This document shows positions 1 to 64,000 of a stretch of DNA of 64,000 bases, piece after piece. The stretch's first letter is position 1. Each line of letters begins with the position of its first letter. A model generated the notes under the pieces. That model was not told where the DNA came from, made no database searches, and saw nothing but the letters and a program-made list of their open reading frames with translations. The position numbers and the translations under genes were made by a program. Origin of the DNA: Phycisphaerae bacterium (GTDB taxonomy: Bacteria; Planctomycetota; Phycisphaerae; Sedimentisphaerales; Anaerobacaceae); contig JAAYBV010000003.1 in NCBI GenBank assembly GCA_012744475.1, positions 1 through 64,000 of the forward strand, in the 5' to 3' direction.

Positions 1-38
1 AGATCGCCGAGATCGAACTGCTCGGCGCCGCCCAGTAG
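1..38 (+). CDS. 3' end of an unidentified gene
   Basis: Only the last 11 codons and a TAG stop (36-38) lie in the window; the readable tail is IAEIELLGAAQ. It is followed by a strong terminator hairpin at 92-122, which fits the end of a transcription unit. Nothing can be said about its function. Confidence 0.5.
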   Translation, partial: IAEIELLGAAQ

Positions 39-91
39 CATTCGCTCCTGGTAACGGTCGAAGCCGCCTCATCGCGGCGAGAGGTATGTCA

Positions 92-127
92 AGGGGCCTG
101 TACCACCGCGGTACAGGCCCCTTTCTC
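92..127 (+). terminator. Strong intrinsic terminator after the partial first gene
   Basis: A perfect 13-bp stem (92-104 pairing with 110-122) closes a 5-nt loop ACCGC and is followed by TTTCTC on the + strand. The stem is followed by a pyrimidine-rich stretch rather than a long pure T run. It separates the upstream unit from the DUF3795 gene. Confidence 0.8.
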
Positions 128-160
128 ATTGCTCATTCCCGGATGGACGGTGCTTCTGCC

Positions 161-291
161 CGGCCGATTCCCTCTTTTCTCCTGAAAGTGCGATAACGAC
201 AGCGGAACCGGGATTTCCGCCTGCATCGTTGACCTGTCCGACAGGACACGCTACGATTGTGGCCGACCGTTGGAGCGAATCGCGTGGTGGC
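161..291 (+). repeat. Promoter-bearing intergenic module, copy A
   Basis: This stretch aligns over its whole length with 855-989, with scattered mismatches and a few small indels. Shared blocks include a CTCTTTTCTCCTG-like start, GGAACCG, TTGACC, TACRAT and a final GGAGNGAATNGCGTGGT. Both copies lie upstream of a gene and both contain a 17-bp-spaced promoter at the same place. Whether this is a duplicated regulatory region or a dispersed repeat family cannot be told from one window. Confidence 0.6.
229..257 (+). promoter_or_regulatory. Sigma70-type promoter for the DUF3795 gene
   Basis: TTGACC (229-234) and TACGAT (252-257) are separated by 17 bp. The start site would be near 264, giving a leader of about 57 nt before the ATG at 321. 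The same arrangement recurs in the related module at 927-955. Confidence 0.6.
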
Positions 292-320
292 ATGATGCCG
301 CTGTGGAGGTCGAAGGCATT

Positions 321-725
321 ATGGACGAAATCCTCTCTCGATGCGGCTTTCGGTGTGATCTGTGCCTGGCCTATCGCCCCAACGTCGAGGCGAATCTGGC
401 CGGCAGGCAGGTGCTCAGTGACGGCTGGCACAAGTACTTTGGCTTTCGCATCCCCGCCGAACAGATCATCTGCGACGGTTGCATGGCCGAGAACGCACAT
501 CTGATCGACAAATCGTGCCCTGTCAGGCCATGCGTCATGGAGCGAGGACTCGCCAACTGCTCACAGTGTCCGGACTGCCCCTGCGCCCAGCTCACCGAGC
601 GTCTCGTCGTCTACGAAGAGTTGGCAACTCGAACACCGTTTCCAATTCCCTCCGAGGACCGCACCCGCTTCATCGCACCCTATGAGAACAAGCGCCGCCT
701 CGACCAACTCCGGCGGTCATCCTGA
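321..725 (+). CDS. DUF3795-family cysteine-rich protein
   Basis: A 134-residue soluble protein with eleven cysteines in clusters: C8, C12 and C15 at the N-terminus, C51-x2-C54, C66 and C71, then C80, C83, C86 and C88. The phrases CGFRCDLC, DGWHKYFG and CPVRPCVMERG are typical of the DUF3795 family, whose members are thought to bind metal, though no reaction is established. I chose the ATG at 321 because the family motif begins a few residues later and a GGAGG-like site lies 11 nt upstream; an in-frame ATG at 270 would add 17 residues not resembling the family. It has its own promoter at 229-257 and looks monocistronic. Confidence 0.75.
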   Translation: MDEILSRCGFRCDLCLAYRPNVEANLAGRQVLSDGWHKYFGFRIPAEQIICDGCMAENAHLIDKSCPVRPCVMERGLANCSQCPDCPCAQLTERLVVYEELATRTPFPIPSEDRTRFIAPYENKRRLDQLRRSS

Positions 726-854
726 GCGAGCACTGGAGGCTTCATCCACGCCGCAGACAACGCGGCAGGAGTCTCCGGGCGGCCAATCCCTATTCTGGAC
801 GAGGATTTGCACAATTCGTCGGCCTTCGTCGTCGTGCCCGTCTTCGCCCAGGCC

Positions 855-989
855 CCGGCTGATGCCCTTTTCTCTCCTGGACGTGCGAGAAGCACGGTGG
901 AACCGGTGGTATTCTCGCCTTCCTGCTTGACCCGCCCGCCCGACCGAGCTACAATCGTAGACGAGCGTCGGAGAGAATGGCGTGGTAGC
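855..989 (+). repeat. Promoter-bearing intergenic module, copy B
   Basis: This is the partner of 161-291. It ends in GGAGAGAATGGCGTGGTAG, which reads as a ribosome-binding-like GGAGAG followed by a four-codon micro-ORF Met-Ala-Trp-stop; copy A has ATC instead of ATG there, so the micro-ORF is probably accidental. The rest of the 726-1190 gap holds the promoter at 927-955, an inverted repeat at 1109-1127, and no convincing gene. Confidence 0.6.
927..955 (+). promoter_or_regulatory. Sigma70-type promoter upstream of the wHTH/HEPN cassette
   Basis: TTGACC (927-932) and TACAAT (950-955), 17 bp apart, are a close match to the bacterial housekeeping consensus. The predicted start near 962 leaves a leader of about 230 nt before the ATG at 1191, in which the inverted repeat at 1109-1127 lies. 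Confidence 0.65.
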
Positions 990-1108
990 GGTACAAGAGA
1001 CGATCCGCACAAGATGCCGAGATGAAGAGGCTTGTAGACCGCAACAGGCAGCTAATCAAGGAGTCAAGCCGATTTGTCTCTGGATTCTCTGGGCGTCCTT
1101 TACGCATA

Positions 1109-1127
1109 CCCCGAACCGTGTTCGGGG
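1109..1127 (+). promoter_or_regulatory. Inverted repeat in the cassette leader (possible operator or RNA hairpin)
   Basis: CCCCGAACCGTGTTCGGGG is a perfect 8-bp inverted repeat around a 3-nt centre, 63 bp before the start codon of the first cassette gene. No T run follows, so it is not a normal terminator. It could be an operator for the winged-helix protein encoded next door or a leader hairpin; the sequence alone does not decide. Confidence 0.4.
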
Positions 1128-1190
1128 CGCTAGGCAGATCGGCATAGTGTTGTTCGGTGCACAGATCAAAAGACAAGAGAAGGGGCAACC

Positions 1191-1640
1191 ATGAGCAGAA
1201 TCAGGGTGCGACACGGTGACCACGAGATCGAGTTGGATGGGCCTGACGAGTTCATAAAGGCGCAGCTAGCCGACTTCTACTCTCGTCTCAAGGAGTCAGT
1301 CGGGCGGCTGCCGGTGTCCAAGATCAAACAGGAGATTCTGGAGCCTGCACCCAAGCCTGTAGGGGGCAAAGAGCCCACTCCAGCCGAATTCTACCGCCAA
1401 AAGGGGAAGGAGGATGGAATCTCTCAGATTCTTATTCTTGGCAAATACCTGGAGGAATACCGCGGCATATCCGAGTTCAGCCGCGACGACGTAAACAAAT
1501 TGAGCAAGGAGGTGAAACTCTCGAAGGATATCCACGGACAGTATTTCACAAACGCCGTGAAACAAGGGTTGCTCCGCTCCCATGGACACGGCAAGTACTC
1601 CCTGACTCTGTCCGCCGAGTCCACCTTGTCAAGCATGTGA
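1191..1640 (+). CDS. Small winged-helix-like protein, first gene of a two-gene cassette
   Basis: A 149-residue protein not assignable to a named family. The N-terminal third is charged (RVRHGDHEIELDGPDEF) and the middle is Pro/Lys rich. The C-terminal half (about residues 75-145) looks like a winged-helix domain: helices around ILILGKYLEEYRG and FSRDDVNKL, then YFTNAVKQGLL and a short beta wing GKYSLTLSAE. The same helical pattern recurs at the N-terminus of the downstream protein, so the two share a domain. The start has AGAAGGGG just upstream, and the stop lies 7 bp before the next ATG, implying one mRNA. Base composition is visibly poorer in GC than the flanks, suggesting transfer. A role as DNA-binding regulator or antitoxin is inference. 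Confidence 0.6.
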   Translation: MSRIRVRHGDHEIELDGPDEFIKAQLADFYSRLKESVGRLPVSKIKQEILEPAPKPVGGKEPTPAEFYRQKGKEDGISQILILGKYLEEYRGISEFSRDDVNKLSKEVKLSKDIHGQYFTNAVKQGLLRSHGHGKYSLTLSAESTLSSM

Positions 1641-1647
1641 GGCGGTC

Positions 1648-2427
1648 ATGACTCTACTGGAATTCCTCCGGGGCATTCCCAATTTTCAGGAGTTCTCTCG
1701 CAAGTCGAAGATCCTTTTGCTGGCATACTATTTGCGCCGGTACAAGGGAATGGTTGAGTTCAGTGCCGCAGACATGGAGACCGAGTGTCGTGGTTTGCTG
1801 AAGCCGCCCTCCGATCTGAGAACACAACTGCGTCTGCTTGCCAAAGGAAAGAACTCACTTCTAGCCAAAGGTAGCGCCAAAGATATATTCTCACTTAATA
1901 TGCCCGGATTGGATGAAGTCGAAAGCTATCTGGCTGGAACTGGCCCGGCTCCCGCTGTTGTAGATGCTATGATTGCCGATGCCTTAACATATTTGAAGAA
2001 GACGGTCGCCAAACTAAGCGACGACAATCAGCGAAAGTTCATGGCGGAGGCAATCTCGTGCCTTGCGGTCGATGCGCCACGCGCCACTATCGTTATGGCG
2101 TGGGCAGGCACGTGTGACCATCTGTATGACTACATCCTCAAGCACAAGCTGAACGAGTTCAACAACGCGCTCGCGAGACGAACGGACCGGTACGCCCGTC
2201 TTACGATAGCGACAAAAGATGACTTTGCAGATATGAAGGAGTCTGTAGTGATCGAAGTTGCTCGCTCGGCAGGTGTCATTACCAACGATGTGCGCAAGGT
2301 CTTGGACGAGAAGCTCGGCATTCGCAACACGTGTGCCCATCCATCAAGCGTAGAAGTTCATCGGAGCAAGGTTGTAAGCGTCATCGAGGATCTCATAGAC
2401 AATGTGATTCTGAAGCACCCCATATAG
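1648..2427 (+). CDS. Winged-helix/HEPN-like fusion protein, candidate RNase toxin or defence effector
   Basis: A 259-residue protein. Residues 1-95 repeat the winged-helix-like pattern of the upstream gene (KILLLAYYLRRYKG, VEFSAADME). Residues 105-259 are all-helical and end with LGIRNTCAHP, in which R226-N227-x3-H231 matches the R-(polar)-x3-5-H motif of HEPN ribonucleases; it sits at the start of the last long helix, as in that superfamily. HEPN proteins often act as toxins or abortive-infection effectors cleaving RNA, but non-catalytic HEPN domains also exist. Gene pairing, low GC and an isolated promoter fit a mobile toxin-antitoxin or defence unit; this is an inference from the motif and context. 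No membrane segment or signal peptide is seen. Confidence 0.55.
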   Translation: MTLLEFLRGIPNFQEFSRKSKILLLAYYLRRYKGMVEFSAADMETECRGLLKPPSDLRTQLRLLAKGKNSLLAKGSAKDIFSLNMPGLDEVESYLAGTGPAPAVVDAMIADALTYLKKTVAKLSDDNQRKFMAEAISCLAVDAPRATIVMAWAGTCDHLYDYILKHKLNEFNNALARRTDRYARLTIATKDDFADMKESVVIEVARSAGVITNDVRKVLDEKLGIRNTCAHPSSVEVHRSKVVSVIEDLIDNVILKHPI

Positions 2428-2639
2428 TAGCGTCGAACGAGGGGGTGGAACACTTCCCGCGAAGCGCAGCAAGTCCTGCGTCACCGTCCGCTGTGGTCGT
2501 GGGCCTCGCATGAATTCGCCATAGGGCACAAAAGAGGCCGTGGGCGATCGACTGAACGGGCAGCGCTGGCATCCGAATCCACACCGGTCATATTTGTTCT
2601 TCTCGTGCCGCTGGTCGAAGCTTGCCGTCGGAAATGGTG

Positions 2640-3215
2640 TCAGGCGTGGAGCTTTTTGAGCAGCCAGGCCATGTTCTGGCCGAGGGTCCGCATGGTTTGC
2701 AGGCCTTCCTCATCTCGTTCGACTTCGCCGGCGGCCCGCCCGATGCCGATGTTCCAGTAGCTCGAACCGGGCACGATCATCTGGCCGATGAAGAAGAAGT
2801 GGTTGATCGTGTCAAAGGCGTGGATGGAGCCGGCCCGTCGGACCGCGACCACCGCGGCGCCCACCTTGCGCCGCAGCATGTCGCCGTTGGCCCGGGCGAC
2901 GAACCCGGCGCGGTCGATCAGGGCTTTCATCTCCGTCGTCACGTCCGCGAAATAGGTCGGCGACGCCAGAATGATCCCGTCAGCCTGGACCATCTTCTCG
3001 ATGCAGTCGTTGGCGATGTCGCCGTCGACGACGCATCGGCGGTTCTTGTTCTTGAAGCACTGGCCGCACGCGGTGCAGCCACGGATGGGCTGACCGGCCA
3101 ACTGGACCAGTTCCGTCTCGATGCCTTCGGCCTCCAGTTCCGCAAAGACCTGCCGGACCAGAATGGCGGTGTTGCCGTCTTTTCGGGCGCTTCCGTTGAA
3201 TGCCACAACCTTCAT
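2640..3215 (-). CDS. Iron-sulfur flavoprotein (NADPH-dependent FMN reductase fold)
   Basis: A 191-residue cytoplasmic flavodoxin-like protein. The start [16 protein letters not shown] is the FMN phosphate-binding loop of this family. Cysteines C47-x2-C50-x2-C53-x7-C61 match the compact cluster-binding motif of archaeal/bacterial iron-sulfur flavoproteins (Isf), and SPTYFADVT is the usual second flavin loop. Such proteins shuttle electrons from ferredoxin or NAD(P)H to unknown acceptors, often under anaerobic or oxidative stress. An in-frame upstream ATG at 3407 would add 64 residues with no family resemblance; the ATG at 3215 has AAGGAGAG at the right distance. It converges on the wHTH/HEPN cassette across about 210 bp in which I see no gene or clear terminator. 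Confidence 0.8.
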
Positions 3216-3401
3216 AGCATGCTCTCCTTGCTGTTGAGGGGTCGGTGGTTCCAGACCGTCGAGGCCGCATGCTATCCAATCCGCTCGCTCAAGGCAAGGC
3301 TGCAACCTCAGCCTGGATTCGTTGCGTGTACCCGGCATACGGTGGCGGATTGGGGCCATGGTTCCTGATCGCCACTCCTGGGGCCGGCCGATTCTTCTAT
3401 C

Positions 3402-3453
3402 TGTCATCTCGACTTCGCTCAGGGCTGAAGGCTTCGCTCCAGTCGGAATGACA
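3402..3453. repeat. TGTCAT...ATGACA inverted-repeat element
   Basis: A 52-bp element with terminal inverted repeats (TGTCATCTCGACT and AGTCGGAATGACA) around a GC-rich centre containing GCTTCGCTCC. A longer relative lies at 61790-61889. Elements of the form TGTCATTC(C/T)GA...AATGACA recur in intergenic DNA of many bacteria. This is the only feature I can identify in the 470-bp gap 3216-3685. Confidence 0.6.
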
Positions 3454-3685
3454 AAAGGGATGCGTCAGATGTGAGCGCCACCGTATTCCAACCTCGCCCG
3501 ATTCCGCCAATGTCCGGATAAAACCGGGCGGACAGCCTGAAAAGCCGCGACGGGGGTCCGTATCGGCGATCCAGCGTGGAATTTCCCCGCAATAAACGGT
3601 TTCGGCCTGCGACCAACCCAATGTGGCCGAATCGAGGCCGAAAACAGGCAATCAGTGGGGTTAACGAGATTTGAGGAGTTCGAAA

Positions 3686-4528
3686 ATGATTACGAAATGG
3701 CTGAAAATTGGGGCAATGGCAACGGTCGGCCTGGGGCTGGCCGGCGGTTTGCTGTTCGGAAAGGACATCGTCAGCTACGCCCGCAGCTCCGCCAAGGGCG
3801 TGCGGACCGTGGTCAAGGACTCGGTCCCGATCGAGTTCGAGCTGCGTCGGGCCCGCGACCTGCTGGAAGAGATCATCCCGGAGATGCACGCCAACATCCG
3901 GCTGATCGCCCAGGAAGAGGTGGAAGTGGCCGCGCTCAAGGGCGAGATCGCCAAGAACCAGGAAGGTCTCGAAGACGAACGTGCCAAGATCAAGACGCTT
4001 CGCGGCTCGCTGGAGACCCATCAGGCGCAGTATTCCTTCGCGGGCCGGCAGTATAACCGCGAGGACGTCAAGGCCGATCTGGCGGCGCGGTTCGAGCGGA
4101 TCAAGGAGAGCGAGCTGGTCCTGGCCAGCAAGCAGCGCTTGCTGACCTCACGGGAGAACTCGCTCAACGCCGCGGTGCAGTTGCTCGAGAAGACGCGGTC
4201 GCAGAAGAACATCCTCGAGAACAAGATTGAGACGCTGGCCAGCCAGTATCGCATCGTGAAGGCCGCCTCCGTCGGCTCGAAGGTCCAGGTCGACAACGGC
4301 AAACTGGCCCAGACCGAGAAGCTGATCGCCCAGATTCAGAAGCGTCTGGACGTGGCGGAGCGCGTGCTGGCGCACGAGAGCCGGTTCATCGAGGCGATCC
4401 CGGTCGATACCGTTGTCGAAGCGGACCTCGTTGCTCAGGTGGATGAGTATTTCCAGCAGCACGACGGGCCGGTCGAAGCAGATTCGGCGCCGGTTGCGAA
4501 GGTGCACGGGTCTGAGGCGTCTGATTAG
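3686..4528 (+). CDS. Membrane-anchored coiled-coil protein
   Basis: A 280-residue protein with one hydrophobic segment at about residues 5-24 (ending GLGLAGGLLFG) followed by a long charged helical region with heptad-like patterns between about 60 and 220 (EEVEVAALKGEIAKNQEGLEDE is one stretch, and RSQKNILENKIETLASQYR another). The C-terminus is acidic. It resembles planctomycete envelope coiled-coil proteins of unknown function. The ATG at 3686 has TGAGGAG 7 nt upstream; the ORF opens earlier but without signal. It is the first gene of the signalling block, though a hairpin (4545-4570) and a separate promoter (4618-4646) stand between it and the FHA gene. Confidence 0.6.
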   Translation: MITKWLKIGAMATVGLGLAGGLLFGKDIVSYARSSAKGVRTVVKDSVPIEFELRRARDLLEEIIPEMHANIRLIAQEEVEVAALKGEIAKNQEGLEDERAKIKTLRGSLETHQAQYSFAGRQYNREDVKADLAARFERIKESELVLASKQRLLTSRENSLNAAVQLLEKTRSQKNILENKIETLASQYRIVKAASVGSKVQVDNGKLAQTEKLIAQIQKRLDVAERVLAHESRFIEAIPVDTVVEADLVAQVDEYFQQHDGPVEADSAPVAKVHGSEASD

Positions 4529-4544
4529 AAAGACGAAGCTTCTC

Positions 4545-4570
4545 GCTGCCCGGCCGAGGCGTCGGGCAGC
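4545..4570 (+). terminator. GC-rich hairpin after the coiled-coil gene
   Basis: GCTGCCCG (4545-4552) pairs with CGGGCAGC (4563-4570) across a 10-nt loop, 17 bp after the stop codon. The T tract normally required is missing (CGCTCTCG follows), so it may be a weak terminator or only an mRNA 3' end. Confidence 0.4.
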
Positions 4571-4617
4571 CGCTCTCGCAGAACCGAATGGAGCATTATC
4601 CGCCAGGTAGGGCTGCA

Positions 4618-4646
4618 TTGCACAGACCCGCGCCGAGTGATAGAAT
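4618..4646 (+). promoter_or_regulatory. Promoter for the FHA-kinase-sigma unit
   Basis: TTGCAC (4618-4623) and TAGAAT (4641-4646) are spaced by 17 bp. The predicted start near 4653 gives a leader of about 42 nt to the GTG at 4695. It can serve all four genes down to the sigma factor, since no other clear promoter or terminator is visible among them. Confidence 0.55.
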
Positions 4647-4694
4647 CGAATCAGGCCAGCTTCACCGGCGCTCGCAACGAGAAGGAGCCTTGTC

Positions 4695-6299
4695 GTGTTG
4701 ATCCTGCGAATCAAGCAAGCGGAATGTGCGTTGGCCGACGGCCGGCTCGACGAGGCCTTTGAGATCGCCAAGGCCGAGGACGTCCGGCATCATCGCCACG
4801 GCCAGAGGCTGGTCGGCCGACTGGCGCGGGCCTATCTCCAGCGGGCTCGTCAGGCCCTGGAGGGCAACCGTTTGGACCTGGCGCTGGCCGACTGCAACAA
4901 GGCCGAGAAGCTGGCGGGCAACAGCGACGATGTGGCTCAATTGCGTGAGGCGGTCTGCCGGGCGATCGTCGAGCGGCAGCAGGGGCACGAGCAGGACGCT
5001 CTTCGCGTGGCGCAGGCCAGAGAACGGATCGCTGATGGCGGGCATTCCGTCGGCGGTCAAATCCTGGCCGAGGCCAATCCAGGCGATGCCCAGGCCGAGC
5101 TGCTCAAGCAGGAATTAGCCGCCGCCCGGTTGCACACCGAAGATGCGGTCGCCAAAGCCGAGGAGGCGCTGAAGCGAAGTGATATCGTCGCGGCGGTGGA
5201 TTTCATCCGTGCCGCCGGTGTCGTCAAGGCGCGGAACGGTCGGGCAGGTGAACTGCTCGGTCGAATCCGCAAGCTCGCCGGCGAGCAGGTTCAGGCCGGT
5301 CTGGAACAGGGGCGCATCGATCGCGCCCAGTTGTTGTTGCAGAGGCTGGCTCCGCTGGACGGCGACAGTCCGGAGATGACCGAGCTGCGCAGGGCGCTGA
5401 CGCATTGCCACCAGGCGGCTGAGCTGGTGGCGGCGGGCCAGCCCGGCGGCGCGTTGCCGTTGCTGCGGAAGGTCAAGGCGATGTACCCGTCGGCTCGGTG
5501 GCTGGACAAGGCCATCGGCGACGTCAAGCAGGCGGCCGAGGCGCTGGAAGAGCTCGATGCCGGGCCGCTGGGCCTGAGCATTGCGGACGCCGCCGGTAGT
5601 CGAGAACAGACAATGGAAGGCGACGAGCCGGCAGCCCCCGCGCGTCAGGAACTGCCGCGCCCGATCGTTCGAGGTATGGATGCGCGAATGGACAACAGGG
5701 ACACGTCACCGCTGCCTTCCGAGTTCGTCATGCAGATGGATGGGATCGGCAGTTATCTCGTTTTTCGCGGCGCGCGTGTGACGATCGGTCCGATCAGCTC
5801 GTCGGCCCGACCGACGCTGGGGTTAATGGCCGAGCCGAACCTGCCGGTGGTCAGCATCGAGCGCGTCGACGCGGATTATTTCGTGCGGTCGCAAAGCGCC
5901 GTTCAGGTCAACGGCGAATCCGTGACCGAAAAGCTGCTGGCTGACGGCGACACGATCGCACTGTCTCCGAGATGCCGGCTGCGGTTCCGTTTGCCCAACC
6001 CGGCCAGCACGACGGCTCTGTTGCTGCTGAGCGGCGCCAGGCTGGGCCGACCCGACATCCGACACATTCTCCTCATGGGTCGTGACATTCTCGTCGGACC
6101 CTATACGAACCATCACGTGCAGACCGAACATCTCGAAGACACGATCACGTTCTTCGAGCAGAACGACCGACTGCTGTGCCGGGCGAGCCAGCCTGTCACG
6201 ATCGACAACCGACCGATGCAGCCGGAGAAAGGCCTGACGATGGACCAGCCGATTCGGATCGGCAAACTGTCCATGGTCCTGGCCAGGTTTCACGCGTAG
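4695..6299 (+). CDS. Helical-repeat protein with C-terminal FHA domains
   Basis: A 534-residue cytoplasmic protein starting with GTG (GAAGGAG lies 8 nt upstream). Residues 1-300 are helical and rich in Ala, Leu, Glu and Arg with repeats of the type AYLQRARQALEGNRLDLALADCNKAEKLA, resembling TPR motifs. A linker (about 300-345) leads to one or two FHA-like beta sandwiches: YLVFRGARVTIGPISSSARP with VQVNGESV around 350-430, and a second HILLMGRDILVGP with VTIDNRPM around 450-534. FHA domains bind phosphothreonine. The Ser/Thr kinase follows 45 bp later, so this is a likely substrate or adaptor of that kinase; that pairing is inferred from neighbourhood. Confidence 0.75.
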   Translation: MLILRIKQAECALADGRLDEAFEIAKAEDVRHHRHGQRLVGRLARAYLQRARQALEGNRLDLALADCNKAEKLAGNSDDVAQLREAVCRAIVERQQGHEQDALRVAQARERIADGGHSVGGQILAEANPGDAQAELLKQELAAARLHTEDAVAKAEEALKRSDIVAAVDFIRAAGVVKARNGRAGELLGRIRKLAGEQVQAGLEQGRIDRAQLLLQRLAPLDGDSPEMTELRRALTHCHQAAELVAAGQPGGALPLLRKVKAMYPSARWLDKAIGDVKQAAEALEELDAGPLGLSIADAAGSREQTMEGDEPAAPARQELPRPIVRGMDARMDNRDTSPLPSEFVMQMDGIGSYLVFRGARVTIGPISSSARPTLGLMAEPNLPVVSIERVDADYFVRSQSAVQVNGESVTEKLLADGDTIALSPRCRLRFRLPNPASTTALLLLSGARLGRPDIRHILLMGRDILVGPYTNHHVQTEHLEDTITFFEQNDRLLCRASQPVTIDNRPMQPEKGLTMDQPIRIGKLSMVLARFHA

Positions 6300-6344
6300 C
6301 AGCAAGGTAAGTGACGACGATCTTTTTATCCGGCAGAGAAGACT

Positions 6345-9300
6345 ATGGACGCGTACCAATACAAGTACGGAGATCGACCGCTGGAGGGGTACACCATCCA
6401 GCGAGCGGCCGGGCGAGGCGGCTTCGGCGAGGTCTACTACGCCGTCAGCGACAGCGGCCGGCAGGTGGCGCTCAAGGCGGTCCAGAGCCACGAGCAGATC
6501 GAGCTGCGTGGGATCAGCCAGTGCATGAACCTCAAGAGCCCACACCTGGTCACGGTCTTCGACGTCAAGTACAACGATCAGGGCCGACCTTTCGTCATCA
6601 TGGAATACGTCTCCGGTCCGGCGCTCAGCGATCTGCTGAAGGAGTCGCCCGGAGGGCTGGGCACTCAGAAGGCCGCATTCTTCCTGCGTGAGATCGCCAA
6701 AGGCCTGTCGTACCTGCACGAGTGCGGGATCGTGCATCGCGACCTGAAGCCCAGCAACATTTTCTACGAAAACGGCTACGTGAAGATCGGCGACTACGGC
6801 CTGACCAAGGCGATCAGCGCCAGCCGGCACGTCAGCCACACGATCACGGTCGGGACGGTCCACTATATGGCGCCGGAGATCGGCGCGGGGCGCTACGACC
6901 GCAGCGTCGACATCTACGCCCTCGGCATCCTCCTCCACGAGATGTTGACGGGCCAGGTCCCGTTCCTCGGCTCCAGTCCGGCCGAGATCCTGATGAAGCA
7001 CATGACCGCGGCGCCGCAACTCGAACACGTCGAGGAGCCGTTCCGCCGCGTGATTCGCAAGGCCCTGGCCAAGGACCCCGATGAGCGGTACCAGACGGTG
7101 CAGCAGATGGTGGAAGACGTCTTCGGCGCCGAGCACGTGCGCAACAGCGTCTCGCAGTTCTCGCCGGAGGAGCTGTCGGTCGTCGCCGAACACATCGCGC
7201 ACAAGATGGGGGAGGTGAAAGCCGCCAGAGCCCAGCGGCCGGCCGCCGCCGGGCAGACCCCGGGCCAGAAAGACTTCAGCAAAGAGATCGGCAAGAAGGC
7301 CGAGTTCATCGCCAAGAAAGTCGAGGTCCTCGGCGGGCAGATGGCCGAGAAGCTCAAGGTCGCCAAGGAACGCGCCCAAAAGAGCGTGCCCAGCCGCGTC
7401 ACGATTGCCGATCCGATCAGTCCTAATCAGCGCCGTACCCTGGCCCTGATGACGATGGCGACCGTCAGCTTCGGCGCAGCGCTGCTGGGCCAGATGCGCA
7501 ATCAGAACGCGCTTCCGCTGGCGATGACCGTCTTCGTACTGGTCGGTGTCGCGTCGCGGATCATCCTTCATTCGCGCCGTCAGTGGTGGGCGACGTTGGA
7601 CGAGGACGCCCGCTGGCTGGGCCGGGCGGGGACGTGTTTCGGTGCCGCCTTCGTTTCGGTGCTGGTGGCGTCCATCGTGGCCCAGGTCTTCGGCGGCCAC
7701 GCATTCGGCGGGGACCGGGGCGGATGGCACGGCCCATTTCCGTTCAGATGGTTTCCCTTCTTCGGCGGCTTCATGGGCCAGTGGGGCGGAAGGGTCCTGG
7801 CCCTGGCTCTGCCGATGCTGCTCGTGGACTGGTGGAAGATCAGCGACCCTCAGCGGGAGAAGCGCGTTGTTCTGGGACATGCCCTGTGGATCGGTTTCCT
7901 CGGCTACGTCAGCGGTGGGATCTTCGGGCTCGAACCGGTCGCGGCGGCCTGTGCGCTGGCGGGCATTGTCCTGGTGGTCCAGGCGGCCAGCCCGTTCGGC
8001 CGGCCTGTTGCCGAGGTGCTGAGCGTCCACGCCCGAGCGGCGCAATCGCCCGAGCGGCAATCTCGCTCCGGCGTCCTTGCTCGTCCCGTCGCGCCGTATG
8101 CCCGCCCGCTGTGGATGTTCGGCTGGCTGGCGAGCATCGGACTCGGACTGTCTCTGTGCATTCTGGCCGGCACGAGCATGCACGGAAACGACTTCGGATT
8201 TGCCATCGCCTTTGGCGTCGATGCGTTCATCTTCTCCGTGTTGTGTTTCTTCATGATGTTCCGGAGCAAGTTCACCGGCTGGTACCGCTATCTGATTCGG
8301 CCGGCATTGGTGACCTTGTGCGTTCAGACTGTGGTTGCTTCCTCGATCCTGCTCGGCACCACGCATGGCGGCCCGCCGTTCGGCGTCTTTCTGTTCTTCA
8401 TCATCTTCCCAAATATCCTGGCCCTCGTTGTGCTGTTTACGCCGCCGCGCATGTTCGGCGTGCGCGATGTCGGGATGCCGGAGGATACCGGCCGACCTTT
8501 GCACCAGCCATCGTGCCACCGCGCCGCGCCGAGCGGGGCGGTTTCGCCGGCCAAGCGATTTTGGGCGCTGCTTCTGGCCGTCGCAGGGCCTGTGCCCGGT
8601 CTGCATCGTTTCTACGTCGGTAAGATCGGGACCGGCGTTCTCTGGTTCTTCACGTTAGGTCTGTTCGTTGTCGGCCAGCTCATCGACATCATCATGATTT
8701 TGTCAGGTCAGTTCGAGGATAAGAACGGCCTGCCCGTGGTGAACTGGCATGGTCCGAGTGCCGAGACGGTGGAAATGCCGGAGCATCCAGAGGTCGCGGC
8801 GGCACCGACAGGGGCCAGGGACGCTGCGCCCGTCATGCCGAGTGAGCCTGCTGTCGCCGTGGCGCCGGCACGAAACGAGCCGCCGTCCTCGCCTTCGTAC
8901 GCGAGCACCGGGACGATCATCTACGAGCCGTGGCATCCGTTCAGTGGTCTGGTCTGTGCCCTCGGCCACATCCTCCTTCTTGCGGCGATCCTGGTCGGCC
9001 TGGCCATCGGCCTGCACCTGCCCGTGGTGGTGGCGGCCGGCTGGCCCAATCCCACCATCTCGCAGCAGCTCGAGACGGTCTTCCACAGTACCGAATGGCC
9101 CAGGACGGTTGAGCAGGGGGGAGGACTGCTCATCGTGGTGCTGCTGTTTGTTGCGGCGGTCTTGATCATGGTCGGCCGACGCCGCTTCGGACCGGCGCAT
9201 TTGATTCGCGCCCTGCTCGGAATGGGCGGGTTCTTCTGGGCGATCTCACTATTCCGTAATGAGGTCATGTCCTCCTCGGAAGCGCAGGCAATCGCCGGTC

Positions 9301-9476
9301 TGGTTCAGCAGAACGAGGTGGGTCGCGCACTGGAGCGGCTCTTCAGCGCCTTGGGCCAGGAGGAGGCCATCTTCGCGGGGGTGATCGCCCTGGTCTCCAT
9401 ACTCATACTGGCGTGGCCCCCGCGCCGACAACCGCCGATCTTTGCACCGATGCCCAATCAGGGGGTGGTCCTATGA
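6345..9476 (+). CDS. Membrane Ser/Thr protein kinase with TM2 domain
   Basis: A 1043-residue protein. The N-terminal PknB-type kinase domain (about 14-262) is complete: glycine loop GRGGFGEV, K44 in VALKAV, H131-R132-D133 in HRDLKPSN, D150-Y151-G152 (DYG instead of DFG) and GTVHYMAPE. A basic, coiled linker (about 285-350) follows. The rest is membrane: several hydrophobic segments between about 365 and 700, a TM2 domain at about 734-790 (RFWALLLAVAGPVPGLHRFY, then GTGVLWFFTLGLFVVGQLID), a Pro/Ala linker, and four more segments to the end. The C-terminus overlaps the next gene by 4 bp (ATGA). It probably senses an envelope or membrane signal and phosphorylates cytoplasmic targets such as the FHA protein or the sigma factor downstream. 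Confidence 0.85.
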   Translation: MDAYQYKYGDRPLEGYTIQRAAGRGGFGEVYYAVSDSGRQVALKAVQSHEQIELRGISQCMNLKSPHLVTVFDVKYNDQGRPFVIMEYVSGPALSDLLKESPGGLGTQKAAFFLREIAKGLSYLHECGIVHRDLKPSNIFYENGYVKIGDYGLTKAISASRHVSHTITVGTVHYMAPEIGAGRYDRSVDIYALGILLHEMLTGQVPFLGSSPAEILMKHMTAAPQLEHVEEPFRRVIRKALAKDPDERYQTVQQMVEDVFGAEHVRNSVSQFSPEELSVVAEHIAHKMGEVKAARAQRPAAAGQTPGQKDFSKEIGKKAEFIAKKVEVLGGQMAEKLKVAKERAQKSVPSRVTIADPISPNQRRTLALMTMATVSFGAALLGQMRNQNALPLAMTVFVLVGVASRIILHSRRQWWATLDEDARWLGRAGTCFGAAFVSVLVASIVAQVFGGHAFGGDRGGWHGPFPFRWFPFFGGFMGQWGGRVLALALPMLLVDWWKISDPQREKRVVLGHALWIGFLGYVSGGIFGLEPVAAACALAGIVLVVQAASPFGRPVAEVLSVHARAAQSPERQSRSGVLARPVAPYARPLWMFGWLASIGLGLSLCILAGTSMHGNDFGFAIAFGVDAFIFSVLCFFMMFRSKFTGWYRYLIRPALVTLCVQTVVASSILLGTTHGGPPFGVFLFFIIFPNILALVVLFTPPRMFGVRDVGMPEDTGRPLHQPSCHRAAPSGAVSPAKRFWALLLAVAGPVPGLHRFYVGKIGTGVLWFFTLGLFVVGQLIDIIMILSGQFEDKNGLPVVNWHGPSAETVEMPEHPEVAAAPTGARDAAPVMPSEPAVAVAPARNEPPSSPSYASTGTIIYEPWHPFSGLVCALGHILLLAAILVGLAIGLHLPVVVAAGWPNPTISQQLETVFHSTEWPRTVEQGGGLLIVVLLFVAAVLIMVGRRRFGPAHLIRALLGMGGFFWAISLFRNEVMSSSEAQAIAGLVQQNEVGRALERLFSALGQEEAIFAGVIALVSILILAWPPRRQPPIFAPMPNQGVVL

Positions 9477-10813
9477 TGCCGATGTTCTTCATCCCGATCC
9501 CGTTCATCTTTGTGCTGCTGATCTTGCTGCTGAAGCAATCGCCCAAGAAAGGCGCGTGGGTGGTCGGTGGACTGATCTTGTTCGTTGTCTTTGTCTTCAT
9601 GATTCTCCTTCCGCTCGGGATGCACAAGGGCTGGATGCCGAATGCTGTGCCGGATGGGGGGGAAATGCCGTTCTTCGCCATTCCCATTCCGTTCCTGTTC
9701 GTCCTGCTCGTTCTCCTGCTGCGTACGTCGCCGAAGGCGGGAGCAACGGTGATCTTCGCCGTGGTCGTCATGGCCCTGCTCGGCGCGGGCCTGTGGCTGC
9801 GTCGGTCGCATGGGCATGCCGTGTACCAGCAGGCGACGATAAGGCTGCCCGAAAGCGGCGGTCCTGTGAGTTCCCTCAGTCCCATCGCTCAAGCAGCGCC
9901 GACCGCGCCCTCGGTGTCCTCGCCCATCTGGTCGGAGGGCATCGAGCAGGAGTTTGAAGCGGACATCTATCCCTCCAGGCGAGCGGCCGTTCGGGCGCTA
10001 GGGCGGCGGATAGCCAGGCCAATGCGAGAGATGCTTGCCGATGCCAACGGGCCGACCGAGGTCGTTCTATTCCAGGAAGAGCACGAGCAGTGGCTGGTCA
10101 CGGAGTTCAAAAAGGGACTCGCATCGTTGCTGCCCGAGGTTCCCTGTTCGCTCGCGGCGGCGACACGAAACGTCGAATCCACGGAGATCGGCGTCACGTT
10201 GCGATTCGCCGACCTCCAGGCGTTACCCTCACCCTGGGACCGGTCGGGCAGCTCGACGATCCTGACTAGCGACGTATTGGCCAGCGCCCGGAGTCAAAAC
10301 CGGGAGGCGACCGTCCGGCAGCATTTCGTGGAGAAGCCCTGGGTCGAGGATTTCTCGTCATTTGTCGCCGACAAGCCGGACAGACACTTCCTCATCGCCC
10401 GGTCGTGGGAGACCTGCACGGACCAGAACGCGGCGCGTCACCAGGCGATGCAGGATGCGTCTCGCCAATTGGCAACGAGCTACGAGGATTTGCTCGAAGG
10501 TGACTTGGTTGCCGACCAGTTCGTCCAGAGCTTCGATGGCATCTCCGGCCCTCTCTGGCGACACGCTCTTCTGATCGATGCCGCGCCCGACAAACTCGCC
10601 TGGCTCACCGCACGCAAGAGCGCCGAGGTGCACAGCGAAAGGGTCACTTGGGCTCACATCCTCGCGTCGGCCTTCGGTGTTCTGGTGGTGATTGTTGTCG
10701 CCTACCTCTTCCTCAACATGGCCACCAAAGGGTATTATGAATGGACCTTGCGGATCGCCGGGACCGTCCTGGCGATCGCGGGCATCATTGCCATATTCCT
10801 GGTCCTGAGGTGA
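9473..10813 (+). CDS. Membrane protein with duplicated N-terminal segment, kinase partner
   Basis: A 446-residue protein starting at the ATGA overlap with the kinase gene, so translation is probably coupled. The N-terminus holds an internal repeat: MPMFFIPIPFIFVLLILLL and MPFFAIPIPFLFVLLVLLL, each followed by a SPK-x-GA motif and another hydrophobic helix, about 60 residues apart. A soluble domain of about 280 residues follows (charged, with VVLFQEEHEQWLV and HFLIARSWETCTDQNAA), then two C-terminal membrane helices (AFGVLVVIVVAYLFL and IAGTVLAIAGIIAIFLVL). No family is recognised. The context suggests it is a partner or sensor for the kinase. Confidence 0.65.
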   Translation: MMPMFFIPIPFIFVLLILLLKQSPKKGAWVVGGLILFVVFVFMILLPLGMHKGWMPNAVPDGGEMPFFAIPIPFLFVLLVLLLRTSPKAGATVIFAVVVMALLGAGLWLRRSHGHAVYQQATIRLPESGGPVSSLSPIAQAAPTAPSVSSPIWSEGIEQEFEADIYPSRRAAVRALGRRIARPMREMLADANGPTEVVLFQEEHEQWLVTEFKKGLASLLPEVPCSLAAATRNVESTEIGVTLRFADLQALPSPWDRSGSSTILTSDVLASARSQNREATVRQHFVEKPWVEDFSSFVADKPDRHFLIARSWETCTDQNAARHQAMQDASRQLATSYEDLLEGDLVADQFVQSFDGISGPLWRHALLIDAAPDKLAWLTARKSAEVHSERVTWAHILASAFGVLVVIVVAYLFLNMATKGYYEWTLRIAGTVLAIAGIIAIFLVLR

Positions 10814-10884
10814 CAGGGCAGGGTCGCTCGTCGCTTGTCGCTCGGGGGTGCGATGGACGAGCGGCCGGAGAAGAGCGACGGCAG

Positions 10885-11790
10885 ATGGATAAGGTCTCGA
10901 AGCCGGAACAGTATTTCCTCGACAGGATTCGCCAGGGCGACCAACAAGCGTGGTCGGACTTCATCGGGCGATATCGAGGCCGTCTGCTGCGCTTCGCGCG
11001 GGCCAAACTGCCACAGAGCGCCGATGCCGAGGATGTGGTGCAGGACGCATTCATCGCTTTCCTCCGCAGCCTGGAGCGATTTCGTGGCGAGTGCGATCTC
11101 GAGACGTATCTGTTCTCGCTGATCCGCCGCAAGATCATCGATAGCTACCGGCGCAGAGACGCGAGAAAGGTCTGTCTGATCCAGGACGCCTATGAGGGCG
11201 ATACGGATGAAGGTTCATCCGATGCCTTCGAGCAGGTCGCCTCTCCGGCCCAGACGGCCAGTTGGTATGCCCGCGCCGACGAGCAGTACGACCTTCAGAA
11301 AACGGTGCTGGCCGAGGCGCTGGAGGAGCTTGTGGACGGCTTCAAACGCGCCCTGCGATTCCGTGACCTGCAGATCATCGAGCTGCTGCTCTACTGCCAG
11401 TTGCCCAACAAGCGCGTGGCCGAGACGATGAACATCGACGAGAAGACCGTCGCCCTGGTCAAGCATCGCAGTCTCAAGCAGATCCGCAGCTTCGTAGAGA
11501 ATAAGAAGATCGCCTCGGACCCCTCGTCGGGAGATTTCGAGGGGGTCCTGACGGATATCTGGGAATACCATCGCTTCAGTTGCCCCAAGCGCAGCACGAT
11601 CGGCGGTTTCCTGCTTCGCACGCTGGGTGACGACTGGCAGCGGTACGTGGATTTCCACCTCAACGTGCTCGGCTGCCGTTTTTGCCGGGCCAACCTCGAA
11701 GACCTCGAATGCGAAACCGCCGAACACTCCCAGCAGCTCCAGGCCCGCATCATGGAATCCACCGTCGGCTTCCTCCATCGTCCTCTGTAG
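10885..11790 (+). CDS. ECF-type RNA polymerase sigma factor with C-terminal Cys-rich extension
   Basis: A 301-residue protein. Region 2 (about 20-90) contains ADAEDVVQDAFIAFLRSL and LETYLFSLIRRKIIDSYRRR; region 4 (about 140-205) contains LRDLQIIELLLY-like core and NKRVAETMNIDEKTVALVKHR as the helix-turn-helix. Beyond that an extension of about 90 residues carries HRFSCPKRST and FHLNVLGCRFCRANLEDL, a His/Cys pattern recalling zinc-binding anti-sigma motifs. Planctomycetes have sigma factors with this tail. I placed the start at the ATG at 10885 because homology begins there; GGAG lies 14 nt upstream. It closes the kinase operon, so control by phosphorylation or by its own tail is plausible; no separate anti-sigma gene is adjacent. 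Confidence 0.8.
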   Translation: MDKVSKPEQYFLDRIRQGDQQAWSDFIGRYRGRLLRFARAKLPQSADAEDVVQDAFIAFLRSLERFRGECDLETYLFSLIRRKIIDSYRRRDARKVCLIQDAYEGDTDEGSSDAFEQVASPAQTASWYARADEQYDLQKTVLAEALEELVDGFKRALRFRDLQIIELLLYCQLPNKRVAETMNIDEKTVALVKHRSLKQIRSFVENKKIASDPSSGDFEGVLTDIWEYHRFSCPKRSTIGGFLLRTLGDDWQRYVDFHLNVLGCRFCRANLEDLECETAEHSQQLQARIMESTVGFLHRPL

Positions 11791-11931
11791 AGTGGATTCT
11801 TGACCCACGGGGCTATCTGTAACACACCGGTCCGAGGTGCGTCTTACCGACATGGTGGAAGGACGTTGCGACGGGAACCGGCGGGCCGCCGGGGACCCAT
11901 CCTGTGGTTAGTTGGACCGAGCGGAGTTGAC

Positions 11932-14568
11932 GTGCAAGAGGCAATCGTATGGTTGGGCAGGCGGTCGCCGGGGCGATTGAGCGCGCGGATCGGTCCGAAG
12001 GCGGCCAGTCTGTGTAAACTGCGCGGGCTTGGGGCGAAGGTCCCGCCAGGCTTTTTCGTCACGACCGCTGCTTTCCGGGAACATCTGTGTTCGGGTGACC
12101 TTTGCGCCCAGATGGCGGCGTGTCTCGATGTGAAGGCGGATCACCTTGAAACGACTCTGGAGCAGATCCGAAAGCTCATCACTGACTCGTCTCTGCCGGA
12201 TCCTGTGCGCGAGCACATCACGACCGCGTACCAGCGATTGGACGCCGGCACGGTGGCGGTGCGTTCCTCGGCGACGGCCGAGGATTTGCCGGGGCATTCG
12301 TTTGCCGGGCAGTACGAGACCATCCTGGGTGTGACCTCTCTGGAGGCCTGTCTGGGCGCGGTCAAGAAGTGCTGGGCTTCCCTCTGGACCGAGCGGGCAT
12401 ATGAGTATCGCCGGCGAAACGGGATCGACCACGGGCAAGTCGAGATGGCGGTCATCGTGCAGGAGCAGATCGAGCCCGAGGCGGCGGGGGTGGTCTTCAC
12501 GCTCGATCCAGTCACCGGCAGCCCGAGCCGGATCGTGATCGAGGCCTGCGCCGGCTTGGGCGAACGTTTGGTTTCCGGCCATGTCACGCCCGAGCGCATC
12601 GTGTTGCGAAAGAAGAACCTGGGCGTCATCCGCCAGACGACCGCGAACGGTGAACCGGTCCTGGAGGTTGCATCGGCCCAACGACTCGCGCGCCAGGCCA
12701 GGCGGATCGAGCGGAAACTGCGCGGTCCGCAGGACATCGAATGGGCCATGCGTGACGGAGACATCTGGTTCCTCCAGGCCAGGCCCATTACCGCTATTCC
12801 CGAACCGAAACCCTGGGAAGAGCGCCAGGTCTGGACCAATCTGAATCTGGGCGAGGTCGTGCCCGACGTGATGAGTCCCATGACGCGTTCAATGATCGAA
12901 CCGATGTTCACGCCGTTGTTCGGATCGATCCTTCGCCTGGTTGGGGCCGATGTGACGAAAGCCCCGATCGTGGGCTTCGTCGCCGGAAGGCTCTACTTCA
13001 ATATCAACACCGGGCTGGCCGCTGGGATGCCCTTCAACCAAGGCCCGGAGAGATGGGCCCGCGCTTCGACTCTGATGGGAGGCCAGCAGAACCGGCTCTT
13101 CGAGCTCGGCGAAATCGACCTGTGCGAGGAAGACCTGCCCGATCTGGGCTTCTCCTGGTTCCGCTACATCCTCTCCTGGCCCCGGATCGTACGCACGATT
13201 ATTGCGCATCGACCGAGCCGGGGTGAAGCCTTCAAGGCCTCTTTGCGGGCGCAAGGCGATACCTTGTCACGCGTGGACGCCAAGGCCGTGCCGACGGAAG
13301 AGCTGCTGTCTCTCATTGGCGAGATGATCGACGGCAGCCTCGCCAACACCGATCTGCTCTTTCTGGGACCTGGCACTGTGGGGCTTTCCGTCCTTGAGAA
13401 GGTTTGTCGGGACTGGCTTGGCGATGAAGACCTGACGCTGGTCTTTCGGCTTTTTGCCGCTCAGGGCGGCATCACCGACACTCAGGCGGGTCTCGATTTG
13501 TGGCGGCTCGCATCGCTGGCTCACGAGAGCAACGAAATCGAAAGCCTTATGCTTTCCGAGATCACTTGGGGCAAGGTACGTCCCGCACTGGAGCGGACCG
13601 AGCACGGCCGGCGGTTCCTCGTTGCCTGGGACCGATTCATGAGCGAGCATGGCCATCACTGTCGGGGTGAGCTGGAGTTACTGAACGCGCGTTGGTCCGA
13701 ACGACCCGATTACATTCTCAACCTCCTTCGCGGCTACCTTCGTTCTGCCGACAGTGCCGATCCTTTGGCCAATCAGCAACGTCTCGCCGAGCAACGGGAG
13801 CGGCTTACCCTTGAGTGTCGCCGGCGGTTGAAGAATCCGATCAAGCGTTGGATCTTCGATTGGGCCCTGCGCAACGGGCGGAAGGTTGCGGTCGACCGGG
13901 AGAACTGGAAGAACGAGGCGGTCCGCCACATCGCCTCTTTTCGCCGTGTCGTGCTCGAACTGGGCGAGCGGCTCGTGAGGCGAGGCATCCTGCGCGAGCG
14001 GGACGATATCTTCTTCCTCGAAATCCCGGAGGTCGAGCCGGTCGCGAGCGGAGCGGCAGATTTCGATGTGGCCGAGCGAATTGCGCAACGCCGGGCCGAA
14101 TACGAGCGCAACTGCCGCCTGACGCCTCCGCCCGTCGTGGTGGGACGTTTCGATCCGCATAAACATCGTATGCCGGAGGTCGACACAATGGCGACGCTGT
14201 TGAAAGGAACGGCGGTCAGCCCTGGGATGGCCACTGGCAAGGCGAAAGTGATCCTGCATACGGACGACTACCAGCACGTCGAGGCGGGTGAGGTTCTTGT
14301 GGCACCGTCTACCGATCCGGCGTGGACGCCGTACTTCCTGCCGGCCGCCGCTGTCGTCATGGACTTGGGCGGTATCCTCTCGCACGGCGCCATCATCGCC
14401 CGGGAGTACGGCATCCCCGCCGTGGCCAACGTCGCAGGTGCCTCGCGCATCATTCGGACCGGCCAGACCATCGAGGTCGACGGCGACCGAGGCCTCGTCC
14501 GAATCCTGTCGCAGGTCACAGGTTCATGGGCAGGCCGCGGTCGCGCAGGTATTCCTTCATCCGGGTGA
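11932..14568 (+). CDS. PEP/pyruvate-binding phosphotransferase, rifampicin-phosphotransferase-like
   Basis: An 878-residue enzyme with the domain order of rifampicin phosphotransferase: an N-terminal ATP-grasp/PPDK-type domain (1-about 320, with [32 protein letters not shown] and QDIEWA), a central helical domain (about 330-750) and a C-terminal swivelling phosphohistidine domain with [19 protein letters not shown], where H818 is the likely phosphorylated residue. The family uses ATP to phosphorylate a substrate through a His intermediate with release of AMP and phosphate; classic PEP synthase lacks this central domain arrangement. The substrate here is unknown. GTG at 11932 has GGAG 5 nt upstream and matches the family start. 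The last 19 residues run past the usual end and overlap hisF on the other strand by 53 bp. Confidence 0.75.
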
Positions 14569-15280
14569 TGGTGAAACCGCCGAAGTGGGTGATCGAGGCC
14601 ATGAGCACCGCGTCGGCGCCGCCTTCGGCGATGGCGTCGTAGAGGTGGTCGAGTGTGCCCGCGCCGCCGGAGGCGATGACGGGAATGTTGACCGCGTCGG
14701 AGACCGCCTTGTTCAGCTTGTTGTCATAGCCGGCCAACGTGCCGTCGGCGTCCATGCTGGTCAGCAGGATTTCGCCGGCGCCGAGTTCCTCGCCGCGCTT
14801 GGCCCACTCGACGACGTCGAGGTCGGTCGGCTCCGAGCCCGCCTTGACGCACACCTGCCAGCGCCCCGGCCGCGTCTTGGACCGCCTTGCGTCGATGGCG
14901 AGCACCACGCACTGATTGCCGAACCGTCGGGCCGCATCGGTGATCAGGTTCGGGTTCTGCACGGCCGCGGTGTTGACCGAGACCTTCTCGGCGCCGCTGC
15001 GCAGCAGCTCGTCGATCTGTTCGACCGTCTGCACGCCGCCGCCGACGGTGAAGGGGATGAAGACGTTCTTCGCGACGCGTTCGACGAGGTCCACGATGGT
15101 CTTTCGCGAGCGGATCGTCGCGGTGATGTCGAGAAACACCAACTCGTCGGCTCCCGTGTCACTGTATCGGGCGCCCAGCTCGACGGGATCGCCGGCGTCG
15201 CGCAGGTTCAGGAAGTTGACGCCCTTGACGACGCGGTTGTCCTTGACGTCGAGACACGGAATGATTCGCTTGGTCAGCAT
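14516..15280 (-). CDS. hisF: Imidazole glycerol phosphate synthase, cyclase subunit HisF
   Basis: A 254-residue (beta/alpha)8 protein that uses ammonia from HisH to turn PRFAR into imidazole glycerol phosphate and AICAR in histidine synthesis. Diagnostic pieces are the N-terminal [20 protein letters not shown] with the catalytic Asp in CLDV, FTVGGGV, and [12 protein letters not shown] with the second catalytic Asp. The length is normal. The start overlaps the end of hisH by 7 bp, so the two subunits of the complex are made from one mRNA with coupled translation. It converges on and overlaps the 3' end of the phosphotransferase gene by 53 bp. Confidence 0.95.
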
Positions 15281-15891
15281 GCCGCCGCTTTCCGAGTGCA
15301 CATCTCGTAAAAGTTCTGGAGGACCTTCAGTCCCTGCCGGCCGCTCTTCTCCGGGTGGAACTGCACGCCGTGGATGTTGTCCTTCTGGACCGAGGCGGGC
15401 AGGGCGAAACCATAGTCGGTGTAGGCGATCTTCACTCGTTCGTCAGCGGGCTGGGCGTAGTACGAGTGGGCGAAATAGAAGTGCTTCGCCTCGCCGAGGT
15501 CCGAGAATAAGGCCATGTCCGCCGGCAACTCGACCCGATTCCAGCCCATGTGCGGGACGGGCTGGGCGGGCGGCAAGGCGACGACATTGCCTCGAATCAG
15601 GCCCAGTCCCCGGTGAGGGCCGTACTCGCAGCTCTCCTCGAAGAGCATCTGATAGCCGACGCAGATTCCGAGGATCGGCTTGCCCGCTGCGGCGGCCCGC
15701 TTGACGAGTTCGCCGGTCGAGCCAAGAGCATTGACTGCGTATCCAAAGGCCGCCACGCCCGGCAGAACCAGGCCGAGGGCTTTCTCTACGGTTCCGGCAT
15801 CCCGGCTCAACTCGATGTCGCAGCCGATGTGCCGGAACGCATTGCAGACGCTGCGGACGTTGCCGATGTTGTAGTCAATTACGACGATCAT
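15274..15891 (-). CDS. hisH: Imidazole glycerol phosphate synthase, glutamine amidotransferase subunit HisH
   Basis: A 205-residue class I glutamine amidotransferase that supplies ammonia to HisF. The triad is visible: the nucleophile Cys in [11 protein letters not shown], and His and Glu in VQFHPEKSG. The N-terminus [15 protein letters not shown] is the usual HisH start, so the much longer upstream reading frame is not coding. No ribosome-binding site precedes this ATG; instead a -10 box ends exactly 6 nt before it (promoter at 15898-15927), suggesting a leaderless mRNA. Downstream it overlaps hisF. Confidence 0.95.
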
Positions 15892-15897
15892 CCGACA

Positions 15898-15927
15898 AAT
15901 GTAGCTTCCGCCGATTGCCCCGGTCAA
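15898..15927 (-). promoter_or_regulatory. Promoter of hisHF, predicted leaderless
   Basis: On the minus strand TTGACC (15922-15927) and TACATT (15898-15903) are spaced by 18 bp. Only 6 nt separate the -10 box from the hisH ATG, so the usual start position falls on the A of the ATG. No Shine-Dalgarno-like sequence is present upstream of hisH, which supports the reading. Confidence 0.55.
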
Positions 15928-16110
15928 ATCAGAATAGCTGATAGCCCGCTTAAGCAGAAGTGATTGGCGACCGTCGTCGCGCGAGCCTGCAATGATGAAC
16001 CCTCCTTCCCCGTCTGGAAATGCCCGGTTTCTCGCCGTTTTTGGTAGAGTCTTCGTCCGGGAATGCCGATTCTGTAGGGAACGAAACTCGGAGAAACTGA
16101 GGATACGACC

Positions 16111-17966
<1,856 letters not shown>

Positions 17967-17970
<4 letters not shown>

Positions 17971-17993
17971 GGGCGAATAATCATTCGCCCTAC
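17967..17993. repeat. GTAGGGGCGAAT palindromic repeat at the glmS stop codon
   Basis: A 27-bp inverted repeat built on GGGCGAATAATCATTCGCCC with GTAG and CTAC ends. It provides the glmS stop codon. A second copy (core GGGCGAATGATCATTCGCCC) lies at 54669-54694. Short palindromes of this form are scattered in many bacterial genomes. Confidence 0.65.
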
Positions 17994-18019
17994 CTTGGAA
18001 TAACGGGATACAAACAACC

Positions 18020-18751
18020 ATGGATGGTCTGCCTTGTCACGTACGACCAGTTAACAGGCGCCGCACGGCATTCAGTCTGATCGAGCTGCTCATTGTCGTT
18101 GGCGTCGTCTCGGTTCTGCTGGCGATCCTCGTTCCGGCGCTGAGAAAGGCGCGACAGGCGGCGTCCCGTGTGTCCTGCGCCCATAACCTCAAGCAGATCG
18201 GCTTGGGCATGAGCATGTACCTCAACGACAACGACAGCACATACCCGTGTGCGACCGATCCGGTGTCAGAGGAGCCGGTCTACTGGCTATGGATGGGGCG
18301 CGGATGGCGGCGTTGGGTCAAGCCTTACCTGGGCGGTTCTATCGATGTGAACGATCCCTCGGCGCTGTTGTGTCCCGAGGATCGTGCCGACCCGGTGTTG
18401 TTCGAATCGACCAGCTACGCCTATTCCATGACGTTCTACCACAGCCCGCAGCAGATCGATGCGATGAACGAGAGAGCCGAAACCTACAGCGACCCGCGTC
18501 CGTCGATCCCGCAGCGGGCCGACTCCGTTGCGCACCCGGCCGCCAAGATTCTCATCGGCGAGTGGGCCAGCAGCCATGCCTCCGTCGAGATCGAGCAGGG
18601 CTGGTGGAACTGGCAGGGGGCGCGGAACTTCCTGTTCGCCGACAGCCACGTCGTCTCCGTCAAGGCCGAGCGGATTCTGCCCGCGCGTGACGGCTTGCCC
18701 GACGCGAACCTGACCATTCACGGCATTCAGGGCCGGGACGTGGCCCAGTGA
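18020..18751 (+). CDS. Type II secretion/type IV pilus-like pseudopilin
   Basis: A 243-residue protein with a prepilin signature: a basic leader (VNRRRTA) followed by FSLIELLIVVGVVSVLLAILVPALRKAR, i.e. a hydrophobic helix with the conserved Glu at +5 and cleavage expected between Ala and Phe (Gly is more usual at that place). The C-terminal part has FLFADSHV, resembling the H-X9-DG type seen in planctomycete pseudopilins (FADGHV). Planctomycetes encode many such proteins, whose role in secretion, surface structures or glycan uptake is unsettled. It follows glmS by about 50 bp and a repeat, and ends 19 bp from the converging GH116 gene. Confidence 0.8.
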   Translation: MDGLPCHVRPVNRRRTAFSLIELLIVVGVVSVLLAILVPALRKARQAASRVSCAHNLKQIGLGMSMYLNDNDSTYPCATDPVSEEPVYWLWMGRGWRRWVKPYLGGSIDVNDPSALLCPEDRADPVLFESTSYAYSMTFYHSPQQIDAMNERAETYSDPRPSIPQRADSVAHPAAKILIGEWASSHASVEIEQGWWNWQGARNFLFADSHVVSVKAERILPARDGLPDANLTIHGIQGRDVAQ

Positions 18752-18770
18752 CCGGCGGCCTGGCGGTGGT

Positions 18771-21422
18771 CTACGAAGAACCCGTCACCTGGAACTGGGC
18801 CTGCTTGCCCGCCTCGATGCGCAGCCCGTCGCCGAATTGACGGACGCCGAAGCCGGTCAGGCGAAACTCGGTGAGGGTCACCTCACCGTGAAGGACGGCC
18901 AGCGTAACCTTGGCCGAGTCACCTGTCCGCTGGATCATGCAGGCGCCCCACGCATCGCCATTGGACCAGAAGTGGTTGCCCTCCTGTCTGGCAAAGGTCA
19001 TGGTCTTGTCCACGGCGCTGTAAAGGAACCCGGTCAGCGCGGGCACGGCCGCCCAACTGGCCATGGCGCGGGCGTAATGGTGTCCGCACTCGGCCTCGTC
19101 GAATGGGCTGCGCTTGCGGCCATCGTATCGGTCACGGATGTTCGTGATGCACTTGAGGCCGTCGTCGATCATGCCTTCCTGGAGCATGCCGACGGCGGCG
19201 GTGTATTCGAACCCGGTCATCACCTCGCTGAAGTACGGGAACGGGTTTTCCGGCCGGTCCTTCGGATAGCTGGCCATCAACAGGGCCGATTCGCCATCCA
19301 TTGCGAAGCTGCGCATGCAGTTGAAGTGATCGTACAGGCTCTCGCGGTAGTTGTACTTCATGATGCTTGCGAGGGTCTGGCGCACGTGATCGGGTTTGAC
19401 CAGGTAGCCCAAGCCGCAGACGTGCGCGGTGTACTGGCCGACAAGCTGATCGACCAGACAGCCGGAGCCGAGCTGGTAGTCGGGCTTGCTCAGGTCCGCA
19501 GCGCCCATGCCCACGAGCAGGGCGGGTGCGACCGCGGATCGGTCTTTGGGGGGGCGGATGTGATGCTCGTAGTACTCCCCGTTGAAGAGGTTCTCGTCGA
19601 TCCATCGGCTGCCCTGTTCGAACAGACGCCGGCACGTTGCGGCAAAGGCCTCGTCGCCCTGGTGCCGGGCCATTTCCTCGGCGGCGCGCAACGCGCCGAG
19701 ATACCACAGACCCATCTGGGGATTCGGTCCGTAGTACTCGACGTCCATCGTGTTGTGCTGACAGCCTTCCATTACGCCGTCCTTGTCGGCGTCCCACCCT
19801 CCTTCGATCCAGCAGAACTCGACGGCCTTCTTCGCGTGCGGCCAGAGCGAGTCGAGCATACGATCGTCGCCGGAGAGCTGCCAGTCGCGATAGAGTTTCA
19901 TCAGGCAGCCCATCTGGCCGTCGGCGGCTGCCTTGCCGAACTCGCGAGCCCGTCCGACAGGGAGATTGACGCGGAAACTCATCAGGCCGTTGTCGTCCGT
20001 CGCGAGGGCGAACTCGACCTCGCGCATCGATCGGGCCAGCGATCCGAACAGGAACGCCGTCGCGTGCTCATAGTTCCAGACGTGGGTGCAGGAGCCGTGG
20101 CAGCAGCCGCCCCGGTTGCTGCACCCTTCGAATCCGTAGAAGCGGCCATCCTGCGTGCGAAAGCAGGTCTGACTGCGAAGCGAGCTGAGATTGAACAGCG
20201 CCGCCTCCTTGACGACCTCGGGCAGATCGCTGTTGCAGAAGGTGCGCACGAAACGCACGGTGTCCGCTTCGAGCCGCTTGAGCCGTGCCGCGACTTTCTG
20301 AGCGACGTCCCAGGCGTCGGCATAGCGGGTCGCGTAGTAATTGCCGATCCGGTCCTCATCGACGCCCTTGGGGGTCCAGGTCATGCGGTTGGGGAAGTGC
20401 CAGGCGATCAGGAAGGTCACAGCGGCATCCTCTCGTGGAGGGACTTCGACCTGGACGGCCAGCGACGCCATCGGGGTGTCCTCGCCGGTGGGCTGCCGCT
20501 CTTCAAGCTGGCCGTCAGCGCTGAAGTCGTCCCAGAAGTCAAGCGGCGACCGGCCCCAGCCCGAGGCGATCCAGGAGAGGCGATGGGTGACGGCGCCTTC
20601 GGCCGTGGTCGCCAGCGCGATGGTTCCCCACTGCTCGGCCCTCTCGGCGACGCCTTCAGAGTCCATGAAGATGCCGCGGAGGTTGTCCGCCTCGCGATAG
20701 TGGTTGCGGTTGGCGCGGCCTCCGGTGGCGATCAGGTCGCCTTTCCAGTCTCTGGTCTGGCCGGAGCCGTCGATCCCGATGAAGTTGGGCATCGTCCCGC
20801 AGACGGAGGCAACCAGCCTCTGATCGGTCTTGTTGTGCAGGACGTACCGCAGGACCGCGACGGGTATACCGCTGGCCTCGGGATCGGCCGGGACCAGTGG
20901 ATTGAATGCCTCGAGGCGAACGTCGATCGGCATCTCCGAGTCGGACAGTGCCACCTGGCCCAGCGGATACGCTACCGCGAACGAGCAGTTGCGGAAACGA
21001 GGCAGACCATGGTTAGGCGTCGTGCTTCCATGGCTGTTCTCATAGGCGGAAAGGTCGATTGGGCCCTCAGCAGCCTTGGCCAGCGTCTTTCCATCGGGCG
21101 TCTTCACGAAGACCGCGAAGAACGGGCTGAACGACCCCCTCATCGGTACGAAGCCCTTGCCCGGCCGATTCATGATCTCCCAGTCGCGTAGATCGCCCCG
21201 ACCGCCCAGCGACAGCGTCCCGGTCCCGATCCCGCCCAGAGGCAACGCGATGCGAGCGAGGTGCTGTTGGCCGTAACGCCGGAGCACGGGCCAGCCGGAC
21301 AACGCCTCCTGCGGGACCGACACAGGACGGATGGTGATGCCATCTTGCGCAAAGGTCTCGTCTGCGCAGAACAGACATACTGTCAGGACGATGATCAGTG
21401 GAAGGGCAGAGTGCGATTTCAT
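18771..21422 (-). CDS. Secreted GH116/DUF608 glucosidase-like enzyme
   Basis: An 883-residue exported protein. After a signal peptide (SALPLIIVLTVCLFCADETFA) comes the N-terminal beta-sandwich typical of GH116 (ARIALPLGGIGTGTLSLGG, DWEIMNRPGKGF) and then the catalytic (alpha/alpha) barrel (GCCHGSCTHVWNYEHATAFLF split by the family pattern, MEGCQHNTMDVEYYGPNP, YNYRESLYDHFN). Members related to human GBA2 cleave beta-glucosides, beta-xylosides or GlcNAc-containing glycans; the substrate here is unknown. GGGAG sits 7 nt before the ATG at 21422, favouring it over the ATG 15 nt upstream. A paralogue lies at 39816-42821. Confidence 0.8.
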   Translation of the reverse strand: MKSHSALPLIIVLTVCLFCADETFAQDGITIRPVSVPQEALSGWPVLRRYGQQHLARIALPLGGIGTGTLSLGGRGDLRDWEIMNRPGKGFVPMRGSFSPFFAVFVKTPDGKTLAKAAEGPIDLSAYENSHGSTTPNHGLPRFRNCSFAVAYPLGQVALSDSEMPIDVRLEAFNPLVPADPEASGIPVAVLRYVLHNKTDQRLVASVCGTMPNFIGIDGSGQTRDWKGDLIATGGRANRNHYREADNLRGIFMDSEGVAERAEQWGTIALATTAEGAVTHRLSWIASGWGRSPLDFWDDFSADGQLEERQPTGEDTPMASLAVQVEVPPREDAAVTFLIAWHFPNRMTWTPKGVDEDRIGNYYATRYADAWDVAQKVAARLKRLEADTVRFVRTFCNSDLPEVVKEAALFNLSSLRSQTCFRTQDGRFYGFEGCSNRGGCCHGSCTHVWNYEHATAFLFGSLARSMREVEFALATDDNGLMSFRVNLPVGRAREFGKAAADGQMGCLMKLYRDWQLSGDDRMLDSLWPHAKKAVEFCWIEGGWDADKDGVMEGCQHNTMDVEYYGPNPQMGLWYLGALRAAEEMARHQGDEAFAATCRRLFEQGSRWIDENLFNGEYYEHHIRPPKDRSAVAPALLVGMGAADLSKPDYQLGSGCLVDQLVGQYTAHVCGLGYLVKPDHVRQTLASIMKYNYRESLYDHFNCMRSFAMDGESALLMASYPKDRPENPFPYFSEVMTGFEYTAAVGMLQEGMIDDGLKCITNIRDRYDGRKRSPFDEAECGHHYARAMASWAAVPALTGFLYSAVDKTMTFARQEGNHFWSNGDAWGACMIQRTGDSAKVTLAVLHGEVTLTEFRLTGFGVRQFGDGLRIEAGKQAQFQVTGSS

Positions 21423-21507
21423 GGCGTTCTCCCGCAAAGAGCAGCCTTATCATCTCTGTCCGGACAACGCAGCGGACGTCCGGAAACGCGAGCATGGATT
21501 GTCAGGT

Positions 21508-22305
21508 CTACTTGATGCCCAGCACGTCAGCCATGGAGTACAGGCCGGGGTCTTTGCCGACAAGCCATTTTGCCGCTCGCAGGGCCCCTCTGACAAGGGT
21601 ATCCCGGCTGTGTGCTGTGTGGTTAAAAGTTACCGTTTCGCCCAGCGTGCTGCAAATCACCGAGTGGACGCCCACGATGTCGCCGGCCCGGACGGCGTGC
21701 ATGCCGATCGTGTTGGCCTGCCGCAGGGCATCCTTTCCCTGGCGTCCATGCGTGAGGCAGTCGGGAAAATCCCGCCCGGTGGACTGGCATATCTTCTCCG
21801 CCAGCGTCATGGCGCTGCCGCTGGGTGCGTCCTTCTTGAACCGATGGTGTTGCTCGACGATCTCGATATCGTAGTCTGGCCCCAGCATAGCGGCCGCTTT
21901 GCCCACCAGAGCGAACAGGACGTTCATCCCGACGCTCATGTTCGTTCCGTAGAGGAGCGGGATCTTGGCGGCCGATTCGGAGAGGATGGCCTGCTGGTCG
22001 CGGCTTAGTCCCGTCGTGCCCATGACAAGTGGGATCCGGTTTTCAGTGCAGTAGCGCAGGGTGTTACCGGCCGCTTCCGGCGTGGAAAAGTCGACTACCA
22101 CGTCTGACCGCCCCGCGCAGGAGTCGGTCAACGGCACGCCGAGGGTCCCCGCTCCGGCCAGCAGTCCGACGTCCTTTCCGATATCCGGATGGCCTTTGGC
22201 GTCGGTGGCTCCGACGATCTCGAATTGTTTCGATTCCACCGCCAGGGCGACGATCCGCCTTCCCATGCGTCCGGCCGCACCCACAACCGCCAGTTTTGGC
22301 TGCAT
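21508..22305 (-). CDS. dapB: 4-hydroxy-tetrahydrodipicolinate reductase DapB
   Basis: A 265-residue enzyme of the lysine/meso-diaminopimelate pathway reducing (hydroxy)dihydrodipicolinate with NAD(P)H. The nucleotide-binding motif GAAGRMGRRIV, the VVVDFSTPEA and GTTGL segments, and the active-site segment IVEQHHRFKKDAPSGSAM are all present. An AGGGG site precedes the ATG at 22305; a longer reading frame from 22425 adds 40 residues unlike the family. Its own promoter is at 22348-22376. It stands alone, flanked by a GH116 gene and the nusA leader region. Confidence 0.95.
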   Translation of the reverse strand: MQPKLAVVGAAGRMGRRIVALAVESKQFEIVGATDAKGHPDIGKDVGLLAGAGTLGVPLTDSCAGRSDVVVDFSTPEAAGNTLRYCTENRIPLVMGTTGLSRDQQAILSESAAKIPLLYGTNMSVGMNVLFALVGKAAAMLGPDYDIEIVEQHHRFKKDAPSGSAMTLAEKICQSTGRDFPDCLTHGRQGKDALRQANTIGMHAVRAGDIVGVHSVICSTLGETVTFNHTAHSRDTLVRGALRAAKWLVGKDPGLYSMADVLGIK

Positions 22306-22347
22306 TTCTAACCCCTTTTCGAACAGAGTGCCCATGTGATCGATAGG

Positions 22348-22376
22348 ATCATAATTGGCGGCTCGGCGATTGGCAA
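22348..22376 (-). promoter_or_regulatory. Promoter of dapB
   Basis: On the minus strand TTGCCA (22371-22376) and TATGAT (22348-22353) are spaced by 17 bp. The predicted start near 22341 leaves a leader of about 36 nt with an AGGGG ribosome-binding site. Confidence 0.6.
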
Positions 22377-22557
22377 GCCGGAAGAGGTTTTCCGAGCCAT
22401 CGGCTCGCGGGCTTGGCTGTGGCACATGCTATAGGGCATTCTCGGGATGGGGTGCTCTATATGTGGGGGGTAGACGGGGCTGGCGAGTCATATCCCGGAA
22501 CGGGCATTTTTGGATATCGTCAGACGCCAAAAAAGGCCAAAATACTCAAAAAAGTTG

Positions 22558-22586
22558 TTGCCCTTGCCCCACGGGGCCACTATCAT
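22558..22586 (+). promoter_or_regulatory. Promoter of the nusA leader RNA
   Basis: TTGCCC (22558-22563) and TATCAT (22581-22586) are spaced by 17 bp. It is the only convincing + strand promoter before nusA that I can see, so it probably drives both the leader RNA and, by readthrough, nusA-infB-rbfA. Confidence 0.55.
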
Positions 22587-22590
22587 AACA

Positions 22591-22909
22591 GCTTGGATTA
22601 AGACGATTAATGGCTGCCAGTAAGGCTGTGCGAGGTGCAGGCAATGGCGTTTACAGGACATGTGAACAGTGCAGCGGCATAGATTCGCAAATTGTGGCTG
22701 CGCTTTCGCGCCGATGGTGGCTGTGGAATCGATGTTTCTGCTTCAGTATCGTGGCGCCGGCGAGGTTGATGGTGAGGTTTGGCGGTTTCGACCGATGAGT
22801 GGGCCAAGCTGCTGTCGGAGGCAACTGATGTAGGCGAAACGCAGGAAACAACCTCGGTTGGGCATGGGTGTGTTGGAGTGGAAACTGCTAAAGGTTTCCA
22901 CTTTTTTTT
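22591..22909 (+). ncRNA. Unidentified structured leader RNA or sRNA upstream of nusA
   Basis: About 320 nt between the promoter at 22558-22586 and an intrinsic terminator at 22877-22909. A short frame from 22610 codes for 62 residues with no resemblance to anything and is probably not a gene. RNA structure is visible: CGAGGTTG (22761-22768) pairs perfectly with CAACCTCG (22849-22856); inside, TTTGG and CCAAG flank the hairpin CGGT-TTCG-ACCG (UUCG loop), and GCG-AAA-CGC at 22834-22842 forms another small hairpin. No signature of tmRNA, SRP RNA, RNase P RNA or a riboswitch class I know is present. It could be a cis-acting attenuator of nusA or a free sRNA. Confidence 0.5.
22877..22909 (+). terminator. 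Intrinsic terminator in front of nusA
   Basis: A 9-bp stem AGTGGAAAC/GTTTCCACT (22877-22885 with 22894-22902) with loop TGCTAAAG is followed by eight T (22902-22909). It lies 127 bp upstream of the nusA ATG, in the sense direction, with no protein gene before it on this strand. NusA modulates intrinsic termination, so this is a natural site for autoregulation. Confidence 0.85.
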
Positions 22910-23036
22910 GCTCTTTGTTGGGGCATCTGTTCCCGTCGGCGAAATGGGCGGCGGGCGACGATACGACGCGATAGTCGTCTCCGGCGTACCAAGGCAGGTA
23001 CTCAGGGGGCCGTCTGAGTTTGGATGAGAAAAGACT

Positions 23037-24272
23037 ATGAACCAGGAATTGTTGAGGATCGTGGATAACATCGCCCGGGACAAGAATATCGACAAGGAGT
23101 CGATCTTCGCGGATCTCGAAGAGGCGATGATTTCGGCGGTTCGCAAGCATTTCGGCGACCCGGACAGCGAGATCCTGGTCCGGATCGACAGGAACGACGG
23201 CAAGGTGGCGGCGTTCCGGGATCAGCAGCCGATTGACATCCGGCGGCTCGGCCGGATTCCGGCTCAGACCGCCAAGCAGGTGATGATCCAGAAGATCAGG
23301 GCCGACGAACGGGACAGCATCTACAGCGAATTCGTTCAGAGAAAAGGGCAACTGATCAGCGGCTCGGTCGTCCGCTACGAAGGTGGCACACTCATCGTCA
23401 ACCTGGATCACTGGACCGAGGGATTCATGCCCAAGGGCGAGCAGATCATGGGACAGACCCACCGCCCGGGTGAGCGCATTCGCTGCCTGATTCTCGACGT
23501 GAAGGAGACCGCCAGCCAGGTCAAGATCATCCTGTCGCGGACGCACCCCGACTTCATCCGGCGTCTTTTCGAGTCGGAAGTGCCGGAAATCGCCGAGAAC
23601 ATCATCGAGGTCCGGGCCTTGGCCCGGGAAGCAGGCTACCGCAGCAAGGTTGCCGTGACCAGCTACGACGACAAGGTGGACCCGGTGGGGGCCTGCGTGG
23701 GCGTCAGAGGCAGCCGCATCAAGAACATCGTCGACGAGCTCGGCGGCGAGAAGATCGACATCGTCCGATGGAACGAGTCGTCGCAAGTCCTTGTCGTCAA
23801 CGCGCTTATGCCCGCGAAGGTCAGCGAGATCGCATTGTGCTTCGAGTTGGGGCGGGCTACCGTGGTAGTGGAAGAGGATCAGTTGTCCCTGGCCATCGGC
23901 AAGCACGGGCAGAACGTCCGCCTGGCGGCGCGGCTCAGCGGCTGGGACATCGACATTCTCACTCCGGATGAATACAACCTCGGCATCGAGAGGCTCGCCA
24001 CCTGTGTCAAGAGCGTCGAAGGTGCCGACGACATCCTCGTTGATAAGCTGATTGCCTTGGGTATCATATCGGTTCTTGATCTCGACGACGTGGGCCCCGA
24101 GCCGCTGGTGGGCGAGCTGGGCCTGGATCCTGACTTCGCCGAGAGACTGGTGCTGGGCGCCGATCAGGCTGCCAAGATGATGGCGGCCGAATCGGAACGT
24201 AAGCAGGCCGAAAAGGAGTTGGCCGAGCAGACGGGTCGTCTGGACGTGCGGAAGAAGGATCAGGACGAATAG
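23037..24272 (+). CDS. nusA: Transcription termination/antitermination factor NusA
   Basis: A 411-residue protein that binds RNA polymerase and controls pausing, termination and antitermination. Order: N-terminal polymerase-binding domain (1-about 110), S1 domain (about 112-185, GQLISGSVVRYEGGTLIVNL), KH1 (GVRGSRIKNIVDELGGEKI) and KH2 (AIGKHGQNVRLAARLSGW), then a shorter helix-hairpin-helix-like acidic tail (about 320-390) and a charged end. It heads nusA-infB-rbfA, with 15 bp to infB. The usual upstream neighbour rimP is not here; a structured RNA with a terminator takes its place. Confidence 0.95.
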   Translation: MNQELLRIVDNIARDKNIDKESIFADLEEAMISAVRKHFGDPDSEILVRIDRNDGKVAAFRDQQPIDIRRLGRIPAQTAKQVMIQKIRADERDSIYSEFVQRKGQLISGSVVRYEGGTLIVNLDHWTEGFMPKGEQIMGQTHRPGERIRCLILDVKETASQVKIILSRTHPDFIRRLFESEVPEIAENIIEVRALAREAGYRSKVAVTSYDDKVDPVGACVGVRGSRIKNIVDELGGEKIDIVRWNESSQVLVVNALMPAKVSEIALCFELGRATVVVEEDQLSLAIGKHGQNVRLAARLSGWDIDILTPDEYNLGIERLATCVKSVEGADDILVDKLIALGIISVLDLDDVGPEPLVGELGLDPDFAERLVLGADQAAKMMAAESERKQAEKELAEQTGRLDVRKKDQDE

Positions 24273-24287
24273 GGACGTGGAGGTTCC

Positions 24288-26992
<2,705 letters not shown>

Positions 26993-26996
<4 letters not shown>

Positions 26997-27433
26997 GCCG
27001 AGTGTCGACGACCCGCACAGGAAGAAACGGCGGTATGCCCACCCGAAGGCAGGAAAAAGTAGCTCGTGTTGTGAAAGAAGTGGTCAGCGACGCCATTGCC
27101 AATCACCTGAGCGATCCTCGCATTGCGGGTCTCGTCACGGTCACGCGGGTGGAGATGGCGCCGGATCTGCGTGCGGCGGAGGTCTACCTGAGCGTGCTGG
27201 CGCCGAACGAGGCGGACGAGAACAAGACGTTTGCGGCGATCGACCATGCCACCAAGCGCATTCAGTCGCTGCTGGGGGCGGCCCTGGAAAGCAAGTTCTG
27301 CCCGGTGTTGCGTTTTCACCGAGACGAGCATTTTCACAAGACACTGGAAACGATGCGACTGATTGACCAGGTGGCGAACGAGCGTCGCCGCCGAGAGGTC
27401 GAATCGGGCCCGTCGGACGCTCCGGATGTCTGA
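26993..27433 (+). CDS. rbfA: 30S ribosome-binding factor RbfA
   Basis: A 146-residue KH-fold protein needed for late 16S rRNA maturation. The family core is clear: KVARVVKEVVSDAIANHLSDPR, VTVTRVEMAPDLRAAEVYLS, and LRFHRDEHFHKTL near the end. Translation probably starts at the ATG overlapping the infB stop (26993), though an ATG at 27035 just before the family core is an alternative. Genome order nusA-infB-rbfA is conserved across bacteria and supports the call. Confidence 0.9.
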
Positions 27434-27521
27434 TGCACGGTGTGAGGAAATGGGTGTCTGTGCTCTGTCACGCGGCGTTTTGGAGTGCGGCTCGCTGGCC
27501 GCAGGATCATCTGGAAAGGCC

Positions 27522-28193
27522 ATGAAAAACAGCAAGGAACACGCACAACGGTTGCAGAAGCTCTATCGCGCGCTCAAGCGCGTTCATCCGAAAGTGGAGA
27601 AGGTCAGCTATGACGATCCGATCGAGGCTTTGATTCACGGCATCGTCAGCGAGCGGCTGAGCGAGGTCGCCACGCAGCGGGCGATGAAGGGCTTCCGGGA
27701 GACCTTTGTGGATTGGAACGATCTGCGCGTCTCGCGGGTGGAGGAGATCGTGGAGGTGTTGCACGAGGATACGGCGGCCAGTCGGGCGACGGCCTTTGCC
27801 CTGACGACGGCCCTGCGGGCGGTCTTCGACGAGTACCATGTGCTGAGCCTGCAAACTCTCAAGAAGGTCGGCAAGCGTCCGGCCAAGCAGGCCCTCGAAC
27901 ACCTCGACGGGATGGACGCCTACGTGGTCGGCTATTGCATGCTCACGTCTTTGCAGGGTCACGCCATCCCGCTGACCGGTCAGATGGCGGACTATCTCAA
28001 GCAGCATGAGGTGGTCGACCCGGTGGCAGACGAGTCGGACATCGAGGGATTCCTGACCCGCCAGATTGCCGCCAAGAATGCCTACGAGTTCTACGAGTTG
28101 CTTCGGCGGGAGAGCGAGTCGCCCAAGGTCGCCAAGAAGAAGGCTCCACGCAAGAAAGCGAAGACCGCCAACGTGGTGAAGGCCAAGAAATGA
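27522..28193 (+). CDS. Degenerate HhH-GPD (endonuclease III-like) protein with basic tail
   Basis: A 223-residue protein with the helical layout of the HhH-GPD DNA glycosylase family (DDPIEALIHGIVSERLSE at 31-48, helix-hairpin-helix at about 127-137, LDGMDAYVVG). The catalytic pieces are missing: where Nth has Lys in GVGRKTA and Asp in VDTH, this protein has MDAYVVG and PLTGQM. No iron-sulfur cysteine cluster is seen. The last 25 residues are Lys/Ala/Pro rich, like histone H1 tails. It therefore probably binds DNA without excising bases; its function is unknown. GGAAAGG precedes the ATG, and hisG follows 53 bp later in the same direction. Confidence 0.6.
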   Translation: MKNSKEHAQRLQKLYRALKRVHPKVEKVSYDDPIEALIHGIVSERLSEVATQRAMKGFRETFVDWNDLRVSRVEEIVEVLHEDTAASRATAFALTTALRAVFDEYHVLSLQTLKKVGKRPAKQALEHLDGMDAYVVGYCMLTSLQGHAIPLTGQMADYLKQHEVVDPVADESDIEGFLTRQIAAKNAYEFYELLRRESESPKVAKKKAPRKKAKTANVVKAKK

Positions 28194-28246
28194 CACGTGC
28201 GATCGCGCGGTGCAGGTCCGGCACAGCGCGCGAGCACGGGGTACGG

Positions 28247-29134
28247 ATGGATCAGATGAGTTCAGAGAGAGTCCTGAAACTGGGTATTCCCGCCGGGAGT
28301 CTGCAAAAGGCGACGGTGGAGCTGTTCGCCAAGGCGGGGTTCGATATTTCCGATTCGAGGCGGAGTTACCTGCCGTCGATAGACGACGAGGAGATCGCCC
28401 CGGTCTATCTGCGTGCGCAGGAGATGGGCCGTTACGTGGGAGACGGTGTGCTCGACGCCGGCATCACCGGATTCGACTGGATCACGGAGAACAACTGTGA
28501 GGTCGTCGAGGTGTGCGAGCTGCCCTACAGCAAGGCGACGAGCAACCCGGCGCGGTGGGTCCTGGCGGTTCCCGGCGAATCGAAGGTGACCCGGCCGGAG
28601 GACCTTCAGGGGGGGATCGTCGCCACCGAGTTGGTCGGCGTGACGCGGCGGTATTTTGCCGACCGGGGCATCGACGTCCGGGTCGAGTTCAGTTGGGGCG
28701 CGACCGAGGTGAAGGCCCGCCTCGTCGATGCCATCGTGGAGCTGACGGAGACGGGGACTTCGCTGCGCGCCAACAATCTGCGGATCATCGATACGGTTAT
28801 CGTCTCGACGACGCGGCTGATCGCCAATCGACAGGCTTGGCAGGATGATTTCAAACGAGAGAAGATCGAGAATATCGCTATTCTGCTCCAGGCGGCGATC
28901 GAGGCGCGCACCAAGGTGGGGCTGAAGATGAACGTTCGCAAGGGGGATCTGGACGCCGTCCTCAAGGTGTTGCCGGCGGAGAAGAGTCCGACGGTGTCCA
29001 GCCTGGCGGACTCGGGCTATGTGGCGATCGAGGTGATCGTGGACGACAAAGTGGAACGGGCCCTGGTTCCCGCGTTGAAGCGCGCCGGAGCGTCGGGCAT
29101 CATCACGTATCCGCTGAATAAGGTGATCCATTGA
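28247..29134 (+). CDS. hisG: ATP phosphoribosyltransferase HisG (long form)
   Basis: A 295-residue enzyme for the first step of histidine synthesis, joining ATP and PRPP. LKLGIPAGSLQKAT, AGITGFDWI, the PRPP-binding stretch VDAIVELTETGTSLRANNL and the C-terminal regulatory domain ending in GASGIITYPLNKVIH identify the long, self-sufficient form that is feedback-inhibited by histidine, so no HisZ is needed. The start is uncertain: ATG at 28247 or 28256, both with weak ribosome-binding sites. It is separated from hisHF by 12 kb, so the his genes are scattered. Confidence 0.93.
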   Translation: MDQMSSERVLKLGIPAGSLQKATVELFAKAGFDISDSRRSYLPSIDDEEIAPVYLRAQEMGRYVGDGVLDAGITGFDWITENNCEVVEVCELPYSKATSNPARWVLAVPGESKVTRPEDLQGGIVATELVGVTRRYFADRGIDVRVEFSWGATEVKARLVDAIVELTETGTSLRANNLRIIDTVIVSTTRLIANRQAWQDDFKREKIENIAILLQAAIEARTKVGLKMNVRKGDLDAVLKVLPAEKSPTVSSLADSGYVAIEVIVDDKVERALVPALKRAGASGIITYPLNKVIH

Positions 29135-29233
29135 AGAGTTCGGCGCCGAGGGGGCCGACGCACGAGAATTGCTGGCGATGAGCTTGCGTTTCTGTGTGAC
29201 AAGCACGGGGATGAACCATTGGGAAGAAAGGGT

Positions 29234-30730
29234 ATGGAGACAAAGCACAGATTGCGTATCCTTTTGTTCGGTGCTGTCGTGGTGCTTGCGGCTGTTTTCC
29301 TGGCGGGTTGTCGGCCGTCGAAGGTCGAGCCCGGGGACGGCGGTGCTTCCGCTGACCAGTCGTTGACTGTGGCCACGATCGGCGAGTACTCGATCACCAA
29401 AGGCGAATTGACGCAGCGGCTGTCGCAGAGCGTTCGGCCGCAGCGCGACGGTTCCGCCGGCCCGCAGGAGCCTGTCACTGCCGAATCCGTGTTGCAGGAG
29501 ATGCTCCTGGAGAAGGCGATGGTTCTTGAAGGACGCGCGCTGGGGTGTGCGGAGGATGAATCGGTCTCCACGTCTGTGGACCGGTACAGGCAGCGCAAGC
29601 TCATTCAGGCGTTCCTCAGCGATTATGTCCAGGAGAATGTTCCGGTCAGTCAGGCGGAGATCGATGGGAAGATCGCGGCCGATCCAAACCTCAGTCCGGA
29701 ACAGGCCAAGGGCCAGGTGCTGTCGGCCAAGTGGCCGCCGGTCTACCAGGCGCTGTACGCCGAACTGGTCAAGAAATTCGAGGTCAAGAAGGTCGAGAAG
29801 AACTTCGCGCGGGCCGCTCAGATTCATCAGCGCCTCTTGACGCAGCCGGTCGAGCCGCGAGGCCGCACCGTGTTCTGGATCACGAATCATCAGATTCAGA
29901 CCGAGTTGAGCAGGGACGAAAGAGACATCGCTCTGGCGACCTACACCGGCGGGCAGTTCACGCTGTACGACTGGTTCAAGACGTTGAACGAGATCGCGCC
30001 GCCCGGACGGTCGAAGGACCTGGGCACGCCGGCCGGGGTGGAGAAGCTGCTGAATCGCGGACTGGAGCCGACGATCGTGGAGGCCGAGGCCGTGGCGCGC
30101 GGCTATGACAAGAAGGAAGAGTTGGTTCGCGACATCCAGGCCCGCGAGGACATGACCATTCTCGGCAAGATCCGAACGGACAAGTACAAGGAGGTCCCGG
30201 CGCCGACGGACGAGGAGATCAAGGCCCATTTCGACCAGAACCCGGAGAGGTTCGCGATCGAGCCCTCGCTGAAGATCGATCAGATCTGGTGCAAGGACCT
30301 CCCGACCGCCGAGCAGGCCAGTAAGGCGGTCAAGGGCGGAGCGGCGTTTGCCACCGTCAAGGCCGAGCAGTCTCTGCGGGCCGAAGAACCCGAGCACAAC
30401 GTGTATCCGTCGAGCGAGGGGGCGTTCTGGAACGAGCTGTGGAAAGGGGAACCGAACGATGTCGTGGGGCCTGTGAAGGGGTTCTTCGACGACCGGATCA
30501 AATGGCGCGTGGTGAAGGTCATCGAGAAGACGCCGGCACAGATGCGGCCGTACTCCGAGTCGCTGAAGAATCAGGTCCAGTCGGCCCTGACGACGCAGCG
30601 GTTCAAGGACCACATGGAACGCTATGGAGCGTCGCTTCTGGCGAAGTATCCCCACAAGGTCTATGCAGAGAGGATTCGAGATATCGATCCGCTTGAGGTG
30701 ACGGAAACCGACGTCAAACCGCAGCAGTGA
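29234..30730 (+). CDS. SurA/PrsA-like peptidyl-prolyl isomerase lipoprotein
   Basis: A 498-residue predicted lipoprotein: the signal LFGAVVVLAAVFLAGC places the lipidated Cys at 26. The body has the SurA-type N-terminal helical chaperone region (IGEYSITKGELTQRLSQ, LLEKAMVLEGRA) and, from about residue 340, a parvulin-type region (EEIKAHFDQNPERF, IDQIWCKDLPTAEQAS, FFDDRIKWRVVKVIEK). Parvulin active-site residues are not well preserved, so chaperone action may dominate. It lies just before lptF and lptG, fitting outer-membrane assembly. I chose the ATG at 29234; a TTG 15 nt upstream is an alternative. Confidence 0.7.
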   Translation: METKHRLRILLFGAVVVLAAVFLAGCRPSKVEPGDGGASADQSLTVATIGEYSITKGELTQRLSQSVRPQRDGSAGPQEPVTAESVLQEMLLEKAMVLEGRALGCAEDESVSTSVDRYRQRKLIQAFLSDYVQENVPVSQAEIDGKIAADPNLSPEQAKGQVLSAKWPPVYQALYAELVKKFEVKKVEKNFARAAQIHQRLLTQPVEPRGRTVFWITNHQIQTELSRDERDIALATYTGGQFTLYDWFKTLNEIAPPGRSKDLGTPAGVEKLLNRGLEPTIVEAEAVARGYDKKEELVRDIQAREDMTILGKIRTDKYKEVPAPTDEEIKAHFDQNPERFAIEPSLKIDQIWCKDLPTAEQASKAVKGGAAFATVKAEQSLRAEEPEHNVYPSSEGAFWNELWKGEPNDVVGPVKGFFDDRIKWRVVKVIEKTPAQMRPYSESLKNQVQSALTTQRFKDHMERYGASLLAKYPHKVYAERIRDIDPLEVTETDVKPQQ

Positions 30731-30805
30731 GGTCGCTTACCTGATGGGCGTCGCGCATCGTGGAGCCGTAGCCATGAACGGAGTGATGGAAGAGCGGTCC
30801 TGATT

Positions 30806-32401
30806 ATGGTTTTCACGCTGCAACGATACGTGTTCCGCGAGCTGTTCCGGGTCTTCCTGCTGGCGACCATCGGCCTGACGCTGATTCTCAGTCTGGGCGG
30901 CGTGCTGGGGCCGGTTCAGGAATACGGGGTGGGCCCTCGACAGGTCCTTCATATCCTGCTGTACTTCATGCCGATCACGCTGACGTTCGTGCTTCCGATG
31001 TCGGCCCTGTTCGCCTCGGCCCTGACCTACGGCCGCTTCGCCAGCGACAACGAACTGGACGCGTGCCGGGCCAGCGGCGTCAGTCTGTTCACGATGGTCT
31101 ATCCCGGCCTGGCGCTGGCTATCCTCGTGGCCATCGCCAACCTTCTGCTGAGCTTTCACGTGATGCCGTATTTCGTGCATCTGGCGGAGAAATCCCTCAA
31201 GGCCGACGCCAAGCAGATTCTCTTTCGCAACATCCAGCGGCGCGGGTTCTACAAGATGCCGCCCGATGGGCGGTTTCTGATCTACGCGGACAACGTCGAT
31301 CCGAAAGGGGACACGTTGTCCGGGATCGTCGTCGTTCAGTCCGAGCGCGGTGCGATCCGGGACATCCGTACTGCCGACGCCGCCCGGGTCCGTTTCGATT
31401 CGCAGGAGAACTCCAACCAAGTCACGCTGGAGGTGTACGGGTTGCAGCAGATGGCCCAGGCCGGGAGCATGGGGGGGACGATGGAGTTTGGATCGTTCCA
31501 GGCCGATTTTGGCTCTCTGCTGGGCGATGACATCAAGTTCAAGAAGGTCGATGAGATCAAGCAGATTCGCGCCAACCTGATGCGGTTCGATCCTGTCGGC
31601 AAGGTGGCCCGGTCGGCCTTCACGCAGTTGGCGACGGAAGCCTTGGCAAAGGATCTCAGTGAGAAGCTGGGGACATCCGCCGAAAGGCCCTATGAGTTGC
31701 GCGGGCGGGACCGAGCCGTGCGGTTCACGGCGTCCCGTTGCGCGTTGCGCGACGAAGGCAACATCGATCTTTTGGGGCCGATTCGTGTGGAGGAGTATGA
31801 CAGCCTCTCGGGCAGGCACCTCCGGACTCTGCGCTGCGACAAGGCCATGATTCATGTCGATGAGGACCTCGCCGGCCCCGGTTTGAGTCTGGATTTGCAC
31901 AGCCCGAGAGTCGAAGTCACCGGGCAGCTTGTCGTTCGGCACATCGTTTCCAGACTGGCGCTGCCGGCGCCGTTGCAGCAAAGCCTCCATCGCGCCGGCG
32001 TGCTCGAGACCGTCGTTCCGCAAGGGGCGGCGGCGATTCTGCAAGGTCCGCCGACGTCGATGCTGGCGGCGCTGCAAAAGCAGCTCGACCGGGAGATCCG
32101 CCGCACGCTGGTGGACATCGAAGCCGAGATGAACTCGCGCCTGGTGTTCGGCATCGGCTGCGTTCCGATGATCCTGATCGGCATCGGACTGGGAATCATC
32201 AATCGAGGCGGTCACCTGCTCAGCGCCTTCGGCGCCAGTTGCGTGCCTGCGGCGGTGCTGGTCGTGACGATCATCAGCGGCAAGCGCCTCACGGGGAACC
32301 TGGGCTCCGAGGGTCTCTCCGGCACGGCCATCATGTGGGCGGGACTGGCCGCCCTGACGGTGCTGGCGGCCTTCATCTACCGGCGGCTGGCGAGAACCTG
32401 A
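30806..32401 (+). CDS. LptF/LptG-family permease (LPS export), first copy
   Basis: A 531-residue inner-membrane protein. Three hydrophobic helices in the first 110 residues (FRVFLLATIGLTLILSLGG, LHILLYFMPITLTFVLPMSA, VYPGLALAILVAIANLLLSF) are followed by a long periplasmic region (about 115-435) and three more helices at the end (CVPMILIGIGLGIINRG). This is the YjgP/YjgQ layout; the periplasmic part is larger than the roughly 360-residue Escherichia coli proteins. LptF and LptG form the transmembrane channel of the ABC exporter that pulls lipopolysaccharide out of the inner membrane. The next gene is the partner. Confidence 0.85.
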   Translation: MVFTLQRYVFRELFRVFLLATIGLTLILSLGGVLGPVQEYGVGPRQVLHILLYFMPITLTFVLPMSALFASALTYGRFASDNELDACRASGVSLFTMVYPGLALAILVAIANLLLSFHVMPYFVHLAEKSLKADAKQILFRNIQRRGFYKMPPDGRFLIYADNVDPKGDTLSGIVVVQSERGAIRDIRTADAARVRFDSQENSNQVTLEVYGLQQMAQAGSMGGTMEFGSFQADFGSLLGDDIKFKKVDEIKQIRANLMRFDPVGKVARSAFTQLATEALAKDLSEKLGTSAERPYELRGRDRAVRFTASRCALRDEGNIDLLGPIRVEEYDSLSGRHLRTLRCDKAMIHVDEDLAGPGLSLDLHSPRVEVTGQLVVRHIVSRLALPAPLQQSLHRAGVLETVVPQGAAAILQGPPTSMLAALQKQLDREIRRTLVDIEAEMNSRLVFGIGCVPMILIGIGLGIINRGGHLLSAFGASCVPAAVLVVTIISGKRLTGNLGSEGLSGTAIMWAGLAALTVLAAFIYRRLART

Positions 32402-32449
32402 GGCCAATCGAAAGTCCCGGACGACAGAGAGGATATAAGAGTTGCAGCG

Positions 32450-33559
32450 ATGAAGATTCTGGATCGCTACACCGCAAAGAACTTCATGGTCGGCTACGTG
32501 ATCGCGTTCTGCGTTCTCATCGGGCTGCGGATCATCATCGAACTGTTCGTCAACATCGACGAATTCGCCGAGCATGCCTCGCGCGGCACGTGGGCGATGA
32601 CCTGCCACATTGTCCTGTTCTACGCCATGCGAACGACGCTTTACTTCCGTGACACCGCCGGGGTGATCACGGTCGTGGCGGCGGCGTTCGCGCTAGGCCG
32701 GATGGTCCGGTCCAACGAACTGGTGGCGATGATCGCCTCGGGCGTCAGCGCCAAGCGCATCGTCGGGCCGATCCTCGTCTTGGCCATCCTGTTCACGGGT
32801 CTGTCCGTCGCCAACCAGGAAGTGCTGATCCCGACGATCAGCGACAAGCTGGTTCGCGACGAGGACGACCTGCCCGGGCAGGAGTCGTTCGCGGTGTGGT
32901 TCCTCGCGGACGGCAAGGGTTCGCTGATCTGCTCCCGTCAGTTTTCGATGGAAACGCTGACCCTGGACGCGCCGACCATCCTCACGCGGCAGAGCGATCC
33001 GAATCGCCCGGGGGTCTGGAAGGTGACCGGACGCATCTCGGCAGACGCGGCGGTCTACAATGACAAGACGCGAAGCTGGGACCTGGTCAATGGGCTCTAC
33101 ATCGGAACCGAAGCGGCTGACGCGGCCGACGCCAGGCCCGTCGCCTCGTATCAGGCGCCGGATCTGCTGCCAAAGGATATCGCGGTCCGCCAGATGTCAG
33201 GGTACAACGCTTTGCTCAGCTCCCGGCAGTTGGCGGCGCTGGCAGCACAGAAGACCAAGATCAAGGACGTGGCGCAACTGACCAGCCAACGGCACTTCCG
33301 GATCACGGATCCGCTGATCAACCTGACCATGCTCATGGTCAGTCTGCCGGTCCTGATCTGCCGCGATCCGCGGGCCATGAAGTCGGCCATCCTGGTGAGC
33401 TTCGCGCTGACGGTGGCCTGTTACATCACCACGTTCGTCTGCAAGATGCTGGCGACGGAGGTGGTGTTCGCCCGGATCATGCCGGAGTTCTGGCCCTGGG
33501 TGCCCCTGTTCATCTTCCTTCCGATTGCGATCATCGAGCTGGACTCGATGCGGACGTGA
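32450..33559 (+). CDS. LptF/LptG-family permease (LPS export), second copy
   Basis: A 369-residue protein with the normal YjgP/YjgQ length and topology: helices near the N-terminus (FMVGYVIAFCVLIGLRIIIE, YFRDTAGVITVVAAAFALG), a periplasmic beta-rich domain (about 150-270), and three C-terminal helices (LINLTMLMVSLPVLICRD, ILVSFALTVACYITTFVC, FWPWVPLFIFLPIAIIEL). It follows the first permease by 48 bp and should heterodimerise with it. The presence of the pair implies an outer membrane with LPS-like lipid. Assignment of F versus G is not attempted. Confidence 0.85.
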   Translation: MKILDRYTAKNFMVGYVIAFCVLIGLRIIIELFVNIDEFAEHASRGTWAMTCHIVLFYAMRTTLYFRDTAGVITVVAAAFALGRMVRSNELVAMIASGVSAKRIVGPILVLAILFTGLSVANQEVLIPTISDKLVRDEDDLPGQESFAVWFLADGKGSLICSRQFSMETLTLDAPTILTRQSDPNRPGVWKVTGRISADAAVYNDKTRSWDLVNGLYIGTEAADAADARPVASYQAPDLLPKDIAVRQMSGYNALLSSRQLAALAAQKTKIKDVAQLTSQRHFRITDPLINLTMLMVSLPVLICRDPRAMKSAILVSFALTVACYITTFVCKMLATEVVFARIMPEFWPWVPLFIFLPIAIIELDSMRT

Positions 33560-33565
33560 TGCCGA

Positions 33566-34897
33566 TCACGCATGGCGCGGCGTCTCACGGGGCTGCTGGC
33601 GGATCGCCTCCCGCACCTGCCGATTGATTCGCACGCTGCACCAGTGTTGGCCGCACATCGAGCAGAAGTCTGCCGAATCGACCCGGCCTCCTTCGATCTG
33701 GCCGCGAGCTTCGCGGTGCATGCGATCGGCGGTCGCCGGATCGAGGGATTCGCTGATGTGCGCCTTCCAGTTCAGATTGGCGCGGGCCACGCTCAGCCGG
33801 CGGTCCCGCTCGGCGGCGCCCGGCAAACCTCGCGCCACGTCGGCGCCATGGGCGGCGATCTTGGTGGCCACCACGCCCGCTCGAACGTCGTCGGCGTCGG
33901 GCAGTCCCAGGTGCTCGCGGGGCGTCACATAGCACAGGTAGGACGCGCCGTAGAACGCGGCGGCGCAGCCTCCGATGGCGCTGGTGATGTGGTCGTATCC
34001 CGGGGCGATGTCCGTCACGAGCGGACCGAGAACGTAGAACGGCGCCCCGTGGCAGATCTTCTGCTGAATTTCCATGTTGTACTGGATCTGATCGAAGGGG
34101 ACGTGGCCCGGTCCCTCGACCATAACCTGGCAGCCCTTTTCCTGGGCCCGCTGCGTCAATTCGCCGAGTGTCCGCAGCTCGGCGATCTGGGCTTCATCGG
34201 TGGCGTCGGCGATGGCCCCCGGGCGCAACCCGTCGCCGAGGGAGAAGCACACGTCGTATTCGACCATGATGTCGCACAATTCGTCGAACAGCTCGTAGAG
34301 TGGGTTCTGCTTGTCGTGATGAAGCATCCATTTCGCCAGGAGGGCGCCGCCGCGGCTTACAATCCCGGCCACACGGCTCTTGAGCAGCGGCAGGTGCTCG
34401 CGGAGCAGTCCGGCGTGAATCGTGAAGAAATCGACGCCCTGGCGGGCCTGCTTCTCGATCGTCTTCAGGAGGATGTCGTTATCGATCTCTTCGACCTCCC
34501 GGCCCTCGATGACCTGATAGATCGGTACCGTGCCGAAGGCGACGGGGCAGTGGGCCAGCAGCTCGCAGCGGACGGCGTCAAGGTCGCCCCCGGTGCTGAG
34601 GTCCATGATCGTGTCGGCACCCACAGCCAGGGCCGCATTCATCTTCTCGATTTCCGCCTGGACGGAGCATCGGGCACTGCTGGTGCCGATGTTGGCGTTG
34701 ACCTTGGTGGTCAGGACCCGCCCGATTCCCATCGGTTTGAGGTTGGTCTTCAAATGGAGCGTATTGGCGGGGATCACCAATCGTCCCGCCGCGGTTTCCG
34801 TCCGGATCGTCTCGGAACTGACGCCTTCGATCTCGGCGATGTACTTCATGGCCTCGGTGATCTCTCCGGCCCGGGCTTGCTGCAGTTGTGTTGCCAT
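33566..34897 (-). CDS. thiC: Phosphomethylpyrimidine synthase ThiC
   Basis: A 443-residue radical SAM enzyme turning aminoimidazole ribotide into HMP phosphate for thiamine. [48 protein letters not shown] and the C-terminal cluster motif CSMCGQHWC (C-x2-C-x4-C) are all present. It is the shorter form lacking the N-terminal extension of the Escherichia coli protein. AGGAG precedes the ATG. A TPP riboswitch with a terminator sits in the leader. The stop is 7 bp from the converging second lpt gene, with no room for an independent terminator between. Confidence 0.97.
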
Positions 34898-34920
34898 GTG
34901 TCTATACTCCTGGTGCCAAC

Positions 34921-34948
34921 AAAAAAATCGCTCCCGCAGGAAGCGATT
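34921..34948 (-). terminator. Riboswitch-controlled terminator upstream of thiC
   Basis: On the minus strand AATCGCT and AGCGATT (34942-34948 and 34926-34932) form a hairpin followed by seven U (34927-34921), 24 nt before the thiC ATG. The 5' arm ATCGCT can instead pair with AGCGAT from the 3' side of riboswitch helix P1, giving a simple on/off switch: with TPP bound, P1 holds that strand and the terminator forms. Confidence 0.8.
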
Positions 34949-34978
34949 CGTCGCACCTCAGTGATAGCGTCTTGTCTA

Positions 34979-35090
34979 TCGCTTTCCTACGCAGGCATGT
35001 TCCCCCGGTTCATTCCACCGGGCGGCTGTCCTGATCAGGTTCGGAGGGTTTTCTCTCAGACCGGCGTTTTCGGCCGGTCACCCCTAGCGA
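34979..35090 (-). promoter_or_regulatory. TPP riboswitch (THI element)
   Basis: Read on the minus strand, the aptamer shows TCGCTAGGGGTGACCGG, CTGAGAGAAAACCCT, the invariant GAACCTGATCAGG and GCCTGCGTAGGAAAGCGA. The outer helix P1 is TCGCT (35090-35086) with AGCGA (34983-34979). The helix around 35000-35020 (GCCCGGTGGAATGAACCGGG) is an extra arm. The element lies between a good promoter (35099-35126) and thiC, so thiamine pyrophosphate should shut off thiC. Confidence 0.93.
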
Positions 35091-35098
35091 CCGCCGCC

Positions 35099-35126
35099 AT
35101 TATACTGTACGTGCCGCGGCGCTCAA
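35099..35126 (-). promoter_or_regulatory. Promoter of the thiC leader
   Basis: On the minus strand TTGAGC (35121-35126) and a consensus TATAAT (35099-35104) are spaced by 16 bp, so transcription begins near 35092, right at the riboswitch 5' end. Confidence 0.7.
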
Positions 35127-35329
35127 GGGGTTCTTTCCATTCCCCGAGTTTCGCAAGGCAGACACCTGCCGTTTTCCCCATCCCGTTTCCACAGAGGAGC
35201 TTCTGTGGGGCAGGGCCATACGGCGGTTTCTTTGAGGGATCGGAGGTGGTATACTGGCCGCACCTTCGGTATGCATCGGCGGATGCCGGCTCGTCATCCA
35301 CAAGCCGGAGCGATTGGAAAGGGGCGATC

Positions 35330-36859
35330 GTGAAAGGACAGAGCAGAAGAGAGTTTCTCAAGACCCTGGGCGTGCTGGCCGGTTCAGCCGGGACGCTGTC
35401 GATCTGGCCGGGTTGCGCGGCAGGCGACGGAACGGCGCGCGGGACGGCCAGGCGGCCCAACATCATCTTCATCATGACCGACGATCACGCCTCCCATGCC
35501 ATGAGCTGTTACGGCAGCCGGATCAACCAGACCCCGAACCTGGATCGCATCGCCAAAGAGGGAATGCGCTTCGACAACGCGTTCTGCACGAACTCCATCT
35601 GCGCGCCCTGTCGTGCCGTCATCCTGACGGGCAAGTACAGCCACCTTAACGGCGTCACCGACAACCGCCAGGAGTTCGACGGCGCTCAGCAAACCTTCCC
35701 CAAGCTGCTGCAACAGGCCGGCTATGAGACCGCCATGGTGGGCAAATGGCATCTCAAGACCGACCCGATGGGATTCGACTACTGGAACATCCTCCCCGGG
35801 CAGGGGGTTTACTACAACCCTGAGATGATCGAAATGGGCCAGAGGAAGAAGTATACCGGCTACGTGACCGATATCATCACGGATCGCTGTCTCGACTGGC
35901 TCAAGGCGCGCAGCGGGCAGAAGCCGTTCTGCTTGATGTTTCACCATAAGGCGCCGCACCGGCGCTGGGAGCCGGGCCCGGACCATCTGACGATGTACGA
36001 CGACCGGACAATCCCCGAGCCGGACACGCTGTTCGACGACTACTCCGGTCGGGGACGTGCGGCGAAAGAGTCGGACATGAGCATCGAGAAGACGCTAACC
36101 GCCCACGATCTGAAGCTGACGCCGATGAAGAATCTTACGGACGAGCAGAAGGCCCGATGGGATGCTGCCTACGGACCCAAGAACGAGGCCTTCGAAAAGG
36201 CCAACCTCCAGGGCCGGGACCTTGTGCGGTGGAAGTATCAGCGGTACATCAAGGACTATCTGCGGTGCATTGCCTCGGTGGACGACAACGTCGGTCGGCT
36301 CCTGGACTATTTGGACCGGTCCGGCGTGACGAACGACACCGTTGTCATCTACACCTCTGACCAGGGATTCTATCTGGGCGACCACGGCTGGTTCGACAAA
36401 CGGTTCATGTACGAGGAATCGCTGCGCATGCCGCTGGTGGTACGCTATCCGAGGGAGATTCGGCCGGGCTCGGTCAATAAGGACATCGTGCTGAATCTCG
36501 ATTTCGCCGAGACGTTTCTCGACTACGCGGGCGTTCCGGCGCCCGCGGATATGCAGGGCCGCTCGCTGCGTCCTATTCTCGCCGGTCGGACGCCTGAGGA
36601 TTGGCGCCGCTCGATGTACTGTCACTACTATGAATACCCGGCCGAGCACAGCGTCAAGCGTCACTATGGCGTTCGGACTCGGCGATACAAGCTCATCCAT
36701 TTCTACCACGACATCGATGAATGGGAACTCTACGACTTGGAGAAGGACCCGCAGGAGATGCGCAACGTCCACGGCGATCCGGCATATGCGTCTACTGTTG
36801 TCGAGCTGAAGACGGAACTGTCGCGGCTCCGTGCCGCGTATCAGGACACGACCGGCTGA
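35330..36859 (+). CDS. Tat-exported sulfatase
   Basis: A 509-residue alkaline-phosphatase-superfamily sulfatase. The GTG start (GGAAAGGGG 6 nt upstream) opens a twin-arginine signal [17 protein letters not shown]. Metal-binding [13 protein letters not shown] and the C-terminal [17 protein letters not shown] are typical. The formylglycine site reads C91-A-P-C94-R95, i.e. Cys replaces the usual Ser of C-x-P-S-R, so conversion of Cys91 by the maturase should be checked. Planctomycetes use such enzymes to remove sulfate from algal and mucin-like glycans; the substrate is unknown. The reading frame is open much further upstream (antisense to thiC) but that part is not coding. The MBL-fold gene starts 22 bp after the stop. 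Confidence 0.85.
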
Positions 36860-36881
36860 GGGCCATGGAAGGAGAGGCGAG

Positions 36882-37751
36882 ATGTCCAGGGCAGCTTGCA
36901 TCGGTGTGCCGGTGGTGGCGGCGGTTGCGATTTGGGGGTCGGTCGTAATCGGGGATTCACTGCAAGACACAGGGGAGACGGAAACCATGAAACAAGGCCA
37001 TCGGGACGCCGAGACGCCGGCCCTGAAAAGCCTGACCGTGAGAATCGTTCACGACAACAATCCCTTCGACGACCGGCTCCAGACCGCCTGGGGGTTTGCG
37101 GTGACAGTGACCGGGCCTGACAACAAGACGATTCTGTTCGACACCGGAAGCGATGGGACGCTGCTTCTGGACAACATGGCGCTGATGGACATCGACGCCA
37201 ATGGCATCGACACCGTGTTCCTCTCACACGCCCACGATGACCATACAGGCGGACTCGTGGGTCTTCTGACGGTGCATCCGAAGGTGGACGTCTTCCTGTT
37301 GGAGTCTTTCCCGAAGCGCTTCAAGGAGACCGTGCGAGGCTATGGCGCCGCAGTTGTCGAGGTGGAATCCCCGAGAGAGATGTGCGCTCATGTGTATTCC
37401 ACCGGACGCATGGGCCGGCAGGTTCACGAACAGGCCCTGGTCGTCCGCACCGTGAAGGGGCTGATCGTCCTGACCGGCTGCGCCCATCCCGGGATCGAGA
37501 AGATGGTCGAGCAGGTACGGGCTCTGCATGAGGAAGACATCCTGTTGGTGATGGGAGGTTTCCATCTGGGATGGGCCACGGAGGGTCAGATCGAACGGGT
37601 CATCCGCACCCTGAAAGGGTTCGGTGTTCGATATGTGGCGCCCACCCACTGCACGGGCGAGAAGGCGCAAGACCTCTTCCTGAAGTATTTTGGGAATCGC
37701 TGTCTTCGTGCCGGAGTGGGTAGCGCCATCACTCTCGCCGACCTGAAGTGA
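36882..37751 (+). CDS. Exported metallo-beta-lactamase-fold hydrolase
   Basis: A 289-residue protein. A hydrophobic N-terminal stretch (ACIGVPVVAAVAIWGSVVIG) suggests export or membrane anchoring. The MBL fold has ILFDTGSDGTLLLDN, the metal site SHAHDDHTGG (H-x-H-x-D-H), TGCAHPGIE and GGFHLG. This arrangement is closest to the group annotated as dihydropterin ribofuranosyl-aminobenzene phosphate synthase-like (MJ0936 type), whose reaction is mostly unproven. GGAGAGG precedes the ATG. It is probably in one mRNA with the sulfatase. Confidence 0.75.
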   Translation: MSRAACIGVPVVAAVAIWGSVVIGDSLQDTGETETMKQGHRDAETPALKSLTVRIVHDNNPFDDRLQTAWGFAVTVTGPDNKTILFDTGSDGTLLLDNMALMDIDANGIDTVFLSHAHDDHTGGLVGLLTVHPKVDVFLLESFPKRFKETVRGYGAAVVEVESPREMCAHVYSTGRMGRQVHEQALVVRTVKGLIVLTGCAHPGIEKMVEQVRALHEEDILLVMGGFHLGWATEGQIERVIRTLKGFGVRYVAPTHCTGEKAQDLFLKYFGNRCLRAGVGSAITLADLK

Positions 37752-37804
37752 CGCCGGGTCCGACGTCGCTCCAGGTCGACGAGATTGCTGTACGGATTGA
37801 CTGT

Positions 37805-39565
37805 TTACGGCTGCATCTGCTGTTGCTGCATCTGCATCACGATGGCCATGATCTCCTGGACGTGCTGCTTCGGAACGGCCAGGTCGACGGTCATCTTGCC
37901 GCCGCTGGCATTGCCGGCGACCGCGATGCTGCTCTGGCTCGGGATGTCCGTCTGGGGCATGGGCATCGGCGCGAACGCGCTGGCGATCTTCATCAGATGC
38001 AGCACGTTGAGTGACATGAAGAAGTCGGATCTGTCAGCGCCCGGGATCATTGCCAGGGCGGTCTTCGCCTCGCCGCTGACCGCCTTCGGACCGCCGGCCT
38101 TGACCTGATCGATCAGCTTCTCGACGGCGGTTTGTGCGTCCGGGCCCAGAGCGTAGACGAGTTGGTTGTTCACCGTCGCCATCTGGATGTCGAGCCCGTC
38201 ACCGTAGACGGCACTGATCGCCTGGGCTTCCGGCGCGTCAGCCTTCGTCGCCTTCATGGCGAAGGTGACCGCGTCGATGGGCACGCCCGCATGCGTCGAG
38301 GCGTTCTTCTTGAGATCAAACTTGCATTGCATGCCCATCTGCTCGAAGAGCTTGCCCACCGATCCGCTGGTCATGAACTCGGTGGCCTGGTCCATGAGCT
38401 GAGAGAATTTCGCGGGGTCCTTTACGTCCGCGACGTAGGTCACCCGGAAGGGCGGCTTGCTGTTCATGTCGACGGAAAGCGACCCGGCCATGGCCCCTCC
38501 GAACGCGTCCATCGTATCGGCGACCATCTTCTTGAGACTGGCAATGTCGTCCGCGCCAGCGCCCTCTCCCCCCGCCTTGGACATCATGTCGATAGAGGCT
38601 TCGTTGAGCTTTTTCCACAGCGGACTGTCCATCGATGCGGCGAAGTTGACGGCGGCCCCATCCTGCATGTAGCCGAGCAGCTTGCCGGCGCCGCTGGAAG
38701 AACCGCCCTGGAACATCTGCGCCATGCCTGAGCCGGGCACGCCCGCCAGCACGAAGCTGGCGCCGATCCTGTCGACGCTGGGACTGAGCGAGATGCTGAG
38801 ATACTTGGCTTCTTTCATCAGGGTGTCGAGCATGGCGGCGGATGCCTCGATGTTGTTGGCCATCGCGCCCTGGCCCTCGGCCTCCATCGCCTGCATTCCC
38901 TGCTTGGCTTCTTCGATCTTGGCCTGGAGCATCGGACCGAAGAGCTGGCCGGCCAGTTCGACGTTGGCGTAGATCCAGACCGGCGCGCTGCCCGATTGCT
39001 TCAGTTCCGCGGCATCCAAGGCGCTCGCCAGAGTTGAGGAGCCGGCGCCGGAGGCCTTCAGGGTAGTCAGGGCCTCTTCGTTTCCGATCGTGCTGACCAG
39101 GGCGTACCCGCCGACCTCGACGGCTGCCAGCATGGGAGCGCCCTCAGGGCCAATCTGCGAGATTCCCTGGGCATTGGGCTGGCCTACGTTGGGGTTGCCC
39201 GAGACGAATTGCTGATAGTTGCTGACCGGAACGAGCAGTCCGATGCGGCTGGGATCGGGATCACCGCCGGGAAGCGGGCCGAACAGGACGAAGCCGCCCG
39301 CCATGTTGACGCCCTGCGGTTGGGTGCTACCGAGGAACTGGCCCAACTGCGCCTTGACAGGCATCGAAACCCCGAACGGCAGCAGGCCCGTCAGGAACAT
39401 GTCGATCTGGCCCAGTGCCCCGTCCAGGTTGTTGATCCGGACGCAGAACAGGCTTCCGGATGGGACCATCGTCATCGGATCCGCTGCCGGGCTCGCCATC
39501 GCAAGGCCGAGCACGCAGAGCGCCGACAAGACCAATGTCTTCTTGAGTCTACGTGACTGTGTCAT
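37805..39565 (-). CDS. Secreted protein of unknown function
   Basis: A 586-residue protein with a clear signal peptide (LVLSALCVLGLAMASPAA) and no further membrane helix. The mature part is rich in Ala, Gly, Met and Gln and repeatedly shows patterns such as PSGSLFCVRINNLDGALGQID, GGYALVSTIGNEEAL and LAMIPGADRSDFFMSLN, recalling planctomycete secreted DUF-type proteins built of a two-lobed alpha/beta fold. It ends in a Met/Gln run (VMQMQQQQMQP). I do not recognise a family. GGAGG lies upstream of the ATG at 39565. It is downstream of, and in the same direction as, the GH116 gene but 250 bp away. Confidence 0.6.
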   Translation of the reverse strand: MTQSRRLKKTLVLSALCVLGLAMASPAADPMTMVPSGSLFCVRINNLDGALGQIDMFLTGLLPFGVSMPVKAQLGQFLGSTQPQGVNMAGGFVLFGPLPGGDPDPSRIGLLVPVSNYQQFVSGNPNVGQPNAQGISQIGPEGAPMLAAVEVGGYALVSTIGNEEALTTLKASGAGSSTLASALDAAELKQSGSAPVWIYANVELAGQLFGPMLQAKIEEAKQGMQAMEAEGQGAMANNIEASAAMLDTLMKEAKYLSISLSPSVDRIGASFVLAGVPGSGMAQMFQGGSSSGAGKLLGYMQDGAAVNFAASMDSPLWKKLNEASIDMMSKAGGEGAGADDIASLKKMVADTMDAFGGAMAGSLSVDMNSKPPFRVTYVADVKDPAKFSQLMDQATEFMTSGSVGKLFEQMGMQCKFDLKKNASTHAGVPIDAVTFAMKATKADAPEAQAISAVYGDGLDIQMATVNNQLVYALGPDAQTAVEKLIDQVKAGGPKAVSGEAKTALAMIPGADRSDFFMSLNVLHLMKIASAFAPMPMPQTDIPSQSSIAVAGNASGGKMTVDLAVPKQHVQEIMAIVMQMQQQQMQP

Positions 39566-39815
39566 CGTTTCTTTCCTCCCGAAGCAATTAGGTGATTTCG
39601 CGTTTCGTCCGTATGTCACAGAGTCGCATCAGTATACGAACGGGCCACGCGCATGGGTACAAAAAAAGCTCTCGGCGAGATGGCACATTGATTCCATCGC
39701 CCGCTGCCGGAGGAAGAGGACGTCGCTTGGCTTATGTAACAGATCTTCTGTAACTGTTTGTTTTAGAATAGGTTACGCAATTGGCGGTGCCATGCGGTGA
39801 TACGATTCGAGAAGA

Positions 39816-42800
39816 TCAGCGACGGATCACGATGTCCAGCGTCTGGCCTTCGGAAAGCCGCACAGGTTCGGCCAGTTCGATGCGAAGCTCTCCGGCGTCC
39901 AGCGAATGTGTGCTGCGTAGTGTTCTGCCTTCGTGGCCGATGTCAACCTCCACGCTTTTCCAGTCCGACGGGACACAGAAAGCGAGGGTCTTGAGGTTCA
40001 ACCGCCCCCAGCGCAGCGCGATCCGCTCCCGTTGCGCGTCGTTCGACCGGTTCTGCGCGAACAGGCCCCAACCCTCTGCGCCGGTGAAGGCCGCTCTGAA
40101 ATCCTCCGGGCTCATCTGCGGGGCGAAGCGGATATGGCCCTTGGGCCCGTGGTACTCGAACCCGCACAGGGCGGTGAAGACGCCCCAACTGGCCATCGCC
40201 CGCGCGTAGTGGTCGCCACACTCGACTTCATTGAAAGGATTGTGCTTCGCCGGCTGGTAGCGGTCGTGAACGGCGCGGCAGATCGCCAGCGCCTCGTCGA
40301 CCATGCCTTCCCACACCATGTGGCCGGCCACCTGATACTCGATCCCGGTCCAGACCTCGTTGCGGTACAGCACGCCCTCGGCCAGGTACTCGCTCTTGGG
40401 CCAGGTGCAGGTGAACAGGCCCGCCTCGCCCGGCCGGGCAAACCAGCGGTCCGGGGGATAGGCTGCGTTGTAGGGGCCGACGTTGGGCGCCCAGTTGTAC
40501 TTCCAGATCGACCGCAGTGCTTCCTTGACGTTGGGAGACGGATAGATGTAGTTCAGCCCCAACTGATGGGCCCAGCCCTGGCCGAAGAGTTGGTCGGACA
40601 GACATCCCTTGCCGTACTGATGCTTCGGGTGCTTGTCGAGGTCGACGATCTGGATGAAGTGCTCGCCGTCCCACAGCCGCTCCATCGTCAGTCGCGAGCC
40701 GCTTTGGAAGATCCGCCTGCAACGCTGGGCGAAGGCGTCGTCTCCCATCTCTCGTGCCATTTCTTCGCCCGCGCGCAAGGCGGCCAGATACATCGATCCG
40801 ACGAAGGTGTTGGGCCCCTCGAAATTGATGTCGAACGTGTTGTGCTGGCTGTTCTCGATCAGGCCGTTCTCGTCGCCGTCCTGTCCGATGGAGAATTCCA
40901 TCGCCTTCTTGATGCGGGGCCAGTTCCGCTTGAGGAACGCATCATCGGCGGAGCAGAGGTGCTCGCGATATGCCTTCAGGATGGTTCCGGCCTGCCCATC
41001 GGCGGCGTACGCCCGATTGCTCCGAAAGCCGACCAGTCCGCTGTCGGGATCGAATCCCTCCCCGAAGTCCTGCATTTCCCGAGCGCTGCGCTCCAGTTCC
41101 GGAAACAGCCGGGCCGGCGCGTGCGCGTAGTTCCACACGTGCGTGCAGGTTCCCTCGCAGCAGCCGACGCCTTCCCATGCCCAGAAGCGTCCGTTCTTCC
41201 ACCATTGACACGTGCCGGTGGCCAGGTTGGCGACGGTCGAGTGCAGCCGGAACAGCAGCCAGCGCGGCAGCGTGCTGTCCTCATAGAACGTTCGGTGCCA
41301 GAGCTTGGTCTGGCCGCTGAGACGCTCGTGGTTGTCGAGCACGTAGTGCGCCACGTCCGCGGCGCTGTCGAAACGATTGGCGTATTCACGACCGTTTTGG
41401 TGGTTGGGAAAGAACCACGCCAGCACGAACGTGAACGTCGTCGTCTGGCCCGGTGCCAGTTCCACCATTTTCGTCCCGACGGTCGGGCAGGGCTTGCTCA
41501 TGATGGGCGGGAAATCCGAGGCGTCATACAGTCCGAGGATACTCTTGACTTCCTGGCTCGTGCACGCCGGGCCGTCAAGAGCCAGCACGAGGGACCCGTA
41601 GTCGGGCAGCTTGTCGAAGGGGCCCATGTCCGCGTCGTACGCTTCGTCCGCCATCTCGATCTGGTCGATGTTGATGTGTCCCCATCCGCCCGAGTGACGG
41701 TCAAGGATCTCGATACAGGCGGTCTTGCCCTCCAGGTCTTCGACGTTCCAGAAGTGCCATTCAAGCTTCTCGTTGTCCTTGCCTGTGGCGGTGCGCACGA
41801 TCTGATCGTCGACCAGCAGATTGATGCATGTCTCGTCCGCGTGGCTGCCTCCGCCGATCAGGAAGTTGATGTACTTCCGTGTGATCGTTATCGCCGGGCT
41901 TCTCAGTGTGCCATGTGGGCGATCGCCTCCGAGGTAGGTGTTGACCAGGCCGCTTCCGAGAAAGCCGCTGACAGACTGCTGATTTGCCAGCGTGCCATGC
42001 GCGGGCCTTTTTCCGAACGCTTCGCCTGTAACCTGCCAGTCGCCATAGTCCGGCCCCTCAAACTCCATCACCACGATCTTGGGACGCGGCGCCTGAGTCT
42101 CCTGCTTCGGAGGCTCCTTGGCCGTATGGATGAGCAGTGTCCGGCCTTTCTCGCCTGTGATGCGGCTCTGGTGCGTCACGCCGCGACTCTTGGCGGAATG
42201 AAAGCAAACCGCATTCTCCAGCCAGCCCAACACGCTCACCTCCTGTGTTTTGTCGGAGGTGTTCTTCAGTGCGATGTGGAAGAGTGTTGCCGGCAGGGCG
42301 GAGTCCTTGGCATTGAGCGGAATGAAGGGCGAAAACACCTCCATCTCCGCGTCAACCGGAAACCCGTCGGCGCGGTACCGGACTAGTCCGATGGGATATT
42401 CCGCTGCGCATTCGACCGTGCCGAAGTCCCGGTTCAAGGGCTTGCGCATCTGCGTGCCGTCTCGGCTGACGACGACTGCGAATCCTGACTCAACAGGCGA
42501 ATCCGGTCGGTAGGTGCGATAGCATTCGGCGCCGTAACCGGTGAAGATGTGCCGGTTGAAGATGTGCCAGAGCCCGAGCGTGCCGTCGCTGCGCAGGTAC
42601 ATCTGCCCGGTCGCGATTCCGCCGACGGGCATGCCGAGGGTGTCCGCCTCGTCGGTCGCGTAGACGGCGCGCTGGCCGCGTTCACGGAGACCCTGTAGAT
42701 AGGCGGAGGTGAGGCCCTTGTCCGCCGGCACCAGATGTTCGCCGGCACGTCCCATGCCCGCAACGCTCACCCACAATACAACGGCAGCCGACAACGTCGA

Positions 42801-42821
42801 GATCACTCGCTGTTTTCTCAT
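39816..42821 (-). CDS. Secreted GH116-like glucosidase with inserted GH32-associated module
   Basis: A 1001-residue exported enzyme (signal STLSAAVVLWVSVAGMGRAG). The N-terminal GH116 sandwich begins LGMPVGGIATGQMYLRSDG; the catalytic barrel has WNYAHAPARLFPELER, NSQHNTFDINFEGPNTFVG and FNEVECGDHYARAMASWGVF. Between the two halves of the sandwich, residues about 250-392 hold a module with FEGPDYGDWQVTGEAFG, YINFLIGGGSHADETC and GHINIDQIEM, the pattern of a beta-sandwich found attached to GH32 fructosidases. It shares the overall family with the enzyme at 18771-21422, which lacks the module. Substrate unknown. A promoter and a short palindrome are upstream (42843-42889). Confidence 0.8.
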   Translation of the reverse strand: MRKQRVISTLSAAVVLWVSVAGMGRAGEHLVPADKGLTSAYLQGLRERGQRAVYATDEADTLGMPVGGIATGQMYLRSDGTLGLWHIFNRHIFTGYGAECYRTYRPDSPVESGFAVVVSRDGTQMRKPLNRDFGTVECAAEYPIGLVRYRADGFPVDAEMEVFSPFIPLNAKDSALPATLFHIALKNTSDKTQEVSVLGWLENAVCFHSAKSRGVTHQSRITGEKGRTLLIHTAKEPPKQETQAPRPKIVVMEFEGPDYGDWQVTGEAFGKRPAHGTLANQQSVSGFLGSGLVNTYLGGDRPHGTLRSPAITITRKYINFLIGGGSHADETCINLLVDDQIVRTATGKDNEKLEWHFWNVEDLEGKTACIEILDRHSGGWGHINIDQIEMADEAYDADMGPFDKLPDYGSLVLALDGPACTSQEVKSILGLYDASDFPPIMSKPCPTVGTKMVELAPGQTTTFTFVLAWFFPNHQNGREYANRFDSAADVAHYVLDNHERLSGQTKLWHRTFYEDSTLPRWLLFRLHSTVANLATGTCQWWKNGRFWAWEGVGCCEGTCTHVWNYAHAPARLFPELERSAREMQDFGEGFDPDSGLVGFRSNRAYAADGQAGTILKAYREHLCSADDAFLKRNWPRIKKAMEFSIGQDGDENGLIENSQHNTFDINFEGPNTFVGSMYLAALRAGEEMAREMGDDAFAQRCRRIFQSGSRLTMERLWDGEHFIQIVDLDKHPKHQYGKGCLSDQLFGQGWAHQLGLNYIYPSPNVKEALRSIWKYNWAPNVGPYNAAYPPDRWFARPGEAGLFTCTWPKSEYLAEGVLYRNEVWTGIEYQVAGHMVWEGMVDEALAICRAVHDRYQPAKHNPFNEVECGDHYARAMASWGVFTALCGFEYHGPKGHIRFAPQMSPEDFRAAFTGAEGWGLFAQNRSNDAQRERIALRWGRLNLKTLAFCVPSDWKSVEVDIGHEGRTLRSTHSLDAGELRIELAEPVRLSEGQTLDIVIRR

Positions 42822-42842
42822 TCTCCTGACTCCTGCGAAGTT

Positions 42843-42889
42843 GCATGGATTTACATGCGATTGTAGCTTCGAGGACGGGACGTTCGCAA
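42843..42889 (-). promoter_or_regulatory. Promoter with overlapping palindrome for the GH116 gene
   Basis: On the minus strand TTGCGA (42884-42889) and TACAAT (42860-42865) are spaced by 18 bp. Just downstream, GCATGGATTTACATGC (42843-42858) is an inverted repeat covering the predicted start site near 42853, a usual place for a repressor. CAGGAGTCAGGAG serves as ribosome-binding region. The palindrome is short and could be chance. Confidence 0.45.
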
Positions 42890-42984
42890 AGGAAATCGAG
42901 GCGGGAGACGGCAGACGGATTGGAAGGCGACCCGATTCTGCGGAAAGGGAGGCGTCGGCGCCTGAGACGCAGGGCCGCTGAAGG

Positions 42985-45900
42985 TCACGGAGTCACGACG
43001 GCAGGACCGGCGACGCCAAGCTCGACGGCCAGCAGCGTCGGCTCGATGATGTGCAGGTTGTTCAGGAAAGGCTCGGTGTACTTGATGTCGCCATATTCGG
43101 CCTCGTCGAAGTGGTGCTGCCTGCCCACGTGGTTGTTCCAGTCGACGCCTTCGGTCAAGAAGCCCGTGTCTCGCTGGTGATGCTCGGCGATGGCGCGAAG
43201 GATGGTCAAGCCGTCGAGCAGATACTCCTCTTTGCCCGTATCCCGAAAGGCTTCCAGGTAGGCCAGCGCCGCCTCGGCGTTCTCCCAGAGATAGGCGGTG
43301 TCCCAGCTTCTCTCCATGTAGAGCAGGCCCTTGGTCTGGACCCCGTTACGATCTTCGGTCATCTTGAACTGATCCATGCCGGCCAGGCACTCGTTGTAGG
43401 CGAAGGCGCGTACGCGTTCGTCCTTCAGCAGCGATGCGGCCTGGCGCAGCACGCGAAACGCCACCGCGTACGCGACGCACTCGTGTTCGTCGTAGGTGTC
43501 GTGGTTGATGCTCCCGAAAATGCCGCCGGCCTCCATAAAGACTCTCACTTTCGTACGGACGGCCTCCGTGTAGTCGGCCAGGCCACGCTCGGTCAGGCCC
43601 ACATGGAGCTGGAGGATGAACAGGCCGTCGCCGCTTTTCTCGAAGAGAATGTCACCATCGCCATAGGCGTTCTGCGGGAAGTGTTCGCCGTCGGGCTTGC
43701 AGCGTCGGGGATACCAGCCGTTGGGCGTGGGCTTGACGTTCCTGTCGATCCACTGGGCCGTCCTGGCGGCGACCTGGCGCATGCGGCTCTTGCGCGGCTC
43801 CTCGACGACGTCGCTGAACAGCAGCAGTTGATACGCGATTTTGGCCATCGACCCGGGGCAGAACCAGTTGTCCTTGTGCTGGTAGTTCAGGCAGAAGCGG
43901 TCGGTGGTGGTCTCGCGGTAGCCTGTGATGAAGCCCGTTTCGTAGTCGATGAAGCCGGCGTTCAGGACGTGGTCCAGGATGGACAGGGCCTTGCGCTGTT
44001 GCGCCGGATCCCTGTGCCTTCGGCCGTAGGCGTGCAGTTCGTACGCGCCGCCGACCGCGTTGGCGGCCCAGCCGGGACCCTCCAGGTTGCCGAAGTCGTG
44101 CCAGCCCATGATGTTGCCGTCCTTGTCGACGAAGCTGGACTTGCTCGACAGGTTGCCCTTGTACTCGACCAGAGTCCGCTCGATGGTGAAGCGGACCGAG
44201 TCGGCCGCCGAATCGAGAATCGTGTAGTCCGGATCTTCGGGCAGGTAGAAGGCGGGTTGCGCCTCTTCGAGCTTCACGTAGTCCAGGCCGACCATGTAGC
44301 TCTTGACGGCCTTGTCGTTGGCGCCGATGATCTCGATCCGCAGCGTGTGCTCGCCGGCGGACAGTTCGTGCAGGCCCATGTCCAGTTCGCCGGTAGCGAC
44401 CACGCCGTCGTTGTAGAGATCGATGGGGTCGCCCAGCTTCCTGCCGTCGAGATAGAACTGCGCGATGCCGTAGTCAACGGCCTTGGTCAACTGCATCTTG
44501 AGTCGATACACGCCCGCCTTCTGCACGGGCACGGCCAAGTCCAGCGTCGCGCCGAGCCTGGCATCGGTCCACCAGAGATGCGTATCGCCGCTCCAGTCGG
44601 GTCCGAAGCCGTACATGTCCTGCGGGGCCGTATTGCCTGCGCTCCTGGCCAGGACCTTCAGATTCTCACCTTCGAGAGCGCCTTTGACCTTGAACACCTC
44701 GATGGGCGTCCAGTAGCCTCTGCGCTGCTCGACGCCGAGAGGCTCATAGGGATCGCTCTGTCCGGCGGCCTGATACCAGTACGCCGTCGCGGCGTACAGC
44801 GTGGGCTTGTCGTTCGGATAGTATTTCTCAATCGCGGCCTCGAACGATTTCTGGAACGGGACATTGTCGGTGATGTGCCAGCGGTTGACCGATACGTGAC
44901 CTCGATTGCTCATGCTGATCGTCTGGTTGTGGTAGCAGTTCTCGAACAGCGCCGGATCGCACCAGGCATAGCCGAAGTAGTCCTCCGAGCCGGTGCCGAA
45001 CGTCGAAGGGAACTTCTCGCCGTCGACGAAGAACTTCTCGTCGCCCTCGCCCCACCAGCCGCCGCGCGGGTTCCAGACGTGCAGCATGACGCCGCAGAAG
45101 CGGCCGCGTCCCTGCGTCTTGAGCATCGTCCAGTCGATCTTCCGCCGCTCGGGGTCTTCCGGCAAAAACGCATCCCGATGCCACTTGGCGTGAAACCGCC
45201 CATATTGGCTGATGTTGCCTTTGAGCGGCACTGTCACGATCTCCAGGTGGGCCTTGCGCGACTGGGCTCCGTCGTTGACCAGGGTGATCTCGTAGCCGGA
45301 GGCGAAAGGCATGAACCAGTGGCTGTACCACCACCCATCGTCAGTCAGGCCGCAGGGCAGCGAGCGATACGCGTTGGCGCCGGCGGCGGTGCCGAAGAAA
45401 TCGCCCAGCGGCGCCCAGACGCTCGGCGATTTCTCGCCGTCCCAGCGAATCTGGATCGTCCATTCGCGCAGCGCATCGCGGTCTTCCGGCCCGGCCGGCG
45501 GGTCAAGCTTCAGCCGAAGCGTCCTGATCGCCCCTGTGCGCCGGGGACCGGCGATCGTGCATATGCCGCCTTCGGCGCTGCTTGCGGTGTGCCGAGCGAC
45601 ATCGTCGCCTCGTGCCGAGAAGGCTTGCGGTCCGCAGTCGCTCAGGATTTCGTCCGCCCTGGCCAGTGCATCCTTCTCGGCCTGCGAAAGCTCCCGCGTG
45701 AAGGTCGGCAGGGCCGTTTCCCTCGGATATGTCGTATAGGTGAAGTGATAGTACGCGCCCCAGTCGCCCTGAGCGGTTATCTTGCAGGACTTCTGGAAGG
45801 GGATCGGGACGTAGCAATTCTGTCCACGTGCCGCTTCGTGGACGAGGGCAGGATAGGTGAACGGCTCATTCTCCCGGTTGAAGTACCCGATGAAGGGCAA

Positions 45901-46296
45901 GTCCACCACGGGTTCGGTGGCCCCGTCGAGATAGATCTTCACACGTCCTTCCTTGGGCAGCGCCGACCAGATGCGCCAGATCACGCCGGGACCTTCCATC
46001 TCGGCAAAGACCAGTTCGTTTCCTTCCTTGCGGATGATCCCGCCGCCGTCACCGTTGGCGTCCCAGTCGATATACTTGCCCGAAGCCTCGTCGTACTTGC
46101 TGCGCCGATCCCAGCTCGACCATTGCACGCACTTCTCACCAGTCTCAGGCAGCGTCGCCAGGTGCTCCAGGTCCGTCAGCCGACCGATCAGATCGAGGTA
46201 AGTCAGCGTCTCCGCGCGCACCGCCACAGCAGTCAACGCAATCAAGAAGAAACTGCCGAATCTCCCTGGAAATGGGGTGAACGAGAATCGTCGCAT
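42985..46296 (-). CDS. Secreted GH172 (DUF2961) protein fused to an alpha/alpha-barrel-like domain
   Basis: An 1103-residue exported protein (hydrophobic FGSFFLIALTAVAVRA near the N-terminus). Residues about 25-430 carry the DUF2961/GH172 pattern: MEGPGVIWRIWSALPKEGRV, WSSWDRRSKYDE and the likely catalytic region FGTGSEDYFGYAWC. GH172 enzymes act on fructofuranosides or arabinofuranosides. A beta-rich linker with CBM-like features follows (about 500-660), then a second, all-helical part (about 690-1103: GWAANAVGGAYELHAYG, FEKSGDGLFILQLHVGL, YDEHECVAYAVAFRVL) resembling (alpha/alpha) barrel glycosidases, family not recognised. GGGAGG lies 6 nt before the ATG at 46296. Confidence 0.75.
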   Translation of the reverse strand: MRRFSFTPFPGRFGSFFLIALTAVAVRAETLTYLDLIGRLTDLEHLATLPETGEKCVQWSSWDRRSKYDEASGKYIDWDANGDGGGIIRKEGNELVFAEMEGPGVIWRIWSALPKEGRVKIYLDGATEPVVDLPFIGYFNRENEPFTYPALVHEAARGQNCYVPIPFQKSCKITAQGDWGAYYHFTYTTYPRETALPTFTRELSQAEKDALARADEILSDCGPQAFSARGDDVARHTASSAEGGICTIAGPRRTGAIRTLRLKLDPPAGPEDRDALREWTIQIRWDGEKSPSVWAPLGDFFGTAAGANAYRSLPCGLTDDGWWYSHWFMPFASGYEITLVNDGAQSRKAHLEIVTVPLKGNISQYGRFHAKWHRDAFLPEDPERRKIDWTMLKTQGRGRFCGVMLHVWNPRGGWWGEGDEKFFVDGEKFPSTFGTGSEDYFGYAWCDPALFENCYHNQTISMSNRGHVSVNRWHITDNVPFQKSFEAAIEKYYPNDKPTLYAATAYWYQAAGQSDPYEPLGVEQRRGYWTPIEVFKVKGALEGENLKVLARSAGNTAPQDMYGFGPDWSGDTHLWWTDARLGATLDLAVPVQKAGVYRLKMQLTKAVDYGIAQFYLDGRKLGDPIDLYNDGVVATGELDMGLHELSAGEHTLRIEIIGANDKAVKSYMVGLDYVKLEEAQPAFYLPEDPDYTILDSAADSVRFTIERTLVEYKGNLSSKSSFVDKDGNIMGWHDFGNLEGPGWAANAVGGAYELHAYGRRHRDPAQQRKALSILDHVLNAGFIDYETGFITGYRETTTDRFCLNYQHKDNWFCPGSMAKIAYQLLLFSDVVEEPRKSRMRQVAARTAQWIDRNVKPTPNGWYPRRCKPDGEHFPQNAYGDGDILFEKSGDGLFILQLHVGLTERGLADYTEAVRTKVRVFMEAGGIFGSINHDTYDEHECVAYAVAFRVLRQAASLLKDERVRAFAYNECLAGMDQFKMTEDRNGVQTKGLLYMERSWDTAYLWENAEAALAYLEAFRDTGKEEYLLDGLTILRAIAEHHQRDTGFLTEGVDWNNHVGRQHHFDEAEYGDIKYTEPFLNNLHIIEPTLLAVELGVAGPAVVTP

Positions 46297-46382
46297 CCTG
46301 GCCTCCCTTTCTGGCATGAATCACCTTCTCCGGCCCCTTCGCCGGACATCACAGAATTCGGGAAGCCCATTCTAACGAAGAA

Positions 46383-46438
46383 GGCCCCTCGTTGCCAGCG
46401 GTTTCGTCGAGATCGACGCGACCCGGCAACGAGGGGCC
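46383..46438 (-). terminator. Terminator-like long hairpin between the thioredoxin-fold gene and GH172
   Basis: A perfect 14-bp stem GGCCCCTCGTTGCC (46383-46396) with GGCAACGAGGGGCC (46425-46438) encloses a 28-nt loop that itself holds GTCG/CGAC. On the minus strand it is followed by TTCTTCGTT. It lies about 66 bp after the end of the thioredoxin-fold gene, so it probably terminates that mRNA and isolates the glycosidase genes. Confidence 0.65.
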
Positions 46439-46504
46439 CATCCGGTTTTGGACAGTTCATTTCCTGTAACGGCGGGCCGGCCGTCACAGTGCATCAGGTC
46501 TGCC

Positions 46505-47413
46505 CTATGGATTCGGATACTTGACCGAGCAGCCGTAGGGGGGCGTGGTCGGCGTGGTCACCGGCTGGCCGGCCAACAACTGAGAGATGGCCTGGTCCAC
46601 GTAATTGACGTTCGCGACGTTTGCCTCCACCTTGCCCATCGGCGCGTTGTCGATGGCTCCCTGGTAGACGACCACGCCATCCTTGTCGATGACGAATATG
46701 TGGGGTGTGGTTCTCGCCCCGAAGGCCCGTCCGACCTGGCCCGACCGATCGTCAATGATTGGATAGGGCAGCTTGTGCTCTTTGGCGAACGTGACGTTGG
46801 CTTCCACCTTCGTGTGGTTGGTGCTGTTGACGGCTAACCACACGACCTCTTTGTCCTTGTACTTGTTGGCCAACTCCACCATCGTCGGCTTCGTATTGTA
46901 GTGATACAGGGAGAACGGGCATTCCATGTTGAACCATTCGAGCACGACGATCCTTCCCTCGAGGTCGGACAGCTTGTAGGTCCGGCCGTCAAAACTCTTG
47001 AGCTCCACGTCGGGGGCGCTGCGGCCTCGGCGCCCGGTCCGCTGGGGCCTGTCGGCTCGCTGTCGCATCCCTTGCGTCATCCGCTGCTGCTGTTGCTGAA
47101 GCTGCGCAAGCCTGGTGCGGAACGTCTCCTGCTGGCTGGCGATGAGCTTCTCGACCCTGCCGGCGGTCTCGGTGGCCTTCTCCTTGACCGCGCTGGCGTG
47201 GATGGCCTGCAACTGCTCGATCAGGGAGTCCTGCTGGCTCTTCAGTTCGTCGATCTGCTGCTGCAATGCCTGGACGCGTTGCTGCTGTTGCACAGCCATG
47301 CGCTGGTTGGCGGGGTCCTGTCCGGCAGGTCCCGAGCCTCCCTGGGCGAGCGAAATCGACGTCCACAACAGCACCACCGCTCCGATGGCGACCGTGTTCG
47401 GTTTCCGTGTCAT
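46505..47413 (-). CDS. Exported thioredoxin-fold (AhpC/TSA-like) protein with coiled-coil N-terminus
   Basis: A 302-residue protein with a signal peptide (VAIGAVVLLWTSISLAQ). Residues about 30-120 are Gln-rich and heptad-like (QQQQRVQALQQQIDELKSQQ), a coiled coil. From about 130 a redoxin domain follows: SAPDVELKSFDGRTYKLSDL, IVVLEWFNMECPFSLYHY and TTPHIFVIDKDGVVVYQG. It has a single Cys in the ECPFS position, not the CxxC of thioredoxins, closer to peroxiredoxin-like or AhpC/TSA proteins of planctomycetes. It likely acts in the periplasm; the reaction is unknown. It follows the trp genes on the same strand but about 200 bp beyond trpA. Confidence 0.75.
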   Translation of the reverse strand: MTRKPNTVAIGAVVLLWTSISLAQGGSGPAGQDPANQRMAVQQQQRVQALQQQIDELKSQQDSLIEQLQAIHASAVKEKATETAGRVEKLIASQQETFRTRLAQLQQQQQRMTQGMRQRADRPQRTGRRGRSAPDVELKSFDGRTYKLSDLEGRIVVLEWFNMECPFSLYHYNTKPTMVELANKYKDKEVVWLAVNSTNHTKVEANVTFAKEHKLPYPIIDDRSGQVGRAFGARTTPHIFVIDKDGVVVYQGAIDNAPMGKVEANVANVNYVDQAISQLLAGQPVTTPTTPPYGCSVKYPNP

Positions 47414-47612
47414 GGCGATATCCTCCTAACAAGCAAAGGTTTTTTCCGATTTGCCTTCTACTTCGGCAGTTTTTCCGTGATACCCCACTTAAACTACCTG
47501 CTTGAAGATGTTGCGTACGGATTCCTACTGCCGTCAGAGGAGAAAGGTTCACCCGCGGACGAAAAATGGGGGGAAACAGGCGCTTTCGCATGCGGACACG
47601 TATCGTCCGGCT

Positions 47613-48422
47613 TTATCCGGACGTGGAAAGGGCCGCCTTGACCTGTCGGACGAAGGCGGAGACCTCGGCAATCGCCCGGGCGGGATCGTCCAGGTGGGCC
47701 TCGATCATGCCCACGATCCGCGATCCGATGATTGCGCCGTCGGCGCCCGCGTCGGCCACCGCCCGCGCGTGTTCAGGTTTGCTGATGCCGAACCCCACAC
47801 AGATCGGGACGGTGGTTAGCGATTTGAGCCGACGAACCAGGTCTTGTACACTGTCGGAGAGGGTGTCACGACTCCCCGTGACACCGAGGACGGAGACCGT
47901 ATAGATGAAGCCCGTCGTCTTGGCGGCGATCCGTCTCATTCGTTCGGGCGAAGTGTTGGGCGTGACCATAAAGACGCTGTCCAGGCCGGCGGCGCGGATC
48001 GGTCCGAGCACCTCACCTGCGTCGTCGATCATCATGTCGGCCACGAGAACGCTGTTGACACCCGCCGCGTGGGCGTCGCGGAAGAACGCCTCCGTTCCAT
48101 AATGGCCGATGAGGTTGTAGTACATCAGCAGACCGATGGGGATGTCCCTGTACTGCTTGACCTGCCGGATGAACTCCATTGCCCGGCGTACATTCATTCC
48201 ACTGCGCACCGCGCGGATGTCGGCCTTCTGAATGGTCGGCCCGTCGGCGATGGGGTCCGAGAACGGGATGCCAAGTTCGAGGATATCCGCTCCGGCGTCG
48301 ATGGTGGCTTTGACCAGGGCCAGGCTGTTGTCGAAGTCCGGATCGCCGATGACGAAGAACGGGATGAGCGCCGCCCGTTTCTCTCTTCTCAGTGCGGAAA
48401 ACACGTCACTATAGGATTTCAT
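47613..48422 (-). CDS. trpA: Tryptophan synthase alpha chain
   Basis: A 269-residue (beta/alpha)8 subunit splitting indole-3-glycerol phosphate into indole, passed to TrpB, and glyceraldehyde-3-phosphate. The catalytic Glu and Asp lie in ILELGIPFSDPIADGPTIQ; VTGSRDTLS and GFGISKPEHA complete the phosphate site. Length normal. Last gene of the trp cluster, 55 bp after trpB. Confidence 0.97.
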   Translation of the reverse strand: MKSYSDVFSALRREKRAALIPFFVIGDPDFDNSLALVKATIDAGADILELGIPFSDPIADGPTIQKADIRAVRSGMNVRRAMEFIRQVKQYRDIPIGLLMYYNLIGHYGTEAFFRDAHAAGVNSVLVADMMIDDAGEVLGPIRAAGLDSVFMVTPNTSPERMRRIAAKTTGFIYTVSVLGVTGSRDTLSDSVQDLVRRLKSLTTVPICVGFGISKPEHARAVADAGADGAIIGSRIVGMIEAHLDDPARAIAEVSAFVRQVKAALSTSG

Positions 48423-48451
48423 GCTTGTTGATCCTGTCTATGTTGCTCTTG

Positions 48452-48484
48452 GATAGGTCCCATAGGTCCGATCGGACCTATTCC
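48452..48484. repeat. GGTCC/GGACC palindromic repeat at the trpB stop codon
   Basis: TAGGTCCCATAGGTCC is followed by its partial inverse GATCGGACCTATTCC; the TAG stop of trpB (48478-48480, minus strand) lies inside. Related units are at 49675-49702 and 53921-53942. Confidence 0.5.
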
Positions 48485-49653
48485 AACGGTCGATGTGCTT
48501 CCACGATTCCGACGTCTTTGTCACCCCGGCCGGAAAGATTGACCATGACGACAGTCTCCGGGGCCAGCGTGCCCTTCAGGCCGGCCACGTAGGCCAGCGC
48601 GTGCGTGCTCTCCAGGGCCGGCAAGATGCCCTCGATGCGCGTCAGCAGGCCAAATGTCTCGAGTACGTCCGCATCCTCGGCGGCGACGTACTGGGCCCGG
48701 CCGATGTCACTCAGGTAGCAGTGTTCCGGGCCCACCCCCGGATAGTCCAGGCCCGCGCTGATCGACTCGGTGTCCAGAACCTGCCCCTCCTCATCCTGGA
48801 GCAAATATGACCGCGCCCCGTGAAGGACTCCGGGCGTGCCCGCAACGATGCTGGCGGCGTGCTTGCCCGTGGCGACTCCCTGGCCGCCGGCCTCGACGCC
48901 GATCAGCTTGACGTCGGGGTCGTCGATGAAGTGAGCGAAAGCCCCGATGGCGTTACTGCCACCTCCGACGCAGGCAACCACCATGTCGGGCAGGCGGCCC
49001 ACCTGCTCGAGAAACTGCTGCCGGGCCTCTCGGCTGATGCAACTCTGGAAGTGCCGCACGATCATCGGGTAGGGGTGCGGCCCGGCGGCGGTGCCGAACA
49101 GGTAGAACGTGTCCGTCACGTGCGCCGTCCAGTATCGCAGCGCATCGTTGATCGCATCCTTGAGGGTCCCTGTACCGCCCTCCACCGGTATGACTTCCGC
49201 GCCGCAGAGCTTCATCTTGTGGACGTTGACGCTTTGTCGCGCGACGTCGGTGACGCCCATGAAGATTTTCGTTTCCATCCCGAGCAGGGCGCCGATCATG
49301 GCGGTGGCCAACCCATGCTGGCCCGCGCCGGTTTCGGCGATCAGCTTGCTCTTGCCCATGTGCTTGGCGAGCAGGCCCTGGCCGAGCGTGTTGTTGACCT
49401 TGTGCGCGCCGCCGTGGAGCAGATCCTCGCGCTTGAGGTAGACCTGGAATCCCACGTGCTCGCTGAATCGCTTCGCATGGTACAGCGGGGTAGGGCGGCC
49501 GGCGTAGTGCGCCGACAGGTCGGCCAGCTCCGCCACGAACGCCGGATCGTCACGAAATCGATCGAACGCCTCCTCCAGTTCCTCCAGCACCGGGATGAGC
49601 ACCTCGGGGACGTAGTAGCCGCCGTAGTCGCCGTATCTGCCTCTGTGTTTCAT
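48478..49653 (-). CDS. trpB: Tryptophan synthase beta chain
   Basis: A 391-residue PLP enzyme condensing indole with serine. The PLP lysine is in [12 protein letters not shown], and [16 protein letters not shown] and [13 protein letters not shown] follow as in TrpB1 enzymes. AAAGGA precedes the ATG at 49653. A frame open further upstream belongs to a repeat and trpF and is not used. The stop codon is inside a short palindromic repeat. Confidence 0.97.
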
Positions 49654-49674
49654 GTCGAATGTCCTTTCAAACAC

Positions 49675-49702
49675 AGGTCCCATTGGACCTACAGGACCTA
49701 TG
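49675..49702. repeat. GGTCC/GGACC repeat between trpF and trpB
   Basis: AGGTCCCATTGGACCTACAG followed by GACCTATGG: the same GGTCC-AT-GGACC units as at 48452-48484, filling most of the 50-bp trpF-trpB spacer just upstream of the trpB ribosome-binding site. Confidence 0.5.
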
Positions 49703-49703
49703 G

Positions 49704-50327
49704 TCACGCTCTCAAGTGTCGGATATTGTCGAAGAGCCGCTTCATCTTCTGGTGGTCTTTCTTGCCGGGCGAAGCCTCGACACCGCTGCACACGTCGATC
49801 CCATAGACCCCGAGTTCGACGGCCGCGACCGCGTTGTCCGGATTGATCCCACCGGCCAGGAAGATGCGCTTGCCGATGTGGCCGATGATGTTCCAGTCGA
49901 AGGTCAGGCCGGTGCCGCCGTACTTGCTCGGGTCGTACGCATCGAGCACGATGGCGTCCGTGAAGAAATTGTCCGCCTGTTGAATGTCGCCGGCATTTTT
50001 GACGCGGATCGCCTTCATCGTCTTGGGGCTGTCGTAGGCCAGCCAGCGACAGAATTCGGCGTTCTCGTCCCCATGCAACTGGATCCAGTCGAGCTGGCAT
50101 TGGCTGGCGATCTCCCGCGTCTCTTCGAGGGAACTGTTGACGAACACGCCGGCGAGGTCCACGAAGGCGGGCAGCTTGTTGATGATCTTCGTCGCCGCTT
50201 CCGGCTGGATATACCGCGGGCTTTTCAAGTAGAAGTTGAACCCGATCAGGTCGGCGCCCATTTCCAGGGCCGCCACAGCATCATCGTAGTTCGTAATTCC
50301 GCAAATCTTGACCTTAGGTATCAGCAT
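49704..50327 (-). CDS. trpF: Phosphoribosylanthranilate isomerase
   Basis: A 207-residue (beta/alpha)8 enzyme doing the Amadori rearrangement of phosphoribosylanthranilate. The catalytic Cys is in VKICGITN, the catalytic Asp in IVLDAYD, and LAGGINPDN forms the phosphate site. It sits between trpD and trpB; trpC, which should act next in the pathway, is not in this cluster. Confidence 0.96.
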
Positions 50328-50354
50328 GACAGTGATCCGAAATACAGAGAAAAT

Positions 50355-51374
50355 TCACCCTTTGTTGGAGACCTCGATCAGTGTTTCGAGACAGTTCATG
50401 GCCTTCCCGTCGTCGATCGAATACTCCGCCAGCGGGATGGCCTGTTGAAAGTCGTTCACCAGTCCGGCCACGATGATCGCGGCGGCCGCGTTCAGGACAA
50501 CGATATCGCGGCGAGGCCCCTGTTCCTTGCCGCTGAGGATATGGCGGATCAGAGCGGCATTGGTGATGGCGTCACCGCTGCCAAGCTGGTCGATGGACGC
50601 GCCGGCGAAACCGAATTCGGACGGGTCGAGCTCTAAGGATTCGATGCGCCCATCACGCAGCTCGATGACCTTCGTCTTGCCCAACAGGCTGATCTCGTCC
50701 ATGCCCTGGCCGTGGACGACCATTGCCCGTTTGGCGCCCAGCAGCCGGAGCGTTTCGGCGATGCGGTCCAGCAGCTCGACGTCGGAGACGCCCATCACCT
50801 GGGCGGTCGCGCGGGCGGGATTGGCCAGAGGCCCTAAGATGTTGAACGCGGTCCGAAAGTCCAGGCTCTTGCGGATCGGCTGGACAAAACGCATCGCCGG
50901 ATGGAACTTCGGCGCGAACATGAACCCGATGTGGGCCCGTCGAATGCACTCGGCGACGACGTCCGGGCCAGGGTCGATCTTGACACCCAACTCGTCGAGC
51001 ACGTCGGCGGAGCCGCACCGGCTGGTAATGCCGCGGTTGCCATGCTTGGCGACGTAGACGCCGGCGCCGGCTGCGACCAGAGCGGCGGCGGTCGAGATGT
51101 TGAATGTCTTGATCACCGCGCCGCCCGTGCCACAGGTGTCAACGAGGTTGTCGATTTCCACGTTGACGGGCACCGCATGATCGCGAAGCGACTGTGCCAG
51201 GCCCGCCATCTCCGCCGATGTCGCCCGCTTCATCCGCATCATGGCCAGGAATGCCGCGATCTGCACCTCCGTGACTTCGCCCTCGAAGATCCGGTCTTGC
51301 AGGGCCTTGGCCTGCTCGAACGTCAGGTCGTTTCCGTTCAGGATGATCTCCAGGTACTCGGTGATTGTCGCCAT
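50355..51374 (-). CDS. trpD: Anthranilate phosphoribosyltransferase
   Basis: A 339-residue type III phosphoribosyltransferase joining anthranilate to PRPP. The PRPP glycine motif DTCGTGGAVIKTFNIST, KHGNRGITSRCGSADVLDELG and the LGPLANPA motif are intact. It is a separate protein, not fused to TrpG, and begins 3 bp after the trpG stop, so translation is probably coupled. Confidence 0.97.
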   Translation of the reverse strand: MATITEYLEIILNGNDLTFEQAKALQDRIFEGEVTEVQIAAFLAMMRMKRATSAEMAGLAQSLRDHAVPVNVEIDNLVDTCGTGGAVIKTFNISTAAALVAAGAGVYVAKHGNRGITSRCGSADVLDELGVKIDPGPDVVAECIRRAHIGFMFAPKFHPAMRFVQPIRKSLDFRTAFNILGPLANPARATAQVMGVSDVELLDRIAETLRLLGAKRAMVVHGQGMDEISLLGKTKVIELRDGRIESLELDPSEFGFAGASIDQLGSGDAITNAALIRHILSGKEQGPRRDIVVLNAAAAIIVAGLVNDFQQAIPLAEYSIDDGKAMNCLETLIEVSNKG

Positions 51375-51377
51375 GGC

Positions 51378-51989
51378 TTAGCTCCCTACCGTTTGTCTCT
51401 TCTGGGCCGCGATGCGCAGGATGTTCTGGATGATCTTGCCCCCGGCGGGGGTCAGGATGCTCTCGGGATGGAACTGGACGCCGTAGATGGGCAACTCCTT
51501 GTGCTGGACGCCCATGACGACGCCCTCGAATTCTGCGGTTTTCTCCAGGCAGTCGGGCAATCGCTGGGCCATCAGGCTGTGGTACCGCCCGGCCTGGAGC
51601 GGGTTCTCGATGCCTGCGAACAGCCCTTTCTCGTTGTGGCTGACGCGCGAGGGCTTGCCGTGCATCGGCTCCGGGGCGTGGCCGATCGTGCCGCCGAAGT
51701 GCTGCACGATGATCTGGTGCCCCAGGCAGACGCCGAAGATGGGCAGCTTGTCCTGGAAATACGCCACCGCTTCGAGCGACACGCCAGCAGTGTCCGGGTT
51801 GCCCGGTCCCGGCGAGAGCACCAGTAGATCGGGATCGAGCTGGGCACAGACCGCAATCAGATCGTCGAGGCTCGTGTCGGCGCGGTACACGCGGGTCGCG
51901 CAGCCCCGCTTGCCGAAATCGTCCACGAGGTTGTACGTGAACGAGTCGAAGTTGTCGATGAACAGGACTCTGGTGTCGTTCGTTTGCAT
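51378..51989 (-). CDS. trpG: Anthranilate synthase component II (glutamine amidotransferase)
   Basis: A 203-residue class I amidotransferase supplying ammonia to TrpE. IDNFDSFTYNLV, the nucleophile Cys in GVCLGHQ, YHSLMA and the His/Glu pair in VQFHPESILTPAG are present. The ATG at 51989 has AAGGA 8 nt upstream; a GTG 15 nt earlier is less likely. It could also serve a p-aminobenzoate synthase, as in other bacteria. Confidence 0.95.
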   Translation of the reverse strand: MQTNDTRVLFIDNFDSFTYNLVDDFGKRGCATRVYRADTSLDDLIAVCAQLDPDLLVLSPGPGNPDTAGVSLEAVAYFQDKLPIFGVCLGHQIIVQHFGGTIGHAPEPMHGKPSRVSHNEKGLFAGIENPLQAGRYHSLMAQRLPDCLEKTAEFEGVVMGVQHKELPIYGVQFHPESILTPAGGKIIQNILRIAAQKRQTVGS

Positions 51990-52030
51990 GGTTTCGTCCT
52001 TCACGCGGTGCTTTCGGTGTCACCTTGCGA

Positions 52031-53626
52031 TCACTGTCCTCGAATGGCGCGGATGCAGGAGCGGGCCTTGTGCTCGGTCTCTTCGAATTCGGTCTTGGGC
52101 ACACTGTCGTGCACGATCCCGGCGCCGGCGCGGATGTAGGCGGTGTGGTCGCGAACCTGGAGGCTGCGGATCGTGATGCAACTGTCGAACTGACCGTCCA
52201 CCGTCAGGTACATGACGGCGCCGCCGTAGTAGCCCCGCTTGTTCTTTTCGAGCCGGCGGATGATCTTCATCGCCTCGATCTTCGGCGCGCCGGTGAGCGT
52301 TCCCATATTCATCGTCGCCAGGTAGGCGCTTAGCGCATCGAGGTCGGGCCGGAGCGTGCCTTTGACGTTGCTGACCAGGTGCTGGACAGATTCGTATTTC
52401 TCCACGGTCAGCAGCTCATTGACGACCCGGCTGCCCGGATCGGCCACGCGGGCGATGTCGTTCCTCGCCAGGTCCACCAGCATCATATGCTCAGCCAGTT
52501 CCTTGCGGTCCAGCTTCAGCTCCGCCTCGTATCGGAAGTCGGTGTCGGGGTCGATCTCGCCGTCGATGCGTCCTCGCGGCTTGGTGCCCGCGATGGGCCG
52601 GATTTCGACATGGCGTGGACCGGTCCCGCTGACACGGAGGTTCAACTCGGGGCTGGAGCCCATCAGCACCGCGCTGGGCATGTTCAGATAGAACATGTAC
52701 GGCGACGGGTTCAGCTTGCGCAACCGCTTGTAAACGTCCAGCGGCTCGTCCGGACACGGTTCGGTGATCGTCCGGCTCAGAACGACCTGAAAGATGTCCC
52801 CGTCGACAATGTGCTGCTTGGCGGCGCGGACCATGTTCTCGTATTCGCTCTGGCCTGTATCGCTTGACGCGGCCAGCAGGGGGCCGTCGTAGCGCCTGCC
52901 CTTGGGCGGCTCGAACCGCGCCATGTTGAAGTAGTAATCGAAGGTGTCCTGCGCCTCGGCGACGACCGCCTCGCGGTTGCCGTTGGTGACCATGCAATTG
53001 ACCACGACATACCCCTGGTTGTGCTCGTGGTCCATCAGGAAGATGTTGTCGGCGAAAAAAAGCTCGTAGTCGGGATTGCCCAGGACGTCCTGCTCGCTGG
53101 CCGGCAGCTTCTCGAACTGGTCCACGAAGTCATAGCTGAGGGCCCCGAGCAGGCCGCAGGTGACTCGGAAGGGTTTGCTTGCCAGCCGGAACGCGAACGC
53201 CACCGCCCGCAGAACGTCCATCTGATTTGTGCTGCGAAGCCGGGTCTGTTCGTCCATCGTCCCTTCTGTCGGCCGGATCCGCCCGATGATCCGATCCGCC
53301 TCGAACATGACCGTTTCGCAGAAGGCAAACCGCTTCTCGTCACCGGCCAGGTAACCGAGCATCCGCTTTCCGGTCTTGCTGAGGGCCTGGATGCGAAAGT
53401 CCAATCCTGTGCCGGTCAGGTACAGGGCCGGTCGGGCGGTCCCGAAACTGAGTGCCCCCGTGCCCGCCAGGTACTCGCGGGATTCCAGCAGGCAGCAATT
53501 CTTGGCCCGGCCGTAGTCGGTCAGTTTCGCGAAGAAATCGAGGGGATCGCCCACGTCGATCCGCTTGACGATCGGGACGATCTGGCCCGGTTCGGCCCCG
53601 CGTATGATCTGTCGATAATCATCCAT
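52031..53626 (-). CDS. trpE: Anthranilate synthase component I
   Basis: A 531-residue chorismate-using enzyme, first committed step to tryptophan. The feedback-binding motif CCLLESREYL near residue 45 matches the LLES site at which tryptophan inhibits TrpE; the chorismate site has IAGTKPRGR, ELAEHMMLVDLARND and LTGAPKIEAM. Full length. It is preceded by the trp leader peptide and attenuator (53679-53826), so it is controlled both by enzyme inhibition and by transcription. Confidence 0.97.
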   Translation of the reverse strand: MDDYRQIIRGAEPGQIVPIVKRIDVGDPLDFFAKLTDYGRAKNCCLLESREYLAGTGALSFGTARPALYLTGTGLDFRIQALSKTGKRMLGYLAGDEKRFAFCETVMFEADRIIGRIRPTEGTMDEQTRLRSTNQMDVLRAVAFAFRLASKPFRVTCGLLGALSYDFVDQFEKLPASEQDVLGNPDYELFFADNIFLMDHEHNQGYVVVNCMVTNGNREAVVAEAQDTFDYYFNMARFEPPKGRRYDGPLLAASSDTGQSEYENMVRAAKQHIVDGDIFQVVLSRTITEPCPDEPLDVYKRLRKLNPSPYMFYLNMPSAVLMGSSPELNLRVSGTGPRHVEIRPIAGTKPRGRIDGEIDPDTDFRYEAELKLDRKELAEHMMLVDLARNDIARVADPGSRVVNELLTVEKYESVQHLVSNVKGTLRPDLDALSAYLATMNMGTLTGAPKIEAMKIIRRLEKNKRGYYGGAVMYLTVDGQFDSCITIRSLQVRDHTAYIRAGAGIVHDSVPKTEFEETEHKARSCIRAIRGQ

Positions 53627-53678
53627 AAGTCCGGCTCTCAGAATAGCGAAGTTCTACTGACACAGCCGCCGAAACACC

Positions 53679-53716
53679 AAAAAAAAACGCAGCCTGCTGG
53701 TTCCAACAGGCTGCGT
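53679..53716 (-). terminator. trp attenuator (intrinsic terminator in the trpE leader)
   Basis: On the minus strand ACGCAGCCTG (53716-53707 complement) and CAGGCTGCGT form a perfect 10-bp stem followed by nine U (53687-53679), 53 nt before the trpE ATG. It follows the leader peptide stop by 35 nt. An alternative pairing is visible: GGGCGAGCG, the last codons of the leader peptide, with CGCAGCCT of the terminator 5' arm, which would open the terminator when the ribosome stalls at the Trp codons. Confidence 0.85.
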
Positions 53717-53751
53717 CACAAGGTCTTTCTTAGCGGTTTTTCTATGGCAAA

Positions 53752-53826
53752 TTATCGCTCGCCCGTCGGATTTATCTCCTCAGGCCACCACCAAAAGTTG
53801 CAATGATAGCGATAGTTCAGCGTCAT
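53752..53826 (-). CDS. trpL: trp operon leader peptide with three consecutive Trp codons
   Basis: A 24-codon frame, ATG at 53826 and TAA at 53754-53752, whose centre reads CNFWWWPEE: codons 12-14 (53793-53785) are TGG TGG TGG. It sits between a consensus promoter and the attenuator hairpin, exactly the design of translation-coupled attenuation: tryptophan shortage stalls the ribosome at W12-W14 and spares downstream trp genes from termination. The promoter -10 box lies only 9 nt before the ATG, so the mRNA would have almost no 5' leader and no usable Shine-Dalgarno site. It is too short for normal gene finders. Confidence 0.85.
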   Translation of the reverse strand: MTLNYRYHCNFWWWPEEINPTGER

Positions 53827-53835
53827 AGTGCCCCT

Positions 53836-53864
53836 ATTAAACCGGCTTTCTCCGAGTTTGTCAA
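53836..53864 (-). promoter_or_regulatory. trp promoter
   Basis: On the minus strand a perfect TTGACA (53859-53864) and TTTAAT (53836-53841) are spaced by 17 bp. The predicted start near 53829 gives a 3-nt leader before the trpL ATG. Confidence 0.8.
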
Positions 53865-53904
53865 GCGGGAAAAAACAGAAATTTTTGTCCACCCGGTTCC
53901 GCAG

Positions 53905-54645
53905 CTACCATTGGGCCTCGATATAGGGTCCTATCGGACCTTCGGGTTTGGGTTTCGGGCGGCTTTTCAGGATCGCCTCGGCGATGGCGATGTCGCTCGG
54001 GACCGTGATCTTGATGTTGGACGAATCCGTGCGGACGATGGAAACCTCGTGGCCCAGCGCTTCGACCAGGAAGGCGTCATCAGTGACTTGGGCGGGGTCG
54101 AGCCGGGTCAGATTCTCGTAGGCCTTGCGGAGCAGGCCGGCCTCGAAGACCTGGGGCGTCTGGGCTTCGAAGAGATTGGCCCGGTCCACGGTCCGCGTGA
54201 TGACGCCGTCCTTGGCCTCCTTGAGGGTCGCCGTGACCGGACAGGCGGGAATGGCGGCGCCGCTCTTGCCGGCGGCGGCGATGACCTCCCCGACGAGCTG
54301 GTCGGTCGCACAGCATCGGCACGCATCGTGGACCGCGATCAGATCGATGTCGTCGTTGACCAGTTCGAGGGCCTTTCGGACGGTATCGAACCGCTCGCCT
54401 CCACCGAAGAAGATCTTGACGCCGAAGAACTTCAGGTTGGCGCCCCATTTGACGTTGACGATCTCCTCGTCTGCCTTGGAGATGCCCAGGAGCACCTGTT
54501 TGACGTCGTCGCGGTTGGCGAACAGCTCGATGCTTCGCACGAAGACCGCCCGGCCGTCAACGTCGGTGAATTGCTTCTTTCGCTTTCCCCCGAACCGGGT
54601 TCCCGGTCCGGCGGCACAGATGATCGCTGCCACACTCTTGGCCAA
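53905..54645 (-). CDS. ispD: 2-C-methyl-D-erythritol 4-phosphate cytidylyltransferase IspD
   Basis: A 246-residue enzyme of the MEP isoprenoid route, transferring CMP from CTP to methylerythritol phosphate. IICAAGPGTRFGG with the GKRKKQF basic loop, LIAVHDACR and QTPQVFEAGLL are typical. Translation starts at TTG (54645) with AGGAG upstream; an ATG at 54684 would add 13 residues derived from a palindromic repeat. The last 14 residues (PEGPIGPYIEAQW region) are encoded by a GGTCC-type repeat and are not part of the family fold. Confidence 0.95.
   Translation of the reverse strand: MAKSVAAIICAAGPGTRFGGKRKKQFTDVDGRAVFVRSIELFANRDDVKQVLLGISKADEEIVNVKWGANLKFFGVKIFFGGGERFDTVRKALELVNDDIDLIAVHDACRCCATDQLVGEVIAAAGKSGAAIPACPVTATLKEAKDGVITRTVDRANLFEAQTPQVFEAGLLRKAYENLTRLDPAQVTDDAFLVEALGHEVSIVRTDSSNIKITVPSDIAIAEAILKSRPKPKPEGPIGPYIEAQW
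53921..53942. repeat. GGTCC/GGACC repeat inside the 3' end of ispD
   Basis: ATATAGGGTCCTATCGGACC resembles the repeat units at 48452-48484 and 49675-49702 and is translated into the Pro-Gly-Ile-Gly tail of IspD, just downstream of the trp promoter region on the other side. Confidence 0.4.
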
Positions 54646-54668
54646 CGTCTTCTCCTTTATTTGTTGGT

Positions 54669-54694
54669 GGGGGCGAATGATCATTCGCCCCTAC
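54669..54694. repeat. GGGCGAAT palindromic repeat upstream of ispD
   Basis: GGGCGAATGATCATTCGCCC is a perfect 20-bp palindrome at 54671-54690 with CTAC after it, 25 bp upstream of the ispD start and 12 bp after the cobO stop. It is the second copy of the element at 17967-17993. Confidence 0.65.
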
Positions 54695-54705
54695 AGGGCT
54701 CACGG

Positions 54706-55245
54706 CTAATAATCGATTCCGCGCCGGGCGCCGATCCCCTTGTCGAACGGGTGTTTGATCTTCTTCATTTCCGTGACGAGATCGGCCAGCTCCACCAGTT
54801 CGACGGGGGCGTCCCGTCCCGTCAGGACAATCTCCACAGCCGGATCGCGCCGTTCGATCAGACGCCTGACGTCTTCCAGACTTGCCAGTCCGTGGCCCAG
54901 ACAATAGACGATCTCGTCGAGGATCAGGACGTCATAAGATCGTTTCTGCGCCGCTTCGGTGAGCTTGGCCAGAGCTTCGCGAATGGCGATCCGCGTCCGT
55001 TCCACCGCCTCCTTGTCCTTAAACGAGACAGCCATGTCCCAGTCCTCTTCCATTGCCTCAATCCGGATTTCCGCCGTTGATTGCAGGGCGAGACGCTCCC
55101 CGAGGTCAAGCGAAGGGGGCTTGAGGAACTGATAGACCAGCACTCTGTTGCCGCGTCCGGCCGCCCGCAGCGCCAGCCCGAACGCCGCCGTCGTCTTGCC
55201 TTTGCCGTCACCGGTATAGATCTGAACCAATCCTTTCTCCAGCAT
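54706..55245 (-). CDS. cobO: Cob(I)yrinic acid a,c-diamide adenosyltransferase (CobO/BtuR type)
   Basis: A 179-residue P-loop enzyme adding the adenosyl group to cobalt in coenzyme B12 formation or salvage. VQIYTGDGKGKTTAAFGLALRA holds the P-loop; YDVLILDEIVYCLGHGL and VLTGRDAPVELVELADLVTEM are family landmarks. No Shine-Dalgarno site precedes the ATG, but a -10 box ends 6 nt before it (promoter 55252-55280), so the mRNA may be leaderless. No cobalamin riboswitch is seen. Other cobalamin genes are not in the window. Confidence 0.93.
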   Translation of the reverse strand: MLEKGLVQIYTGDGKGKTTAAFGLALRAAGRGNRVLVYQFLKPPSLDLGERLALQSTAEIRIEAMEEDWDMAVSFKDKEAVERTRIAIREALAKLTEAAQKRSYDVLILDEIVYCLGHGLASLEDVRRLIERRDPAVEIVLTGRDAPVELVELADLVTEMKKIKHPFDKGIGARRGIDY

Positions 55246-55251
55246 CGCCGT

Positions 55252-55280
55252 ATCTTATGCTCACCCGCAGCGCCATTCAA
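55252..55280 (-). promoter_or_regulatory. Promoter of cobO, predicted leaderless
   Basis: On the minus strand TTGAAT (55275-55280) and TAAGAT (55252-55257) are spaced by 17 bp, and ACGGCG then ATG follows. The +1 position would be the A of the ATG, as at hisH. Confidence 0.5.
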
Positions 55281-55318
55281 GCGTGGAGCTCCGTGGCATT
55301 GCGTAGCACACGCGGGCT

Positions 55319-55346
55319 TTGATCCTGGGGGCCGCTCTGGTATATT
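55319..55346 (+). promoter_or_regulatory. Promoter of the beta-helix protein gene
   Basis: TTGATC (55319-55324) and TATATT (55341-55346) are spaced by 16 bp, giving a start near 55353. AGGAGG (55402-55407) lies 10 nt before the ATG at 55418. Confidence 0.5.
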
Positions 55347-55417
55347 GTGCGGGTCGGCCACCTGTAGTCTGGGGGTGACGACACCGGAACGAAGTCCTGA
55401 CAGGAGGATAGATACGC

Positions 55418-57766
55418 ATGAGTCTGACGCGATTCTCAATTGCTCCGATGGTTTTGGCTGGCGTTCTGATCCTGGCGGTTGTGGCAACGGGAGCGCCGCA
55501 GGAGACGCCCGCTTCGTCTTGTCCGGGGCTTGATGGGGCGGCTGGAGCCTTTGCCGAGGGCAGGCTGGAGGAAGCCATCAGGGGATTCGAGACGGTGGCG
55601 TGCGACGCCTCCGTTGCGCCATTCGCTCGCGGTTTGGCTTTGTTTGGACTGGCGGAAGTGGCGCTGGCGAAGCAGGATACAGCAGGAGCGCTCGCGGCCT
55701 GGGAACGTCTGGAGGCGGACGCGACGTTGCTGCGGTTCCATCGTGACATCGCGAAGCGACGGATATCTGAGACCCGACGCATCGCCAGGGGCTTGTCCGC
55801 GCGCGACCCGGAGACCTACCGCGAACCGTTGCCCTTGTTACCCGAGCCGGGAAGAGTGTTCTATGTGACGCCGACGGGAGATGATGCTGCCAACGGTTCG
55901 CGTCGGAGGCCGTTTCGCAGCATCGAGAGGGCGCGCGAGGCGGTACGTCAACTGAAGAAATCGAGTGGCGGACTGCCCAGCGGCGGAGTGAAGATCGCCA
56001 TCGGCGCCGGCGAGTATGTCTGGGAGCGGACGCTGCAATTGACCGCCGAAGACTCGGGCTCTGCCGAGGCGCCGGTGGTCTATGAAGGTCCGGCGGCCGT
56101 CCTTTGCGGGGGCGTCCGAGTGAGCGGATGGAAGCCGATCTCCGATGCGGCGGTTCGCGAGCGACTGGATCAGGCCGTTCGCAGTCGCGTGCTCGAAGCC
56201 GACCTCAAGCCCCTGGGCGTTGAGGATTGGGGCGATGCCACGGAATTACGTCGGCGGCCGGAGTTGTTCGTCGATGGGAAGCCTCAGACGCTCGCCCGAT
56301 GGCCCAACGAGGGCTTCGTCAAGACCGGCGAGATTCTCGGCGACGACAACTTCAAGCTCTGGAACACGATTGAAGGTTGTCGCGATGGGAAGTTCCGTTA
56401 CGTCGAGGACCGCCCGAGCCGATGGCTCGACGAGCCCGACGTGCGTCTGTATGGCTACTGGTTCTGGGATTGGTTCGAGGAGTATCAGAAGGTCGCCTCG
56501 ATTGACGCGGATGCGAAGACGTTCACATTGACACCGCCCTATTCTGGCTATGGGTATCGCAAAGACCAGCGTTACCACGCGTTGAACGTATTCGGCGAGC
56601 TCGATGCCGAGGGTGAGTGGTATCTCGACCGGCGGACGCAGACCGTCTATTGGCTGCCGCCGCAGGGGCTCGACGTGTCGAAAGCGGACGTGGTCCTCAG
56701 TGTGTTCGACCAGCCCTTTGTGGCCTTGACCGACGTTGAGCATGTGATCCTGCGCGGCCTGACTCTCCAGGAAGGACGCGGGGACGCGATCCACATCCGC
56801 GGCGGAGCTGATTGCCTCGTCGCGGATTGCACGATCCAGCGGTTCGGTGGCGATGCGATCGTCGTCGAAGGCGGTCTGCACCATGGCATCTTCGATTGCA
56901 CGATGCGCACACTCGGCTGCGGCGGAACCCGCGTGGCCGGCGGCGACCGCACGACGCTGACGCCGGGCCGGCACTTTGTCGAGAATTGCACCGTCTCGAA
57001 CATTTCCAGGCTCAAACGCACCTATGCGCCCGCGGTTCACCTCGACGGCTGCGGCAACCGCATCGCGCACAACCTGTTCGAGGACATACCCTCCTCGGCG
57101 ATGCGCATCGAGGGCAACGACCACGTGATCGAGCTGAACCACATCCGCAACGTGGTCCGCGAATCGGACGACCAGGGTGGGCTGGACATGTTCGGCAATC
57201 CGCTTTATCGCGGCGTGGTGATCCGCTGGAATCGCTGGAGCGACATTCGAGGTGGCACGCAGCACGGGGCGGCGGGGGTGCGGCTGGACGACATGATCTC
57301 CGGCGTCGCGGTCTACGGGAATCTCTTCGAACGGTGTGGCGCGGTTCACTTCGGCGGTGTTCAGATTCACGGGGGCAAGGAAAATCTCATCGAAGGCAAC
57401 CTCTTCGTCGACTGTCTGGCAGGTCTGAGTTTCAGCCGCTGGGGCCAGTCCCGCTGGCTCGAGGCCATCGAGCGGTTCCTGCCCCAGGCGGGTGAGCCTG
57501 CCTATGCGAGCCGCTATCCCGAGCTGGCCGACCTCAAGAGTCATGCCGACGTCAATATTATCAGCCGTAACCTCTTCGCCCGGTGCGAGAGCGTCTTTCT
57601 GCGCGATGGGGGGACCGGGCAGGTCGCTCTCAACGCCATTGCTGACGGGACCCTCGCGACGCAGATCGCCTCCGGCGGGCAGATCCCCAGTGATTCCAGC
57701 CTGCCGAGGTCCGTTCTTTTCGAGCCGATTCCCGTCGAAGAGATCGGGCCGTATGAGTCGAATTAG
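55418..57766 (+). CDS. Secreted right-handed parallel beta-helix protein (GH141-like)
   Basis: A 782-residue exported protein. A signal peptide (MVLAGVLILAVVATGAPQ) is followed by a TPR-like helical part (about 35-130: GAFAEGRLEEAIRGFETVAC). From about 145, FYVTPTGDDAANGSRRRPFRSIERAREAVRQ split over the start of the helix is the entry motif of planctomycete/bacteroidete beta-helix enzymes such as GH141. The body (about 340-740) has repeated N/D-G turns such as IHIRGGADCLVADCTIQRF and VHLDGCGNRIAHNLFEDI. GH141 members act on fucose- or xylose-containing pectic glycans; the activity here is unproven. It is transcribed divergently from cobO. Confidence 0.7.
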   Translation: MSLTRFSIAPMVLAGVLILAVVATGAPQETPASSCPGLDGAAGAFAEGRLEEAIRGFETVACDASVAPFARGLALFGLAEVALAKQDTAGALAAWERLEADATLLRFHRDIAKRRISETRRIARGLSARDPETYREPLPLLPEPGRVFYVTPTGDDAANGSRRRPFRSIERAREAVRQLKKSSGGLPSGGVKIAIGAGEYVWERTLQLTAEDSGSAEAPVVYEGPAAVLCGGVRVSGWKPISDAAVRERLDQAVRSRVLEADLKPLGVEDWGDATELRRRPELFVDGKPQTLARWPNEGFVKTGEILGDDNFKLWNTIEGCRDGKFRYVEDRPSRWLDEPDVRLYGYWFWDWFEEYQKVASIDADAKTFTLTPPYSGYGYRKDQRYHALNVFGELDAEGEWYLDRRTQTVYWLPPQGLDVSKADVVLSVFDQPFVALTDVEHVILRGLTLQEGRGDAIHIRGGADCLVADCTIQRFGGDAIVVEGGLHHGIFDCTMRTLGCGGTRVAGGDRTTLTPGRHFVENCTVSNISRLKRTYAPAVHLDGCGNRIAHNLFEDIPSSAMRIEGNDHVIELNHIRNVVRESDDQGGLDMFGNPLYRGVVIRWNRWSDIRGGTQHGAAGVRLDDMISGVAVYGNLFERCGAVHFGGVQIHGGKENLIEGNLFVDCLAGLSFSRWGQSRWLEAIERFLPQAGEPAYASRYPELADLKSHADVNIISRNLFARCESVFLRDGGTGQVALNAIADGTLATQIASGGQIPSDSSLPRSVLFEPIPVEEIGPYESN

Positions 57767-57896
57767 GGCTGTTCGGCGCACCGTTCACGGACGGATTGCG
57801 CTGCGCGCACGATGGCGGTGAAACGTCACGAGATTCTTCTCAGACGGCACCCTCATATCGCCGATAATCCTTTGACTGAGCGGATTTTGCGATTGT

Positions 57897-57925
57897 TTGC
57901 AAAAGCGCGGCCCCCGGATTAGGAT
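57897..57925 (+). promoter_or_regulatory. Promoter of the glycosyltransferase cluster
   Basis: TTGCAA (57897-57902) and TAGGAT (57920-57925) are spaced by 17 bp. The start near 57932 leaves about 39 nt before the GTG at 57971. It may serve all five genes to the window end. Confidence 0.5.
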
Positions 57926-57970
57926 AGGGCCTCGAAACAGCCCGGCAGACATGCTTAGGATATCGCCAAC

Positions 57971-58960
57971 GTGACGCACGACAAAGGTCAGACGGAGTTA
58001 TCGGTGGTGGTGCCGCTGCTCGACGAGCAGGAGAACCTCCGCCCGCTGTACGACCAGATCCGACAGGCTCTGGACGGACGCTACGCATACGAGATCATCT
58101 TCGTCGATGACGGCAGTACCGACGGCAGCTTCCAGGTCCTGGAGGAATTCCACGACGCCGATCCGAATGTACGCGTGATTCGCTTCCGCAAGAATTTCGG
58201 GCAGACCGCGGCCCTCAGCGCCGGTTTTTCCCACGCCAGGGGCGGCATCGTGATCGCGATGGACGCCGACCTCCAGAACGATCCGGCGGACATCCCCATG
58301 CTCGTCGCCAAGCTCCGCGAAGGATACGACGTCGTCAGTGGTTGGCGCAAACAGCGGCACGACAAGGCTTTAACGAGGCGGCTGCCCTCGCGGATGGCCA
58401 ATTGGCTGATCTCGAAGATCACCGGCGTCAAGCTGCACGACTACGGCTGCACGCTCAAGGCCTACCGGCGGGAGGTCCTGGCTCAGACCAAACTCTACGG
58501 CGAGATGCACCGGTTCATCCCGGCGCTGGCCAGTTGGAGCGGGGCGCAGATCGCCGAATGCGTGGTCAACCACCGACCGCGGACCGCCGGGGTGGCCAAG
58601 TACGGGCTCGGCCGCACCTGGAAGGTCATTCTCGACCTGATTACGGTCAAGTTCCTCGGGTCCTTCTCGACCAAACCGATCTACATCTTCGGCGGTCTCG
58701 GCGGCCTGATGGCCCTCTTCGCCTTCCTGCTGGGTCTGATGGTCATCTCGCAGAAGGTCAACGCGGGCGTGGACATGAGCGGCAATCCGCTGCTGTTGCT
58801 CACGGCGGTGCTGTTCCTGACGACCATCCAGTTCATTCTGATGGGCCTGCTGGCCGAGTTGCTCGTACGCACCTATCACGAATCCCAGAATCGCCCGACG
58901 TATGTGATAAGAGAAATCCTCGACGCGACGGACGGCCGTGGAGACAACGTGAATGAGTAA
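57971..58960 (+). CDS. Family 2 glycosyltransferase (GtrB/DPM1-like) with two membrane helices
   Basis: A 329-residue protein starting with GTG. The GT-A fold has LSVVVPLLDEQENL, IIFVDDGSTDGS, DADLQNDPADIP (the DxD-type metal site) and the membrane-facing YGCTLKAYRRE. Two C-terminal helices (YIFGGLGGLMALFAFLLGLM, LLLTAVLFLTTIQFILMGLL) resemble bactoprenol glucosyltransferases, which load a sugar onto undecaprenyl phosphate. The next gene is a GT39-type membrane transferase, which commonly uses such a lipid-linked sugar. The stop overlaps the next start by 8 bp. Confidence 0.88.
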   Translation: MTHDKGQTELSVVVPLLDEQENLRPLYDQIRQALDGRYAYEIIFVDDGSTDGSFQVLEEFHDADPNVRVIRFRKNFGQTAALSAGFSHARGGIVIAMDADLQNDPADIPMLVAKLREGYDVVSGWRKQRHDKALTRRLPSRMANWLISKITGVKLHDYGCTLKAYRREVLAQTKLYGEMHRFIPALASWSGAQIAECVVNHRPRTAGVAKYGLGRTWKVILDLITVKFLGSFSTKPIYIFGGLGGLMALFAFLLGLMVISQKVNAGVDMSGNPLLLLTAVLFLTTIQFILMGLLAELLVRTYHESQNRPTYVIREILDATDGRGDNVNE

Positions 58961-61019
58961 GATGCCTCAGCGAAGCAAGCATTCCCACGGACGTTCAACC
59001 CATGCTGGCCAGAAGCGCACCGCCTCCGGCGACGGACGCTGGAGGCGATTCCTGATCGCGGGCCTGATTCTCCTCCTGGCCGGCGCCCCGTTTGTTCTGG
59101 GCAAGTACTTCGAGCTGAGCTACCCGGACCCGTTCGACAGCGGCTCGTATGTGTATTCTGCGCAGCACATCCTGTCGGGGGCGCGGATCGGCCACGACGA
59201 GAAGCCCAGTGCTCAAGCCGGCACGCTGTTGGTGAACATGCTCGGCGTGACGCTCTCGGGCTTCAACGAAACCGGCTCGAAGATCCTCCAGGGCCTCTTC
59301 CAGGCGGTCGCCCTGGCACTCATGTTCGTTGCGGTACGTCGGCTCTATGGCACTCTGGCGGCGGCTGTCAGTGTGACAGTCGCGTCTGTGTATCTCTCGG
59401 CGCCGCTGATCGCCAAATACGGCAATGTCAAGGAGCAGTTCATGATCGCCCTGATGATCATGGGGATCTGCTCTTTCGTGTTCTATCACCTGAACGGGAA
59501 GCGGTGGTGGGCGCTGCTGACCGGGGCCCTGTTGATTGCCGGACCTCTCTTCAAGCAGACGGGTGTCTCCGCCATCGGGGCGGTAGGACTGTTCACGCTG
59601 GCGCAACCGATTCTGCATCGCTGCGGCTGGAAGAAGGTGGGCGTGGATGTCCTGCTGCTGATCGCGGGCGCCGCCATCACCATGGCGCCGATCGGTGTGT
59701 GGTATGCGAGCATGGGCACGCCGCTGTATTACTGGCCTTATTCGTGGGCCTTCGCCCCGGCGCTCAAGCTGGTCGGCGTCAAGATGGAGTACAAGGCCGA
59801 CACGGGGAAGGCTGACGACTCGGCTGAGGCCCGTGGCGACGACACGGCGTCCTCAGACGTCGGACACAGCGCTGCGGCCTCGCGGGATGACAGCCTGATC
59901 CTGAGGCTGCTGCCCGGCTACGTCAGCGACAGTTGGCGGCTGCTCGGTCCGGCCGAGCGAAAAGAAGCGTTCCGGCGGGTGCTGCGGTATTACGCCTTGC
60001 TGATTCTGCCTATCGCCATGGCCGCCGGAGCCGTCGTGGCAAGAGCCGTGGTTCTTCTGCGGCGTCGGCGGGCGAAGGCACACGTTTCGACCGAGCCTGA
60101 TTCCAGCCGGTTCGTGCTCTTGTTCGCGCTGTGGTGGTTTTTCGACATGGCCTTTGTGTGGATCAGCCCCCATTCGTACGAGCAATACTATCTGCCGCTG
60201 AACGCCTCGGCCGCCATGCTCGGCAGCTATCTCGTCGGTCTGTACAGCCACCGATGGCAGGTCGATCCGAATCGCAGCCGTTGGGTGGTCGTGGGGCTGC
60301 TGTCTGTCGTGCTGATGATCGTTCTGTCCTGGCACGTCTTCTTCGGGATTCGCAAGAGCCCGCACACCGGCGCTGCGTACAAGGATTCTGAGGGTCGCCA
60401 GATCCTCACGAGAGGCTACGTGCAGAAATGGGACGAGGTTGCGGAGCGGTACCGACCGCCTCGCGCCGGCCGGATTCCCGCCCAGCCGTTGTACGCCGCT
60501 TGGCGCAGCGTCGACGAACGGCAGAAGGGCGAAAGGGGCGCCTGGGAGCAGGTGGGTCAGTACATTCGCGAGCACACCGAGCCTAACGACACGATCTACG
60601 TCTGGGGCTGGGTTCCCGGCATCTACGTTCAGGCCCAGCGGATGAGCCCGACCCCGAAGGCATTCGAAGGGACGATGCACACGCTGCCGCCGCCGCAGCT
60701 TGCCGAGAGGATTCAGGAGATCCTGACGGCGTTCGGGGAGCGTCCTCCGAAGTTCATCGTCGATACTCGCAAGCGGCATTTCCCCTGGAACGTGCCGCCT
60801 ATGGAACTCTGGCCGCTCATCAGACAGCAGTTCCTGCCGACGGACGAGACGACGGTCAAGCAGTACGAAGAGGCCTATGCCCAGCAGTTGGGCGAGGTGA
60901 TCGGGCCGGACGAGGCGGCGCGCTTCAAAGTGATGAAGCCTCTGCGCGATTATGTCATGAAGAACTACAGGATCGTGGGCCTGTTCGGAGAACAGGTTCT
61001 GTTTCAGCGCAAAGACTGA
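58953..61019 (+). CDS. Polytopic membrane glycosyltransferase (GT39/ArnT-like)
   Basis: A 688-residue protein. A basic cytoplasmic start leads into an inner-membrane domain of about ten helices between 30 and 470, with DPFDSGSYVYSAQHILSG in the first large outer loop, where GT39/GT83 enzymes keep the catalytic Asp. The soluble C-terminal domain (about 475-688) has NDTIYVWGWVPGIYVQAQR, the motif usual in such planctomycete proteins. It probably transfers a sugar from polyprenyl phosphate to a glycan, lipid or protein on the outer face. A charged low-complexity loop (ADDSAEARGDDTASSDVG) near 290-310 is unusual. Confidence 0.75.
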   Translation: MSKMPQRSKHSHGRSTHAGQKRTASGDGRWRRFLIAGLILLLAGAPFVLGKYFELSYPDPFDSGSYVYSAQHILSGARIGHDEKPSAQAGTLLVNMLGVTLSGFNETGSKILQGLFQAVALALMFVAVRRLYGTLAAAVSVTVASVYLSAPLIAKYGNVKEQFMIALMIMGICSFVFYHLNGKRWWALLTGALLIAGPLFKQTGVSAIGAVGLFTLAQPILHRCGWKKVGVDVLLLIAGAAITMAPIGVWYASMGTPLYYWPYSWAFAPALKLVGVKMEYKADTGKADDSAEARGDDTASSDVGHSAAASRDDSLILRLLPGYVSDSWRLLGPAERKEAFRRVLRYYALLILPIAMAAGAVVARAVVLLRRRRAKAHVSTEPDSSRFVLLFALWWFFDMAFVWISPHSYEQYYLPLNASAAMLGSYLVGLYSHRWQVDPNRSRWVVVGLLSVVLMIVLSWHVFFGIRKSPHTGAAYKDSEGRQILTRGYVQKWDEVAERYRPPRAGRIPAQPLYAAWRSVDERQKGERGAWEQVGQYIREHTEPNDTIYVWGWVPGIYVQAQRMSPTPKAFEGTMHTLPPPQLAERIQEILTAFGERPPKFIVDTRKRHFPWNVPPMELWPLIRQQFLPTDETTVKQYEEAYAQQLGEVIGPDEAARFKVMKPLRDYVMKNYRIVGLFGEQVLFQRKD

Positions 61020-61029
61020 TGACGAGCCG

Positions 61030-61746
61030 ATGGCGATGGACCCACAGCTCAAGGAGCAGCAGGATTTGTACGACCGCGGCTGGCGTGGTGGGCTCGAAGG
61101 GGGCAAGGAGCAGCGGGGCAACCTGCAGACGAACCTCGACTTCCTGGCCCGGACGAACTTGCTCAGGCCGGGCGATCGGATTCTCGAGATCGGCTGCGGC
61201 ATCGGCGCGGTGGTCAGCGAGTTGACGCGGCGAGACTATCACGTCACCGGCACCGACATCTCCCGCGTCGCCATCGAGTACGGCCTGGCCAAGTACGGCG
61301 ACCTCGATTTGCAGGTGCAGCCGGCCGAGGAGCTGGCCTTTGCCGACGGGCAGTTCGACGCGGTCCTGAGCTTCGATCTCTTCGAGCACATCGCGCGGAT
61401 CGATCGGCACGTCAGCGAGGTGCGTCGGGTGCTGAAGCCGAAGGGCTATTATCTGTTTCAGACGCCCAACAAATACAGCAACGCACCCTTCGAGACTCTC
61501 GCGCACAGGTCGCTGAAGTGGAGACGATACCATCCATCTCTGCACACGCCGCGGCAGCTTCGCCGACGGCTGGTCGAACACGGATTCGACGTGCAGTTTG
61601 CGAAGATGAATGCGATCAATGAGTTCACGCGTCCGAAACTCCAGAAGCTCGGGCCACTTGGCTCGTTGGTCGCGAGGGTCAACTTTGAGAAACTGCCGCT
61701 CGTGCTCCAGACGAACCTTTATGTGGTCGCTCAGAGGAAGGATTGA
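61030..61746 (+). CDS. Class I SAM-dependent methyltransferase
   Basis: A 238-residue cytoplasmic methyltransferase. The SAM-binding motif is ILEIGCGIGAVVSEL, followed by the acidic residue in VTGTDISRVAIEYG and DAVLSFDLFEHIARID. Similar proteins in glycan clusters methylate sugars or lipid carriers, but the substrate cannot be told. It starts 10 bp after the GT39-like gene. A hairpin repeat separates it from the next gene. Confidence 0.85.
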   Translation: MAMDPQLKEQQDLYDRGWRGGLEGGKEQRGNLQTNLDFLARTNLLRPGDRILEIGCGIGAVVSELTRRDYHVTGTDISRVAIEYGLAKYGDLDLQVQPAEELAFADGQFDAVLSFDLFEHIARIDRHVSEVRRVLKPKGYYLFQTPNKYSNAPFETLAHRSLKWRRYHPSLHTPRQLRRRLVEHGFDVQFAKMNAINEFTRPKLQKLGPLGSLVARVNFEKLPLVLQTNLYVVAQRKD

Positions 61747-61789
61747 ACGAATGCCTCCGCATGTCTCATCGATGGCCCGGCCACGACTC

Positions 61790-61889
61790 TGTCATTCCGA
61801 GCGCAGTCGAGGAATCTGGCTGCGAACGGGATCCGTACTCTGTCTATGGCCAGATCCTTCGACGGCGCTACGCTCCGCTCAGGATGACA
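61790..61889. repeat. TGTCATTCC...GGATGACA hairpin element
   Basis: A 100-bp element with terminal inverted repeats: TGTCATTCCGAGCGCAGTCG and GCTCAGGATGACA, plus inner pairs GAATCTGG and CCAGATCCTTCGA. It occupies about half of the 195-bp methyltransferase-GT4 spacer. A shorter relative is at 3402-3453. Confidence 0.65.
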
Positions 61890-61941
61890 AGAAAGACGTC
61901 GTCACGCTCCCTGTGGGGCAGGTGACAGGCGGTGTAGATCG

Positions 61942-63075
61942 ATGAAGCTGCTCATGCTCAACTATGAGTTTCCGCCGATCGGTGGCGGAGGAGGGCAGGC
62001 CCACCATGCGCTGCTGAAGGAATTTGCGGGCCGGCCCGATCTGACGGTCGATGTGCTGACGTCGGCCCCGAAGCCCGGGTTCTTCCTCGATCAGTTTGCC
62101 GACAACATTCGTGTCCACAAGGTGGGCATTCGCAAGAAGGAGCTGCATTTCTGGCGGCGCAGCGAGGTGCTTGCCTGGCTCCTCAAGGCTCGCCCGCACT
62201 ATCGCCGGCTTCTGCGGGAGAACACCTATGATCTGGTCCATGCGTTCTTCGGTTTCCCCACGGGCTGGCTGTGTTACCGCACGGCAGGCAGGCTGCCCTA
62301 CGTGATCTCGCTTCGAGGCTCCGACGTGCCCGGCGACAATGCCCGCCTGCAACTGGAGTACAAGGTGCTCGGTCCGTTGGTGTTCAAACCGATCTGGCAA
62401 CGGGCGTCGGCCCTGGTGGCGTGCAGCGAAGGGCTGCGGCAGCGGGCCTCGCGGTTCCTGCCTTCGGCGCAGATCGAGGTGATCCCCAATGGTGTGGACC
62501 TGAGGCGTTTCACTCCGGCCGAAAGACCCTCCGGCGGGCCGGGACCCCTGCGGCTGATCACGGTGGGCCGGCTGTCTCCGACGAAGCGTTTGCCCGTGCT
62601 GATCGAGATGATCGAATTGCTCCGCAAGGAAGGCGGCGACGTACAACTGACCATCGTTGGAGGCGGCGTCCTCGAAGCCGAGCTTCGCCGGAAGATCTCC
62701 GATGAACGGTTCCGGGGTGCGATCACGATGACCGGGCGGCACAGTGCAAGCCGGATGCCCGAGACATACCGTCAACACGACGTTCTGGTCAGCGCCAGCG
62801 CGCAGGAGGGGATGAGCAACGCCATGCTCGAAGCGATGGCCTCGGGGCTGCCCATTGTCACCACCCTCTGCGAAGGCGTCGACGAGTTGATCTCAGACAA
62901 CGGCATCGTCGTGGACGATCCGACTCCGGCCGCCCTGGCCGCGGCCGTGCGAAAGCTGGTCGACCAGCGGACGATGCTGACCGCCATGTCCCTGGCCGCC
63001 CGAGAGAAAGCCAAAACCTTCGGCTGGGACGCCGTAGCGGAATCCTATCTGCAACTGTACGCGAAAGTGAAATGA
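61942..63075 (+). CDS. Family 4 glycosyltransferase
   Basis: A 377-residue GT-B enzyme. The N-terminal acceptor domain has MKLLMLNYEFPPIGGGGGQAHH split by the glycine loop; the C-terminal donor domain has IEVIPNGVDLRRFTP, LITVGRLSPTKRLPVLIEM and the E-x7-E motif in SAQEGMSNAMLEAMASGLPIV. Retaining GT4 enzymes add sugars from nucleotide donors during polysaccharide or glycolipid assembly. The stop overlaps the next start by 4 bp (ATGA). Confidence 0.9.
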   Translation: MKLLMLNYEFPPIGGGGGQAHHALLKEFAGRPDLTVDVLTSAPKPGFFLDQFADNIRVHKVGIRKKELHFWRRSEVLAWLLKARPHYRRLLRENTYDLVHAFFGFPTGWLCYRTAGRLPYVISLRGSDVPGDNARLQLEYKVLGPLVFKPIWQRASALVACSEGLRQRASRFLPSAQIEVIPNGVDLRRFTPAERPSGGPGPLRLITVGRLSPTKRLPVLIEMIELLRKEGGDVQLTIVGGGVLEAELRRKISDERFRGAITMTGRHSASRMPETYRQHDVLVSASAQEGMSNAMLEAMASGLPIVTTLCEGVDELISDNGIVVDDPTPAALAAAVRKLVDQRTMLTAMSLAAREKAKTFGWDAVAESYLQLYAKVK

Positions 63076-64000
63076 AGATTCGGGTCCTTCACATAATCGA
63101 TCATTTGGGCTATGGCGGTGCGCCGTTCGTGGTGAAGAACCTCGTCGAGCGAATGCCGGCCGATCAGGTCCAGAGCTATGTGTGCGCCCTTCGCCCCAAC
63201 CTCAGACCGCTGCCCATCGATGCAACAACCATTACTCTGGAGTCCGCCAAGTACAGCCTTGCCGCCATGCGATCCGTTCCGAAGCTCTGCGAAGAGCATC
63301 GAATCGACATCGTGCATGCCCATCTCCAGAAGGCAGTCATTGTTGCTCTGCTGGCTCGTCCGCGATTCACGGCGAGTCTTGTCCTGCACGAGCACGGGCC
63401 GGTCTTCCGGGGCGGCAGTGGTTGTGTCTATCGATGGACCCTCAGGCGATTTGGTTCGCGGGCCGATGCGATCATTGCCAATTCCCAGGCGGCAGCGGTC
63501 GCCATTCGGCAGACGATAAGCGATCCCCATCTTCCTGTCGTCGTTGTCGCCAACTTCATTGACCTTGAACGATTCGATCCGGATCACTACGACCGTAAGG
63601 CCGTCAGGGAGTTGCTCGGACTGACGGAGGAACGATTCGTCGTGGGCTTCGTCGGCCGACTCGACCGGGCCAAAGGGGCGGACTTGCTCGTAGATGCTGC
63701 CGCGAGGCTGCCACGGGACGAGAGGTCCTGGTGCATCTACCTGCTGGGTGACGGCCCGGAGAAGGCGCCCCTTGCGAAGCGCATCCGGCGGCTCGGGCTC
63801 GAACGGATCGTTGTCCTGGCCGGCTTGCACGAGAATACCGCGAGGGTCATGCGGGCCTTCGACCTTGCCGTGGTCCCCAGCCGCCGGGAGGCGTTTGGCA
63901 TCGCGGCCTTGGAGTTGATGCGGATGCGAGTACCCGTCATCGTGTCGCCCGTGGGAGGGTTGCCTGAGCTTGTCCGAGACGGCGAGACGGGAATCGTCCT
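63072..64000 (+). CDS. Family 4 glycosyltransferase, truncated by the window end
   Basis: A 309-codon fragment beginning at the ATGA overlap with the preceding GT4 gene. MKIRVLHIIDHLGYGGAPF is the usual start; VVVVANFIDLERFDPDHYD, VVGFVGRLDRAKGADLLVDA and SRREAFGIAALELMRMRVPV place it in GT4, with the E-x7-E motif intact. The reading frame is still open at 64000; perhaps 60-80 codons are missing. Coupled translation with the upstream gene suggests the two act on the same glycan. Confidence 0.88.
   Translation, partial: MKIRVLHIIDHLGYGGAPFVVKNLVERMPADQVQSYVCALRPNLRPLPIDATTITLESAKYSLAAMRSVPKLCEEHRIDIVHAHLQKAVIVALLARPRFTASLVLHEHGPVFRGGSGCVYRWTLRRFGSRADAIIANSQAAAVAIRQTISDPHLPVVVVANFIDLERFDPDHYDRKAVRELLGLTEERFVVGFVGRLDRAKGADLLVDAAARLPRDERSWCIYLLGDGPEKAPLAKRIRRLGLERIVVLAGLHENTARVMRAFDLAVVPSRREAFGIAALELMRMRVPVIVSPVGGLPELVRDGETGIV

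Follow-up and report, generated by a model that had tools for sequence, protein, structure and literature searches.

The window, i.e., the whole stretch of 64,000 nucleotides analysed here, comes from a Phycisphaerae genome (G000; 5.75 Mb in 118 contigs, 99.6% complete) and carries tryptophan biosynthesis genes on its minus strand. Between ispD and trpE lie a promoter, a short open reading frame (trpL) with three consecutive Trp codons, and four RNA segments followed by a run of T. The features, in the direction of transcription, are as follows.

53905-54684, minus strand: ispD, the same-strand gene upstream of the leader and trpE
53859-53864, minus strand: -35 box TTGACA, read from the sequence; exact TTGACA in 70 of 77 sequences
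53836-53841, minus strand: -10 box TTTAAT, with a 17-nt spacer to the -35 box and 9 nt to the leader ATG (53826-53824)
53752-53826, minus strand: trpL leader ORF, 24 codons plus stop (MTLNYRYHCNFWWWPEEINPTGER), stop codon at 53754-53752
53785-53793, minus strand: TGG TGG TGG, three Trp codons, the proposed ribosome stall site (sequence and stall-position scan)
53777-53785, minus strand: segment 1 (GCCTGAGGA), 5' arm of the protector from the fold, lower helix counted; it shares the final G of the third TGG
53756-53769, minus strand: segment 2 (CCGACGGGC GAGCG, that is CCGACGGGCGAGCG), partner of segment 1 or segment 3
53703-53715, minus strand: segment 3 (CGCAGCCTGTTGG), 3' arm of the antiterminator and 5' arm of the terminator (alignment helices)
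53688-53700, minus strand: segment 4 (CCAGCAGGCTGCG), 3' arm of the terminator (terminator scan and alignment)
53679-53687, minus strand: nine-T run after the terminator, read from the sequence
52031-53626, minus strand: trpE, anthranilate synthase component 1, the controlled gene in the proposed model, above the NF010079 cut-off; start at 53626
51378-52004, minus strand: trpG-type glutamine amidotransferase, the gene after trpE (profile match)
50355-51374, minus strand: trpD, anthranilate phosphoribosyltransferase (profile match)
48478-50100, minus strand: trpB (TIGR00263 match), with about 150 additional N-terminal residues as called

Two of the encoded proteins have peculiarities of their own. 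TIGR00263 covers residues 154-534 of the trpB ORF, and the approximately 150 residues that precede the TrpB match may stem from a fusion or from a start placed too far upstream. NF010079 (PRK13564) was the sole cut-off passed by the window TrpE among the 25 families listed. Its score against trpE_most was 406 bits, below the cut-off of 517.7, which is exceeded by a TrpE in 79 of 120 genomes of the class, hinting at gene replacement or transfer for the TrpE of the order, which is probably Sedimentisphaerales. The best PDB chains for the window TrpE are 1i1q and 1i7q, which we take to be the Salmonella and Serratia enzymes.

The leader peptide is conserved upstream of trpE

Relatives were collected by a TrpE scan of the species-genome collection, from which the best 80 of 349 were used; the closest TrpE among these was that of L002 (94%). 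One locus, L066, has 1 nt of upstream DNA, leaving 79 relatives for comparison. A short ORF with adjacent Trp codons lies no more than 500 nt ahead of trpE in 78 of these relatives (in L022 across masked bases), against 0/79 reverse complements and 16/790 shuffled sequences. The sole exception, L075, keeps a leader with one Trp codon, MNSIVVTQKEYWRRPQA, which corresponds to the L165 leader MNSITLTQKEYWWRPQA minus one Trp codon. Conservation of the frame and its Trp codons in relatives, to which the first-pass annotation had looked for a check on its reading, is thus nearly complete.

The leader frame is under purifying selection, as judged from codon comparison. Across 31 MRQ/MKQ...WWW-type leaders, the pooled dN/dS was 0.28 for codons 2-11, ahead of the Trp run, and variation was greatest at third codon positions. 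Leader length varies among the relatives, and the Trp codons are arranged as WWW, WWR, WWGW or WWAW at one place. Some leaders have CGG in place of the third Trp codon, a change that retains the GG of segment 1 and loses the Trp. In-frame insertions of additional codons, in part repeat-like, precede the Trp run in L029, L037, L052 and L081 and leave the frame intact.

The promoter position suggests a leaderless or nearly leaderless mRNA

The first-pass annotation had described a consensus promoter with its -10 box 9 nt from an ATG, a 24-codon leader with TGG TGG TGG, and a terminator with nine T followed by trpE, all of which we found on the minus strand, the promoter being TTGACA-17-TTTAAT. 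A simple promoter scan listed no promoter at the window locus because its rule requires A at the second position of the -10 box. We counted promoters in 77 sequences, namely the window and 76 loci (L022, L070, L066 and L075 were left out). The best promoter score reached at least 9.5 of 12.5 in 77/77, compared with 81 of 1540 shuffled 75-nt stretches, and the spacer was 17 nt in 76 of the 77. The gap between the end of the -10 box and the ATG was 6-10 nt (commonest 9) in 71/77 as first called. Taking an earlier in-frame ATG as the start brought five more sequences into this range, giving 76/77, with L081 at 13 nt; the almost leaderless layout proposed earlier thus extends to the relatives, as far as promoter position can tell. 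A Shine-Dalgarno-like motif, defined as GGAG, GAGG or AGGA at -16 to -5, precedes the leader ATG in 1/77.

A transcription start 6-9 nt past the -10 box would place the 5' end at the AUG or a few nucleotides off. We infer from this promoter position, rather than from a mapped end, that the mRNA begins at the leader start codon. Planctomycetes have been described as having few genes with Shine-Dalgarno sites and a bias suggesting leaderless or S1-dependent initiation, in the accessible part of a study that concerns one species (PMC5397173).

The strict pattern TTGACA-16..18-TWNAAT-5..9-ATG occurs five times in G000, compared with none in a backwards control. One site precedes trpL and another a 350-codon ORF; the other three, for this strict pattern in G000, precede short ORFs (14-35 codons) in which amino-acid runs are absent. 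The 350-codon ORF (L254, G000:C30:135674-135711) has an exact TTGACA / TAAAAT pair with the end of the -10 box 7 nt from its ATG, and is likely an ordinary gene of this genome with a leaderless mRNA.

Among trpE loci of the order, 23/29 have a leader together with a promoter score of at least 9.5; L086, L088, L101, L107, L108 and L111 fall below this filter, and family f3 is represented by L108 alone. The promoter ends approximately 6-11 nt before the ATG in families f1, f2, f6 and f7, and in G040 of f4. Two other f4 genomes (G032 and G036) and five f5 genomes (G028, G037, G424, G437 and G448) have Trp leaders with a 5' UTR of approximately 20-45 nt, measured from a -10-like box picked by eye. 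The Trp leaders of f5 and part of f4 have a Shine-Dalgarno-like stretch in this 5' UTR, and a third f4 genome, G027, has a weak leaderless score. The leaderless state has thus been gained or lost within the order, according to this comparison. The occurrence of a 5' UTR in leaders of f5 and part of f4 means that the switch does not depend on leaderless initiation.

These genomes also lend some weight to the most resilient of the alternatives that we considered, in which the same attenuator would be transcribed with a longer 5' UTR from another promoter further upstream and would not be leaderless. This arrangement is improbable at the window locus: against the distances of approximately 20-45 nt in f5 and the two f4 genomes stand the gap of 6-10 nt in 76/77 sequences at a near-consensus promoter and the near absence of Shine-Dalgarno-like motifs.

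Four segments form three mutually exclusive helices

To describe the RNA downstream of the promoter, we used an alignment (A1) of 77 rows, the window and 76 loci, from which L066 (1 nt of upstream DNA), L075 (no WW), L022 (masked bases) and L063 (no terminator by scan) were left out. The region 53600-53830 folds 4.6 standard deviations below dinucleotide shuffles. A terminator was found by scan in 78 of 79 leaders including the window, and the 79th, L063, has one visible by eye. The terminator stem (53717-53686) has 14 pairs, 8 of them G-C; the 10-bp stem reported in the first-pass annotation exists and is its inner part. Likewise, the pairing proposed there between the end of the leader, GGGCGAGCG, and the 5' arm of the terminator, CGCAGCCT, is just the inner part of a longer antiterminator, in which CCGACGGGC pairs with GCCTGTTGG and GCG with CGC. 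The three-segment switch built on that pairing has to be given up. The fold and the helices 1:2, 2:3 and 3:4 call for four segments; the one overlooked was segment 1 (GCCTG...GGA), which overlaps the last Trp codon.

The three helices were read from A1 and then tested on A1 itself, and the following figures are to be taken in that light. Helix 1:2, in which a CAGGC-type stretch pairs with the tail of the last Trp codon and the codons after it (GCCTG...), has 88.9% of its cells paired, compared with 25-44% when slid. Helix 2:3, CCGACAGGC-type with GCCTGTCGG, has 87.4% paired against 20-44% slid, and the terminator helix 3:4 has 92.3% against 25-50%. The covariation score lies above all 500 shuffles for each of the three. 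In the terminator, 8/10 pairs have changed on both sides. For helix 1:2, the corresponding figure of 4/6 pairs was reached by 59/500 shuffles, and the further pair types by 15/500; for helix 2:3, 7/12 pairs were changed on both sides (reached by 22/500 shuffles), with the further pair types reached by 67/500. When helix 2:3 was slid by -1 column, 35 doubly changed cells were counted, compared with 32 in register. The antiterminator and the terminator have segment 3 in common. Together, the alignment supports a protector (1:2), an antiterminator (2:3) and a terminator (3:4) that are mutually exclusive and conserved with compensatory changes, and the hairpins upstream of trpE that the first-pass annotation expected in related genomes are accordingly present.

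Ribosome position determines the predicted fold

The nascent RNA that we folded began two bases ahead of the called AUG and ended with segment 3; the ribosome was masked with a fixed footprint of our choice, 15 nt upstream and 11 nt from the first base of the A-site codon. Over the 77 sequences, the mean probability of the antiterminator, P(2:3), was 0.16 for ribosome-free RNA (0.03 in the window). It was 0.72 (window, 0.97) when the ribosome occupied the first Trp codon, 0.85 (0.99) when it occupied the last Trp codon in the row, and 0.03 (0.00) when it occupied the stop codon. P(2:3) was higher at the last Trp codon than at the stop codon in 77/77. When the stall was moved codon by codon, P(2:3) lay at 0.20-0.37 ahead of the Trp codons, reached 0.71-0.85 over the five codons that begin with the first Trp codon, and then dropped to 0.34 and 0.05. 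The zone of high P(2:3) thus consists of the Trp codons and the codons just behind them. The ribosome-free RNA favours 2:3 in 12/77, so termination without a ribosome is not universal in the model, and 2:3 persists with the ribosome at the stop codon in 1/77. In this folding model, the dependence on position follows the logic of a classical attenuator, including termination without a ribosome, and it agrees with more read-through by stalling on the Trp codons when charged Trp-tRNA is low.

An RNA that senses a ligand or a protein is very improbable

A strong conserved structure with alternative helices could also belong to an RNA that senses a ligand or a protein (T-box, riboswitch or TRAP-type), for which the Trp-rich ORF would be incidental. 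We consider this very improbable in view of the purifying selection on the leader frame and the recurrence of Trp codons at one place as WWW, WWR, WWGW and WWAW. Moreover, a search with Rfam 15 gave nothing at gathering score in the window stretch 53500-54000 and 0 matches in 7 loci; a plus-strand match to ST7-OT3_4 at 18.5 bits, compared with a gathering score of 80, was set aside as chance. The profiles for TRAP (PF02081) and TrpR (PF01371) had 0 matches in G000, which is 99.6% complete; as controls, PF02081 matched B. subtilis, and PF01371 matched both E. coli and B. subtilis. The remaining candidate, an ordinary ispD terminator combined with a chance ORF, has the same-strand ispD upstream and the commonness of intergenic terminators in its favour, but is scarcely credible and contradicted by the comparative data, since the promoter sits between ispD and the terminator and the leader is kept in 78/79 relatives compared with 0/79 on the control strand.

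The element is widespread in the order, and other families have unrelated leaders

Using a covariance model (R1), we found matches at E up to 0.01 in 72 of 88 sampled genomes of the order, with a single match in 65 of the 72. This count is an upper figure because at least two matches, the sole ones of G440 and G445, look like chance by inspection and the weak matches were read in part. Of 13 weak additional matches that we read, three were Trp leaders (L264, L266 and L267) and ten were not, several of the ten being PEP-CTERM-like protein ends followed by a terminator. L257, L258, L259 and L261 have such PEP-CTERM-like ends (PEPATMALLGLGGLALIRRKK and similar) and then strong terminators, three with a GGGGCCTG stem that mimics the attenuator. 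L266 (G424:C34:2148-2259, minus strand) has, by eye, a Trp-rich leader, MKNAANIWYSWWWRSRQYVGPGQ, and a terminator before a trpB-like gene, and another trp gene may therefore be attenuated in family f5.

In a sample of 294 genomes of the phylum, searched with stricter filters, R1 had three matches, all within the order and one of them G000 itself, and no match outside the order. Distant homologues could be missed with these filters, which passed over G082, whose leader we read as L166.

Leaderless Trp leaders in the class and phylum were scored by a promoter score of at least 8 and two Trp within four codons. The stretches (316-801 nt) were cut from the starts of HMM matches, some of which (e.g., L158) lie inside the gene, and the 100 class and 40 phylum stretches are a selection from longer lists, so that the counts are rough lower figures. 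Such a leader was found in 21/100 class stretches upstream of trpE, compared with 0/100 reverse complements and 0.8 expected by shuffling. Nine of the 21 come from the order and 12 from other families; we judged ten of these 12 convincing (f10, f16, f19 and f26) and two weak. In other classes, 3/40 stretches scored, and L239 and L246 have a terminator directly after the leader, by eye. L173, L197 and L225 are weak and were not counted as convincing. Leaderless Trp leaders elsewhere in the phylum are recurrent and unrelated to the element of the order.

Discussion

The conserved leader, the selection on its frame, the covarying helices and the folding with a placed ribosome all support the reading of a Trp attenuator that the first-pass annotation had advanced. 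We propose that the trp operon of the window is controlled by a ribosome-mediated transcription attenuator with a leaderless or nearly leaderless leader-peptide mRNA, to which we give a probability of roughly 0.9. The element itself is real, correctly read and well conserved; its function as an attenuator in vivo is predicted from the comparison of genomes. In the proposed mechanism, transcription would start at the AUG or within about 4 nt of it, so that a ribosome would load on the nascent 5' end without a Shine-Dalgarno site. When Trp-tRNA is plentiful, the ribosome would pass the three Trp codons, reach the stop codon and cover segment 2. The terminator (3:4) would then form, and transcription would end ahead of trpE. 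With scarce Trp-tRNA, the ribosome would stall on the Trp codons and mask segment 1, allowing segments 2 and 3 to pair and trpE and the genes behind it to be transcribed. Without a ribosome, the protector (1:2) would form and the terminator would win. For cells, we infer the 5' end, the ribosome stalling and the response to Trp from these patterns.

The trp leader of E. coli has a protector, an antiterminator and a terminator, with Trp codons at segment 1; its 5' UTR is longer and includes a Shine-Dalgarno site, and TrpR repression acts in addition. By description, the planctomycete element shares the four-segment logic and the Trp codons at segment 1, but to judge from promoter position it has next to no 5' UTR, and a Trp_repressor match is absent.

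Outside proteobacteria, actinobacterial trp attenuators have been predicted in Corynebacterium and Streptomyces, with double or triple UGG leader peptides and GC-rich terminators, in the part of the report available (PMC1262725). Their UGG-rich leaders and terminators resemble ours by description, in another phylum.

Leaderless trp attenuators are already known from Sinorhizobium and Streptomyces, and the planctomycete case adds another. As far as the accessible text of PMC7298713 goes, rnTrpL of S. meliloti starts with the ATG of trpL, trpE(G) has an attenuator with a Trp-dependent terminator/antiterminator switch before trpE, and there is no repression of transcription; translation of the leaderless trpL ORF is indicated by ribosome profiling in a partly available source (PMC10117765). 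The likeness lies in the leaderless leader and the Trp-dependent switch upstream of trpE. Unlike the 24-codon leader of the window, the S. meliloti peptide has 14 codons, in another phylum, and the two were likened by description, without a sequence alignment. Functions in trans of the RNA and the peptide are reported in Sinorhizobium.

In S. lividans, trpL1 is described, in the part of PMC8079986 at hand, as leaderless, with an 18-codon WWW peptide (MFAHSTRNWWWTAHPAAH) and, upstream of trpE, a pair of hairpins and a U-rich stretch. This is again a leaderless WWW leader with hairpins and a U-rich stretch ahead of trpE, whereas the S. lividans trpE is monocistronic and belongs to another phylum. 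Covariation of a protector helix for trpL1 was not seen in that part of the paper.

In the portions of the open-licence literature that were accessible, we found no description of a trp attenuator in planctomycetes or Phycisphaerae. The available part of a 2016 survey counts leader genes in many phyla including Planctomycetes and is concerned with the spacing of leader genes, not with planctomycete trp attenuation (PMC4833913), and the corresponding parts of PMC12125101 and PMC10117765 mention planctomycetes in other contexts.

The analysis thus extends classical ribosome-mediated trp attenuation, with comparative evidence for three helices, to a phylum for which we found no such description, and it defines an RNA element that is matched by no family of Rfam 15 and is carried by most sampled genomes of the order. 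Leaderless trp leaders now appear in a third distant lineage after Sinorhizobium and Streptomyces, and with the unrelated versions in other planctomycete families, attenuators seem to have arrived at leaderless initiation repeatedly. That this mode of initiation is part of the regulatory logic in the order seems unlikely, if conceivable: because a 5' AUG can be loaded on leaving RNA polymerase, the first ribosome would trail the polymerase from almost the first nucleotide. If so, the level of read-through would reflect both how far Trp-tRNA is charged and how many ribosomes capable of initiating on leaderless mRNAs are available. The change within one order between UTR-bearing leaders (f5, part of f4) and leaderless ones (f1, f2, f6, f7 and at least one f4 genome) would then represent a natural experiment on the influence of initiation mode on attenuation. 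On this reading, the attenuated RNA, of approximately 148 nt with a start near the AUG, could also act in trans as do rnTrpL and peTrpL of Sinorhizobium. Finally, a switch of this kind requires translation to follow close behind transcription in these bacteria, which amounts to a testable prediction for planctomycete cells.
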